Below are positions 1 through 64,000 of a stretch of DNA of 64,000 nucleotides, in pieces. A program made the position numbers and the translations under genes. Location: NCBI GenBank assembly GCA_900095095.1, contig FMBT01000295.1, positions 1 to 64,000 of the forward strand. The letters are read 5' to 3'. Source of the stretch: Fragilariopsis cylindrus CCMP1102. Lineage: Eukaryota; Bacillariophyta; Bacillariophyceae; Bacillariales; Bacillariaceae. Within the stretch, counting starts at the first letter, position 1; each line of letters begins with the position of its first letter. The notes beneath the pieces are model-generated. The model was not told the origin of the DNA and did not search any database. It saw nothing but the letters and a program-made list of their open reading frames with translations.

Positions 1-1700
1 CCAAGGAGTGTTGAGACCGTCAGATTTGTTGGTGATCTTGGGTGGAGGCTGATCGATTCATCCGGCTTATCTGGAGTGATGGTAGTACCTTGGAGGAGAT
101 CGCGAGGTGGAGTGTTGCGGCTGTCAGTTTTCTTGGGGCAATCTTGTCCTCGGTAGAACTTGGGATCTGGGATTTTTCCCGTTGTCTCCTGAAATTACCA
201 TGTTGGTGGCCTTGACAGGTAATGACGAGGGGGTTGTTCTAGCAAAATGGCTTTCCACGGAGGCTGGTGATGCCGGTGGTTTCTTGCGGCTGGGTTTGGC
301 AGTGGCAGTCTTAGTACGAGTGGGGTTTTTTCCAGGTAGGGTTTTGCTGTGGTGTTTGGCAGCCGAGCGGGAACCTTTGTTTTTGAAGTTGTTGTTGAAA
401 CGAGGCATGATTTGGTAGTGGAGAGGTAGGTTAATTGTTGAAAGAGGTAGGTGAATAGGTTGTTTTACAAGGGAGGTATTTGTGGATGAAAAGGGTGAGG
501 GTGATTTGATGATCGGTATGTTCGGAATTTGGTTGTATTTTCGTATCGATGGTCGGAAAGCGTTGCATCGGTAGATTGTTTGGATATTTTTGATATCTTG
601 GATATGGCTTTGGATATGGGAATGGACAGTGGATCTAGCTTCAACCGGGATTGCCGAGATCTTTGGAGGTCAGTGGAAAATGGATCTAGCTTCAACTGGG
701 TTTGCAGGCCGCTTCGGAGGTCGGTTTGGCTCTGTATTGGACTGTTGTTCTTGTAGGGATCGGAAGCGTGCTGAGGTTGCTGTGTGGCTTTTTTGGTCGT
801 TGTGATTTTTGGCTGCCTGGTGAATCTGAAGTGAGTGTTTGTGAACTAAGTGTGAGTGGTCAGGATCGGTTCTGCGGGAGTTCTTTTCTGTTGGTGGTAG
901 GTTACTTAGGGGAGAGAACGTGTTAGAACCTGGCTGCCGAGGCCGGGATTGGTTTTTAGCAGTTCGTAGTCCTTGTGTAAAGTTGGGGCTTAGGTCGCTG
1001 ATAATTGTGACTGGGTGAGGAAGTGTAGTCTTGTTACGCTGGTGCTGCTTTTACTTAGGCGCTGATCGGTTGTGGGGAAGGGTGTCGCTTCCTGGTTACG
1101 TAACTGAGTTGGTGGTGATAAGTGTGGATATATATCACAGAGTGGCGTCTGGTGTGTGTCACTTCTTTTACTTAGGCGGTGAGCGTGTGGGTGTTCTGTG
1201 TCTAGTAAGTAAGGTGAGGGTGCTAAGTGTGGCTGCTTAACGATGGGGCCGTCTGGTAGTGGGCGCGCTTTTTTTACTTAGGGCTGGTCGTAGCAGTGAA
1301 TTTTTGGCTGTCAAGTCCCGGTATTGTTCTTCTTTTTATTGAAAGTCGAGATGTCTCTTGCACGACGCTTCGAATTTACGTGAAAATGGCGGTTAACGTG
1401 GTGTTTTGGCCTTGGTCGGTGGTCAGTGTATGATAGGTTTGAGTGAAATCGGGGGTATTGGTTGTAACAGGCTTGGTCGTATTAGGTTACAGCAGTAGTG
1501 ATGGTTGGTGATATGTGCGGTGGTCGGATAGTCTTCGATGTGAAGTAAGCGATTTTTGGCTGAATTCGTCGTAGGATTCTACGTGTTTTAAGTACTGAAA
1601 ATTTAATTGGATTGACGTCCACGAAAAACGAGGGAAGTGATATGTTATGGTCCCCTTAGCTATTGAGAGGAGAATTATTATACTATATGCACTTCCCTGA
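1..1700 (-). other. Edge-truncated, strand-skewed region, possible transposable element part
   Basis: The plus strand is strikingly rich in G and T, so the minus strand is rich in A and C, as in the coding strand of the Copia element elsewhere in this window. Minus-strand frames are short, basic and Pro/Lys/Ser-rich, for example the frame at 408-124. The ten-base string TTTACTTAGG or close variants recurs near 903, 1049, 1167 and 1271. No domain is recognised. It could be the 5' part of a transposable element that continues beyond the left edge, or a non-coding transcript. The family cannot be named. Confidence 0.35.
629..723. repeat. Imperfect tandem duplication, 51-bp period
   Basis: The string TGGATCTAGCTTCAAC occurs at 630 and again at 681, and each copy is followed by a similar GGG(A/T)TTGC...CGGAGGTC-like stretch. 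The period of 51 is a multiple of three and lies in a minus-strand open frame, so the duplication may have been in coding sequence. Confidence 0.6.
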
Positions 1701-4301
1701 ATCAAAACTCCCACATTTGATGGAGCTAGTGATAGTGGTGTAGCTGGGGATTATATGGCAATCTGATTAGATACTGGTCAGACAGAGCACTTGGTACCAC
1801 ATGCACTTACTTGATACCGTATATTGTTGTGAACTTGGATCAGTAATTGGTTCATTGAATAACACAGGGAAAGCACCTGAGATCAATAAAACCAAAATTT
1901 TGACACATCAATGACTTCTGTATGTTAAATTATACATAGTACTTGAGCGTATGAGTCATATGTCGTACATAAGCCCCGCGGAGTAGAAATACGGGCGCGA
2001 TGAGATTAGTGAGAGGAAATGCACGTGTATGCATTATTAAAAGAAAAGAGAACAGAAAGTTAGCTAAAAGCCAAAATCGTACTTTTTGGAGTTGAAGTGA
2101 CTGTCGAAACAGTTGTCGAAGCAATTGGAACCGAGCGCAAATAAATAAAGTGCTTAGGTATATTTATACAAACCGGAACACGATTAGGAAGAGTGTCCAA
2201 ATATATAGAACACAATCAAGAAGAGTGTTATACATATGGAAGTCGAAGCAGATATTGATGTCCCCTTTGAACCGCTAATACGATATATATGTATTAAGGC
2301 GAAGTGAGTTAGGAACAGAAAGTTGTATACAGGGTTACTGGAAACCGCAATACTAAAGTACGAAGAAAAGAGCAGAATTACCTCGATCACAAGGAATGAA
2401 CAATTGCTGTCTTTTATTGTTGAGAAAATGTAATAACCATAGACTAAATAAACAAGTGTGTTAATAACAACTTTTGCGTTTGAACATCATCGTTAGTATC
2501 GTACGACGTTACTATCTAGATATATCTACAGATAGTTACGCCATTCTTCTAGGGGAGTTTCGCTGACAAGAAGGGTTTAGATAACCTGGTAGAACAACCG
2601 TGAGTAGTCTTTCAATATAAGGGTCAAGAGTATCAACCCTTCCAGCTTTAATAGAATCTTACAAGACCGAAGAGTAAGACCATTATAATCCTGTTTCAAC
2701 AATCATCGATTGTCTGTGAAACGTACAACTGTACATGAATTGAAAGTACGACACTTCCTCTACAGCTAAGTCTATCACACCAGCACCATTCCTTATATAG
2801 CTGTAGAAGTATTTTAGCCTGTGAAAATTCCAATGATACAAACTAACTACATCAATGCATTGTTTGTTACAGTAAAAAATGACATCAAACATTCCCATTG
2901 ATGATGTCAATGGGTCTCCTTCTAACACTCTAGTAATAAAACCAACTAGTACACTAACTAATATCAATGATAGACACTCCTGTATTATACATTTTGCACC
3001 TTCACACAAAGATCCCAGCTGGACCAAGTTAGACCGCACTAATTTTCCTTGATTAACCTTATTAAGATCTAAAATTGGACCACCACTCAAGATATCTGGT
3101 TGGTTCCAGTTGGTTCCCATTGTCATGTCGAATGTGAATGGAATAGTTTTTCATTCAAATTCTTGATGCACATAAGGATTTTTCCTCGTGTAATTACGTG
3201 CAGGATCAATAATGCAGTCAAAACGTGACTGGAATTCCCTGCAAGGTTGATAGCATAATATCTCAAGAGAACTCAAAACCTCAAAATGCTACTATTTTAT
3301 TTGTCTTTCCACCATAAGTGACTATGAAATGTCTCTTTTTTGGTGTGTATTTCTAGATGATATGTGTTATGTCTCACCAGCATCATCTGTAGGAGCACTT
3401 ATTACGGTCTTTGGCCTCCAGTTTTGGTCATTTATCCCACCCTCACTTATTGACACTGTCACATAGAGGTAGATTTTCTTTTTATTGCATTGCGAGCACT
3501 CAAAATGCATATATTTTCTCTTCCATAACACATATTGTATGGGTACTATGATGCCTTGTTTATTTGACAGTAGCTAGAATATTTGACATAACTAGTAGTG
3601 TTTACTATCATTTGTCATTATTACTGACACCAAGATGAGGTGGGACTAATAATTGATACATTACGGTACTATGATTGCTCGAAAGGAGACGATGCTGATG
3701 TATTGAATCAATGTGTGCTCTTCTCTACTTTTCTCTGCTTTTCTCTCATGATCCTACAGGAAATAGTATAGTATTATGATCTTTCATCGCCACTACAAAA
3801 AGAGAAAAGAGGCTGACTCTCCGATGTTGAGAAAAGACTCTAATGGCTAAGCCTGCATAAAGAACTGATTCTGTCCACATATTATATACTGGTAGGTTAG
3901 GGTTACGGAGTACACGCTAGCCGGCGGGCAGCAAAAAAGTAAAGATTTAAATATGTGATGGGGACGCGCGCTTTGAAATTATTTTAAAAAAGCTACTATC
4001 GCAGCTTATTTTCGAATTTACGTTCATCGCATCGGATCGTTTTCCCTCGTCACAAAATGAAATTCGTTATCACTAAAAATACTTTTTTACGTACTGTATT
4101 TGTCGAAGCTATTATCTTTCACATCTTCTTTTAAAGTCGAAGATATTCACATTACAGTACTGCACACCCGTTAGACAAACGTTTAAATCATTAATATTTA
4201 CTACTTGTACTCGATTCATTCATATTCATTTTAAGATTCTGTCAACGAAGTAGATTAGCTATAGTTATTAGAACGACCACCAACAAGATTTAAAAAAAAA
4301 A
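1701..4301. other. Gene-poor AT-rich stretch
   Basis: About 2.6 kb with no gene I can support apart from one weak open frame (2683-3126). It holds a diverged short tandem repeat near 2170-2230 (two copies of an AACACxATxAxGAAGAGTGT unit) and a roughly 50-bp stretch (3110-3165) that recurs in inverted orientation near 27500-27545. The last few hundred bases before 4302 are presumably the promoter of the silaffin-like gene; no clear motif was found. Confidence 0.5.
2683..3126 (-). CDS. Unsupported open frame, 147 aa
   Basis: An ATG-initiated open frame of 147 codons in AT-rich sequence, with a hydrophobic stretch near residues 50-65 and eight Cys. No family is recognised. Its first dozen bases and the preceding 30 bases match a second site near 27500-27545 on the opposite strand, where the frame closes quickly. 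The shared part may therefore be a dispersed repeat instead of a gene start. It may be chance or a relic. Confidence 0.2.
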   Translation of the reverse strand: MTMGTNWNQPDILSGGPILDLNKVNQGKLVRSNLVQLGSLCEGAKCIIQECLSLILVSVLVGFITRVLEGDPLTSSMGMFDVIFYCNKQCIDVVSLYHWNFHRLKYFYSYIRNGAGVIDLAVEEVSYFQFMYSCTFHRQSMIVETGL

Positions 4302-6097
4302 ATGAAGTTCGCATCATCTATTGTATTCATCAGCATCTGCTCTGCAGTAGCAGCAGCAACTACGACCTCCGTTGATTCTTCATCACTGAGAGGAAGAAAC
4401 ACTCAACAGAACGACGAAGAATCAATTACTTATGGTAATGGTAATATTGCTAATAATGTTCATATCGTCCGTGCGATCGGCAAACCTGACGACTATGATG
4501 ATGATAAATATACCAAGCCTTACTCTTCGTCCAAAGGTGACAAAAAGTACACGAAAGACTACTCACCAAAGATAAAGGACGGAAAGGGAACCAAGCCTTA
4601 CTCCAAGGACAGCAAGGGAACCAAGCCTTACTCCAAGGACAGCAAGGGAACTAAGCCTTACTCTAAGGACAGCAAGGATTCCAAGTCTTACTCCAAGGAC
4701 AGCAAGGGAACTAAGCCTTACTCCAAGGACAGCAAGGGAACCAAGCCTTACTCCAAGGACAGCAAGGATTCCAAGTCTTACTCCAAGGACAGCAAGGATT
4801 CCAAGCCTTACTCCAAGGACAGCAAGGGAACCAAGCCTTACTCCAAGGACAGCAAGGATTCCAAGTCTTACTCCAAGGACAGCAAGGATTCCAAGCCTTA
4901 CTCCAAGGACAGCAAGGGAACCAAGCCTTACTCCAAGGACTCCAAGGACGGCAAGTATTCCAAAGTTGACAAAAAGTACTCGAAGGACTCTAAGGACAGC
5001 AAGGATTCCAAAGACTCGAAGGATTCCAAAGTTGACAAAAAGTACTCAAAAGACTCTAAGGATTCCAAAGTTGACAAAAAGTACTCGAAGGACTCTAAGG
5101 ACAGCAAGGATTCCAAAGACTCTAAGGATTCCAAAGTTGACAAAAAGTACTCTAAGGACAGCAAGGATTCCAAAGACTCTAAGGATTCCAAAGTTGACAA
5201 AAAGTACTCTAAGGACAGCAAGGATTCCAAAGACTCTAAGGATTCCAAAGTTGACAAAAAGTACTCTAAGGACAGCAAGGATTCCAAAGACTCGAAGGCC
5301 AAACAAGGTAAGTTACATACTCATATAATTCATTGTCGATGTCGGTGCATCATATCGATGACTGCTAACATTTTTTATCTATTTATTTATTAATTTCACC
5401 TCCAAAAAAAAAATCGTTTTGCACCCTCACTAAAACAGACAAGAAAGGACATCAAGATAGAAACCAGAAATTGACTAAGCCACAGTCAAGACCCGTACCG
5501 TCTTCTAGCGCTGATGATAAAGGCAATAACGATGACAAGGGCGACGACAAGGTGAGATTCATTTTTGTTTAGACACTGTGACATGAATGTGATTCGTTCC
5601 AATTTGTGCATTCCGTATTTTCGTTGTAACTAATTATTTTTAAATCCTTTTCCATTTCGCTTTTTTTCCTCACTCCACCAATGCACAATATAGGACGATG
5701 CTAAAGAAGACAAAAATGAAGACAAGAATGAAGACAAAAATAATGGCAAAGACGACGACAAGGTGAGATCCATTTTTGTATAGACGCTGTGACATAAATG
5801 TGATTCGTTCCAATTTGTGCATTCCATATTTTTGTTGCAACTGATTATTTTTTAAATTCTCATCCATTCCACTTTTTTCTACTCCACCATTGCACAATAT
5901 AGGACGATAATAAAGAAGAAAAGAATGATGATGGGGACAGAGCGGGCGAGGACAAAAAGGACGATGATAAGGATGAAGATAAGGCCGAAAAGGAAGATAA
6001 AAATAATGAAATGAAGGAGGATGATAAAAGACGGGGTCTACAAAGTGTAGTATCTCCTCCTTTAGTAAGGAGAAATAAAATCCGGGGTAGCAATTAA
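4302..6097 (+). CDS. Silaffin-like secreted Lys/Ser/Tyr-rich repeat protein
   Basis: Four exons can be read with canonical GT-AG borders: 4302-5307, 5439-5551, 5694-5762 and 5903-6097, giving about 460 aa. Residues 1-19 form a signal peptide (Lys, then a hydrophobic core ending AVAAA). The mature protein is low complexity: twelve decapeptides of the form (GT/DS)K(P/S)YSKDSK, then six units built on VDKKYSKDS, then an acidic Lys/Asp/Glu tail and a basic C-terminus with RRGL and VRR. Secreted Lys/Ser-rich proteins with regularly spaced lysines are the hallmark of diatom silaffins and related silica-associated proteins; Lys modification and Ser phosphorylation are known for that group. The silica role is inferred from composition and signal peptide only. 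The start is the first ATG of the frame, just after an A-run. The tail switches from basic repeat to DDK-rich acidic sequence in the three small exons, two of which carry near-identical introns. Confidence 0.7.
4587..5307 (+). repeat. Coding minisatellite: 30-bp and about 57-66-bp units
   Basis: The first array (4587-4946) is twelve 30-bp units encoding GTKPYSKDSK, DSKSYSKDSK or DSKPYSKDSK, arranged in a partly periodic order that suggests multi-unit duplications. The second array (about 4959-5307) has six units starting VDKKYSKDS followed by a variable number of KDS tripeptides. Nucleotide identity between units is very high, so the arrays are young or homogenised. Confidence 0.9.
5552..5902 (+). 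repeat. Duplicated intron-exon module
   Basis: Intron 2 (5552-5693) and intron 3 (5763-5902) are near copies over their whole length: both begin GTGAGAT(T/C)CATTTTTGT, share a CTGTGACAT(G/A)AATGTGATTCG block and end TGCACAATATAG. The exon ends before them (GACGACAAG) and starts after them (GACGAT) also match. The unit of intron plus short acidic exon has therefore been tandemly duplicated. Confidence 0.9.
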
Positions 6098-6717
6098 ATT
6101 TGACAACACGTTTCTTCATGTGAGAATTTGTTGTGCAGATGACGCGTATGTAATACGGGTTGGATGTAGTTCTCCATGTGGCATCTATAGTAGCAAATAG
6201 CAGTATTCGGGGTCGTAATTAGTTTATGTAATCTATACAAAATATCTATATAAATGATAATATATAAAAGTTTAATGTGATCATTTGTTGCAAGAAATTA
6301 GTTGTTTATATCAGATTGAATGTAGTTTTCCCAACGAATGTGTGTTTCACAATAAAAATATGCTTGATCAGCACAATCAATTTACCTGTGAATCTATTTT
6401 ATGGTACGTACTGTAGGAGCATCTCATCCTAAACAACGCGTACATATATCTATAATAATTAGTATTCTCATTCGTTTGTATACTGTAGTATGAATTGAAT
6501 TGCATGTGTTTGATGTCAGTAAATTCACATTTCTTACATTGATTTTTGTGTATTACATTATAGTACATCGGCGGTTAAGCGATATGCAAAAAGGAAGACC
6601 TTGACCATAGCTAACTAAAGTGTAGTATACAATAGAAATGATAACGTTTATAGTTCAGTGCATTTTAGTGTTTACAATGAGTGAACATAGTCATAGATGA
6701 AAATTATCATATATCAT
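6098..6717. other. Convergent intergenic region
   Basis: AT-rich sequence between two genes that converge. It should hold both 3' UTRs; AATAAA is present near 6350 on the plus strand. No further gene or RNA was recognised. Confidence 0.5.
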
Positions 6718-8463
6718 TCACATTATTCTTGACCTACGGGAGTTGTTGTCCATCTCGTAGCCTTGTCGGCTCTCTGTATGAACGAGCTTTACTTTGTAGT
6801 TTGGACTTGAAGAGGAGTTTAATTTCATCGGTTTCTTCTTATGTTGTTGTTTTATAGTGATACTGGAAGGTAGATAGGACGAAAATTCCTGCTCTGAGGA
6901 TGAGCTCGATTCATCATCATCGTCCTCGTCTTTAGAAGGATGATTTCTCCACCATGACCTGGTACGACTGATTTGATCTCCCGAGTCGATTTTTTTCTTT
7001 GTACGGGATGTATCACAATCTTTAATTTCCAGCAAGATTTTGTGGCCTTTCAAAGAATGAGTAGACCGAGATTGTTTCGAGACACGAGACGTCGTGTTTG
7101 CCGGCTTTATTTGTCGAGACGAAACAAATTCAGTCCAAAGCAAATCGTCCAGAACCTCTTCAACAGCCTGCTGGTTCTTTTCATTGACACCGAAGAAATT
7201 TCCAACCGAGGAAACAATATTGAATGGAGATTCGAATGATTCATCTATATCTATGTTCTCATCTCCGTCATCTTCAAATGCACAGCTATCCAAGGTAAAA
7301 TCTTCATCATCACTGGTAGTTAGCTCCGACTTATCCTCGTTTAAAGGATTATTTTCATCTTTTTGGGTAGCTTCGTCTTGTTCGGTCTTAATTGCCGTGT
7401 TTAGCTCTTTTTTTAAGTAGCTCTTTTCTTCGTCGTCTTCAAGAGAATCGGCGACTGTAAGAAGTGCTCGCATCACTTTTTGCCGAGAAACTTTCTGACC
7501 CTTGTTACTAGCTTGACTTAGCTGATGTTCCATTTCCTTCAAACACTTACGTATGTCCTTGATAGACTCTAAACCTAGAGATTCGTGTCGATCAAAGGTT
7601 ACAGGGGTAATGATACTGGTTGCTCTTGTTCCGCTCAGAGTACTGATATTCGAAAAGTTATCAAGTCCTTCACTTAAGTCATCGAGGATTTCTCGTGTTT
7701 TCTTCTCCTTGGTTTTGACACTGTATTTCATGGGCATCGCCCAACGACTATTCGTTGTTACTTGAAATGCATCTTCAACGCTTGTGCTGGGTTTTGGAGT
7801 TGTATCTTCAATGGTAATTCTAGTTCTTGGAACTGAAGATGGTGGACTAGGAATGTTCGGACCGTCATTCAAATTCGACGAATGGCTCCAAGCAAAGTCG
7901 TTCTCTTTGGAAGAATCCACGAAGTTAGTAGGGAAACCAGACGAGCTTGTCGGCTTCCAAGGCGATTTGAAGAAGAATCGATCCAGTAATTTTCTTTTTC
8001 CTTCGATGGAAACAGCCTTCTCTTTTGATAGTGCACGAGAACCACGCCCCGTGCTTTCCGAAGATGATGCGTACAGTTCTGGTATGGTATTTTCCACCGA
8101 ATCCAATAAGATTTCGATCGCAAAATTTTCATCGTGCTTTTCCAGGCATAACTGCTGGAAAATATTAATCTCAGATTCGTGCAATGTTGTTTTCAATCCT
8201 TCATCTATCTTCTTCGTACTTTTTTTGGTATGACGTTTCCACGATACCCCCGTTCCATTAGTTGCGTTTGAAATAGGCATCAAAGTTCGAAATGGTGACC
8301 GAGATCGCGTTCCTTTGACTTCCATCGTTTTTGATGGTTTGACTCCTAGGGCATTATCTGCTGGAGATTTTTCATTCATGCCACGTCGTTTCCAAGGCGA
8401 AGGTCTCAATTTTCGAAAGGGTGATCGGGATGATACAATATTCCCGTCCATAGTATTTTCCAT
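6718..8463 (-). CDS. Hypothetical Ser-rich protein with SPFR/SPWK motifs
   Basis: A single open frame of 581 codons. I do not recognise a domain. The N-terminal 175 residues contain a recurring short motif, basic residues around SP(F/W)(R/K): RSPFRKL and PSPWKRR near residues 13-26, RSPFRTL near 54-60, and KSPWKP near 167-172. The SP dipeptides beside basic residues look like proline-directed kinase sites. A conserved-looking helical stretch lies in the middle (a KDIRKCLKEMEHQL-type segment), then a long acidic Asp/Glu/Ser region and a basic Ser-rich C-terminus. No signal peptide or membrane segment is visible. A nuclear or cytoskeletal scaffold is possible but is only a guess. Confidence 0.7.
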   Translation of the reverse strand: MENTMDGNIVSSRSPFRKLRPSPWKRRGMNEKSPADNALGVKPSKTMEVKGTRSRSPFRTLMPISNATNGTGVSWKRHTKKSTKKIDEGLKTTLHESEINIFQQLCLEKHDENFAIEILLDSVENTIPELYASSSESTGRGSRALSKEKAVSIEGKRKLLDRFFFKSPWKPTSSSGFPTNFVDSSKENDFAWSHSSNLNDGPNIPSPPSSVPRTRITIEDTTPKPSTSVEDAFQVTTNSRWAMPMKYSVKTKEKKTREILDDLSEGLDNFSNISTLSGTRATSIITPVTFDRHESLGLESIKDIRKCLKEMEHQLSQASNKGQKVSRQKVMRALLTVADSLEDDEEKSYLKKELNTAIKTEQDEATQKDENNPLNEDKSELTTSDDEDFTLDSCAFEDDGDENIDIDESFESPFNIVSSVGNFFGVNEKNQQAVEEVLDDLLWTEFVSSRQIKPANTTSRVSKQSRSTHSLKGHKILLEIKDCDTSRTKKKIDSGDQISRTRSWWRNHPSKDEDDDDESSSSSEQEFSSYLPSSITIKQQHKKKPMKLNSSSSPNYKVKLVHTESRQGYEMDNNSRRSRIM

Positions 8464-9246
8464 CTTTATGTTAGTACCTTGCTCAATGTTTCTATACAGG
8501 GCCCAGGGCTCTTATTAAAGAAAAGTAATGATATGCTAATAATAAGTGCTATCAGGAAGTTAAGCGGATATTGAATATCTAAAAAGAAGTAAAGCGATCC
8601 AATTACCATCATTTTCATTCTTGTCATTTTTGTTTTTTCACTTCCTAACACGTGGTGTTGTGGTTACGTCAGTTGTAGGATATATATACATATATATATA
8701 CATATATATAGACGACGATACCCATGAAATATTTCGATGTTTAACATTCGTTTATTGTCTGTTTATCCTTCCGTGTTCATGTGTGACGACTCCTACCGAT
8801 AGAGGTACGCATCAATTGTTTAAATTAACGATTCGTTGGAAGCGTGTGTTTGGAGGGATTCATTCATCTTGTAAATTTCAAAATTGAATTTTCTTTCAAT
8901 TATTATTATTATATCATACTATCTTTGCCCTTGAGTTCATGTTGAGCGAATGAATCGAATCATAAACGAATAAATATTGAATATTGAATATTGACTGAGG
9001 AGCACTATTTTATAACTTGAATTTTTTAGAAATATAAAAAACAGAGTCCGATTTCGACGGTTCTTTAAACTGAACACCACCAAAATGACCAATAGACTCG
9101 AAGTCATAGCACACACATAAAATATATTCCATTAAATAATGTATGATCCCAAACTCTTGGTATTGAAGAGGAAGGAAAATTAGATATTACTTGTATATAT
9201 TGTTTTTAATGGTTGTTCTCCTCTCGTCGGCTGTTGCCCTAACTAA
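8464..9246. other. Intergenic region with AT microsatellite
   Basis: A gap of 783 bp between the 5' end of the SPFR/SPWK protein gene and the 3' end of RPC7, both on the minus strand. It contains a TATATACA/TATATA microsatellite at about 8680-8711 and otherwise plain AT-rich sequence. No gene was recognised. Confidence 0.5.
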
Positions 9247-10056
9247 CTAAAAGACCGCTTCATCCCCAGCGCCACCTCCTCCAGCAGCATCTTCTTCTTC
9301 TTCGCCATCACTATCATAATGGTTGGTACCATAATCTGCATCTTCTTCCTCTTCCTCCTCAATGACATCTTGCGTTGCATCGCTTAGATTTCCATCTTCC
9401 TCTCCACCACCATTCTCCCCCGTCCGTTTTCGTCGATCCGCTCTTTCTTCCGCCGCTAGATCATCGAGCGATCGTTTCTTTAAGTTACTATCATCTTGAC
9501 CGTATAAATTGACGAGATCATCATCTCTCAATAATTCAAATGGTATGTACCGTGAATCTGCCGTTTTACCCATCTGTTTCAGAACTAATAGATCGGATCG
9601 TTGTTGTTGCCGTTGCCGTTCTTTTCCGTACCGTATCACATCCGCTTCCTGAGTGGGGTGGACGAAAAATGCAGAATTTTGAAACCGACTTTGGATCTCT
9701 CGACTTTTATTGATTAAATAGATAGCAGACGCCGATCGTTTCGGCTTTGCTACCGGCAACAACGGTTGTGGGATTTTCTCCTCCTCAGCGTTGGCAAAAT
9801 TAGCAGCAGCGGCTTCACCACCAACAACAGCGGACGAAGAAAGAACGGAATTTAAAGGCATAAATTCTCCGGGTAAATTATGTCCTATAGTACCATTCGA
9901 ATGCCATAAGTAGTCAGGGAAGAGAAAAGGTTTTGTTATATCTTGAAGGCCACGTAAATTCCCCTCGTCTAATCCAGCTTCCTTGGCCGATCTCTGTAGT
10001 AACAATCGTGCACCGGAAGGTGGAGCTCTTCCTCTCCCACGTCCTCGACCAGACAT
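9247..10056 (-). CDS. RPC7: RNA polymerase III subunit RPC7
   Basis: A protein of 269 aa starting MSGRGRGRGR. The Gly/Arg N-terminus, the middle part with conserved Pro/Phe-rich segments (KPFLFPDYLW near residues 37-46, LPGEFMPLN near 61-69) and the very acidic Glu/Asp C-terminus match the layout of the RPC7/Rpc31 subunit (POLR3G). This subunit joins the RPC3-RPC6-RPC7 heterotrimer used in transcription initiation at tRNA and 5S genes. Length fits the family (about 220-250 aa plus local Ala/Glu runs). The frame is open 14 codons further upstream, but the MSGRGRG start at 10056 is the family start. The gene is divergent from ZNF598 across about 600 bp. Confidence 0.8.
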   Translation of the reverse strand: MSGRGRGRGRAPPSGARLLLQRSAKEAGLDEGNLRGLQDITKPFLFPDYLWHSNGTIGHNLPGEFMPLNSVLSSSAVVGGEAAAANFANAEEEKIPQPLLPVAKPKRSASAIYLINKSREIQSRFQNSAFFVHPTQEADVIRYGKERQRQQQRSDLLVLKQMGKTADSRYIPFELLRDDDLVNLYGQDDSNLKKRSLDDLAAEERADRRKRTGENGGGEEDGNLSDATQDVIEEEEEEDADYGTNHYDSDGEEEEDAAGGGGAGDEAVF

Positions 10057-10655
10057 AATATGTATACTATAGTATTGTATTGTATAGAATATTTGCACTG
10101 ATAAACGGTTTAGACTACTGTAGAGTGTGGAGAGAACGCTGAGCCTGCTGCATCGGATTTGAAGATGGTTGCTGATTTTTTTGTTTTTTTTTTTGTCCTG
10201 GAGAGTGAACCTTTTTTTTTAAAGTTGAAAGTTTCATTTTGCACTGGAAGGTCAAAGGTAACGAACGTACTACTAGTATCGCCAAGACTTACTTCAAGTA
10301 ATCACGAACAGACGACAGACAGAATTTTCCAGTCGTGTATAATTCAAAGGACTGAAAAATATCCAGTCCCGTGATTAACCTAGTACCTAAAATACTAAAA
10401 TAGCTTTGTGGTTGGCTCATCGCGCCATCATTCATCTCGTCACTACGATCGTTGATCGCGCCATCATATCGTCATTCAAACTTGTCTACTTCACATATCG
10501 TTTGAAAATTGACTTGTCGTTGTTTCTCGACATCGTCATCAGAACAAGTTCGAACAAAGTCTAAAAAGTACAACCCAATTATAAAATTGAACTACATAAT
10601 AACCGTATAATAAATACATAGACAAGACAAGAAAAGAGAAAGGATTGATTTCAAT
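10057..10655. promoter_or_regulatory. Shared divergent promoter region of RPC7 and ZNF598
   Basis: About 600 bp between two divergent start codons. It holds a direct repeat of ATCGCGCCATCAT (near 10419-10434 and 10454-10468) within a locally GC-richer patch, as well as T-runs. The repeated element is a candidate binding site; that is inference. No TATA box was identified with confidence. Confidence 0.4.
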
Positions 10656-13372
10656 ATGGCAGAGACTAACAAACAAAACAAAAACAAGACGAAAAGTCGT
10701 CAGAGTTTGTCGGAAGAAGAAGTGAATGCTCTTTCGGAAGGACATCATACATGTATAATATGCTTTAGCAACCTCGACGAGAATATCCGAGCAAAGCTTC
10801 CTTGTAACCATGATGATATGTGTGGACGCTGTCATATGAGACTGCGTTTTCTAAACGAGGATAAAAAATGTCCAATTTGCAAAACTACGAACGATACTAT
10901 AATCGTCGATCGGGATGCGAATAAAAAGTTTGAGGAGTATCCACGATGGGGCGATGAAATCGGAGCTGGGTTTATTTATCGGAAAGATGTTGGTATGTTT
11001 TTTGAGGAGACATACTTTCATGAATCGATCGAACCTCTCTTTGCCTTATCTTGTCATAAATGTAATTTCAAAATCGATGAGAATACTACCAAAAATAATA
11101 CTGGAGGGAAGAAGAAAAACAAACCACGACGATTATTGGAGGATCACTTACGAAGTGATCACAGACAATCGATGTGTTATTTGTGTATAGATCACAAACG
11201 TGACTTTATATCTCAATTACCGAGATTTACTCCAAACCAACTCCAGAAGCATTTGAAGTTTGGTGACGGTCCTGGTACTGGATTTAATGGGCACCCGATT
11301 TGTGAATTTTGTCACCCAAAAAGGTTTTATGATGTTAATTTCCTCCATACACACTTGCATAAGGAACATTACAAGTGTCATGTTTGTGAAAAACAGGACC
11401 AGGACAATCAATGGTTCAAAAATTATAGGTCGATGTCACGACATTTTGACAAGCAACACTTTATGTGTCATGATGTGCAGTGTCTTGAAGCTCGTTTCGT
11501 CGTATTCGAAAATGAATTGGACCTGAGAGCACACGGTAAGTTATTTTTACTTATCGATGCCTAGTAGGAGTAGATCATTCATTTGCTGCGTGTGTGCTGC
11601 GTGTTCGATTTTTTGACGAAACTTATGCTAATCGCCCGTTTTCGTATCCATTTTTCTGTCTACTCTTTTTTTATTCTAGAGCTTTCTGTTCATGGAGGTA
11701 GCTCTAATGGGTCGACAAAGATCAATCTTGAATTCAATATTCGTCGAGCAAATGGAATGGGTGGTGGTGGTGGTGAACGGCACGACACTCCAAGAGAATC
11801 AGACTTTAACTACAGTGTAGATGGTCAGGCATTCGTACCACAGGCCTTGCCAAACAACAACGACAACAGTAACAATAACAATAACAATAACAATACAGAT
11901 TCGGCGAATAATGGCAACAACGCCACCGTCCCTGTTTCGCAATTGCATCCACAGCACATTCAACGAACAGAAGAACTGCGTGCTCACGCAGCGGTAGTTC
12001 GGCAACAACAAGCGATTGAATCACAAGTAGAGTCTTTTCCTACGTTGCATTCCGCGGCAGCTTCATCATCATCGTCATCGGCTTCATTATGGACAGCAGG
12101 AACTGTGTTGCAAGATACGGCTAGATCTAAGAAAAACATTGGACAAGTGACACAAGATTCCTTCCCGGCTTTGCAGTCAGGATCTTCAAACAACGGAAAA
12201 AAGAAAGCAGTGAAGGGAAGTATCGGAGCGACGAGAAGACAATTTGCTGCAATGACAACTTCTGCCAATCAACGACAGCAACAAGATTCTTGGGGAGGAA
12301 ATACTGTAACTGGATTGATGGAACCATCGTCAACAACATCAAATAGAGGATATTTTGCTTCGACACCTTCAGCAGCCGTGTCACATCAGACTAATCGACA
12401 ATCGAATTTAGCATCGGATAATTTTCCTTCTTTAGGTGGCCCGTCTTCTGGAAATAACAATAGTTCCGCTAGTACATACTCTGCGGCCGATTCTTTGTCA
12501 AAGAAAAACTTTCAACGAAGAGCAGTCGGCTCGGTTCCTCCTCCATCGATGAGCAGTTCAGCAGACTTTCCTTCCATGCAGAGTAGTAGTCGAAGGACGG
12601 CTACTACTAGTAGTGCAAAAGCTACTAAAAAGAATCCCCCGAAGCCATCACAGTCACCATATATGCATAGTGTTTCCAATTTTCCTGCACCCCCCGCGGC
12701 TAATCAATCAACACGGCCCGATATACGTCAACAGATGATGGGAAGAGATTCAGCTAATAATATGTCAACGCAGCAAGCCAGAGATAATGTATTGCATGCG
12801 GATATATCCTCGGCAACTTCCGCAAAGGCTACTCTAGAAGATATGAAGGCATCTCTCGGTCCGAAGAATTTCAAACAACTCAAACGGTTGACGAAGGATT
12901 TTGCGCAGGAACAACTGTCTCCTGAAGGTTATGTAGATCAGGCTGCTGCATTATTTGATAGAGGCTACGGAGATCCAGATTTTTGGTCATTTCTACCATC
13001 GCTACTCTTGTCTTGTCCAAACCAAGACTCATCAAAACATGCCTTGAAATACATGAATAGTTTGAAGCGACAGCAGCATCTTTCCTCAAATCAAGTACCA
13101 CGATCCGCTTGGTAGTAGCAGTGGCTACCTCAACGGCATCATGGAACGGAGCTTCTGCTTGGGATGCGAGTACCCCTCGATCATTGAGTGCTGTAGTCAC
13201 AGCTTCAAGTCCACAAGGAGGAAGTGCAACTAAGTACATGGCAAAGCAGCAAAAGAAGCAAAAGCAGCAGCAGTCGAGCAACTCTTCTCAGCAGCAGAAC
13301 AATGCGGAAAAGAGTGCAATAAAGAAGAAGAAACAGAAAGACGAGTTAAAAGATCTAGCTTATGGTAGATGA
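10656..13372 (+). CDS. ZNF598: E3 ubiquitin ligase ZNF598/Hel2
   Basis: Exon 1 is 10656-11535 and exon 2 starts at 11680 (GT-AG). The main frame ends at 13115, giving 771 aa. Residues 33-75 form a RING finger (C33, C36, C50, H52, C56, C59, C72, C75). Residues about 130-300 carry the C2H2/CCHC zinc-finger array typical of ZNF598/Hel2, ending in an ELSVHGG segment. This ligase ubiquitinates small-subunit ribosomal proteins at collided ribosomes and starts ribosome quality control. The rest is Ser/Asn/Gln-rich and repeats a short motif, (D/S)xFPSL or SFPALQS, as in the family. A second frame, 13109-13372, overlaps the stop and encodes a Trp-containing, Gln/Lys-rich piece ending KKKQKDELKDLAYGR, which looks like the natural C-terminus. 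No splice pair I tried joins the two in phase, so a sequence error, an allelic frameshift or an unrecognised intron is possible. Confidence 0.85.
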
Positions 13373-13521
13373 GCTACATTAAGAAAAATAATATCTAATA
13401 ATATGAATTATATAAAAAAGAGAACGTGGAAGGATAACTTCTGAACTTTACACGAGCTGTCAGGAGCAAAGCAAAGTACAGTAATGCAAAAATTAACTGA
13501 TATATAGTCGTACTGTGTAAT

Positions 13522-16500
13522 TTACTGCCTGGCTAATACCTTCAGTTTTTGTGATGATTCTAGTCCTGTCGCCTCTACCATTGCAGTAAACATTCCGTTT
13601 TTATCTTGTAATAATTCCGATGGTGGTCCAATTTCTGCGACTTTTCCTTTATTTATTACAATGATTTTGTCGTAGTCAATAATAGTATTGAGTCGATGCG
13701 CTATTGTCAGCAATGTTGTATTTGGAAATTGACTCCGTAACATTTGTTGGACAAAATCATCCGTGGTTTGGTCGACGGACGATGTTGCCTCATCCAACAC
13801 TAATAGTCTAGGATTTGCTAACATAGCTCGTGCCAACGACATTAACTGCTTTTCACCAGAGCTAAAATTCGACCCCCCCTCTTCAACTAAATCTAACAGT
13901 ATTCTCCTACCTCTATCGGAACCTGGAAAACGAACAAGATCTAACGCCTTTAGAATGTCTTCGTCATCATGGGACGAGAATGGATCAAGGTTTGATTTGA
14001 TTGTTCCGGAAAATATAGAAGGATCTTGCGGAAGAATAAACATCCCATTTTGACGTCCTCGTACATCAGATAAGCCTAACGTACTCAAGTCTACTCCATC
14101 CAATGTTATGCGACCTTGCTCTATCTCGACTAACCGAAACAATGCAGTTGTGAGGGTACTTTTACCTAAAAGTTATTGAACGTGAGCCATTCATTTCAAA
14201 TATCAAATATGTGAGTCAAAAATGTGCATAACAGCAGCTTCCCTTCGTTTGAACATAATATACTACCGGGTAGCAGTATTGAAAGAATAACATCAGAGTA
14301 CTCACCTGCTCCTGTCCTTCCTACTACGGCGCATCTTTGACCATGCTGTATTGTAAAAGATAGCTCATTCAACGATAGTGGCAGACCCGGCCTATACCGG
14401 AGCGATACATTATTAAACTCAAGCAACCCTTTACAAGGCCATGAATCGTCAACTTTGTATTCGTCCGGCGTCACCATACTTTTCTCCTGAGGTAACATTT
14501 CCATACTGTGCATCCTTTCGATTGAAGTGATTGCAGCTTCGGCTTCATTGAATGCATTTATCAAAAAACCCAAAGTCACAGTCATTGATGTTGCCCAGAT
14601 AATAAGTAACCCTGAAAGTCCCGGTGATAACCCCAAATGATCATTGAATGTAGTTATGAAAAGACAAGCTGCTAGTGTTACGAAAGCTCCGATCGTTTCA
14701 AGTCGAACTGCTATCCATCTTCTGGATGACACAAAATTTAGCATAGCCGAAGAGTTATCATTAATGTAGCACTGGAAAATGTGTAGAAAATAGTCGTTCT
14801 TACCGAACGCTCTGATAGCCGTACACCCGTCGATGCCTTCCGCCATAGCTGCCTGAACCGGTGAACGACTAACTGCATCTAGACGTTGTATATCGTTTGC
14901 ACTCCAGCGATAGTGTCGCAATATTATCACGTATAGCGCCAGGACAAATCCATTGATGATGGCCATAAACGGGACAAGAGTAATCATGACGACCTGACCT
15001 GCGACCAACCAGCTGCACGCAATCATGAAAATACTCATAAATTGAGTAAGTGTAATGTCTACTTGCTCGACGTCATATGTAAAGCGATTGAGGATTCTTC
15101 CCAATGGAGTGGTATCATAGTATGACATCGGAGCGAGAAGAACACACCTGGTCATGTTCGAAAATATCCTCTCACATGCTCTGGCACCTCCAAATATAGC
15201 CCATTGGCAGCGTCCAACTAGAAAAAAAAGCATCGTAACAATGATTACTGCGTATACAATGAGATACGAGTACTGCGAGGAGCGTCCATCAAGTTGATCA
15301 GGAAATGATATCCCAAAGACTTTGATATCTTTCCCGACTGCAGAAGTCCAAGTTGCAAGCCACCAATCAATGGCAATGTAGCTACCACGATCAAGTGTCA
15401 GTAGAAGGATTTGAATAATTATGAATACAACTCCACCGGCTAAATTGAACCAGCGCCACCATGAAGCTAACGCTGACACGCCGTGCTCACGCTCTTCTTT
15501 CGTCATAATCTCGCCTCTTCTCACATCACTATCTCCATCTGATACTTCTGTCATTTCTTCTGAAATTAGTTCGATATTTTCTTCTGTTGAAGGTTTATTG
15601 GTGTCTTGATTTGTATGCGATTGAAGAGATATGCGTATAAAATCTAACTTCTCATTTTCCGTATCATGCGATGATTGTAGATCCATCCAAGTGCCATAAA
15701 AGAGAACGTTACCAGCGTCAAGGACGAGAATCCTACTCACTCTTTGGAGGACATGTAGAGCATGAGTTACCAGTACGACACCACAATTACGTAAGAGCCC
15801 TTTACCGGTATTACTATCAAATAGATTTTCAAATACACGCTGGGAGGTTCCAGCATCAATTGCTGAGAGAATATCATCAAGATAACAAACATCAGCATTC
15901 GCATAGACAGCTCGAGCTAATCCAACTCGTGCTTTTTGACCACCACTCATAGTGACTCCTCTCTCACCAATTTGAGTGAGATCTCCGGCAGGCCACATCT
16001 TACAATCATCTCGTAAGCAGCAGGCATCAAGAACTTCATCATACCGTTTTTTATCATACAACGAACCGAATATTATATTATCACGCACCGAAGAGCTTAA
16101 TATAAATGGTGTCTGGCCAGCAAATGCTATCCTTTTGCCGCTGATTGTAATAGAGCTATCATCTGAAGATGGGATATCACCAAGCAAACCTTGAATAAGT
16201 GTCGTCTTCCCAGCTGCGACTTCTCCGACAACAGCTAATACTTCTCCCCTAGCAACGCTGAAATTCACATTAGACAATGTAAACGCTGCTGCTGCTGCAG
16301 TTGTTGTTGTTGCGCTAGTTGTACTTTCTTGGTTGCAACCTTCGTCATCGTCATAAGAATCCTTCGTTCCAACATAAAACGTAGCATTTTTAACTTCTAA
16401 AACACAGCTGTCATCTTCATCATGCACTTTTTGCATATTAATCTTATTTTCTGTATCGTTCATATCGAGGATACTTTCACGTTCCATAAAATGTGATATT

Positions 16501-17744
16501 CTTTGCATAGCTTGTATTCCCAAGGCTGCTTTTGATAATAGCTGGCCAGCCGCATTGATTGGGAATTTTAACATATTAAAAAGCATGGCTAGAGTGAAGA
16601 CAATCGATGCTGTCATAATATTATTGGGAGAAACTAGCACATACGTTGCAAATGTTGCTGCACTTGCTAATACAGGTGTAAATACTCTAATGACGAGTGT
16701 AAATCCCCATACTGCTTGCTCCTTGCGTATAATTTTCATTTCTCTTCGTCTTGTTTCTGTTACACGTTTATCGAACTTATCTTCATAATTATTAAGCTTA
16801 GTTACTTTGATTCCCTGAAGCATAGCTGTTATTATCTCAATACGTTCATCAGCAACTTTGATCCTTAATTTACGAATCTGAACGATCTTTAAAGCGACAT
16901 GTTTTGATATAGGAACTAATGCCACTAAAATCAATGCACCAATGAAACACGATGGTCCAATCAAAATAAACATTAAAACAACAACAATCAGAATTGCGAG
17001 TGGTGCTGCCCATATCATATGTCCATCGTGCATCACTTCAAATAATTTTTGTGTATCAGTTGCTACCAAATTTGTAACGATACCACTGGTAAGACCTTCA
17101 CGACCCTTGGGACTTAATTTCAAACTTTTTTCATATATTGCAGAAGTAACAGCACTTCGTATTATGATACCACTTTGATATGATAAAAATTGAGACCGAT
17201 GTGTACATAATCCATTGATGATTGATAGAACAAAAATCAACATCACGTATGGCATTGTTTCTTCCACCATTTGCATTTGTGCGTCCGAATTACTATTATT
17301 ATTATAAGCGTCCATATTTTCAACAGCTATCAATAATTTCATAACACACATTGGTATTGATAATTGCGCAATCAACGCGAAAAGCTGACAAAATCCAGCT
17401 CGAATAAATGTTGGTGCTGCGAGTTTCCACAATGTATAGAAAAAATTCCCATTTGTTTCTTCATACAGCAACCAAAATTTCTTATTCAATTTGAAAGACT
17501 GGTTGTCAGATGGGATTTGGTATAAGTCTTCTAACGTTAACTGAGCCTCGATGGACCTATCTCTTTTCTGTATTGATCCCTTAGAGAAAATTCGGTTCAT
17601 GTAACTGTACGTCCAATTGTTATAGAGGAGTATAATTTTTGATCGGAATGTCGGCGCACCATCGTCACCAGGCCAAGGCATCGACGATTCTACCATAATG
17701 CCAATCATGTCTTCTTTTCCTTTTGCTGATGTTGGAAGGCACAT
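13522..17744 (-). CDS. ABCC-type (MRP) full ABC transporter
   Basis: Two exons, 17744-14306 and 14165-13522, with a 140-nt GT-AG intron that splits the second Walker A codons (GAG|KST), give about 1360 aa. The order is TMD1 (about residues 90-400), NBD1 (about 450-690), TMD2 (about 765-1090) and NBD2 (about 1110-1360). NBD1 has GEVAAGKTT, the signature LSGGQ-like MSGGQKARV and the Walker B YLDD with Asp in place of the catalytic Glu, as is usual for ABCC NBD1. NBD2 has GRTGAGKST, SSGEKQ and LVLDEATSSVD, all intact. The protein should pump organic anions or conjugates across a cell or vacuole membrane. There is no extra N-terminal TMD0, so it is a short MRP type. A thirteen-residue Thr/Ala run from microsatellites precedes the NBD1 core. 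Confidence 0.93.
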
Positions 17745-17910
17745 AGTTTCTAGAGTAGAGATAATTTCTTTCTATATTTTCTATCAATTATTATCTATGA
17801 TCAAGATGGCTCCCAATTCAGCATCGAAGCACGAATACTGTACTCGTACAGTAGTGCACTAGGACAAATGTTATTAAATACGAGGCTCGAGATATATTCC
17901 CGACGAGTAA
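17745..17910. other. Upstream region of the ABCC gene
   Basis: A short AT-rich stretch between the ABCC start codon and the adjacent inverted-repeat element. It probably holds the transcription start. No motif was recognised. Confidence 0.35.
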
Positions 17911-18148
17911 GTACACTGGACCATGTTCACTAAGGGTCTTTCGGTGAATTAGAATGAAAAAAGAAACTAATCTATTCAATTTGTGCGAGACAAATTTATG
18001 CCATCAAGGACATCTAAAAATAAATTTAGCGTTTACGGCACAATTCCAGCACATTGACAAATTGCCACTGTACAAATTGAATAGCTTAGTTTCTTTTTAA
18101 TTTTAATACGCCGAAACACGCTAAGATGAATATGGTCCAGTACGGTAC
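17911..18148. mobile_element. MITE-like inverted-repeat element, about 80-bp arms
   Basis: The left arm begins GTACACTGGACCATGTTCAC (17911). The right arm, read in reverse complement from 18148, gives GTACCGTACTGGACCATATT. The match continues with gaps through a TTTCGG(T/C)G block and AAAAAGAAACTAA(T/G)CTATTC into AATTTGT at about 18000 and 18072. The arms are diverged but clearly homologous over about 80 bp with about 70 bp between them. TA lies at both outer ends, which would suit a Tc1/mariner-type MITE. If transcribed it would fold into one long hairpin. Confidence 0.65.
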
Positions 18149-18839
18149 AACAGTACATCTGTCATGTTTCGGAATAAATCCGAAATGAAGGATGTCGCAC
18201 GATTGGTTATGCGTCACGCCGGAATAAAGAAGAATATGATGAAAATACTGCAGAGAAAATAGTAAATAGGTTACTATTTTTGGGCTTCATTTAGAACAAT
18301 ACATTGTAACTGACTTAGTTAAAAAATTGCTTTAAATAATACCATGTACAAGCTTGTACCGTACTTCCACTACAGTAATATCACATAAATATACTCAATT
18401 TCAAAAGTCCTAGTATTTGCTACATCGAAACGTTGGTTGGGAGAATCTTTCAAAACACATTCAAAATTCATTCCTAAATTCATCAAATACTTTTTGTGGA
18501 AGAATAAAATACACTTTCCTAATTTCTACTATCTCTTGACTACATATTGTACGCATATTCGAGATTCAAGAATAGTTTTGAAAGTTGACTGATTTATTAT
18601 ATATCGAGCTTCGATGTTAGCATAAGCTTCTCGATAATATTTACTCGTCACAAGCCATTTCAATGAGCTTCAATATACTTAGTAGTCTGATCTGATAGTT
18701 GGTCCTACTTTACATGGTAGGTCCTCGACTGCTGACGGGCTAATCTTTTAGGCGGTACGGAACAAAATATCAGGTTACTAGAATAAGTAACACTCACTTT
18801 ACATTATCCTTCAAGTAGTTCCCGAATACAAAACATAAA
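18149..18839. other. Intergenic, no gene seen
   Basis: AT-rich sequence between the hairpin element and the 3' end of the ChaN-methyltransferase gene. No open frame, RNA or repeat that I can support. Confidence 0.5.
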
Positions 18840-20852
18840 TTAATGCGGTTTTCTTGCCACCACGCAAACCCTTGCACATATGCTATCCATGTCATAGTCG
18901 TCCAGATGATTAAAACTAGCCCCACCTACGTGAACTTTACTTCTTATTGCAGGGTTCGATTCTTGTAGAACTTCTTCAGGTATTTCCATACTCATAACAC
19001 TGTTGGAATCGTCGATCACAACATCAACAAATCCTAATTTTTCACAAAGGGGTTTGAGTTTGATCTTTGATATGAACATCTTCATACATAAGGGCCAAGA
19101 GATCCCAGACTCCAAATTATCTTCTTGGGTGGTTGTTGTACAAATAGAAATGCGTCCGCCAGGTTTGAGTACGCGGTATAGCTCTTTGAAGGCCTTTTCT
19201 TTGTTTGGTGCGAGACAAAATGCCCCATTGGAAATAATAACATCAATTGAATTACTTGGAATGTTTTTAGACATATTTTCCATATCAGCAACCATAAAAT
19301 GCGCATTCAGATTCTGCTCTCTTGCTCTTTTAAGCGCATGACGAACTTCGTTGTCACTGATATCAATTCCAACGACTAATCCCTCCGGACCAACAGCAGA
19401 ACAAGCGATCGTTGAGTCAATTCCGAGCCTTTAGAGATTCATGTGTGCGTGTGGGTAAGGCGTGTGTATGCATGCGTGTCAGTCAAGTGTAGATAGGCAG
19501 AGATTATTACGATCGAATTTCAATAAACACGGTACTTACCCACTACCGACATCCAGCACTGTTTCACCTTTTTGTATTTTTGCATGCAAATGAGGATTTC
19601 CTACACCTTGAAAATTGTACACGTCGGGACCTGCAGCTTGGAATTCTTTCTCTGTGTAACCTAAGCTATGCATGATCCATGCAGCCTTTAGACTATTTCC
19701 AGGAATGCTTGCTGTGTCTCCAACCTTGTCGTATGCGTTTTTGGTTTCTTCCTTGACCTCCCATCCATTGATAATCTCTTCAGGAATCTCATAGAAGTAC
19801 ATATAATCACACGGATTTGATCCCTCCTGGCCAAATCGTGACTTAAGAAAGGTCGACACGTTGTTTTTCTCTTCATTGTTGCTGTTGCGGATTTTGTTTT
19901 CTTCAATATTATTCTCGGCATCACCATGCTTACCCATGAGTGCATCTGACGTTGTATCCGTACTAATTACCAAACACGTATCGGCAGCCATTTCAGGATT
20001 TTCTCGTAAAACTCGTTCAGGAACACCACAATAATGAAGTAAATGACCATTACCTGCTATGACAAGGAATTTCTCGTTAACGAATTCTTCTTCTTCTTCG
20101 TTATTATTATTCTGTATCAATCCTGTAATTTTTTGCGCCATTGCCTCGTCCTTCAAAACTTGTGCCTTGAAGATATTCCGAAATTGATCGGATGGGCTAT
20201 CAAATGTTTCTTGATTGTCCGAGGAATCTTTGTTGTATATTGACCGTCCACTTAATAGAGATTCAAACACGTTATAATGAAATTCGGAACTATCTAAGTT
20301 GACATCCTCGGGCAACCATTCTTTGGCAGCTTTCAATGCTTGTTCCTCGCCATCCTTCATTAACATTCGTGCGTACTTTCGTGGCAAAAATCCTGCATGT
20401 AGATGTATTCCTAGATTTTTTGCATCTTCCAACAAATATCGGTACGGCTCAATATCGTGACCTTCCTCTCCTGTCTCATGATATTTATCTACAAGCTGAT
20501 CAAAGTCGATTTCATTATCCATATATCGATCTAACAGTTCTTGTAAATCAAAACTGAAATGTTCTAAGATAACGTGTAGTTTATCAGACTGTTTATTCAT
20601 CTCTGCTTGAATCTCTCGTTGAAATGAGATGATGGGTGGCATCGAATGGATCTCGCCTAAAAAGACTAACTTGTGCCTAGCAATTTCTTTCGACGGGTGC
20701 TTAGATATTTCCCCAAAATTTGATGTTGTCGATACTGACTCGTTCAGATAAGAAAGTGAGTCCGGAAAAATACTAGACGCTCCACGAGTTCCAATCAATT
20801 TATGCCAAATATGTTCCATAAAACCTGTGCGGGCTGCACCGGAAGTTGTCAT
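18840..20852 (-). CDS. ChaN-like (Haem_bdg) domain fused to a SAM methyltransferase
   Basis: Two exons, 20852-19540 and 19428-18840, with a GT-AG intron inside the SAM-binding motif (DVGSG|LGID), give 633 aa. Residues about 60-300 match the ChaN-like domain (DUF399, TIKI/EreA superfamily): the GEIHS motif near residues 66-70, an ILEHFSFD segment, HAGFLPRKYAR, and GNGHLLHYCGVPERV near 270-285. Residues about 395-633 are a class I methyltransferase with motif I (VLDVGSGLGID), an acidic motif II (VVGIDIS) and a post-I LYRVLKPGGRISI segment, closest in style to Methyltransf_11/ArsM-type enzymes. ChaN-type proteins bind haem or act as metal-dependent hydrolases, depending on subfamily. What the fused enzyme methylates is unknown. 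There is no clear signal peptide. Confidence 0.8.
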
Positions 20853-21414
20853 TTTTCCTTAAGAGTGTCTTTGTCTCTACAGACTTTTCTTTCTTTCTTT
20901 CAAGTATTGTAGCCAGCAAGATACGTTATATTCAACTGTAGCTCAACTCAAGTGATGTCGCACAGTTCTATGTAGATTTTCTGTGGAGTTAATGTGTTCC
21001 CTTCGGTGCATTTCTGTTGTTCTATTGTTCTATGATTGTGTCACATATTGTCATAGATCTGATTTCTGATTCATTTCTCGAGAAACAACACTTCAACGGA
21101 CACATAACCAAAAAGGCATGTTGTTCAATATCAAGCGTCGCGCGCGTTTTTCCTGACAGGCATTTGGGTGCCCATGCTGAACTCCCCTTAGGACTAATTA
21201 GTCATAAATCCCCCTCCCCCGCTTTTGTGTCAGAAATTTATAGGAAATCTCTTTCTCTTTTATTTTATTTTTGCCACGACGATGGGTTTTTGGTGATTAT
21301 AAAAAAAGGTAGATCACAATTCATTCATCTAACAGTAGTAGAGGTAGGACTAGTGCACTCAAAGCAACAGAACCCAATTTACAATTCCAGCATCAACTTT
21401 TCTTGAAGAGCAAA
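20853..21414. promoter_or_regulatory. Divergent promoter region
   Basis: About 560 bp between two divergent start codons, for the ChaN-methyltransferase and the TRM10-like genes. There is a TTTC microsatellite near 20887 and a short GCGCGCG run near 21135. No specific motif was recognised. Confidence 0.35.
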
Positions 21415-22553
21415 ATGACGACCGATGACGATTCATCAGAGGAAATAAAATTGGTTCAAAATTTGAATGCGATTTCTTTAGCTTCTTCTGCCGATAACAA
21501 TCCTTCAACTAGCACGTCGACGTCGTGTTTCGCTGATAATAATGATCGTCGAGTAATCATATTGGATGCTGGATATGGATTTCCTAGAGAGAAGAAGGTC
21601 CGAAAAGAAAAAATTAACGCGATTGCAAGTCAACTTTCCAACTTTTTGATTTGGCAGACGCATCATCATCAACAACCACAAAAAGAAACTGACATACCGA
21701 ACGAGAAAGAAACTGCCATCCCGCACCAATATGCCAACGTTCGAGTGGTTGGCTGCTCTGACGAGAATATCAAAACATTACTAGAAAATAGAACGATAGA
21801 TAACATGAAAAAAGTCGTATCATCAACCAGCGTATTGCCTCCACATGTCACCATAACTTGCGAGACCTTGGAACAGTGTTTAGAAAACCTCGCTGAACCA
21901 ATGCAGCGACGACGACAATGTCTCAATGACGATGGTGGTGATGGTGATAGTGATGACGAGAATGCCATTTCTGATACGACTAATGATGAAGCTATAGGTC
22001 ACGATATTTCCACACCAGTGTATTTGTCACCCGATGCTGACGAATCATTGAAACCATCAAGTGAACCACCTAGAATCATAATAATCGGCCTATTGATCGA
22101 TCGGCGAGTACAACCAAACAGAAGCAGAGATCGTGCCAATATTCTTAATATCATAACTCGTAGATGGCCGTTAGAAGAGTGTTTTAAGGACATAGATGCT
22201 TGTGAGCCTTTGAATGTTGACTGTATTTTAGAGGGCACGCAGTAAGTATGAAATATATGTGTGTGTGTGTTCTGTATCTTTCTCTTACTAACAACAATTT
22301 TTTTGCTTGTAAAACTCGATTCAATATGATTCAATTCAATATGATTCAATTCACTTCAATTTAATTCAATTCAATTCAATTCAATTCAATTCAATTCAGA
22401 CAATGGTGGTGGAACTGGAGTTGTTCTAGTTTTAAAAGTGCGAACATCAATAAAGGAAGCAATGAAGCGTTTGCGCAAGCTGCAACTCAGGCAATAGAAC
22501 ACCATGCCGAAAGGCACCCATCCCGACCGCTACACATAACCAAACGACCATGA
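21415..22553 (+). CDS. TRM10-like (SPOUT) putative tRNA methyltransferase
   Basis: Exons 21415-22241 and 22400-22553 (GT-AG) give 326 aa. The start is the first ATG of the frame. Weak but ordered similarity to the TRM10 m1G9 tRNA methyltransferase fold can be seen: a beta-strand VIILDAGYGF near residues 44-53 and a helical KEKINAIASQL segment. Later come an IIIIGLLIDRRVQPN strand-turn (TRM10 has a G-G-L-V-D-R-type motif here) followed by a helix, and a WPLEECF segment. An acidic Asp/Gly/Ser linker interrupts the domain. The C-terminus in exon 2 is Trp-rich (QQWWWNWS) and ends with His/Arg-rich sequence. Alternatively this is an unrelated diatom-specific protein; I rate the family call as tentative. 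Confidence 0.5.
22316..22399 (+). repeat. TTCAA pentanucleotide array forming an intron 3' end
   Basis: The intron of the TRM10-like gene ends in about fifteen ATTCA/TTCAA units that run directly into the acceptor CAG at 22397-22399. The downstream UTR also holds a TAAC tetranucleotide array at about 22556-22606. Array length may vary between alleles and could affect splicing. Confidence 0.8.
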
Positions 22554-22555
22554 TT

Positions 22556-22588
<33 letters not shown>

Positions 22589-22726
22589 CAACTAACCAAC
22601 TAACTAACCAATACAAACGAAACCGGCGGTTATATTTAGACACTTACGTTATGTACGCCAATGATTTAACTGGTAGGTTATGGTCAGGTATTATAATGTA
22701 AATCTTCCTGTATTATTATAGTTCTA

Positions 22727-24568
22727 TCAGTATGCTAATATTAGCAGTATAATGGTTGAACCTGAAATCGGTAGTACAAGATTGTCCAGTTGAACCGTAA
22801 AGGCTTCGAGTATCGTCGTAAATGTGGTAGCGAGTAACAATGCCCCGTATTCTTGCATAGACGTACATACAAGCATCCCGATCCCAATCATACTTAACCA
22901 CATAGCCAACGATCCTTCCAAAGTTCGTTGATTCATTCCCCAATGATGCTTACCAATGGATTTACCTATAACAGCTCCCATAGCGTCCCCTACTCCGATA
23001 GAAATCACTCCAAACTCTGCCAGTAACAATGATGACGACGACGACGACGACGACGAAAAATCAGCATCGTCGTCATTCGTCGAAGAAATAACTTGATCAA
23101 TCCAAAGAGGAATTGCACATCCCACGATTAAGAATACGTGTGAAATAATAATACATTCACCTTTATCTTTCTTATCATCAAGAAAGGCAAAATAAAAAGA
23201 CTGTAACAATGGTGCATCGTCACTACGTAATGTTTCCAATACAATCAATATACACGTTGCAATAGCGTATGACAATGACATAAGTTGAGGAAATTGCCAT
23301 GTAATTGGACCGAATAAAAGAACGGCAATCAGATGGAACCATTTTCGTGTTACTACCACAGATTGCTCATTCTTGTTTTTGCTATTAGCACTTTCTGTAG
23401 TTGAAGGTTGTAAAGATAGTAACCGAAACGTTGGATAACTCGCTATAACCAAAACAATAACCCAATAAAGTATTCCCCAAATTCTTTGATGTCCATTCTC
23501 TTTCTCTGATAAAAATTCTATCAACCATTGTAACGAAAGAGGTAAAAAATATCTATAGGATGATATTGATGATATTGTTGTGTAAGAGTATAAGTACAAT
23601 GATCGTTCAACGACCACTAATGGTCCGACAACGTTAAGTCCAAGTCTCCACCACCAAGATAGTATATTTTTTCGATTGCAATAGCTACCACTACCAAGAT
23701 ATGCAAAAATACAACAAGAAACACTTCCCGATAATGCTACCAAGGAATAAATTGTTGTGGTAGGACTACTACTACTAATTGCTGTCGTAGTAGCAGTGGT
23801 ATAATGATTAACGGTCGTCGATTCGTTGATTGTTGTTATAATTGTTGTTGTTGTCATCTTCCTTACGAATTCCATAACAACGACGAGAAGTAATAAACTC
23901 ACGACACGTAATTCCCCGAAAGTAAACGATTTTGTTATATTCTTTGGTATAATCATTGGTCGAAATAGAAACCATACAATAACAAAAACTAATGTGATTG
24001 GTATTGATGTTGCTGTTGCTGTTCTTGTTGTTGGTATATCGAGTACTAAAAGTGCAGGATCGATGAAGACAGTGATCGCACAAAGAAAGAAAGATATAGA
24101 CATTTGAGGTATCGCCAATATCGTCACAAGCTTGTTGTATTTTTTCCATAATTGAGAGTAGTCGTGGTCGTAGTCGTAGTTGCTGTTGCTGTTTTTATTA
24201 TCAATATGAATTGCCATGGCTTGTAGTAATGCGGGAACCAGAACGATACTCATTTGAACGCCCATTGACTGTAACGAATTTCTCCATCGTTGCCGTTGTG
24301 CTTGCTGTTGTCGCTGATGATGTTTCATTTGTATTGTTGAATTGGACGATGACGATGATCTCTTTACTATTAGAGGAGGAGACGACGACGACGACGACGA
24401 CGACGAAATGAATGGAAATTCTAATTTCGATGGATCAACAACGAAGAAGAAATATATCATTGATTCGATAAGCAACATCCAAGCCTGCCAATCACCATAG
24501 CATAATGGCATCAGCCCTACGGCTAAGATTAACCATAAAAAATCTTCTATTACTATAGCTCCTATCAT
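22727..24568 (-). CDS. DOLK: Dolichol kinase
   Basis: A single open frame of 613 aa. It is a polytopic membrane protein with many hydrophobic segments. The C-terminal third carries the family signatures: a TRKWFHLIAVLLF segment near residue 400, a GVGDAMGAVIGKSIGKHHWG nucleotide-binding loop near residue 535, and the TLEGSLAM motif just after it. Dolichol kinase (Sec59/DOLK) uses CTP to make dolichyl phosphate in the ER, the carrier lipid for N-glycosylation. Length exceeds the usual 500-540 aa because of Ser and Thr runs from microsatellites (residues about 50-80, 255-275 and 500-515). The ATG at 24568 opens straight into the first membrane segment. Confidence 0.9.
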   Translation of the reverse strand: MIGAIVIEDFLWLILAVGLMPLCYGDWQAWMLLIESMIYFFFVVDPSKLEFPFISSSSSSSSSPPLIVKRSSSSSNSTIQMKHHQRQQQAQRQRWRNSLQSMGVQMSIVLVPALLQAMAIHIDNKNSNSNYDYDHDYSQLWKKYNKLVTILAIPQMSISFFLCAITVFIDPALLVLDIPTTRTATATSIPITLVFVIVWFLFRPMIIPKNITKSFTFGELRVVSLLLLVVVMEFVRKMTTTTIITTINESTTVNHYTTATTTAISSSSPTTTIYSLVALSGSVSCCIFAYLGSGSYCNRKNILSWWWRLGLNVVGPLVVVERSLYLYSYTTISSISSYRYFLPLSLQWLIEFLSEKENGHQRIWGILYWVIVLVIASYPTFRLLSLQPSTTESANSKNKNEQSVVVTRKWFHLIAVLLFGPITWQFPQLMSLSYAIATCILIVLETLRSDDAPLLQSFYFAFLDDKKDKGECIIISHVFLIVGCAIPLWIDQVISSTNDDDADFSSSSSSSSSLLLAEFGVISIGVGDAMGAVIGKSIGKHHWGMNQRTLEGSLAMWLSMIGIGMLVCTSMQEYGALLLATTFTTILEAFTVQLDNLVLPISGSTIILLILAY

Positions 24569-25380
24569 TTATTTATTTATCCTTTGATATTATGGCTGAC
24601 CGCTGAAAAGGTTCAGCATATTTGGTAGCTCGCTCGTATGGTCACCTATCGAGTCATAGAGCTTCCTTCCTTTGATGATGTGCCTTTCGTCGTCGATTTG
24701 CCTTTGGAGTTGTATGTTAAGTTGAAAGTTAAAAGTTTTTAACATTTTCGAAAAGAACGAATGAAATCGAAATAAGTTTCAACATAAAGCCTTACGCATG
24801 ACAGACCAAATTTTTTGTCAAAGCTATACGGACATGTGGCTACAGTATGACTATTTTTTACTTATCAATCAAAAGCTATAATAGTGCTAGTACTTAACCG
24901 CACGGACATGTGGCTATTTTTTACTTATCAATTTTAAAATTGATAAAAAAATATACAACAAAAAAATAAAAAATAGAAGTCGTTTTATCGCTGATTGTAG
25001 TAAAGACAAGAGTACAAGAGTTTCTTACTGCTTCTTCTGTCTTCGATCCAATTTTATTTATTGTTATGTTAATGCACATTTAATAAAAAAACCGTTGAAG
25101 TACGATCGAACAAAGACCTTTCTTCTACTGCAAGTACAATCCTTCGCTCGCGACGTCGTGGGGCAATAATTTTAATATATTATATTATTATTATTATTAT
25201 ATAAGAATATAATATATTATATTATAATATATATAGATTTTTTTCTACCTGTCAATTGGTAAAATACAGTAATATTGTATATGTTCTACTTTATTATGTC
25301 CTATATCTATATATATGTAGATTTTGATTGTGTCGAGGGGTAAGAAGGAACATCGTTGTTGCATATATGTTGATTCAGAT
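24569..25380. other. Intergenic with a direct repeat and AT-rich tract
   Basis: A direct repeat, ACGGACATGTGGCTA followed by CTATTTTTTACTTATCAAT, occurs near 24828-24870 and in shorter form near 24902-24932. The second copy is followed by a small palindrome (TTATCAATTTTAAAATTGATAA). An ATT/ATA-rich tract covers about 25165-25235. No gene was recognised. Confidence 0.5.
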
Positions 25381-26214
25381 TCAAAATGGCAATTCGATAC
25401 ATTTCTTCTTTTTATGTTTTTTTTTTCCCTTCTTCTTTTCCACCTTGGAATTATCTCCATTACTACTACTGCATCTACTTGTGGCTGAATATACTGATGA
25501 TTCATCTTGATTATAATCATCATCTCTTCTTACAATAATACTCGGCCTTCTGCTACCTCGGCGTGACGGCCTTCTAATACCGTGTGACACTCGTCGCCCA
25601 GTGCTATTACTACTCTTCATAGTAGTAGGAACAATATCTTCGGTATCACCATACCCATAATCACCAGAGGATGAAGAGATCATCGTATCTTGTCTCCCAT
25701 TAGAGGTGCTATTACTGCTCTTCATAGTAGTAGGAACAATATCTTCGGTATCACCATAACCATAATCACCAGAGGAGGAAGATATCATCGTATCTTGTCT
25801 CCCATTAGAGGTAATATTTCTACTGGAACGTCTTTTATTGCCCATGTTACGTTGATTACTATTACTACGATGACGACCACCCCTATCTTCCTCTTGTTCA
25901 CCTCTTCTCAATTTATTTTTATTACTGGCAGCATTACTCCAACGACCAGTATCACCATCAACGCCTGATGCGCCACTAATACTACTGATAGCACTATTCC
26001 AACGACTAAATGTGTCATCACCACCGCCACCGCCACCGCCACCTGATGATGGCATTGTCATCTTTAATGATGCTAATTCCAGTAAAAAATCTTCATTCTG
26101 TTCCTCTAATTGTTCAATTTTTCGTATATGCTCTGCACGTTCTATCCGCAGTTCTTTTATTTCTTTTTCTCGCAATGATAATAGTTTCTCAGTCATAGTT
26201 GGTTCAGCTCTCAT
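25381..26214 (-). CDS. Hypothetical protein with N-terminal coiled coil and 35-aa tandem repeat
   Basis: A protein of 277 aa from the first ATG at 26214; the frame stays open upstream, so an earlier exon is possible. Residues about 5-50 form a charged coiled coil (heptads in KLLSLREKEIKEL and IRKIEQLEEQNEDF). After a Gly run comes Ser/Asn/Arg-rich sequence. A 105-bp direct repeat, nearly identical, encodes two copies of a 35-residue unit (NGRQDTMISSSSGDYGYGD... to TMKSSN). The C-terminus is very basic (KKKGKKKHKKKKC). No known domain was found. It may be a cytoskeletal or centrosomal adaptor, but that is speculation. Confidence 0.6.
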   Translation of the reverse strand: MRAEPTMTEKLLSLREKEIKELRIERAEHIRKIEQLEEQNEDFLLELASLKMTMPSSGGGGGGGGDDTFSRWNSAISSISGASGVDGDTGRWSNAASNKNKLRRGEQEEDRGGRHRSNSNQRNMGNKRRSSRNITSNGRQDTMISSSSGDYGYGDTEDIVPTTMKSSNSTSNGRQDTMISSSSGDYGYGDTEDIVPTTMKSSNSTGRRVSHGIRRPSRRGSRRPSIIVRRDDDYNQDESSVYSATSRCSSSNGDNSKVEKKKGKKKHKKKKCIELPF

Positions 26215-28986
26215 CGTCACTATCAATTCACGTGAAATGTCAATATTGAGTTTTTTTTTAATTGTTTTGTTTAGTACTTGAACGAACTGTAAATTGTGAG
26301 ATTAAGTGTTGTTCGAATTTATTTTATGTGTAATGCTCCATTGATTTTTCTTAATGTTTTAATCGGCGCATATTGCTAGCAAAAAAGGAGTCCAAAACCA
26401 TTTAAAAAATAGGCGATGATCCGCTTTTGCAGACTCCAACAATTCATATATCTAAGCGAACGAAGTAAATTGAAGTGTTCGTTGACAATACGGTAATCAA
26501 CGTTGAACAAGTAAGTTCTCCGTTTCATTGAGTTTCTTTTTTAATTAGAGGCCTGCTGCTGAAGCGCGCTAAACGAGTTTTCCCTTTCCCTGTGGTTCTT
26601 ATGCCCATTCGCCCGTTCACAGTTAGTATTGCCCCTGGAGAACATACCTGCTTTTCTACTTATTAGACTTTTCTAATCGTGAGGTCACGCGATGTATTTT
26701 CGCGATGCGCGACGCATGACCACGACTGACTAAGCCTCGTCCTTCTTCTTCGCCTCCCATTTACATCAGTAGTTACCCTTGCCACAATAAGAGAACTATT
26801 TTCTTTCCTACAAGTAAATCTGTCTTCGCCTTTGTAATCGCAAATCTAAATGTGTACCATCGACTATGAATAAAAAGGAGATGATGCAGTCGTACTCTTG
26901 AGATGCTGTGAGCAAAATACTTATAGTCCGATAAGTTAAAATTATAGACTGTTAATTGATATTGACGACGTGACTATCACATCATGCACAGGAAGCGAAG
27001 ATTTTTCCTTCTTCTCCTTTTAGGCTGGGAATACAAGTAGGAATCACTGAACAAAATCAAAAGCAGGCGCGACCACCACGATGGTTTGTATAAACTGCAA
27101 ATAGAAAAAATAGATAGCAACGAAAATGAGTTAGAAGTGGCTGGGAACAGATAGGAATCACACGATGGTTGACACAAATAGTACCAAATTGTAGAGAACA
27201 ATAAATAGCAAGGAGAATTGTTTCATCTTTGGCAAAGGAGGCAGTGCTGGGAATGGATAGGGACCACACGACAGTCATAGGACTTTCAAATAAAAACAAT
27301 AATAAGTAGCAACGAATGCCTTGGCCCCTGGAGATCCCATTAAATATGAAAACACGGTTTTTGGCTGAATATTATTTTCGTGGTACGACGACTACCTATT
27401 GTATCGCATCACAAAAACTGCAGGCATGTTCTCACTTGAACTGAGTATCTGGTGGACCGTTTTGGCCCCCTCGCGTTACAGAAAATCACTCCATTTTTTT
27501 GACTAAGAATCTGAATTTTGAATGAAAAACTATTCCATTAACATGACAATGGGAATTCATTCGACCGTACCTCCATTGATATCAATCTGTTTAAAACAAA
27601 CGTATCAGAAGAATTAAAGATCTCTGTACGCTCAATAGGGAGGAGAATTTTAAGTGTAATTTGGTCATTTGGGGAAAATTCTGTGAGGTTGTATAGGGAT
27701 GGGAAGGTAAATTTCGGATCTCCGCAAGAGGTGCATAAGAGAAGAGGATTCCGAATCGAATAATAGAGTGATAGATAAAGTACTGGTACAGAAGTGTTTA
27801 CCATCGTTTTCTTAATTAATGTGATACTTTTACTGTCAATGGTTCATTAAAAGAAGTCCCATTATCAACTGGTACGTTTGGCATGTATTTTCGAAAAAAA
27901 AATTAGTATCATTTCTTTTGTAGAATCGTCTCTAACATGATAAATAACAGCTGCACCTCCATGCCGCTGGATGGACCGTTGTCTCCATTGTCTTTCCTCT
28001 CACATTATTTTGATACCATTAATCTATTTTAGATCTATTGCTGACCAGTCAATTGGATCGATCGGTTGTTGTTAGAATCTATCTAGTTGAGTTCATAGTA
28101 CTATTGGTGTAGGCCCAAGTACAACAACACAAACCTTCGTTCATTTCTGATGCAACTAATTCATCCACACAGTAATATCATTTATGATAAATTCCACACC
28201 TTTAATAAACTCAACCACAAAGATCACCTGCTATAGTTGGATATTACTAGCTATTCTGGGTGTTCACACGTTGTTGTTCATTCTGTTGTTCATTTTGTTG
28301 TTCATTATTATCCATGTAACAGCCCTACATTATTATCCCATGAACACTTCTCAGTAACTGCTTATGCCAGCTACAGATGCTAATGGGTTAGTGAAACCTT
28401 GTGATGAGAAAGAGAGACAGAGATGAAACTTCAGAAATTAGTTTTAATGTATTAGAACAGTATCATTTTGTTATTCCTTGCAAAAATAGAAGTAGGTCGA
28501 CGAGATACCTTACCAGTATATACGAATGCAGTTAGCATCAATTGGGTCAGATTACATTGTGGAATGTATACGTATACTGTGCAAAATACCACAAATTCTC
28601 TAGTAGTAAATGATTTTTGTTCAGTACGAAGTAAATTGTGTTGGCGAGAGAAGAACTGTTTCAAGACGACGACCAACAACAATGTCATGGATAGGGGGTT
28701 GTCAAGAACTTCATTCCTTTTGAATTAATAATTTCAATTTGTTGATTATAGGATATTATTCTTATTTTAGATATATTTTAAGATAAGGGTATTGATTGAT
28801 TCTACTTTTATTAAGATTGTGTGGTCTGTTTGCTTTCATTTTACTCGTTGCTGTTATACATCATACAAGTATAATAGTAAAAATAATTATTATTATTACG
28901 ACGATCAGTTGAATGTATTTATTGCTATCGTCGTCGTCGTCGTCTTTTATTATATTATATTAATTAATCATTATTTATTCATCCGT
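26215..28986. other. Gene-poor 2.8-kb region
   Basis: No gene could be supported. It holds a degenerate triplicated repeat (27024-27320), a hairpin-forming palindrome at 26683-26721, an inverted relative of the 3110-3165 sequence at 27500-27545, and a short GTTGTTCATT tandem run near 28271-28310. Several frames of 70-90 codons exist but show no family or codon signal that I trust. Confidence 0.5.
27024..27320. repeat. Degenerate tandem repeat, three units of about 105-116 bp
   Basis: Units start at 27024, 27140 and 27246, each with GCTGGGAA followed by a TAGG(A/G)A(T/C)CAC block. Each later holds an AATA(A/G)...AGCAA(C/G)GA block. Divergence is considerable, so the array is old. Confidence 0.6.
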
Positions 28987-29571
28987 TTATTTTTTGAATG
29001 GAACACGAACTCCCTTTTGGTTGATGTGATAGTTACTACGTTCAACACGATGATCTTGAGCATCAGAAACTTGTTCTTCCTCCTTAACAATTTTAGACAT
29101 TTCTCGTGCAGTACCGGCACCGACCTGTTCAACCTTTTGAAGTTCCTTAGCAAGTTGGTAGTCAGCAATTTGTTGTGGAGTTGCACCAGTCATACTCATT
29201 TCACTCTTCTCTTGATGGGCCATGTAATCACTACTATCCTTAACGTATGCATTCGGTGTGGTATACTCAGCGGGAACAGATAGCATACCATGATCCTTTT
29301 GACGTACGGCAGCCAATTTAGTGAACGTACCAGATCGTGCTGTACGGTTCGTATTGGCCGATACAGCCTGTTCATGCTTTTTCTTATGTGCGTCGTACAC
29401 TGCAGCATTCTCTTCTTGCTGAAGTGCGATAGCCATTCTATGATCTTTATCTTCTTGTGACAAATTAGGATCATCCATACCCATTGGAATCTTTGCGTTA
29501 CCTCCTCCAGGAGCAGTTGCGCCACTCATCATGACGTAATCGCCATCGGGTGTCTTTGATTCTTCCGACAT
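28987..29571 (-). CDS. Small hydrophilic protein with two UIM-like helices
   Basis: An intact frame of 194 aa that is not low complexity, which suggests a real gene. I do not recognise the family. Two short acidic helices resemble ubiquitin-interacting motifs: DHRMAIALQQEE near residues 42-53 and DYQLAKELQKVE near 138-149 (an acidic residue, then hydrophobic x2-A x2-L and glutamates). The C-terminus is basic (GVRVPFKK). No signal peptide or membrane segment is present. Ubiquitin binding is an inference from motif shape; canonical UIMs have a Ser after the Ala, which is missing here. Confidence 0.65.
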   Translation of the reverse strand: MSEESKTPDGDYVMMSGATAPGGGNAKIPMGMDDPNLSQEDKDHRMAIALQQEENAAVYDAHKKKHEQAVSANTNRTARSGTFTKLAAVRQKDHGMLSVPAEYTTPNAYVKDSSDYMAHQEKSEMSMTGATPQQIADYQLAKELQKVEQVGAGTAREMSKIVKEEEQVSDAQDHRVERSNYHINQKGVRVPFKK

Positions 29572-31549
29572 AATAATATATTTAGCAAATTAATAAAAAA
29601 GTGATGATGATTCTTCTATTGTAGATTTTTTGATTTTTATAATTCAAGCAGTTTGAAAATGTAATAGCGACAAAGGAAGAATAAGAAGGCGGAAAGAAGT
29701 GAGTTATCATACAAAATAGACGAGGTGGAATCAATCATTTACAACAACAACAAAACTATTCTTGACGATATTTCCATAGAAATCGTTTCGATTCAATTTT
29801 CTATTGAAATAGAAATAAGAGATCATAAAGCTAGCATCGACGGGATATTTGAGATTTCCTGTAACAGGACACAATGGATCTTGTGATCTTTCGTATCAAC
29901 CAACAAGACTACACTACAACTTGACCACGACTTTTGCGTGAAAACAAAAATAAAAATGACGGTGAATCATTCTCCAGCAGAGAACACAACTTTCATCCTT
30001 CATGGAATCGTCACGTCTTTCGTATCATTAATACATGGAAACGATACTTGTCGTTTCCATAAACTTGATTTAATATCCCACTACTGCTGTTGGGTCACCA
30101 TGGTCTACTACATACCTGTATTTCAAGAATATTTCAAGACTAATGTTGTTGTTCCTTCAATTTGTTTTGATTGTTGTTGTGTTGCGATATAGTAATACTG
30201 CTAGTAGCAGCGCAAGTGTGGTGAGTGATTCGATTGTCGCTTGTGTTTATATCGCGTTAATTCACTCCAACGGACATATTAATCTTATAACGGTTTATTC
30301 TGAAATCACGCGTCTGTCATTCATCAACATCTGTACGAAAAAATAAATAGTACAGACATTCTCTTACTTTTTTAGGTTTTTCAAATTCTATTTAAGTCAA
30401 TTTTCCGAAGGACTAATAAATGTCTTTTTCATGTTTTTGTTTATGTCGTAGAATTCTGTAGAAAATGTACCAGAACAAAGTTAGGTTGAAGAACAGACCG
30501 AAATTTCATAATGAACCATGTTCTCACTATACAATATTACTATCATACTATCAATCTACGGTTTAGGAGCGATTGCGCCCCGAGCGTGCTGACCAAGGAA
30601 AAAAGCGGAAAAAATGATTTTCCCATTATTTTTTCCTATTTTTCTACAGTACATCTAAATCATCATGCTGCTGCTTTTTTATTACTAAGTTAGAGCAATA
30701 GTGCTAATATCAGTGAAGATACAGACAGACACAGCAAATATCAGGGAGTGAATTACTTAGATTAGTATTCTTGCTCCAGAGAAAAATATTGGCTAACCAA
30801 GCGTTGGGGTGAGGCAGGCAGGCTGTCATGTCCTTAGTGAAAGGTAGGATCACACAAAAATCATCAGTAAAAGCTATATATTTAATGCACAAAAATGGGT
30901 TGGTAGAAGTATTCCTTTACCACCATGTTGCTGGAGATGTACTATCAACAACAACAAGGATATCACCAATGATATAGATTGCTGTACCTACTGACTGGCG
31001 TGTGCACTATAATTTGATGCTTGGTCGGTTCACAATTCATAACAATATACAACATTAAAACTCTTCCATCACACACATCATGAGTATAAATTCTATTGAG
31101 TCAACATTGATATATCTCTACATCAATGCTCATCAAAGAAAAAACACAGCATCGGAATCAAAATATTGCATAATAATACCGGATTTTTCTGTTGAGGTTC
31201 AAAATAGTTGGGGTACAAAAAAAAGAGAAAAGAAGAAATGTGAATAAGTAACTGTGTAGTACATTATTGTCATCTCTTACTATTGTTATATTGATTAATG
31301 CTGTAGTTTTGATGTCGTTGCTACTAGATAGAGCATAAGAAAGGGTTCCATTGTTGACAGATCCTTTCTCCCATTGTTGGATGGTTGCTATATGGTATTG
31401 TTTGTCTCAAGCCAGGTCTGGAAAATTTTGTGTGCAAGTTTTGCTACTGGTCGAGAGACAAATACAAATAAGAATCACCAATACTGATATTTTTGGTATA
31501 ACTTTTCATTGTTATCTACTTCAAATGACATCATATTAGTCATGCGTCC
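29572..31549. other. Gene-poor 2-kb region
   Basis: The first few hundred bases are upstream of the gene at 29571. The remainder is AT-rich, with no frame, RNA or repeat that I can support. It may contain the eroded remains of transposons. Confidence 0.45.
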
Positions 31550-32653
31550 TTACTTTTCCTTCTTCTTCTTCTTCAAATCAAGAACCTTTCCATCCTTGTC
31601 GAATGTCATATCTTTGAGAGGACGGAACGTCCTCCTATGTATCGGAGATGCACCATGTATCTTAACGGCTTGCATATGAGCGGCCGTTGGGTAACCTTTA
31701 TGTTGCTGAAGTCCAAAATGTGGATATAACTTATCATAGTCTCGCATGAGTCGATCTCTTGTAACCTTTGCGAGTATAGAAGCAGCGGCGATGGCGTATT
31801 CCTTACTATCTCCCTTAACGATTGATTTTGATTCGCATGGCATATCGGTTGGGACCCTATTCCCATCCACCAGGGCAAAATGATTTTCAGCCGGAAAGTT
31901 ATCGATACTATCATTGTTGTTGTTTGTGATAACATAACACCCATCTTGTTCAGTTGTCGCTTTCGGTATTTTCACAACGTTCACGCCGTCTCCTTCCTCC
32001 AGCTGAACAGACGATCCGGTAATAAGAGCAGTTGTGCAGGCTGCCATACCCCTCATAGTAGCCTGTAATATATTGACACGATCGATGAAGGGAGCATCCA
32101 TAACAGCTACCGCCCATCGAACATCTGAAGAGTTCACTATAGCATTGTACAAGTCTTCTCGATCCTCTTCTTTCGTAATCTTTTTGCTGTCTGTTATTCC
32201 GTTAATGTCATTCGGGACCATCGCTGCTGCCACAACTACTGGTCCTGCTAATGGTCCACGTCCAGCTTCGTCAACACCGACTACGAACTGAACCTTTGAG
32301 GATGAAGAAGAAGATAGAATACTCATTTCTTCGTTTCGCGGAAGACATGAAATTTCATCGTCGTTTGAATCTTTTTTGTCAGAGTTTTTTTTCTTTGCCT
32401 TTGTCTTTGTCTTCTTCACTATTTTATCCGCTACTATTTTGTCCGGTTGATCCGATGTAGTAGCAGTAGCCGTTAGTTTTGATCGTCTCTGTCTCTTGTT
32501 GGTATTTGTCAATGGCCGAGAAAAGGAAGATAATGATGACGACGACGAACGGAAATTAGGATCAGCGATTGCTGTCGCCTTAGGAGCGATAGATCGTAGT
32601 CTAGCGCTACGACGGAGCGTGGTCGTTGCCGTCCTCATCGCCGATGTCGTCAT
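31550..32653 (-). CDS. rnhB: Ribonuclease HII, bacterial type
   Basis: A protein of 367 aa from the ATG at 32653; the frame is open 35 codons further up through a His/Arg microsatellite that is unlikely to be coding. The catalytic core starts near residue 124 with VGVDEAGRGPLAGPV (D128, E129). It continues with SKKI, VDGN (third Asp) and ASILAKVTRDRLM (fourth Asp), and closes with HKGYPTAAH and SPIHRRTFRPLK. These are the motifs of bacterial RnhB, which cuts RNA-DNA hybrids and single ribonucleotides in DNA; the eukaryotic RNASEH2A differs in the C-terminal motif. The 120-residue N-terminal extension is basic and Ser/Thr/Arg-rich, fitting an organelle transit peptide, though a nuclear role is possible. 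Confidence 0.9.
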   Translation of the reverse strand: MTTSAMRTATTTLRRSARLRSIAPKATAIADPNFRSSSSSLSSFSRPLTNTNKRQRRSKLTATATTSDQPDKIVADKIVKKTKTKAKKKNSDKKDSNDDEISCLPRNEEMSILSSSSSSKVQFVVGVDEAGRGPLAGPVVVAAAMVPNDINGITDSKKITKEEDREDLYNAIVNSSDVRWAVAVMDAPFIDRVNILQATMRGMAACTTALITGSSVQLEEGDGVNVVKIPKATTEQDGCYVITNNNNDSIDNFPAENHFALVDGNRVPTDMPCESKSIVKGDSKEYAIAAASILAKVTRDRLMRDYDKLYPHFGLQQHKGYPTAAHMQAVKIHGASPIHRRTFRPLKDMTFDKDGKVLDLKKKKKEK

Positions 32654-33082
32654 AATCAATAAAAAATAAAAGAAACAACGAGGAAGATTATTGGAAACGT
32701 TATTGTTATGGTTATGTCGATGTCGATGTCGATGTCGATTATGGATGTAGATTTTCATTGATTGGAATGGTAAGTCAATAGAACTTATGCAACTAGAGCG
32801 TTAAATGTGCTTGCCTTTGTAATCTGTTGCTTAGAGAGTAGTGTTGGCAGTTGGAACATACAAATACGTATCGGTAATATGTTTACCGAAGAAAAAAAAG
32901 CACAAAAAATCTAATGAACAATAGCAAAAGCATTTCCTATAATATTGTACGCGCAAAGCTCGCGTAAAACAGTAGGAGGACCCTGTGACAAGACAATGTC
33001 TATTGTCATCAATAATACTAGACAATAATACAAATTATGAGTAATATTGGCCTCGCATTGAATTTAGATTCGATTCCTAATC
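32654..33082. promoter_or_regulatory. Divergent promoter region
   Basis: About 430 bp between the RNase HII and RING-PHD starts. It holds a CGATGT-type hexanucleotide run at about 32715-32740. No specific motif was recognised. Confidence 0.35.
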
Positions 33083-35415
33083 ATGTCTTCTGCCAATGAA
33101 CCAACAGCATCGGAAACCAACGATGTCGTCCACGAAAAAACTGCAGTAGATGATGGCGATGATGACAACAGCAACAGCAACGTTACCGAAGATTATGGCA
33201 GTAAAAAAGACGAAACTGTTGATACTGACAGGAATTATAAAAAAGGCGATGGTGACAAAAATGATGACGGCATAATAGTTCCTGTAGTCCCTCCCGCAAA
33301 TAAGCCAAGTCTCGGCAACGACGAGGAAGACAATGCCAACGCAGTTGTAACATATCTATCCCGTCGTCCACCACCTGACAAGAAAAACGATATACTAACT
33401 AAAACGACAGGTAATGGGAAGAGATCTGAAGGTCGACAATGACGAGCACGGATGGGAAGAAGATGAGGAGGATGCCGAGATACGCCAAATACGAGCATTG
33501 ATGAATCCATTATCATCATCATCACCGTCGTCACCGTCGTCGTCAAATCCCGCCGAAGCTACAGTAGATGATTCCGAAAAATTACCATCATCAGCCACAG
33601 ATGATCAAAATAAAGAAAAGATCGAAAAATCCTCATCTTCCTCCTCCTCCTCCGCCTCCTTATTGTCTGAAAAATTACGGAAGGATCTAATTTGTGCGAT
33701 ATGTCACGAAATCACATATCCACCCGTCGGTTTAATGTGTGGCCATACATTTTGTCAACCTTGTATCTCGTGGTGGTTCGAACACGATAAAGCTGGGCGG
33801 TGTCCAACCTGTAGACGGGCTGTCGTCGGTTCTAGCAGCTATCGTCGTAATGTCGATGATGACGGGTTCTCTTCTCGGAGCATCACCTTGTTGGCTTCGC
33901 CTAATCTTGCTTTGAAGACTTGCATTATGGCAATGTTTGGTCCCGAAATTGTTGCTAGACTTCAGAACAGAAAAAGGGAAAGAAAACCCAAGGGAGAACG
34001 AGATGGAGCTCATAACGCTGGATATCAAATCATAAGTGAACTACGAGAGGAAACCTGGCACTACGTTGCAACAGGAACGACGACTTCGTCATGTGTAGAT
34101 GTCAATAGTGCTACTGCTACTGCCACTGCTATACCAGGAAGATTATTTATCCAAGTTCGACGAAGTATTGTTTTGGATGCAGAAGATCAGCGAATGCATT
34201 TAGCCTTAGCCATATATCAGAAACCAATGAAACAGTTACGAGCAGAGTACGATGATGATGATGATGATATTGATTACAACGGATCCTCAAGAGGATGCTT
34301 TCGAGTTCAACTATGTTTGTTGACCATGGGTACGTTATGTTATATTTCTTTTTGATGTCTTCTACGTAATCAATAGTTGAATACTCGTATTCATTCCGAC
34401 TATAAATTTCCACTAATGTTGTATTTTGTCTCTTTTCTTTTCCTTCATCATAGAGGAAGATGAAGCTGCGGACTCTGGTTTTCCTACGAACATAACAACA
34501 CCGGAAGACGAAATGTTGATGTGTGGTAACGGATGTAGTCGGTTTCTCTATTCTAGTTTGGATGTTCAGATGAAAAAAGATAATGGGGATATTTCTCCTT
34601 TGGCTCGCTTGTCTTGTGATGCCAACGGAAATTTTGACTACATATTAGATCCAACACAATCGGCTGGAAATCCCACTGAAACTCGAGCATTACTCTTTGA
34701 ACATTCTGAGACGGGTACGCAACTGGAAATTGATCTTGCTCAACTGCAGAATCGGGCTGGTGGTAGCACTTTGTTGCCCAACAGTCAACCCAAAATTAGA
34801 AGAACGCGTGATTATGATTACTCCAATGAAGATGGTGACTTCGGAATGGGGCGGGGCGATGAAAGCGAGGAAGAAGCCGAAAACCAGGATGAATTCGAGG
34901 AGGATGGCTTTCTGGTAGGTGAAAATGATGAAAGCGATGTGGAAGGCGCATTCAGTGACGGTGATGATGACAATGATGGCGATGATAGATGCGTGATATG
35001 CAAAGATGGTGGAGAATTAATGTTTTGCGACGGAGGAGAAAAGAACCATGGATGCTCACAAAGTTTTCATACGGCTTGTGTCGGACGATCTGTTATTCCA
35101 GAAGGGGACTGGATTTGTCAAGCTTGTGCACAATTGGCAGGGATCGAAGCTGGTTCAATTGGCCATGAATTTCCTGTGATAAATAAGACTTCGGAGAACG
35201 CAGACAAACGATCAGATGCTGAGCACGATGACGTCACTGATGACGAGGACGACGACGATGGCAGCAATTTCAACAGAGACGACGAAACGAAAGAAGACCC
35301 ATTGCAGCAAGACATAGATTGCGAAGATACACCAGTCGTGAAACCATCAGGCAACAGTAAAAACAACAACAACAACAAGCGTCGATTTGTACTCGAAGAT
35401 AGTGACAGTGACTAA
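33083..35415 (+). CDS. RING and PHD finger protein, probable chromatin E3 ligase
   Basis: Exons 33083-33346, 33411-34329 and 34454-35415 give 714 aa. Intron 1 is only 64 nt and has a perfect TACTAAC branch site 11 nt before its CAG acceptor; without it the frame would appear broken. Residues about 183-222 form a C3HC4 RING (CAICHE, CGHTFCQPC, CPTC). Residues about 573-620 form a PHD finger (CVIC, CDG, C, H..C, WICQAC). Long acidic Asp/Glu/Ser segments flank both, and the C-terminus ends EDSDSD. RING plus PHD suggests a ubiquitin ligase that reads histone tails in the nucleus; the substrate is unknown. The region between the two fingers looks ordered but is not recognised. Confidence 0.85.
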
Positions 35416-35790
35416 TATTATTATTAGATTAATAATTCTTCTAATATTGACACATTTTTTAGATGCGCAAAATTCAATTCAATAGGGATACGAATATCCA
35501 ATAAGGAAAATATGTTTTTATCATTTCACTTGCTAGAAATTTCATAATTAATTCAAATATCCTCCTCCCATCGCCACCCCATTCAAAGTTATAACTTATT
35601 TTGGAGCCTGAGGTGGAAAACCGCAGTCTGTCTGTGTAGGGGAAGGAATTGAGTTTAACAAAGCAGAATACAAAACCGTTATTCGACAAAGAAAGATACA
35701 ACAAGTTGAAATCAGTGACGAAAAATGAGGGAAAAACTTATTCAATACTTGGAATATATATATATAGGATATGTATGTAGTCCTATAGTC
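35416..35790. other. Convergent intergenic region
   Basis: It holds the 3' ends of the RING-PHD and cupin genes. A TATA microsatellite begins here (35753 on) and a longer one at about 35797-35822 reaches into the 3' end of the neighbouring frame. No gene was seen. Confidence 0.5.
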
Positions 35791-38118
35791 CTATGTATAT
35801 ATATATATATATATATATATAGCACGTACCATAATCTGATTATCTTTATCGTTACGTCCAGAACGTGTATTACATTGCATGTTGACATCCAAGCTAATTA
35901 TGAAATGAAACCAGTAACTCGGTAAGTACAAGACGTCACCCGCTTCAAGAATAACCTCGGTAGAAGTGGCATTATTGGCAAGGAGCGATAGGGATTCTTT
36001 ATATTCTTTCCATGAAAGACCAGACGATGATGATGTAAATGCGTTATTTTCTGCTTCTTCGACATCATCGTCATTGTCATTATCGTCATTCTTACCATTA
36101 TAATAGTCTGTACTAGCTGTCGTCCAATCTACTTTCGAATGACGTGCCGATGGATGTTTCATAGGAAACAAACCCATGTTGGGACATTGTTCTGGTCTAG
36201 ACAAAATATAACGCCTTGTCCCACCGAGAATAGCAATCGTATTGCGACTAGCATCGTAATGATTGGCAGCAATCATACCTGGCATACCAAATCTACAATG
36301 TATTCCCTTTTGTTGGTCTGGATCTACCAAGTATAAACTGGGTACTTCCTCTTCTTCTAGCAGTTGGTCATCGTTTGTGGGTTCTTCTCGTTCTTGTCGT
36401 TGCCGTCCTCGTCGTCCTCGACGTTTTTTTTTTCGTCGCTGTTGTTTGTCACTGCTTATTTCATTCGACCTTCTTGGTTGAAAGAAAGGGAGTTCATCAA
36501 ACAGATATTCAGTCGAATTTGTTTCGCAATCCTTCTTTTCGCCACATCCGACCAATCGAAAATAGTAATAGTATGAACTTTTATCTCTAATTTGATTTGT
36601 ATCGTAATACTGAATACCATCCGTACTACTTATATTCACTTTGTTTTCTTTTTTCTTTGCAAGATTATACCATTTTTCATAAGTCATAGAAATCAATTTA
36701 GTTGGTGGCGGCAACGGTTTTTCCTGTAAATTATCATAGTTGGTGGTTTTCTCTTTCTTCTTTTGATTACTAATAGTATCATATGTATTTATGGGCGGTG
36801 GACGACGCTTTCTTTGTTGTCGAAACAATATTTGATTCGTAACAGCTCGTTCGGCTCGATGATATATTGTTCTCTTTCTATCATTGTTTTTTTCATCATT
36901 GATAACATCGCTATTATTGTCGTTATTATTGTGGCTATCACTATCGCTATCACTATCGCTACCAGTATGATCAAGACCACCAAATAACTTTCGTCGATAA
37001 TTCTCATCATTCCATCGTTCGACGGTATTGGCTACACTGGGATCGTTCCGAACAACGAATGGAACCTCTTTTGATCGATAACGGAGTATTTTCCTATAAT
37101 CATTACTGTAATCGAAGACGCAGACACCCAAATGAGCCATGATGGTGGCACTTTCACTTTCTCTTTCGTTGCTATTTTCACTCCTTTCGTTACTATCATA
37201 CCCTCCCAAGGGCAAACTCTGAGTGGGTGGCCAATGTTGTAGAATATCAATTGTTTTGTATTCTCGAGGATATCTTGGAGGGGGATAATCGGGACAATTA
37301 TATATGTCGTAGTTGTTATCGTCATCGTTTTGGATATTTGACGATGACGACGAATCCAATGCCAGTGGTGGTGGTGGTGGTGGTAGTGGCGGTGCAATCA
37401 AGCGATTATATATTGACTCACGTCGTGCTTTTCGTACGACAAGAAGTGATCGTTCGGGATTGTCTGGATGATATCGTTCGTCCCAATCTTGTCGTAAACG
37501 AGCATATATATCAGACTTGTCACCGATATGAGGCATTGAATGAGGAATTTTATATACTGAAGATGAAGAGGATGACGAAATCTCTTCTTTGTCAATCTTC
37601 TCCGTATCTGTTGTTAATACGGCTTTAAGAAACAGATCCTTGCTACTCATAGTATTCGCAGTAGTAGTAGTAGTAGTAGTAATGTTGTTAAAATATAGTT
37701 CCAGGTACGACAAATCACCGTCATCTATAAAAAGAAAGATCAAACAAACCAAACCACCAGCTACCAAAATAGATAGAAAAACCGTCGCGGTCATCAAATA
37801 ACAAATGCATCGTTCTTCTTTTTCTTTTTCTCTTTTAATTTTGTTGTGAGTATTATGGATGCCATTTATTCGTTGTCGTTGTATTCCTCTTATTGGGTTT
37901 GCAATAACGTTGACGCGGATATATCTTTTGTTACCATTATTTTTTTCATTGTTATCGTCATCGTTATCATTATTGCACTTTATTATTTTTTGTGTTCTCG
38001 TTCTACCTGTGGTCGCCGTTACCGTCGAGAAGGTTTTCGTCTCACCACAACCATCGATCTCATCATCGCGATTGCTGTCACTGTCATCTGTGACAGCATT
38101 GTGACGATGACGCATCAT
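35791..38118 (-). CDS. Membrane-anchored JmjC/cupin_8 oxygenase-like protein
   Basis: A single frame of 775 aa. A membrane segment lies at about residues 106-130, preceded by a Lys/Arg/Glu-rich stretch, so it is probably a type II protein with the catalytic part in the lumen. The cupin/JmjC core spans the last 220 residues: the metal-binding NHYDAS (HxD) followed by ILGGTRRYIL and the distal His in LPSYWFHFIISLD. These are the Fe(II)/2-oxoglutarate ligand positions of the JmjC-hydroxylase/cupin_8 family. An upstream segment (VCVFDYSNDYRKIL to PFVVRND) matches the start of that fold. Long Asp/Asn/Ser runs separate the parts. The last residues (IYIYIYT) are encoded by a TA microsatellite and may not be the original end. 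Substrate unknown; protein or glycan hydroxylation is possible. Confidence 0.8.
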   Translation of the reverse strand: MMRHRHNAVTDDSDSNRDDEIDGCGETKTFSTVTATTGRTRTQKIIKCNNDNDDDNNEKNNGNKRYIRVNVIANPIRGIQRQRINGIHNTHNKIKREKEKEERCICYLMTATVFLSILVAGGLVCLIFLFIDDGDLSYLELYFNNITTTTTTTANTMSSKDLFLKAVLTTDTEKIDKEEISSSSSSSVYKIPHSMPHIGDKSDIYARLRQDWDERYHPDNPERSLLVVRKARRESIYNRLIAPPLPPPPPPLALDSSSSSNIQNDDDNNYDIYNCPDYPPPRYPREYKTIDILQHWPPTQSLPLGGYDSNERSENSNERESESATIMAHLGVCVFDYSNDYRKILRYRSKEVPFVVRNDPSVANTVERWNDENYRRKLFGGLDHTGSDSDSDSDSHNNNDNNSDVINDEKNNDRKRTIYHRAERAVTNQILFRQQRKRRPPPINTYDTISNQKKKEKTTNYDNLQEKPLPPPTKLISMTYEKWYNLAKKKENKVNISSTDGIQYYDTNQIRDKSSYYYYFRLVGCGEKKDCETNSTEYLFDELPFFQPRRSNEISSDKQQRRKKKRRGRRGRQRQEREEPTNDDQLLEEEEVPSLYLVDPDQQKGIHCRFGMPGMIAANHYDASRNTIAILGGTRRYILSRPEQCPNMGLFPMKHPSARHSKVDWTTASTDYYNGKNDDNDNDDDVEEAENNAFTSSSSGLSWKEYKESLSLLANNATSTEVILEAGDVLYLPSYWFHFIISLDVNMQCNTRSGRNDKDNQIMVRAIYIYIYIYT

Positions 38119-38502
38119 TTATCGTTTCTTCTTCTTTTTTCTACAACTATCTTACAGAAACAATACTTTCAACTCTCCGGTTGTAGTCATTGTTTAAGTT
38201 GATGTTATTTAGTATTATTCATATATATATATTATAATCAAATATTTAAGAATAGAAGCATAGAAATTCAAGCGACAATTTTCCGAAATTGTAAATTCTG
38301 TACATATTCTATTATTCGACTTTCAATTTATTGTATGAAACTTGGAATTAATTCAACAATTGAATGGCGCGCAATTTTTAGACAGAATTAGCGCTCAAAA
38401 ATATGCTGAAGAGAGACAGATATATCTTTTTTTTGACATGAAGCGAATTTCAAAATCTACGACTACAATATAATTTAACACCGACAACATATCGTCATCA
38501 GA
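38119..38502. promoter_or_regulatory. Divergent promoter region
   Basis: About 385 bp between the cupin and EEP gene starts. It is AT-rich with a short TATATA run near 38221. No specific motif was recognised. Confidence 0.35.
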
Positions 38503-40121
38503 ATGAAGCCTATCAGGATCGCATCCTTCAACACCTATCTGATATGCAACAGATTCAACAGTAACCGTGTAACAAATCCTGAGAAACGAGCATCCAAGAT
38601 TCGTCGTGATTTTCTGTTGTCATCGTCGTCCACATCGACGAAGCAAAAGGATCACAGCACCACTAGCAACAACAACGTCGTCGACGACAATAATGATGGT
38701 ATTCCAGCAAACAGAAAACCCATTGAGTCAATTCCGGACTTGTGTTTCTTCCAGGAAGGTTAGTAAAATTGTCACAGCGTAGCGTTCGAGCGTGTTTGTC
38801 AATTACATGTGGGTCAGTGCCGATTATCTCGCGACTAATCTGATGTTGTGATTGTATTTATTTATATACTATTGATTATCATTGTTCTTTTATTTTTTCT
38901 TCTAAAATAATAGTATGGGGGAGTGGTATTCGAGAGCTAACCAACAATATCGATCATGACTCTATCCCTCCTCGACGATCATCGTTATTTCCATCGTCGT
39001 CGCTAAGAAACAATCAAACAACAGCAACTACTACTACTACTGGATCTTCTTCTTCGTCTTTCATTATTAATAATTTGATAGAAATGATTGATACGATATA
39101 TTTTCATTGGTTAAAAACTGGAGGTTTGTATGATATCTCGAAGATGACAACGACGAAACAGAAACCTTCTATTATAAAATGTCTGTATCGAAACAAACAT
39201 ACATTTGCGATAAGTCGTTCAAAATCACAAAAGGGTGTAGAGGCAACTTTATGGGATATACCTCAATGGTCGGAGGATGATAATAATAAAAATGATGATG
39301 AGATAATAGAAAAAGAAGGAGCACATAATAGTAAGCAAACAAAAAAGAGACTACTTGTTTTTAATACCCATCTAGATCCATGGGATACGATGAATCGAAA
39401 GAAACAAGTCAATGAAATTTTTGATTTTATCAACGATACATTACGATCGATCGAAGAAGAAATAATGATGATCAATACTGTCGTCGTCGATGATAATGAT
39501 GATGACGAAAAAGAAGAAATAGGACAACAACGACAACAGCAGCGAGACAATTGGTGGTCAAATACAGGTGTATTAGTTGTTGGTGATTTCAACATCAAGG
39601 CTGGGTCAACAGAATATCATGAAACATTGATGTCGATGTCCAACAACAAAAATAATAATTATGACGAGAGTAATCGAGGACAAAAACAACATCAATGTAA
39701 CTGGAAGGATTATTTTTTCGGTATAGAAGAAGAAGATAATAATGAAAACACCAACACCAACAACAACGAAAAAAGCAAGAAAATCAATCTTCATCCACAA
39801 CATCATACTTATTCTATACAAAATTCTTTGGCAGAATATCCAAATGACTGTGGTCGAATAGATTATATTTTTGGGATACAAGATCTCACAACAACCTTAT
39901 CATTGTCATCAATATCAAAGCGAGAGTACCAGAAACACCAGCATCAGGAAAAGAAGAATATGAAGATGAAGAGTATAATAAGCACTTCTTCTTCTTCTCG
40001 TACTTTTATGACATTAGATCAAGTCTCTCGATCGATTCGAAAAGAACCAATCGGTGATGAATCTTCGGATCATTATGCACTTATTCTGGATTTGATCCCC
40101 CATCGGATTGTTGTTTCTTAG
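38503..40121 (+). CDS. Endonuclease/exonuclease/phosphatase-fold hydrolase
   Basis: Exons 38503-38758 and 38914-40121 (GT-AG) give 487 aa. The order of EEP motifs is clear: IASFNTYL at residues 6-13, FFQEG (catalytic Glu) at the end of exon 1, NTHLDPW in mid-protein, VVGDFNI (Asp and Asn) later, and a C-terminal DCGRIDYIFG plus SSDHYALI with the catalytic Asp-His. All Mg-binding and catalytic positions appear intact. Family members include neutral sphingomyelinases, inositol-phosphate phosphatases and nucleases; the HLDPW and DYIFG context is nearest to sphingomyelinase-like members, but the substrate is not decided by the sequence. Asn/Asp/Lys runs inflate the loops. There is no signal peptide. 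Confidence 0.85.
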
Positions 40122-40337
40122 CGTATAAAATAATAAATAGTCATTTATTTAGTTTCTGAATAGCAGTAGTAGTTTTTTTATTTTCGAGTGGGAGTAGGAT
40201 CTGAATCTTATATACTGTTATAATGATAGAACGTATCATCTCATACTGTAGTATTGATTGAATTCATCATTCCATCTCTTCCAAAAAGGCCAAGTAAATA
40301 AACATATAAATAATGAAGAAAAAAAGTCGATCTTTTA

Positions 40338-40691
40338 TTATTTTTTCTTGTTCTTCTTAGATGTTGTTGTTAAACCAGCATTTAGTAAATCATCAAAATT
40401 TTCAGTCTTTTTTTTCGTAGTTTTCTTTTTGGGAACACCACCTGCTTTATTTATTGCTCCTCCTGCTCCTGCTGCTGCTGCTGCTACTACTCCTGCTGCT
40501 TTTACTGCTGCAGCATTGGCTTCTTCTTCAGCTTTTTTTGCTTGTTTCGCTGCCAATTTAGCTTGTAACTTAACGGCATCCTCTTGATTACGTTGTGCGG
40601 GTGTACCCTCCCGTGAATTTCCACCACCTTTAGCATCCTGCTTAGCTTGATTCTTAGCACGATCTCTATCTCTTTGATCACCACGAGACAT
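40338..40691 (-). CDS. SERF: SERF-like (4F5 domain) small protein
   Basis: A protein of 117 aa. The N-terminus MSRGDQRDRDRAKNQAKQ matches the 4F5/SERF domain (family consensus close to M-A-R-G-N-Q-R-D-x-A-R-x-K-N). SERF proteins are small, highly charged proteins that bind RNA and promote aggregation of amyloid-prone proteins. The family is usually about 60-100 aa; the extra length is an Ala run (about residues 63-80) and a Lys-rich tail. The gene converges with the EEP gene. Confidence 0.8.
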   Translation of the reverse strand: MSRGDQRDRDRAKNQAKQDAKGGGNSREGTPAQRNQEDAVKLQAKLAAKQAKKAEEEANAAAVKAAGVVAAAAAGAGGAINKAGGVPKKKTTKKKTENFDDLLNAGLTTTSKKNKKK

Positions 40692-41148
40692 TATTATGGG
40701 ATAATATTATTATTATAGAAGTACAATTTACAAGTACTATTACGATAGTATTATCGGTTGATGCAGATGGTAATATGTCTATCGCTGATGCATTTACGAC
40801 GTCGTGTAGTGTGTCACCTATACGATTCTTAAATATTGCAAGGTGACTTTGAGGCTGATAAGCGTTGTTAACATTTCTTGTATTGCTAATATAACGGCAC
40901 TGCTCAACGATGAGATTGCTGTGGTTGTGTTTTATAACGTGGCAAAACAAGAACTAAACTAAATGTTTCCAGTCACGAGTTCGAGAGTGGCCCTGACATT
41001 CTAATTTGAAATTCGAAGAAATTTTCAAATTATTAACTTTGTTCATTGTCATCGTGATGGTTTATGGTTGTTGATAGATAAGTTAGTTGATGCATAGAAA
41101 AGGAATAGAAAAAAAAGCATACGACTGTTACAGCATAACAAAGAAACG
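40692..41148. promoter_or_regulatory. Divergent promoter region
   Basis: About 460 bp between the SERF-like and DCTN5 starts. No motif was recognised. A GAGTTCGAGAGTGG string near 40979 looks like a tRNA T-arm, but no acceptor stem or anticodon arm fits around it. Confidence 0.35.
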
Positions 41149-42004
41149 ATGGCAGACAGCAACGATAATAAGAATGATGACAATAATGATGATGATACTG
41201 ATGATGATACATACATCAAAACAACAACACATAATTATGTTTCACGGAGGGCTATAATTGATGGTGCAAAACAGGTTGAAATTAGAGGACGATCAATAAT
41301 ACACGAAAAGGTTAAAGTTCGTGGTGATTTATCAATAATTAAAATTGGTCGTTACGTTGAAATTGGTTCATCAACATTACTGGAACCATCATATAATCCA
41401 TACAATCAAGATAATGATAATAATAACAATAATAATAATAAAAAATATATACCAATGATTATTGGCAGTCATACACATATCGGAAAGGAATGTACTATAC
41501 AAGCAGCAGCGATTGGAAGTAGTAAGTAACTAAACTTTGAATAACATAAATTATATGATATTTATAAACTGTACTATATACAGAAACAATCCGTGTTCCA
41601 CACCAAAATCACGATGAATTGATAGTTACTACTATAGCTAAGGTACACAACAACACTCACGCTATAGATAAATAAATTTTCTCTCCTATTTTTCTTTTCT
41701 ATTTTTTTCTCACAATAAATAAATAGTGGTATGGATTGGTGATAATGTTAAAATTGGTAAACGATGTATTATTAAAGATAATTGTATTATAGAATCAAAT
41801 ATCGTATTAGGAAATGACACCGTTATTCCACCATTTACATTACTATCATCATCGAATAATAGTAGTAATAGTAGTACACGTAGTAGTAGTAATAATAATA
41901 ATAATACGTATGAAGAACTTCCACCAAGTGTAGCAGTAACGACACAGGAAGTTTCACTTGATAGATATTCTGAATTCAAACAAGAACAACGGAATAAGCA
42001 ATAA
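41149..42004 (+). CDS. DCTN5: Dynactin subunit 5 (p25)
   Basis: Exons 41149-41521 and 41727-42004 (208-nt GT-AG intron) give 216 aa. A left-handed beta-helix of hexapeptide repeats is visible: VEIRGRSIIHEKVKVRGDL, IGRYVEIGSSTLLEPSY, IIGSHTHIGKECTIQAAAIGS, then after splicing VWIGDNVKIGKRCIIKDNC and IVLGNDTVIPPFTLLSS. The order and spacing align with animal and fungal p25. This subunit sits at the pointed end of dynactin and helps adaptor and cargo binding for dynein. An N-terminal Asn/Asp run and Asn/Ser runs inside loops are microsatellite additions. Presence of p25 fits an organism with dynein-dynactin transport. Confidence 0.88.
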
Positions 42005-42274
42005 GCAATAAGCAATAGAATTAGTGTATATACATACATATATAGAAGTTATAATAACAATACAAAGCAAACGATTTTTATCATATTATAGTCTCCATAT
42101 ATTACTAGTAGAACTACTAGGATCTACGAGTTGTAGCTACTAATGATATACTGCAACTATGGAATAATACCTGTACTATAATAAGTAATAATAATAGAAC
42201 TATATTTTATTTTATAATTTTAATTGGTTTCCTATACTGCAAAAAAAATCCCCCCCCTCCACCCACATCATGCT

Positions 42275-43675
42275 TTAATTCTTATTAGAGACCATATCGT
42301 TCCAAAGGTTTTCCAATTGAATTGTGTCCATAGACTGTAATTTTTCTAATGAATCCTTCACAAATTCTTCCAGTGTCATTGTTTGGGGACAATATGATGC
42401 ACCATATGCTATTGCAACCTGTAATAATGTTGGAACACACTTCTTGCTGTTCTTGTTCTCGTGAGTAGTCGGAAGAGCATCATCATAATCATCATCCTGA
42501 GACAAATTACGTGTAGATGCGCCTTCGGTGGATGCTGTTGCTGTTACTACTTCAAGTAATTGACTTCTTCCCACCTCAATGATTTCTGACGACGAACGTG
42601 ACAGTGCTGTTGTTGCTGTTGCTGTTGTTTGTGCCGCCGATAATAATTCATTATTATTATTGATTTCTAGTTGCTGAAAAAATACTTGACGGATTTTTTT
42701 ATTTAAATCTTGATCATCACTTGTTTGTGCCGATGCCTGGAATGGTATGGCAACTGCAGTAGAACCGAGTGCATCGATCAAGGTCTCAACGATATCGCCG
42801 TTAATTTGTTGTATATCCTTGTTGTTGTTGTTGTTGTTGTTGTTTGTTAACGGTTCCAATTTTCCATAAACAACTTCACATGCATATTTCACAACCGATT
42901 TATCAATTGCTGTCGACGTCGACATCGACGTCGACGATAACAATTCCATATGAAGTAAAAGAAGCAATATAGGTTCGAATGATTCGTCTAATGGTAACAA
43001 ATATTCTAGTGTCCTATAAACTTCACCGTCGTGTAGATCAACGTTATGAAGAGTTAACGCGGTGCTACATTCATCATTCGTCATGATAGTGGATCCCTTA
43101 TCATTATTATCATGTTCGTCGAGACGAGTGTCAGATTGGGAGAATGACTCTATATTGAAATCACTATTAACAAATACGGATGGCTTGGATTGTAAAGCGG
43201 TTGTAATAATGGTAGAGTTTCGATCGTTTGTATCACCCTCGTGATCTTCTTTGTTATCAATACCGCAATAGCAATCTAGAATCAAGGACTCAAGTTGAGA
43301 TTCAGGCATTGGATCAAATTCCACGTTTGCAACATGAGACTTCATTTCTGGAACTGGAGTGATAACAGTTGCAGTTGTTGCACGCGTAGTAATAGGACTA
43401 ACAGCTTCTTGACAATTACCATCGTAGTCATCATAAGTCGTTATCTTCCTTCGTTTGTTCTGTGGTGATTGACTATCATTCGTAGTGGAGAAAATGTTGT
43501 TGCTAGGACCAACAACATTCGCAACGTATTCCATGTCGATGCTATCGTAGGAGAAATCTTTCAGACCAGGGATTTCGTTGAAATCTACATTGATAGGTTC
43601 CATATCTTCTTCTCCGTCATCATCATGCACGTGATGATTTCGAAAAGGATTTGTTGAAGATGTATGTTGATTCAT
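42275..43675 (-). CDS. Hypothetical acidic nuclear-type protein
   Basis: One frame of 466 aa without a known domain. An acidic N-terminus is followed by a basic NKRRKIT stretch near residue 73 that could be a nuclear localisation signal, then Ser/Thr/Asn-rich linkers. A more ordered helical C-terminal portion contains TLLQVAIAYGASYCPQTM and ends with helices (EEFVKDSLEKLQSM, LENLWNDM). An eleven-base palindrome-rich stretch of GACGTCGAC units (42915-42935) lies within the frame. The function is unknown. Confidence 0.65.
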   Translation of the reverse strand: MNQHTSSTNPFRNHHVHDDDGEEDMEPINVDFNEIPGLKDFSYDSIDMEYVANVVGPSNNIFSTTNDSQSPQNKRRKITTYDDYDGNCQEAVSPITTRATTATVITPVPEMKSHVANVEFDPMPESQLESLILDCYCGIDNKEDHEGDTNDRNSTIITTALQSKPSVFVNSDFNIESFSQSDTRLDEHDNNDKGSTIMTNDECSTALTLHNVDLHDGEVYRTLEYLLPLDESFEPILLLLLHMELLSSTSMSTSTAIDKSVVKYACEVVYGKLEPLTNNNNNNNNKDIQQINGDIVETLIDALGSTAVAIPFQASAQTSDDQDLNKKIRQVFFQQLEINNNNELLSAAQTTATATTALSRSSSEIIEVGRSQLLEVVTATASTEGASTRNLSQDDDYDDALPTTHENKNSKKCVPTLLQVAIAYGASYCPQTMTLEEFVKDSLEKLQSMDTIQLENLWNDMVSNKN

Positions 43676-44284
43676 GTTCGTATTGATTATAAATAATGAT
43701 AGTGATAGCGTCCAGAAAAATAGTGAAACTGTTGATCTGTTCTAATGCTGATTTCTTTTTTGTGAGACTATAGAGTTTGGAATCGATTATGTCCACGAGA
43801 AGGCTCTCTCTGCAATTGCTCGCCGATGCTATCCATGAGAATATTTCCTACATCTTTCATTATCAAGTTGTGGCGTGTTTCTCGCCCTACCAACCTCTAC
43901 TGTCTGTTGGTGTTTCATCTCCAAGTTTTCTGCTCTCTCCACGCTCTTCAATGCTCCCACGGAGGCGGTTCGATTTCATTTCCGTTGGTGTGTGTTTTCG
44001 AGTTTTCCCAAGTCCCAGCTCGAATTGCGAAATAAAGAAAATTAGTGGATAAGTTACTAGTACTACTAATACACGGTATCATACATACCATTGCTACAAT
44101 AACGTAATATGTACAGTGTACAGTAGGAGAGAAATGTTCAATGTCAAGTAAAAGAAACTAAAGTATGTCAAAATGTGGAATTTGTCCGCACAAAATAAAA
44201 ATTTAAAAAAATACCCATCACACATAATGAAAGGAAGAATGCCAATGGTGTTGGACATGTATTGAATAAAGAGAAAATACGCTT
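43676..44284. promoter_or_regulatory. Divergent promoter region
   Basis: About 600 bp between the acidic protein and the AAA ATPase gene. A frame of 88 codons starts at 43789 but has no support. No motif was recognised. Confidence 0.35.
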
Positions 44285-47007
44285 ATGCAAATGATCCAAA
44301 AAATAACAGCGTACCAGAAAATGATTTGTGGTCGAATGATTGTCATTCGCCCTGATTTCCGGTTCCTATTGATACTACTTTTCTCAATCGGTTTATTGGA
44401 CCCATCATTCTGCTTCAATCAATTTTCAACAAGGATATATTTTCAATCATCCGACACTTTTGATAGAACAACTACAACTTCAAGAGATGCATCAGCATCG
44501 TCATCCACCGCCATCAATGGGGATGTTTCAACCTCAATCCAAGTACTGGATGACGGTACAACAGCAAATCTTAAAGAAAAGACCAATATGCTTGACGAAG
44601 TGTTGTCAACAGGCGATGGTGATGATGATTCTATATTTGATATTGCTGCGGGTTATGCCGCATCGTGTCTTTTAGAGAGTGACAAACGTCGAGATGGTGC
44701 CAAGGAGGATCGTGATGCTAATAATTGGATTAATGACGAGGATTCATTCGTCCTGCAGAATGCTATCGATCGTTTGAAATTAAAATTCGCAGAAGAACGA
44801 ATAGGTTTAGATCGTGATGACGCTTCGGCATGGATACGTTGGATGAAGTCATCTGTGACACCTATGATCATTGATTTGTCTCCAGAATTTCGTGCCGCTG
44901 CCAATGCAAGTATGACTGATAGCGCTAATTTAGAGCACAGTTTTTTTAGTCGAATGGGTGCTCGATTAATACTACTCCCTTCCGGATCTTCCTTATCGCG
45001 ATCGCTCAAGGAACCTCCTGATTCACTTATATACGGGAAACTTCTCTATGGGGGTGTAACCAGATATAATGTACGTTACATATAGGTCGTTTATTGTTGT
45101 GTTGTTGCAATTATTTGAAATTGTGCATTCATTAACTATAATGTTTCTCCACAAAGCGTTTGATTTCTTCAAATAGTCGCAGGCCTCCGCGGAGAACCGG
45201 AGAACAAACTGTAACCAAGGTTTCATTGAACGAGAATATTCCGGCCTGGATCCAATATGGTGGAGCGGAACGCATGTTTGAAAGTGTTGACATCGGAAGT
45301 GCAGCTCTGTTAGAAATCATACTGGCGCCTCGCGGACAAACATTACCAATCGACGCGACAACAAGTTACAGTGACATGGTAGTACAAAACTTTGACTGGA
45401 AACCACAAGAAATATTCAGTACAATTCACGATGAAGCCATGAATAATATCAGAGATGAAGAAGATCAGGACCAGATCGATTTTGTTCCTGGCTATACTCC
45501 AATCTCACAGGCAGGAAAGGATCGGAACGATGCATTTGAAGCAGATTTCAAACAGGCTGTGGGGGGTCTCCAAACACAAATCGATGCAATCGTACGACGA
45601 GTCTTGGATGGTAGAGTAATCCGACCAGCAGGAGAGGATGATGGTCTGGTCGAACAAGACGAAACGACAACTGCGTTGAATACCGCTCTTTTTGAAGCTC
45701 AAGAGTTGAAAATTTTAGGACTAACGCCTGTTCGTGGTTTACTTCTGTATGGACCTCCTGGGACGGGGAAAACATTATTGGCCCGTCAAATTTCAACAGC
45801 ACTCCGAGCTAGAGCACCCAAAATTGTTTCAGCGCCGGAACTTTTAGATCGATGTAAGTTTCATTTATGTTATGTTATGGTATGGTATGTAATGTTATAA
45901 TATTACTTATACATAACTTGATTGATTCGAATCCATCGGTTCATTCCTCTTTTTCGTTGATTGGTTTTTTTTCTCACGCTTTCTCTTTCGTTCATACAAC
46001 CTTCTCCTTTTCATACCCCTTTTCATAACGTAACAGGGGTTGGAGGATCTGAGAAAATTCTTCGTGGATTATTTACGGAAGCGGAAGCAGAATTGGCAGC
46101 TTGTAATGGAGATGTAACTCGATCTGCCTTGCACGTCATTGTTATTGACGAGATCGATGCGGTATTTCGTCGACGAAGTGCAGGGGAAGACTCGGGAGAG
46201 CAAACTAGGGTGAGTCATGTACTTGTGGTCACATAATGTCGTATTTTCCAACACCACCAACAGCAAAAATGACAGATCAAATAGAATGCTTTACATTTAT
46301 GGATATTTCTAACCCCATTTCCATTCCCGTATGAACGTGGATAATGTTGCTGATATTGTAGGCGAGCGTAGTGAATCAGATTCTTTCAAAACTCGATGGT
46401 GTAAAAGCGATTGACAATGTTCTCATGATTGGGATGACAAATCGGCGAGAGTTGCTTGATGAAGCTTTGTTGCGTCCTGGTCGACTTGAAGTTCAAATTG
46501 AAGTTCCACTTCCAGATCAAGAAGGAAGAAGAGAAATTTTATCAATCCATTTCGGTCCGCTTCGGAAAAAAGGACGACTGAGTAAGCCTCTATGTTGTGC
46601 AGTTGATGGACTTCCAAACTCTATAAAATGTGAAGATAAAAATGGTGTAGAAGATGGGAGAGAAAGAAAACGTGATGCGCTCAAACGCAGTATTTCCACA
46701 GTTATCCGTAGACTTCATCCGCATTATGATTTAGCAGCGGAGACGGCCGATTTTAGTGGTGCTGATATCGCTGGTTTAGTGAGATCGGTGCGTCTACCTG
46801 GAAGCGTTGATACTACAGTAGATACATATACAGTGTGTTGAATTTTTTCTTAAATTATCTCCTCTCACATTAGTGTGTTCTTTCATTTTTCATTTTCAGG
46901 CTGGCTCATTAGCACTTTCTCGAGCTCGGAAGAAGGGAAATGGTATCAACGATATTTTGATCACTCTGGAAGATGCAAAACACGCGATCGAAGAAGTAAA
47001 GAAGTAA
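44285..47007 (+). CDS. NSF-like AAA+ ATPase, possibly plastid- or secretory-targeted
   Basis: Five exons, 44285-45070, 45157-45853, 46037-46209, 46362-46787 and 46900-47007, give about 729 aa; all borders are GT-AG and in phase, with the second acceptor the least certain. The AAA core is like NSF/Sec18 D1: Walker A GPPGTGKT near residue 460, Walker [10 protein letters not shown] near 528, sensor-type [20 protein letters not shown], and a C-terminal helical lid ending EEVKK. Only one AAA domain is present, whereas NSF has two. The N-terminus has a hydrophobic segment ([16 protein letters not shown]) followed directly by FNQFS, which resembles a diatom bipartite plastid signal (cleavage before Phe). 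Several Met codons precede it, so the exact start is unsure. A vesicle- or membrane-fusion ATPase inside the plastid or endomembrane is the inference. Confidence 0.8.
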
Positions 47008-47293
47008 TGTTGTTGTCTTCAATTTTCATCCTCGTAAGTTAGGATAATCACGAAGGATTTGGACACACTACTTGTCAAACCTCTCATTTCGGAACAAAAT
47101 TCTGTAGACTACAAAACCTTTATGTGATTATGCGGCATGCTTCCTTCGATTGTTTGTTGAACACAATAGTTTTGATGTTCTCTCTGCTTGCAAGCTTTTA
47201 CCTATCCTTTTCCTCGCTTCCCCATAAGGTAGCAAATTAAATTATTTTTGCTCATGCTGGAAAAGGCATATTAATAACGTCCTTCATTCTACA

Positions 47294-48658
47294 TCACAAC
47301 AATTCGTTTTCTTTATATATAATGGACCATTCTTTTTTTCTATCATCAATGCTAACGTTGTATTCTTTCGCGAGCTTGGACTTGATGCTGTCCGCAGCAT
47401 CATAATTTTTCTCTTCCCTAGCAAGTGTGCGTTCCTGTAACTTTTTTTTTATCAAATTTCTTGTAACTTCGTCTATTTCAGCGCTGTCATAAGCTTCACC
47501 GTAGTCTTCACTAATAAGATACCATTCTCTATTCCAATCATCGACCGAAATATCGAAGGATCTTAACAATTTAGATCGAATGTCATCAGCTTCTTTGTAC
47601 TGCTTTTTGCGTTTAAAATTGTCTCTTTCATTAACTAAACTTTCAATTTTACTCAGTTCCTCTAATGAAAGATTACCACTACCTCTACGGATGAAAGGAG
47701 CTATATCTTTTTGTGTATTCGAATCGTTCATACGATTGTGTATCTTAACGTACCATTCCCTCTTCTTGTCATCGATCATAATGCCATTCTCTAACAATTG
47801 GCTGCGAATTGTGTCTGCCTTTTTAAATTCTCTACTTACCCTTGCGATGTCACGCTTCTGCACCAAGTTTTGGATATCATCAGCATTTTTAGGAACAACA
47901 GACCTCTTTGATATTGCATAAGCTAGGTACCTTTTACCACCCTTTTTTTCGTCACCAAATAATCCACCACCACCGACACTCCAAATCAATAATTTGTCAT
48001 CTATGTGAACATCAAATCTATCGAGTAAATCAGTACGAATCACATCTGAACGTTTGAACAACCGTTCGGCCCTAGCTTGAGCACGTTCAGCGATTAATTT
48101 TTCAATATCATTCAAGTTTTCTGAAGAATGAGCACTTTGTGAGGATGGCATGTACTCCCTTGGCATGAAATTTACAAAATACTTTCCATCGGCCCTCCAC
48201 TCATTTGTCTTATCGTGTATCAGAACGCCAGCAGACAATAACTCTGCCTGTATAGTATCTGCATTGTCATAATCATTGTCAAGCTTAAATATTAACCTAT
48301 TGGCCAATAGCTTCTGGATTTTTTCCTCGGAGATAGACGATATATTAGGACCGGCATCCCTGCTCATATTATAGGAAAATTTTGGTTTTGAGTTGCCGTT
48401 TGATTTCGGGTTATCACCTTGGTTGTTGTATTCTTCGTAGTCGAAAGAAGGGTCAAAATCGTCGTAAACATTATCATATACTTCGTCGGTAAATATGTCT
48501 TTGTCTTGATCCTCGTTTGTTTCACCGAGGCGACAACTAGTCAATCTTAAAATAGATGGTACCCGTCCTACTCGGCAGTAATTATTGACGAAAAACGAGA
48601 CAACATCGTCCAGGTTGTTTATCAGGAGTATCGGCAACAGCGATAGGCAAAACTTCAT
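47294..48658 (-). CDS. Five-repeat protein resembling CysRS C-terminal helices, signal-bearing
   Basis: A single frame of 454 aa. Residues 1-22 form a hydrophobic leader ending VVSFFVNN, a Phe-containing site that may mark plastid import. After an acidic linker there are five copies of a 43-50-residue repeat at about 112-155, 184-226, 261-303, 336-380 and 396-446. Each reads roughly as I..L...R..AR....F..AD.IR..LL....I.IDDK..EW, with spacing near 75. This is the pattern of the C-terminal helical extension of cysteinyl-tRNA synthetases (R..AR...D...AD.IR..L...G..I.D...G..W). Here it is multiplied without any synthetase domain. The function is unknown; RNA or tRNA contact is a possibility from the resemblance alone. 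Confidence 0.75.
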   Translation of the reverse strand: MKFCLSLLPILLINNLDDVVSFFVNNYCRVGRVPSILRLTSCRLGETNEDQDKDIFTDEVYDNVYDDFDPSFDYEEYNNQGDNPKSNGNSKPKFSYNMSRDAGPNISSISEEKIQKLLANRLIFKLDNDYDNADTIQAELLSAGVLIHDKTNEWRADGKYFVNFMPREYMPSSQSAHSSENLNDIEKLIAERAQARAERLFKRSDVIRTDLLDRFDVHIDDKLLIWSVGGGGLFGDEKKGGKRYLAYAISKRSVVPKNADDIQNLVQKRDIARVSREFKKADTIRSQLLENGIMIDDKKREWYVKIHNRMNDSNTQKDIAPFIRRGSGNLSLEELSKIESLVNERDNFKRKKQYKEADDIRSKLLRSFDISVDDWNREWYLISEDYGEAYDSAEIDEVTRNLIKKKLQERTLAREEKNYDAADSIKSKLAKEYNVSIDDRKKEWSIIYKENELL

Positions 48659-49625
48659 CCTTTCGGTCGCGTTTAACGTTGAGATTGCGGTACAATTCTT
48701 ATATGGAAGGAGTCCTTCTATCTAACTTCTATCTAAGCTAGGTGCTGTTTATGAACACATTAGCACAATACAAGATCATGCAAATCTCTTCGTCATGGTG
48801 TACTGTATGGTGATGATGACGACGAATGAATGAGTAATGAGTTGTCGAATTTGAAAGAAATCCAACTTTCAATCATAAAAACTAGTCGAAATTCAATTGA
48901 TCTCATTCCACGTGGAGAGCAAAAAAATCGAAGAAAAAAAGAAACCTCGTATCCCCCAAGACCTTGCAACAACTCGACAACTGGTGTATTCCATTCTCAA
49001 TAAAGAATCCAGAATCATCCAGTACTATCTCACTAGTGCTACATAATGAATTCAAACAGACTCAAGATGACTCAAGATGAGTAGTGAGCCAATTCTTTAC
49101 TCATTTGAGAATGAATATTGCATTCTCCTAGCTAGTAGGCAAGAAGTATTTTCCCCATCTATTTTATTACTACTTTCCAGCCATTTCTTTTGCCTGAATT
49201 ATTTAAGCTTTCCAATCAATTTTAAATCCTACAAGTATCTGTATTCCCACGGACAATCAGCTGGATTTGTAGTACCTGGCTGCCTATCCAATATAGATCA
49301 TATTTTGATGTAATGATAGTAGATAGAACAGTGTACTTTCTTGCATAATACAATTATATAAAAGGGTGTAGAGTCTCATTTACTTTTAAAAGTAAATTAT
49401 TATGAATTATATGGAATTATATTATGTATACAAAGGAGCATCATTATTAAGCGCACATACACGATACACTAAAGTTACTCGTTGTACTTATGTTTTGGAA
49501 ACCGAATAACATAAATAAAAATACAGTAGTCAAAAAAGTTATCACTGAAAATTGAAGATAGCAATCTTTGTATCGTAGCTTGTTTTCCTCAAGTAAGCTT
49601 TGGTCACTAACCCAACATTGCTGTC
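48659..49625. other. Intergenic region, about 1 kb
   Basis: AT-rich sequence between two minus-strand genes, with no gene recognised. A short tandem CAAGATGACTCAAGATGA lies near 49063-49080. Confidence 0.45.
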
Positions 49626-51028
49626 TTAAACATCTAGTATATTGGAAATTTCCAGTATCGGTGTCGGTGTTATTGAGATCGGAATCACTCCATCGCGCAT
49701 AATGTCTTGATGTTGTTCATCATCGTCATTCATATTATTGATACTTTCAGTGGAACTACTATGATTCGATGAAATATTATCCGGCGATGTCATTGTTGTT
49801 TGTTGGAGTATCTCTGACGAAATATCCGACGCCGACGATTCATCTATCTGTGACATAGATTCTGCTTGTTGTTGTACTAATGCGGATTGTGATTGTACTG
49901 ATGATGATGATGATGCAATTATTCTATCACCATCACTATCACCAGAATTATTACAACTCTCTATATCATCATCCTTTTCTCCGCCTGGTCCAACATCATC
50001 AAATGGGTCGATTACAAAGTCTCTACGACAACACGGACATAAAGGTCCATCTCTTTGTTTCATAATCCATTGTTCTATACACTCCGCATGAAAAACGTGA
50101 TCACATTGTGGGTTTGAACTATAAACGAGGTCGCTTCCAACAATGTACTCACAAAGACAAATAGAACATTCATTCGGAACCTTTCGTAGGTCGTTTATGT
50201 CTTGATTTTTGTTTGCAGCAACAAGGTTACTGTTGAATTCGTATATCGATGCACCATCGGGCAATCCTGGTTTTGGGACTAGAATATAAGCATCATCATT
50301 GTCGTCATTGTATTCGTCATATCCTCCTCCTCCTTCTCCTCCTTCAGTATCGGAATTGGAAGATTTTGGACCGGGATCATCGGATGCCGCAGCAGCAGTA
50401 ACATCAGCAGACTCTACGCCATCTAGTAATTCTTCTATCACCAAAGTTTCCTGGTTCGATATAATCATTTTCTCTCTTTTTTTCTTTTGTATTCCGCCCT
50501 CTGACGAAGAAGAAGAATCTGTTTCCGAACGAATGAAATTCTCTTCAGTCAATATCTGCGTTTATTAAGTTAAAAAAATATACAATTTATTTATAGAAGA
50601 TATATATAAGAGAAGAAATGTTTTTCATCGTTATTATCTCAACGTGTAAAAAAAACAATCCACGATTCTTCATCCTTTGATTCGATTTCTGATTCGTATC
50701 TTCCTTGTTCTATTTAATTTAATTTTTGCTAGCTACTTACCATACGAACAGGTATGAAAAGTTGAAAAATCCTTGCCCTGCGTTCTTCACGATACTTTCT
50801 TCGTGCTGCTCTAGATTCCTCTCGATGTAGATCCTGTGATTCGTTCATAGCCTGTGTTATACCGGCAATTTCAAGATCACGTAGACGTCGATTATGTCGG
50901 TCGTCACAATGCATTCGAAAGTAAAAGAAAATTGGAACAACAAAGCAAACACCTAACATACATAAATACAAAGCTGTTAGGATTGTTCTCCCCGTATGAG
51001 TTGGATCTTCCACATCTTGTTGATTCAT
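49626..51028 (-). CDS. Membrane-anchored RING-H2 ubiquitin ligase
   Basis: Exons 51028-50741 and 50555-49626 (GT-AG, phase 0) give 405 aa. A membrane span lies at about residues 15-37 (ILTALYLCMLGVCFVVPIFF). It is followed by a basic, charged helix (ESRAARRKYREERRAR) on the presumed cytosolic side. Residues about 226-275 form a RING-H2 finger (CSIC, then CDHVFHAEC, then CPCC). The rest is Asp/Gly/Ser-rich. The layout, one N-terminal span and a single RING-H2, is that of ATL-type E3 ligases. The substrate is unknown. Confidence 0.85.
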
Positions 51029-51291
51029 AATATAATATTTTTAGTGAATCTCTATGTTGTCATCTTTTAGTATTGCTGGCCCTCGAAGAAGAAGACATAC
51101 AGTTGTGTGTAGAGATCGTTTTTATTGCTTTATTTATTCATATTTCCTTTATTTCGAATTTAGTACAGTAGTCGGAGTTGTTCAAGTTGTCAGTAGAAAC
51201 TACCTAGCTATCTAGCACAGTAAAATTTGTCGTGTTGTTTGTTGGTAATGATTAAGCCAATCAAATGCATTCACTTACGGTTTTAGTAGAG

Positions 51292-51654
51292 TACTTCCTC
51301 CGTGCACCGGAAAGTGTCGCGCGGGCTATCGCGTGAAAATTACACACGCTAAAGCACGCTATAATTCAAAAAACTAAATAATGCCCAAAAAATAACTAGC
51401 AAATACTAGTAAAACTATACATCATTCAATTGTGTGCAACTCTATCAATAAAGAATATCTTTCAAAATTTGAAGGTTCCATCTAAACTATTATTCTACAC
51501 AGATTTCATATATCAACATCCTAAAGTTTTACTCTAGCATGTAAAATAGGCAACCTGATAGACTAAATTAGCATGTGTGAAATGCACGTGAAAAAAATCA
51601 AGATTGACCTCAAACGATAGCCCGCGCGACACTTTCCGGTGCACGGAGGAAGTA
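51292..51654. mobile_element. MITE with perfect 40-bp terminal inverted repeats (Tc1/mariner-type)
   Basis: The outer 40 bases, 51292-51331, are the exact reverse complement of 51615-51654. The ends read TA-CTTCCTCCGTGCACCG, so a TA target duplication plus a CTTCCTCCGT tip, similar to Stowaway/Tc1-mariner MITE tips. The inner 280 bp is AT-rich and has no coding capacity. Perfect arms indicate recent mobilisation. It lies inside the distal part of the PiggyBac-type relic: with one TA counted, the host frame appears to read across the site. Confidence 0.88.
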
Positions 51655-52032
51655 TTGAAGTGCAGCGTACATAGTACCAGTGGAGAAGCAACTATTTGTT
51701 ACGGCGAAGTACTGCAATAATAGGGGGAATCTGCTAAAATAAAATAATTGAATTATCCCCTCTTGTTGTTTTACCCCTTGCTTTTGCTTCACACGAAATA
51801 TGCTTGTGCCACTTATCAACATCTTGATCGTATTTACCACCATACACCCTAGCAAACAACTTGTATGTACTGAGAGGACCTGTAGTGATACAGACAGTAT
51901 GAATAGTAGCTCCAGTTCGAATTGGTTTTGGTTCAGGTCCAATTGTCATACAACTATGATATCAGCCACCAACTCTACTTTCATCTGTAGTATAGTAATC
52001 CACTTGCCAAAGTTGACAATAGCTTGCCACCG

Positions 52033-52033
52033 C

Positions 52034-52064
<31 letters not shown>

Positions 52065-52100
52065 AAGAAGAAGAAGGAAGGTAGGTTAGTGATCGATTCA

Positions 52101-52136
<36 letters not shown>

Positions 52137-52149
52137 ATACAGTACAAAC
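52033..52149 (-). repeat. Transposase intron made of two microsatellites
   Basis: On the minus strand the PiggyBac frame is interrupted by GTTTGTACTG... to ...TTCTTCTTAG. The 117 nt consist almost wholly of a (TTG)n run followed by a (TTC)n run; the latter serves as polypyrimidine tract and ends in the acceptor. Joining K at 52150 to RWQAIVNFGKW at 52032 keeps phase and restores a family-like segment, so this is very probably a true intron grown by repeat expansion. Confidence 0.7.
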
Positions 52150-52994
52150 CTTATTGTATCCATCTTCTAACACCCCATGCTTGAATCTATGGTCTGCAGT
52201 GCCTGGTGGTGCTACAACTTTTGGATCATCATATATGGCATCCCAATCACCACCACACTCAGGATCCCAATCGTCACTGTAGTGCAGGCATGTAGTAAGA
52301 TCCTCTAAAGCAGCTTTGGTCATTGCTTCTCTAATTGATGGTACTGCATCAATTATTTCTCTTGTTGAAAATATCTGATCAATCGATCGACCTCAATGAA
52401 TCATTCTACATAGACAAGCACCATAGAACCGAGCCACATGATCTCCAGTTATCACTCTGTCTCCTTTGTAATACCTTGGCTCGTATCCATCTTCAATTAC
52501 TCGCTTTCTCATATAGTTTCTCATCCTTGCAGCTTGAAATTTAAATAAAGATTGATCATCATCATCACCAAATCTAGGAAGGCACCATTGAAACACCTTC
52601 TCAAACCTGATTTCTTTCCTTTCATCCATTAACATCTTCACCTCTTCATTAGTTATCTTAACAGTGAACTCTTCATCTCCTCCTTCCCACTCAATCGGTT
52701 CGATTGGACGTCCACCCCTATCATCTCCATCATCATCAATAACAATTTCATCTCATTCCTCAGCTTCTGTTCTTTCATATTTATTGGTTTCTGTTTCTAT
52801 CTCATCATCACCATATCAAACTGGTTGTTGGGTTAGTTGGAATTCATTGTAGGTGGACAAATCATAGTCTGCATATTTATAGACAGCCTCATATGCCATG
52901 AGGTAGAGAGCATCATCTTCTTTAGTATTTAATAGTAAATTCCATCTTTGACTTATTGGACAATATGAATCGATTCTTCCATCACAGAGCTTGT

Positions 52995-53232
52995 TATTGA
53001 ATTACTAACGAACGCTGACAGACCAAGCGCGCGCCCACATTCAAATAGTAGAACAATCACGCCGGACAAGAGAGCTGTTACAACCAGCCAGCCAAACCGC
53101 TTACTCAACAGGCTTGACAGCCTCAGCAAAGCACTCAAGCAGAGCTTAGTTGGAACCAATAGCATAGGCTCATTAATCGTTTAGAACAACCTTTACAAAT
53201 ACTACTAATATTCGCCTACTTAGCTCTTAACA
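52995..53232 (+). repeat. 5' LTR
   Basis: It starts TATTGAATTACTAACG immediately after the CTTGT target copy and ends CTCTTAACA. It matches the 3' LTR base for base over about 238 bp. A promoter is expected here by family rule; no TATA box was confirmed. Confidence 0.9.
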
Positions 53233-53318
53233 GTTCTAAACAATATTGTCGCAGGACAATAAACTAGGTAACAATACAAGTACATCTCCAGGGATAACGT
53301 ACAGTAACAACAAAGACA

Positions 53319-54611
53319 ATGACATCAGCGTCGAAATTTGACTACGACCTATCCGGAATTGACCGGATTGACGGAATTCCAACTGTGGGTCAGACACTTA
53401 CGTTCCAGAGACAACTAGCAACCATCCAAACCAGTTACACATGCAAGTATGAACATGCTGGAGCCCATGGATGGTCATGGATTATGTGCGACGATGCACA
53501 CTGGCTGGCAAAAAGAGGAATCACCAACGTGGTCGCAACCCCAACTGAACCCGGACCGTACACAGGATCTACACACACCCACAAGTTCAAGTACCAACTT
53601 GACGTCAAGAACTATGATGAGTACAAGGAACACCTACGCAATAGCTTAAAAGCATTCGCAACCTGCTTCACTGAAGGATTATTCATCGACTTGGAAACAG
53701 ATGGACAAATCATTGGCTACAGCCCAATGCAAATCTACACACACATCAAAACCAACTTCCTCCTACCAAGAGACATCTCTCGGGAGATCACCAAGACTAG
53801 ATCCGATCTCAAGGTAGCTTACAACCCCGACGACATTGTCCAGATCTACTACAAAAGCATCCAAACATCAAAGCTTACATTGGCAGCATTAGGTGACCCG
53901 GTCACCGATGTGGAAATCATGCGGTGTGCATTCGAAACATTTGAAGTACAATCAGATCTAAAAGAAGCATGCCGCGAGTGGGATAGACAAGCTGCACCAC
54001 CCACATGGGCAAGGATGATGGTACACTTCAGCATTGAAATTCAAAGAAACAGAACTGACCCATCCAAACTCAAATTACAAGGAGAAGCAAATGCAGTCCT
54101 CAAACAGGTAGAGCAGCAAGAAGAAAAGCAACGCCTACAATCGGAATGCATGGTAGCACAAACAGATACAATCAATCGTCTACAAGAACAACTAACAGCT
54201 GTACAGTACGAACAACAAGCCAACGGAGCAGCAAGCGTCAATGGATCCTTACCCGGACGGATCCCAGCATTGATTTCAACAGGATTGACACAAGAATCAA
54301 TGGAAGCCATGTTCAAGAAATGGACAGCAACACAGGCAGCAGGTGCGCCAGCAACAGATCGAATGACGGGCAAGGAGAGGAAGAAGAAAAAGTTTGGTGT
54401 AAACTTTATTGAAAATGACTTACCAAATGCTGAACGCTCCAAGCGCAGATACCCTAACTCAACCAACTACTGCTCGTCCCATGGATATGATATTTCACCT
54501 GACCATGACAGCAGCAACTGCAAGAAGCGAAATGCCAACCACAATGAGGCAGCCACCATCACGAACATGTTAGGTGGTGTCACAACGAACTGCTTCCACC
54601 ACAACGCATGA
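53319..54611 (+). CDS. Copia gag
   Basis: A frame of 430 codons about 90 bp after the 5' LTR. It has the UBN2-like gag core in the first two thirds (for example the KTRSDLKVAYNP segment), a coiled-coil-like Gln/Glu-rich part near residues 255-290, and near the C-terminus a zinc-knuckle-like CSSHG...H....C pattern. It would form the capsid of the intracellular virus-like particle. It is a fossil or recently active element gene, not a host gene. Confidence 0.85.
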   Translation: MTSASKFDYDLSGIDRIDGIPTVGQTLTFQRQLATIQTSYTCKYEHAGAHGWSWIMCDDAHWLAKRGITNVVATPTEPGPYTGSTHTHKFKYQLDVKNYDEYKEHLRNSLKAFATCFTEGLFIDLETDGQIIGYSPMQIYTHIKTNFLLPRDISREITKTRSDLKVAYNPDDIVQIYYKSIQTSKLTLAALGDPVTDVEIMRCAFETFEVQSDLKEACREWDRQAAPPTWARMMVHFSIEIQRNRTDPSKLKLQGEANAVLKQVEQQEEKQRLQSECMVAQTDTINRLQEQLTAVQYEQQANGAASVNGSLPGRIPALISTGLTQESMEAMFKKWTATQAAGAPATDRMTGKERKKKKFGVNFIENDLPNAERSKRRYPNSTNYCSSHGYDISPDHDSSNCKKRNANHNEAATITNMLGGVTTNCFHHNA

Positions 54612-54623
54612 TGGTGTCGGGAG

Positions 54624-57600
54624 GTGAACAGTAAAAAGTTAAATCAAAATAAATTAATTAAAAATGAATTAACACAATACAACCCATCTTCGCGTACAAA
54701 ATACATGTCATATGCAGCAGCAGTAACAAGCAATAGTAATAGCAAGCTGAGCGACCTAACCGCGAGACTACAACCAATCACAAACAACATACCACAGGGC
54801 CATCCGGACACAGCAGCAACAGGAACATTCCTAGCCAAACATCACAGTACACTAGGAACAACAATGCACCATGAACAATTCGGGGTCCTATGCGCAAATA
54901 ACACCACAATGAACTCAACCACAACCAGGCAATTGAATCTCTCACCACATCTTCCGGCCATTGCACAACAAGGACACGCTTTCAAGGAAATGGACAAATC
55001 ACTCGTCTCAGTACCAGTACTATGTGACGCTGGCTGCCAAGTACTCTTCGGAGAACACAACGTACAGGTAATACGGAACAACCAAGTCATTATTGAGGGT
55101 GATCGCGATGCCGTAACCAACCTATGGCTCATACCACTGGAAAACAACAACAATAGCAAAGAAAACCAACCTCGATCCGCATACATACAATTACAACACA
55201 GGGCCAACAGCGCATACAGGCAAAAATCAGCAGCACACCTACAAGCATTCCACCATGCATCACTAGGAGCACCAGTCGTTACTGCACTAATCAGAGCAAT
55301 CAACAATAACTGGCTAACTTCATTTCCAGGATTAACAGCAGATGGCGTACGAAAACACCTACCAAAATCAATCCAAACCACAATGGGACATATGCACAAA
55401 GTCAGACAAAACATACGCTCAACAAAAGTGGTAACAGACAAGGAAATAATGGAAGAAAACAAAGATGAAACAGACCCATCGGAAGACTACCTACCACCTC
55501 GCATCATCAACAACAGAGATCACATTGTACAGATTACAGCAATCAAATTTGCAGACCTAAAAGGCATGACGTCCAGTGACCAAACCGGAGCTTTTCCACA
55601 TACATCAGCAAAGGGAAATCGATACGTAATGATAATGGAGGATAGCGACACGGGAGTAATACTAGCCACAGGCATCACATCTAGAAAGAAGGAACACTTA
55701 TTAGAAGGCTTCAAAACAATGCACGACACTCTCAAGAAAGCTGGTATCAACCCCGTCATCCACAGAATAGACAATGAATTTTCAACAGATCTGATAGAAG
55801 AAATTGAAGCAAGAGGATTAGCATACCAAATAGCACCACCTGGTAATCATCGTACTCTCCCAGCTGAACGCTCAATCCAGACATTTAAAAATCACTTCGA
55901 ATCCACTCTCTATGGGTGTGATCCTGGATTCCCCAAAAATCAATGGGATAGACTAATCGACATTGCAGTAATAACTTTAAACATGCTCAGAGGATCACGA
56001 ATCAACCCAAAGAAATCAGCATACAATGAAATATGGGGTAACTTCGACTTCAACAAAACACCACTAGCACCACCTGGCTGCCTAATTGTAGCGCATGAAC
56101 GACCACAGGACAGAGGAACATGGGCTGAACACGGAGTAAAAGGGTACTTCATCGGTCCAGCGAAACATCACTACAGGAATTATGAGGTCTACATACCAAC
56201 AACAAGAGGAGTGAGAACCACGGACACAATTGAATTCTTTCCAAAACACGTACAAATGCCAATGACATCATCAGAAGATAGACTAGCAAGTGTAACAGAA
56301 GATTTAGTAGCAATACTGCAACAACCACATCCACCTACGCCATTTCTCAGTCAAGGAACAAAAACGAATGACGCCATTAACAGATTAAGTGAAATATTCA
56401 CACCTAGACAACGGAATGAGGCAGCTACAAGGGTGGCAGGGCAACAGGAAGACCAACACCAACACTTCAATACGAACCGAGTAGCTACAAGGGTGGCATT
56501 ACCAACAATTAACGAAGATGAAATAGGAACCAAAATAAGAAAAAACTACAACAACACCATTCAACAAGGCGAAGTAACACATTACAACGAAATTGAAAAG
56601 CTATATTACATCACATATGACAGTGGAGACAGTGAGCAAGTAAGCAATAGAACACTCAACCAATACCGATGCAATGATACAGATACAGACCTAGCACGAC
56701 GAATGACCAGACTATCAACACGACTACAAAGAGCCAACATCGTACAACAAAATAAGAATGCCAGAACAGGAGCAAAACTACCAGCTCACTTTGCAAATGC
56801 GGTATTCGATGAAGACACTGGAAAAATGCTAGATTACAAGCAATTAATCAACCACAACAAAAAAGAAACAAGAGAGTGGTGGCAACAATCCTCTACAAAC
56901 GAGTTTGGAAGACTCATGAAAGGCGCAGGACGCAACAAAGATGGCACACAACGAGTAACAGGTTCTGACACATTCCACTTCATCCACAAGAAAGATGTCC
57001 CACAAGAAAAGAAAGTAACATACGCAAGGTTTGTCTGTGATATAAGACTACAAAAAGATGAAATCAACCGTACAAGACTAACAGTAGGAGGAAATCTCCT
57101 GGAATACGAAGGAAAGACAAGCACTGAATCTGCAGGCCTGGAAACAATCAAAATACACCTCAACAGTACAATATCAACACCGGGCGCCCAGTACGCAGCA
57201 GCCGATATCAGAAACTTCTACACAAACTCAAAACTTAAAACATCAGAGTACATGAAAATTCACATCAGCATGATACCACAAGAGATAATCAACGAATACG
57301 ATGTAATGAAGTTAGTGGCCATGGATGGATACGTCTATGTAGAAATAACTGGAGCCATGTACGGACTAGCACAGAGTGGAAGAATCGCAAACCAAGACCT
57401 CCAAAAGCACTTAGCAAAGTATGGATACTACCCATCACGAAGGACGCCAGGACTATGGAAACACAGAACAAGGAAAATCAACTTCACACTTGTTGTGGAC
57501 GACTTTGGAATAAAATACACCAACAAGAATGATATTGATCACCTAATTGATGCAATCAAAGAAAAATACCCAATAAAAATTGATTGGGAAGGATCCAAAT

Positions 57601-58704
57601 ACATTGGCATCGATTTAAAATGGGACTATACCAAACGAGAAGTTCACACTATCGATGAAAGGATATGCAACACGAGCATTAAAGCAATTCCAACACCCAA
57701 TGCCAACCAAACACCACTACGGACCAACCAAGTACATTCCACCGGAATATGGAAAAAAGATCCAGTATGAAACAGAAGATATGTCACCAATTTTAACAGA
57801 CAAACAGAAGAATCATGTACAGAAAGTATGTGGAAAGTTTCTATACAACGGCCGAGGAGTAGACATGACACAACTACACTCACTCAACGAACTAAGTATT
57901 CACGCTACAACAGCAACAGAAGAAACCCAAGCAGCCCTCATACTATTCCTCAACTACATTGCCAGCAATCCTGATGCAACCATAATCTACAGAGCAAGCG
58001 ACATGATACTATCGTGTGAAAGTGATGCAGCCTACCAAGTAGCACCAAAATCAAGAAGCAGAGCAGGAGGATACACATACTTAGGAAATAAAGCAGGAAC
58101 ACAATTCAACGGACCAATCCATGTACTAGCCAAAATAATCAAGGCAGTAATGGGATCAGCAGCTGAAGCTGAAGTTGCAGGCCTATACATGAATGCACAA
58201 GAACTATCGCCAATGCGAACAACCCTGGAAGAACTAGACCATCCACAACCACCTACACCATTGAAAACTGACAACAGCACAGCAGATGGTATAATGAACA
58301 AAACAATCAAACAAAGACAAAGCAAGGCAATGGACAAAAGATTCTATTGGCTACAGGACAGAGTCAAACAAGGAGAATTCAATGTATTCTGGGCACCAGG
58401 AAAACACAATTTAGCAGACTACTTCACCAAATACCATTCTCCTGCCACACACAAAAAATTAAGACCTATATATACATATATAGAAGGAAAAAGTCCAACG
58501 ACATTGCAAGGGTGTATTGAATTACTAACGAACGCTGACAGACCAAGCGCGCGCCCACATTCAAATAGTAGAACAATCACGCCGGACAAGAGAGCTGTTA
58601 CAACCAGCCAGCCAAACCGCTTACTCAACAGGCTTGACAGCCTCAGCAAAGCACTCAAGCAGAGCTTAGTTGGAACCAATAGCATAGGCTCATTAATCGT
58701 TTAG
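54624..58704 (+). mobile_element. Copia pol region
   Basis: The order is protease (VLCDAGCQVLFG), integrase core (FPHTSAKGNRYV, then RIDNE and PAERSIQTFKNHFES), reverse transcriptase (FVCDIRLQ, QYAAADIRNFYTN, GAMYGLAQSG, LVVDDFGIKYT) and RNase H (SDAAYQ, then AEAEVAGLYMNAQE and KTDNSTAD). The coding sequence runs into the 3' LTR, which supplies its last residues. About one break is present; otherwise the domains look intact. Confidence 0.88.
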
Positions 58705-58770
58705 AACAACCTTTACAAATACTACTAATATTCGCCTACTTAGCTCTTAACACCTACTTAGCTCTTAACA
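58515..58770 (+). repeat. 3' LTR
   Basis: It matches the 5' LTR apart from a short extra repeat of the final CCTACTTAGCTCTTAACA unit. It is followed directly by the right CTTGT target copy. The pol frame ends within it at 58704. Confidence 0.88.
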
Positions 58771-58875
58771 CTTGTGACTCTTGTAACTGGGCCACCAGGT
58801 CTCAGGGACCTTCATAGACAGTCCTACTAACGATTCGGCCCATTCTACACTGATTGGGCTTCTTTTAGGAGCCAT

Positions 58876-61008
58876 TCTACTCTAAATATTTTGATTATAT
58901 TTCCTATTGAATTGTAATATTATGAAAATCCGGAAAAGCGTGGTAAAGTAACCAAAAAGAATTAGTGACTAAATATCTTCACTGCAAGTTTGTTTGCATG
59001 AAAATTTGAAAATTTAATTTAAAAAGGAATTTGTTAGTAAATCTAAAATTTACTAGTTATTTTCCCAAGATTGACCACTCGACCGATATTTTCCATGCGT
59101 TGACCACTTCTTTTTTTCAAAACTTGATTCATTTTTCAAATTTTGAATCTTGGGTGTGAGTCATATAATAATATTGAACCAAAAAGACGGTTGCGCGGCA
59201 CGTTTTTTGACTCTCTATATTTGAGCATATGCTCTTCCAAATTTATTTAGGACTGCAGCTGCCCGAGTAGTAACCTCCGATACATAGTGACCGTGAGTTA
59301 TAATAACTTAATAAGAAAGCACTTGTACTGATTCGGAGATGTACTGTCTCTCAAGATGGGGCTGTAGGTCCATTTTTTGAGGGAGATATACCCCCATAAA
59401 AAATTAAACCCAAAAAGTGGCGCCATAATTGGCGCCATAACAGGAATCCTGTTAATATCCAAAGCTTACTATATTGTAGCACAACAGTACATACATATAT
59501 GCCATACTGATACATGATGACAGCAGGACGCCTAAATACTAGGATCTAGAGGATTGTTAATATTATCTACATACTATAAGTATGATTTTGCATTTTAATC
59601 GCAAAATATGGCACACTTTCTCACATTGTATGATTTATCATATCCAACCAGTTTACAGTGCCCAATACAACTACAATGACATATCTCTGGCAACTATATA
59701 TCAAGAATTGTATTAGTTTGATAGCCGTTTATTGCAAAATCTCCTCACATAATATCCATTATCAAACATTTGATGGAAATGTGATATTATTTTCTTTATA
59801 TACATCAAGTATTAATATATATGGAGCCATTTTGTTATCACAGATATAAGAAAAATACAATTTAACAAGGGATAATTTGCCATGCCTACTTCTAGACTAC
59901 ATAGTAGGATAGATAGATAGGTTGTTGGTATTGCAATAGAATGTAATTGTGAGCTATTAGTATTTGTATTGCTTTGTCACGAGTAGTACTTGTGACTCCA
60001 CAGTGAATCAGTCCCAGTCCACGGCATAATTGGCATTATCACTAACTAAATATATCAATGTACTTAAAAAAATAACATCCATATATTTTCTTTAAAACTT
60101 GTTGGATTATGTGAGGTACAATATAAAACATGATTAAATGGTTATGATTTTGGATAAATATATAATTACAACAACTGCAATCTACAACAATTACAACAAC
60201 AACTACGACAACTGTATTAATAACTACAACACCTACAGCAACTGTAATAACTACAACAACATTTTGATTCAGAAGATTCAAGGTTAATTGATAACCTACC
60301 ATTGAATAGTAAAAATATATTAAAATGGCAAATATATGTTATTTCTTGCAAAGGAGAAAGACATACATTTGGAAATCAAGAATGACTTTCATGACCCTTA
60401 TCATAGCATCCAACAGAAATATAGCTCCATATCCAGTAATGGAATATCTACCCATTATACAATCATGCAATTAGATCATAAGAGAAGAACAAAATCTAAC
60501 AGTTACAGTTTATGGCACTTTTATGCCAGTTGATTTTGTCTCAAAGGCTAACTAACTTTCATATTTATACTGCTTGTGTTATCACCCAATAGCAAATAAA
60601 TTAAAGGCACATAAGCACAATTGTAAAGATAAATATAAAACAACACTTGAGGCCCAAAATACGTATTGGCACATTACAATAATTCAACAATTAATCATTA
60701 TTTTAATTGCTAGAAAGTACATGAACACACACATTCCCTGCAACCAGAGTATTTCACTATTACCTGTATACTACTTCAAGATAAATTGTATCAAGTTGGT
60801 ACTACACATTGGAATTAAGTGCCAATCGCCATTTCGGGTTGATGAGAAAAAGCATCATAAAAATTGGGTTTCAGAGTATTATTTATGCTCATGATTATCA
60901 TCCATTTATTAACTTAAATAGCAAAACAATATGCACTAAAAAAAAGTAATTATCTCACGTGTCACAATTATCATCTCCACATTGTCACACTACGGAGTAG
61001 GAACAGTT
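58876..61008. other. Gene-poor region right of the PiggyBac start
   Basis: AT-rich sequence. The first part is the 5' flank of the PiggyBac-type relic. Near 59415-59440 there is a direct repeat TGGCGCCATAA followed by a palindrome AACAGGAATCCTGTT. A CAA/CTACAAC-rich microsatellite occupies about 60170-60260. No gene could be supported. Confidence 0.5.
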
Positions 61009-61278
61009 TCAATTGCATTCACCCGTGGTACATTTTTGTTTATTTGCACAATATACAGTATTTTTCTTCCTGCACATCTTTCTCTTACACACGTAACGTG
61101 TGCATTTTCTTTTTTTAAATACGTTTTTACAATCTCGCTTTTTCTTGCAGCACTTACTCATTTTTTTCTTGTTTTCACAAATCCCTCTCTTTTTCTTACA
61201 TTTGTCCTTCGTGCATTTGTCATTATCATCACAATCTTTGTGATTTTTACATTCTCTCGTAGGTGATGCATATATAAC
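61009..61278 (-). CDS. Cysteine-rich, lysine-rich open frame (probable terminal exon), 14 Cys
   Basis: An open frame of 89 sense codons ending in TGA (61009-61011). It is bounded upstream by a TAA and lacks an ATG near its start, so it is probably the last exon of a larger gene or a remnant; an in-frame ATG occurs at residue 40. It has 14 Cys and about 28 Lys. Cys positions are 10, 16, 22, 27, 34, 43, 44, 50, 59, 64, 69, 77, 83 and 88. Three modules of C-x(5-7)-C-x(5-8)-C-x4-C can be drawn (10-27, 44-64, 69-88). The even count and regular spacing point to a disulfide-bonded, secreted or vacuolar protein with small knottin- or WAP-like modules. No signal peptide was found in the preceding 90 bp, where the next gene ends. 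A direct family match is not recognised. Confidence 0.5.
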   Translation of the reverse strand, partial: VIYASPTRECKNHKDCDDNDKCTKDKCKKKRGICENKKKMSKCCKKKRDCKNVFKKRKCTRYVCKRKMCRKKNTVYCANKQKCTTGECN

Positions 61279-61370
61279 TTATTATTTAATAGCTGCAGCT
61301 TTGCTCCTTAAGGTCTTAGAAAGACAGAAAGTCAACAATCTACCCGCCAAATTTATTCTACATTTATTTA

Positions 61371-64000
61371 TTACTTGGGTTCATCTCCATATCTGTCATC
61401 AATTACCTGCTTTCCCACCTCCAATGCTGTTTGCTCTCTGCTAGTTGATCTCTTCTTTCCCAATGTGTTGTACAATGTTGATATCAAATGATTAACCGTA
61501 TGTTTGATTTTCTTTATTACTGGAAGTACTCTACTTGATGATCGCTTCTTCTTTAATCTTGTGTACACATTTGTCAATGGGTTATTGGAATATTTCTTTG
61601 GTTTCGATTGCTTTGTTGTTTTCCTTGAAACCTTGGTCTTTGCTGGTTTGTTCTTTGTGAAGTGTTGCCATATCGGTTTCCTGTTGTCTTGTGCTAGTTC
61701 TTTCACTCTTTTCATGCTATGATCTATTACTGGTCTCCATCTGTTGATCCACTTTTTCAATTGTTGGTTTGTGTCTGCAAGTTTTGATAGTAGTGTTTCA
61801 TCATATATCTTAATTTCATCTTCTGGCAATACCATTTCTTTCAGTGTATACAGATGAGTTACTTGCTTGCATAGAGAATCATATTCTGCTGCTATTCTGC
61901 CCCCTAATACCGGTGTATTTCTGTCAATGCACCTATCCGTCCACATTTCTAATATTATTGGTACTATTGACTGAAAGAAACCATGAAATTCTTCTGTTTT
62001 ATTTTTTCTTTTTGTTGTTTTGTTGTTGTTGTTTGCATCATTTTGTTGCTCTTGTTGTCTTTTTCTCTGTCTTTTTATCCTATCATACTCAATTGGATCT
62101 ACTAGGCGTAGTCTGGTCTTATATGCTTTCTGTTGTATTCTCCACTCCTTTGAAAATTTTCCTCTTAACAGGTTGTCCCACCCTATTACTGTTTGTTCAT
62201 CTATTAAATTTTTGTACCTTCCCATGCCTTTCCCTCCTCTTATTCTAAACATGGTGTTGGACATGCAGTCCCCTTTGAAGTATGCCATTAATCCTTCCTG
62301 TAGTATGTCACACAAGTTCTTATCCACTGTTTTGCGCAGTACATTTATTTGATTGACAACCTTCTTTCTTACGCTTCTTCTGTTATCACACTGGAGGATG
62401 TGGTCATCATCTTCGTCATCCAAACATGATGCGCATCTCTTGTCATGGAAGTGGTCTCTTTTGTGTACTCTTTCTCCTGTTGGAAGTTTCTTTATGCAAA
62501 ATTTATGCATCCATGCTATTCCTTTTGTAGTTAGGCGTTTCTTGTAGACTGGTCGAAATACATCCCAATCTATTAAGTCAAAAATATTGTCACTCCACTT
62601 GAATCTGATACAGTAGAATTTTCTTAGTGGTTTTAGTTGTATTATTTCTCTCACCGTGTTTTTGAAGTTTCTTGTTATTGTTCTTCCTTCGATATGGAAC
62701 TGTATGCATGTGTTCGGATCCATTGGTACAATAGGTTTTTCTTGTAGTCTCTTCAGTCCTATCGTTGCTAGTTCATCTGCTTCTGAGTTCAGATAGGCAT
62801 CCAGTGGCATCGCTTTCTCATCAAAAACCATATCATCTTGGTGACTCTTTACCCAGCTTAGTTTTGGATACGTTCTGAATTTCTTCAAAGTCCTGCTTAA
62901 TGCTGAAAGTACATCCCACTCTGAGTTAAGTACTGTCTTCAGGTGAGCTGTTGGATATTCATCATATGCTTCTAGTTTCTTTATCATACTTAGGCTGTCA
63001 GTGTATACCTGTATTTTTCCTCTTGCTGGTTCATCACATTGTATTTGTTGATCATAATATTCTGTTATCAGCTGTAAGCACTTCGCTGCTGCCAGTAGCG
63101 CGCATATTTCAGATCTGAATGATAGCGGATCATTTCCTGATGGTTGTCCATAGCAAGATAGCAGTACTGTTCCATCCTCATCTGCTACTACAAATCCCAG
63201 AGAACCTTTGAGTGGTATTGCTCCTCCATCTGTTGCTATGTTGTATTTTCTTGGTGATTTTATGAGTTCATAAACTTCAAATGGTGTTGTTAGGAAGTTT
63301 ATTTCTGCATAGTACTGTGATACATGTTCTTCTTGTGATTGTAGATATTGCATTATTGTTTTGCTCTCCTCGTGTTCTTCGTCTTGTTTTCTTATTGGGT
63401 GGTGTTCTGATATTCTCCATCCATCTTCAGTGTCCATTACATCTGTTGGTGATGCATCATTCGGTAGTCTTTCCACATTGCCTTCTGGTACATAGTTGTA
63501 TGTATCATTGTCTGCTATCATGTGGCAGTCATAGTAGTATTCTCCATTGGTGTGCCATTCCTTTCTAAAGCTCCTGTAGAGAGTGTCGGTTTCTTCTGAA
63601 TAATAGTATGGCCACAGCCGTTCTGAATCATTGGCTTGTACTAGCCAGTCACCTAGTGGCTTCGTCAGTCTCATCCGTTGTCCTATCTCACCTGTCATTC
63701 TTCCCTCTTCTCTGTATTTCTTCTCATACTTTACTACTTCTGTATGATTAAGTTCCTCTTCATCGCCGTCCTCATATAGTATCTTGTAGTATTTGCCTGT
63801 ATTGTTCATTACAATGCCCCTGAAAGGTACTCCGACCCAGTATTTGAGTAGGAACGTTCCAATGCTAACCTTGTCTATCACGTCTTTTCTCTGCTGCAGT
63901 CCCTCATTTTCTATGAGGGCATCCCTATTTTCCATTGGGGTTGGTTCGGTTCTTGGCTCGGTGGATAGGTTGAGTCGTGAGCTGGGTCCGGGTTCGGATC
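61371..64000 (-). CDS. Tudor-like + RNase H + zinc-tail protein, 5' end beyond window
   Basis: An intact frame from the window edge to 61371. The first internal ATG at 63935 would give 854 aa, but the frame stays open to base 64000, so the true start may lie outside. Residues about 25-75 resemble a PTM/DIR17-like Tudor domain (VPFRGIVMNNTGKYYKILY then EDGDEEELNHTEV). Residues about 230-400 are an RNase H fold with all four acidic positions (ATDGGA, RSEICALLAAA, VYTDSLSM, NSEADELA). A later CASCLDDEDDDHILQC is a zf-RVT-like zinc motif, followed by a long basic region. The tail is like that of retroelement polyproteins, but no reverse transcriptase is seen here; it would have to lie beyond the Tudor-like part. 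It may be a captured or multi-copy element gene. Confidence 0.7.
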   Translation of the reverse strand, partial: SEPGPSSRLNLSTEPRTEPTPMENRDALIENEGLQQRKDVIDKVSIGTFLLKYWVGVPFRGIVMNNTGKYYKILYEDGDEEELNHTEVVKYEKKYREEGRMTGEIGQRMRLTKPLGDWLVQANDSERLWPYYYSEETDTLYRSFRKEWHTNGEYYYDCHMIADNDTYNYVPEGNVERLPNDASPTDVMDTEDGWRISEHHPIRKQDEEHEESKTIMQYLQSQEEHVSQYYAEINFLTTPFEVYELIKSPRKYNIATDGGAIPLKGSLGFVVADEDGTVLLSCYGQPSGNDPLSFRSEICALLAAAKCLQLITEYYDQQIQCDEPARGKIQVYTDSLSMIKKLEAYDEYPTAHLKTVLNSEWDVLSALSRTLKKFRTYPKLSWVKSHQDDMVFDEKAMPLDAYLNSEADELATIGLKRLQEKPIVPMDPNTCIQFHIEGRTITRNFKNTVREIIQLKPLRKFYCIRFKWSDNIFDLIDWDVFRPVYKKRLTTKGIAWMHKFCIKKLPTGERVHKRDHFHDKRCASCLDDEDDDHILQCDNRRSVRKKVVNQINVLRKTVDKNLCDILQEGLMAYFKGDCMSNTMFRIRGGKGMGRYKNLIDEQTVIGWDNLLRGKFSKEWRIQQKAYKTRLRLVDPIEYDRIKRQRKRQQEQQNDANNNNKTTKRKNKTEEFHGFFQSIVPIILEMWTDRCIDRNTPVLGGRIAAEYDSLCKQVTHLYTLKEMVLPEDEIKIYDETLLSKLADTNQQLKKWINRWRPVIDHSMKRVKELAQDNRKPIWQHFTKNKPAKTKVSRKTTKQSKPKKYSNNPLTNVYTRLKKKRSSSRVLPVIKKIKHTVNHLISTLYNTLGKKRSTSREQTALEVGKQVIDDRYGDEPK

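Follow-up and report, generated by a model that had tools for sequence, protein, structure and literature searches.

A cysteine-rich reading frame that has no start codon and lies directly beside a mobile element raises the question of which protein it once belonged to and how it was cut off. The frame is located on the minus strand of the window, the whole stretch of 64,000 nucleotides analysed, which corresponds to bases 1–64000 of contig C88. The host genome, 67.9 Mb in size, matches the silicon transporter family 27 times (best score 757 bits), with some of the matches falling on exons of a single gene, and is assigned to a diatom because of these matches. On balance, the frame probably encodes the tail end of a secreted-type protein that has lost the rest of its gene; most likely it was once the C-terminus of a protease-like protein encoded upstream, from which a 4.0-kb insertion and then a retrotransposon have separated it. 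The features discussed are listed in Table 1.

Table 1. Features of the locus; positions marked C88 are given on the contig.
Feature	Position	Strand	Description
Cysteine-rich frame	61009–61278	minus	89 codons and stop (stop codon 61009–61011)
Probable orphaned 3′ end of a host gene	61009–61269	minus	ASPTRE (last Pro/Thr linker residues), Lys-rich 14-Cys tail and stop; basis: open frame, linker identity at C89
Module 1, CTDC-type repeat	61177–61251	minus	CKNHKDCDDNDKCTKDKCKKKRGIC; PF00526; nine-unit bacterial profile 25.6 bits
Module 2, divergent CTDC-like unit	61072–61152	minus	CCKKKRDC...CTRYVCKRKMC; profile scores 4.2 and −1.4 bits
Module 3, partial unit at the C-terminus	61015–61050	minus	CANKQKCTTGEC; Cys pattern; profile score 1.7 bits
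Target-site duplication, 3′ copy	61255–61269	minus	GCATCACCTACGAGA; 15 bp, read directly
Non-LTR retrotransposon, 3′ part	61270–64000, on to C88:71957	minus	10,688 bp in full; dispersed copies, target-site duplication
ORF2	C88:61371–68732	minus	2453 codons, uninterrupted; stop codon 61371–61373
ORF1	C88:68716–71847	minus	uninterrupted
Target-site duplication, 5′ copy	C88:71958–71972, beyond the window	minus	GCATCACCTACGAGA; 15 bp, read directly
Secreted-type gene	C88:73000–71981	minus	signal-like first exon, presumed intron, second exon; adjoins stranded linker
Zinc-protease-like gene	C88:78006–75856	minus (same as the cysteine-rich frame)	716-codon frame, apparent signal peptide

A lysine-rich frame with a CTDC-type repeat

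The frame translates as VIYASPTRECKNHKDCDDNDKCTKDKCKKKRGICENKKKMSKCCKKKRDCKNVFKKRKCTRYVCKRKMCRKKNTVYCANKQKCTTGECN, followed by a stop codon, and contains no in-frame ATG at its upstream end; this absence fits with simple gene finding overlooking it. The 14 cysteines occupy residues 10, 16, 22, 27, 34, 43, 44, 50, 59, 64, 69, 77, 83 and 88 and would be expected to form disulfides. Three non-overlapping occurrences of C-x(5-7)-C-x(5-8)-C-x4-C start at residues 10, 44 (or 43) and 69, and the string KCT-x3-C is present in all three modules. The original prediction, made without database searches, had described just such an 89-codon minus-strand frame lacking an upstream ATG, with this cysteine pattern repeated three times, and the translation bears it out. 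It was also right in calling the product lysine-rich; the proportion of about a third given for lysine is a little too high, the count being 25 of 89 residues (28%), or 32 of 89 (36%) when arginine is included. Counted from the first cysteine, the tail is 39% Lys+Arg and 10% Asp+Glu. The improbability of such spacing arising by chance, which had likewise been claimed, was confirmed with 200,000 residue shuffles of the protein, none of which contained three modules (the motif C-x5-C-[DN]x4-CTxDxC appeared in four). Among the 304 stop-to-stop frames of at least 60 codons in the window, this is the sole frame with two or more modules. It is real coding sequence and not a product of chance.

A Pfam scan of the frame returned a sole match, Dicty_CTDC (PF00526), at residues 15–35, with 25.2 bits and an E-value of 1.4e-5 against a curated cut-off of 27; the ShK family (PF01549) was not matched. 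In the genome-wide PF00526 profile scan, module 1 reached 28.1 bits, above the cut-off, and the second place among the six candidates scored had 17.4 bits, below it. Sub-cut-off matches to the family were found in two of 14 control genomes. None of ten residue shuffles of the protein matched PF00526; two of them matched other Pfam families weakly, below the respective cut-offs. Module 1 contains CTxDxC with the preceding C-x5-C (CKNHKDCDDNDKCTKDKC), which together form C-x5-C-D-D-x3-C-T-x-D-x-C, the same core as in the Dicty_CTDC repeat of Dictyostelium matrix proteins. With a profile built from nine bacterial CTDC units, module 1 scored 25.6 bits, a value reached by none of 2000 shuffles with fixed cysteines (maximum 23.2) and by none of the 1998 full shuffles reported out of 2000; the units of this profile were fetched with peptide patterns derived from the query, making the test partly circular, and the Pfam match constitutes independent evidence. 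Modules 2 and 3 are recognisable by their Cys–Thr frame alone, with weak scores of at most 4.2 bits in this home-made profile; the order CC-x5-C...CT-x3-C of module 2 is that of one bacterial unit of locus L075. CTDC proteins typically possess several tandem units recognised by profile; the frame contains a single Pfam-matched stretch. As read from its sequence, the tail comprises some two and a half cysteine repeats of the CTDC type, rich in lysine and placed behind a Pro/Thr-rich linker.

The tail differs from Dicty_CTDC repeats in being rich in lysine between the cysteines, in keeping little beyond the Cys–Thr frame in modules 2 and 3, and in occupying one convincing place in the genome, where it is orphaned. 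CTDC-repeat loci were found in three bacteria, an unclassified bacterium (L075), a member of Phycisphaerales (L076) and a member of Myxococcales (L077), with units ordered as in the orphan tail; the stretch DCDDNDKCT of the Phycisphaerales locus is identical to the tail. The arrays of L075 and L077 are longer than the tail, and the bacterial units are visibly poorer in lysine. A second genomic copy of the tail was not present among the candidates scored (one in the similarity search, six in the PF00526 scan), and no relative was confirmed among viral contigs. The PDB sequence search gave a single match with an E-value of 1.1, which was disregarded, and AlphaFold2 run without an alignment gave an unusable model (mean pLDDT 44.3). 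In the collection of papers searched, none pairs Dicty_CTDC with a diatom or with Stramenopiles. In the part of the Dictyostelium account considered here, CTDC-domain matrix proteins are counted among the exposed or secreted proteins, four of them being signals or signal regulators (PMC4931340).

A retrotransposon in the host linker

The first three codons of the frame, VIY (61278–61270), are the last nine bases of a retrotransposon, and the host-derived part begins at 61269. A full-length non-LTR retrotransposon of 10,688 bp is inserted here into the host linker, 18 bases ahead of the first cysteine codon. The insertion is evident because a 15-bp target-site duplication flanks the element on both sides and because both ends of the element are common to dispersed copies. 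Bases 61450–61270 form a dispersed repeat: with 40 of 201 candidates scored, the genome search gave 41 other rows at 79–100% identity, of which 20 reach at least 97%, and all 41 end at query positions 176–187, i.e., window positions 61275–61264. In all 19 copies fetched, the similarity to the window breaks off at the 3′ end of the element or a few bases before it, which rules out the cysteine-rich tail being the retrotransposon's own part; shared flanks in two pairs of these copies (L010/L011 and L015/L017) probably represent one insertion on two contigs each. The 5′ end, C88:71957, is the start of eight of the 11 other fetched copies, and the remaining three match from 15 bases further in. 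The ORF2 product scores slightly below the Pfam cut-offs for RVT_1 (26.1 bits, cut-off 29.6) and Exo_endo_phos (24.2 bits, cut-off 24.5), and RNase H text in the element is recognisable by eye only. A match of ORF2 to the Tudor-like family PF21743 (23.9 bits, cut-off 27.2) lies between the RT and zf-RVT regions.

The element supports the suggestion that a neighbouring mobile element had cut off the 5′ part of the sequence. The accompanying proposal of a secreted, disulfide-rich exon stands as far as the coding of a cysteine-rich tail of a secreted-type protein is concerned; it finds no support as regards an exon of a working gene, as neither a start codon nor a joined upstream frame is seen at the locus and the two genome searches, which scored the best candidates, gave no second copy. 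The frame is probably no longer translated today. A coding remnant can thus stay hidden when a retrotransposon has taken away its start.

Read back past the 5′ copy of the duplication, the frame continues as a Pro/Thr linker, NSPIVVSTASPTRE. The segment of this linker as it was before the insertion (40 bases on the 5′ side and, on the 3′ side, three past the duplication) agrees base for base with positions 253589–253631 of contig C89. A 29-base core of the linker is found in two genomic places only, C88 and C89, with up to three mismatches allowed. At C89, the linker lies in the same frame (NSPIVVSTASPTRE), within a frame of 980 codons that has a long Pro/Thr linker, so the reading frame of the tail is confirmed independently of its cysteines.

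The upstream protease-like gene and its apparent change of tail

At the locus, a protease-like frame sits about 4 kb upstream and contains the string HELMHHMGHGH, which we take to fit the metzincin zinc-protease motif HExxHxxGxxH. The frame of 716 aa, scanned without its second tail exon, matched no Pfam family at E-values up to 1. The linker of this gene agrees with the C89 linker at 110 of 111 bases, an agreement that ends in ACTAAT (position 4992 of locus L042); that of the stranded linker with C89 begins at TAATAG (position 4989). The two pieces thus adjoin at C89, in one frame and with the four bases TAAT in common; at C88, 4,023 bases now separate them. The patch shared by C89 and C88 extends over 150 bases with one mismatch and links C89 to a putative ancestral gene at C88, where protease, linker and cysteine-rich tail would have formed one continuous whole. 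The contiguity and common frame of the linker pieces at C89 point to the protease as the former owner of the tail; this argument has one other locus, C89, as its sole basis.

The protease changes its tail at this same point. Within three bases of ACTAAT, its sequence becomes 85% identical to contig C108 over 1.66 kb. At C108, the lysine-rich tail in question follows a DUF285 protein and a different linker. At both loci the tail has a second exon; the two exons taken together give a dN of 0.059 and a dS of 0.181, values in keeping with a protein in use. The likeness of such CPxxC-ending tails to ShK domains is visible by eye only: Pfam called no ShK domain in the frame of the C88 protease or in that at C108, and the 20 places returned by the PF01549 genome scan include none of the tails at C88, C108, C184, C124 and C507.

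The simplest course of events suggested by the sequence junctions is the following. In the ancestral C88 gene, the protease, the Pro/Thr linker and the CTDC-type Cys/Lys tail would have been continuous in one frame. A segment of 4.0 kb, beginning with the different lysine-rich cysteine tail and ending in a second secreted-type gene, would then have entered the protease linker at TAAT; the protease would thereby have acquired another tail, and the old CTDC tail would have been left stranded. In the second step, to which the target-site duplication attests, the 10.7-kb non-LTR retrotransposon entered the remaining linker. The 4.0-kb segment may have arrived as a single insertion; the TAAT overlap of four bases is too short to serve as proof of a target-site duplication. 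No donor for the segment in its entirety was found, C108 matching the first 1.66 kb and scattered later pieces; the secreted-type gene had no significant match within 2.9 kb beyond the 1.66-kb region of C108. An assembly join error may also lie at the edges of the segment, near C88:76,020 and C88:71,998. Within the segment, a MITE-like repeat of about 338 bp, with inverted ends of about 69 bp that are 81% alike, is located at C88:73817–74154 (L025:3817–4154); most of the 62 rows that a genome search gave are due to it.

The secreted-type gene enters the linker out of frame and soon meets a stop: linker DNA encodes only its final six residues, IIVQSL. Three relatives of this gene on contig C78 have frames without a cysteine-rich tail, and in the alignment the gene ends earlier than their C-termini. 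Neither the gene (two exons) nor the scanned part of the C89 frame received a usable Pfam name. The out-of-frame run into the linker and the tailless C78 relatives make it probable that this gene was not the original N-terminus of the tail.

The tail might instead come from a separate third gene, whose N-terminal part was lost, together with the end of the secreted-type gene, in a deletion that preceded the retrotransposon. This is unlikely, albeit plausible in a genome where Pro/Thr linkers occur in several other genes and at a locus where the secreted-type gene terminates within the stranded linker after entering it in another frame; it leaves unexplained why, on C89, the stranded linker starts within four bases of the point where the protease linker stops and does so in the same frame. 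It is far less probable that the tail is still used, through splicing of the secreted-type gene across the 10.7-kb element from GTAAGT in the linker to the cysteine-rich frame. The GTAAGT at the end of the upstream frame is indeed the donor sequence of the presumed first intron of that gene; within the 980-codon frame at C89, however, the same GTAAGT is ordinary coding sequence, the intron would have spanned 23 bases before the insertion, and no pyrimidine-rich acceptor is visible by eye. A chance open frame in lysine-rich, AT-rich DNA is scarcely credible and is ruled out by the shuffle tests, including that with PF00526: when these 267 bases are shuffled 20,000 times with dinucleotides preserved (120,000 frames), stop-free frames of this length are not rare (9,461) and the window holds two frames richer in cysteine, yet no shuffled frame has 14 cysteines, neither of the two richer frames contains any module, PF00526 is matched, and the frame is extended upstream by a linker that has the same frame at C89.

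Former ownership of the tail by the protease is thus the reading preferred here. It allows a broader and more tentative one, namely that diatom secreted proteases possess exchangeable, strongly basic cysteine-rich tails behind Pro/Thr linkers, that short and almost unchanged linker patches shared by otherwise unrelated genes, such as the 150-base patch common to the zinc-protease-like gene and another secreted-type gene, are joints for the swapping of whole tails, and that this locus was caught just after such a swap. If so, the CTDC tail is the old one, now stranded, and the lysine-rich tail the one in use. The locus would then be an example of how secreted diatom proteins are rebuilt, in which two types of tail could be compared on one enzyme.

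Basic cysteine-rich tails and other repeats

Among eight other loci with Pro/Thr linkers, three (C307, C507 and C124) carry a basic cysteine-rich tail. The tail at C259 contains cysteines and is not basic (9% Lys+Arg); at the remaining four (C89, C108:556268, C527 and C702), such a tail is absent. Searching with the protease itself brought up two further basic tails, at C108 and C184. Lys+Arg makes up 27–33% of seven tail pieces other than the orphan (protease, C108, C184, C307 and C124), which contain 4–12 cysteines; the measured tails were chosen by eye, and the C507 tail, basic by eye, is not in this set. The proteins concerned (L071/L073 at C108 and C184, L048 at C307, L049 at C507 and L052 at C124) are different secreted-type proteins in which a linker precedes the basic cysteine-rich tail; one contains DUF285 and one resembles a serine protease by eye.

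The tails of the C88 protease, C108, C184, C124 and C507 share with the orphan tail a basic, cysteine-rich character and a C-terminal position after a Pro/Thr-rich or similar linker; they differ from it in ending in CPxxC and in lacking the CTDC motif. Another comparison is offered by the ACR domains of frustulins, diatom wall proteins. In the excerpted description, these domains are cysteine-rich, sometimes with proline-rich stretches between them, and are acidic, with the hexapeptides CQGDCD and VPGCSG (PMC4712521). Cysteine-richness in a diatom is what the orphan tail shares with them; the tail is strongly basic, contains neither hexapeptide and is not a domain of this kind.

A module of this kind, basic, cysteine-rich and borne on a flexible linker, would suit a holding tail. 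The tail probably served to dock the ancestral enzyme on the anionic cell wall, whether on its polysaccharides or on silica. More generally, C-terminal tails rich in cysteine and lysine may act as targeting tags for the surface enzymes of diatoms.

The window contains several other repeats. A likely LTR retrotransposon on the plus strand (52995–58752) is bounded by identical direct repeats of 238 bp (52995–53232 and 58515–58752), an identity that suggests recent insertion; its open frame, in which RNase H text of copia-like character can be made out by eye, extends to 58704, inside the second repeat. Tandem arrays at 4485–5298 consist of 30-base units, followed by units whose spacing is a multiple of 9 or 39 bases, and after them comes a pair of 128-base repeats at 5517–5855. 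Two tandem units of 105 bases at 25601–25810 are 96% alike.
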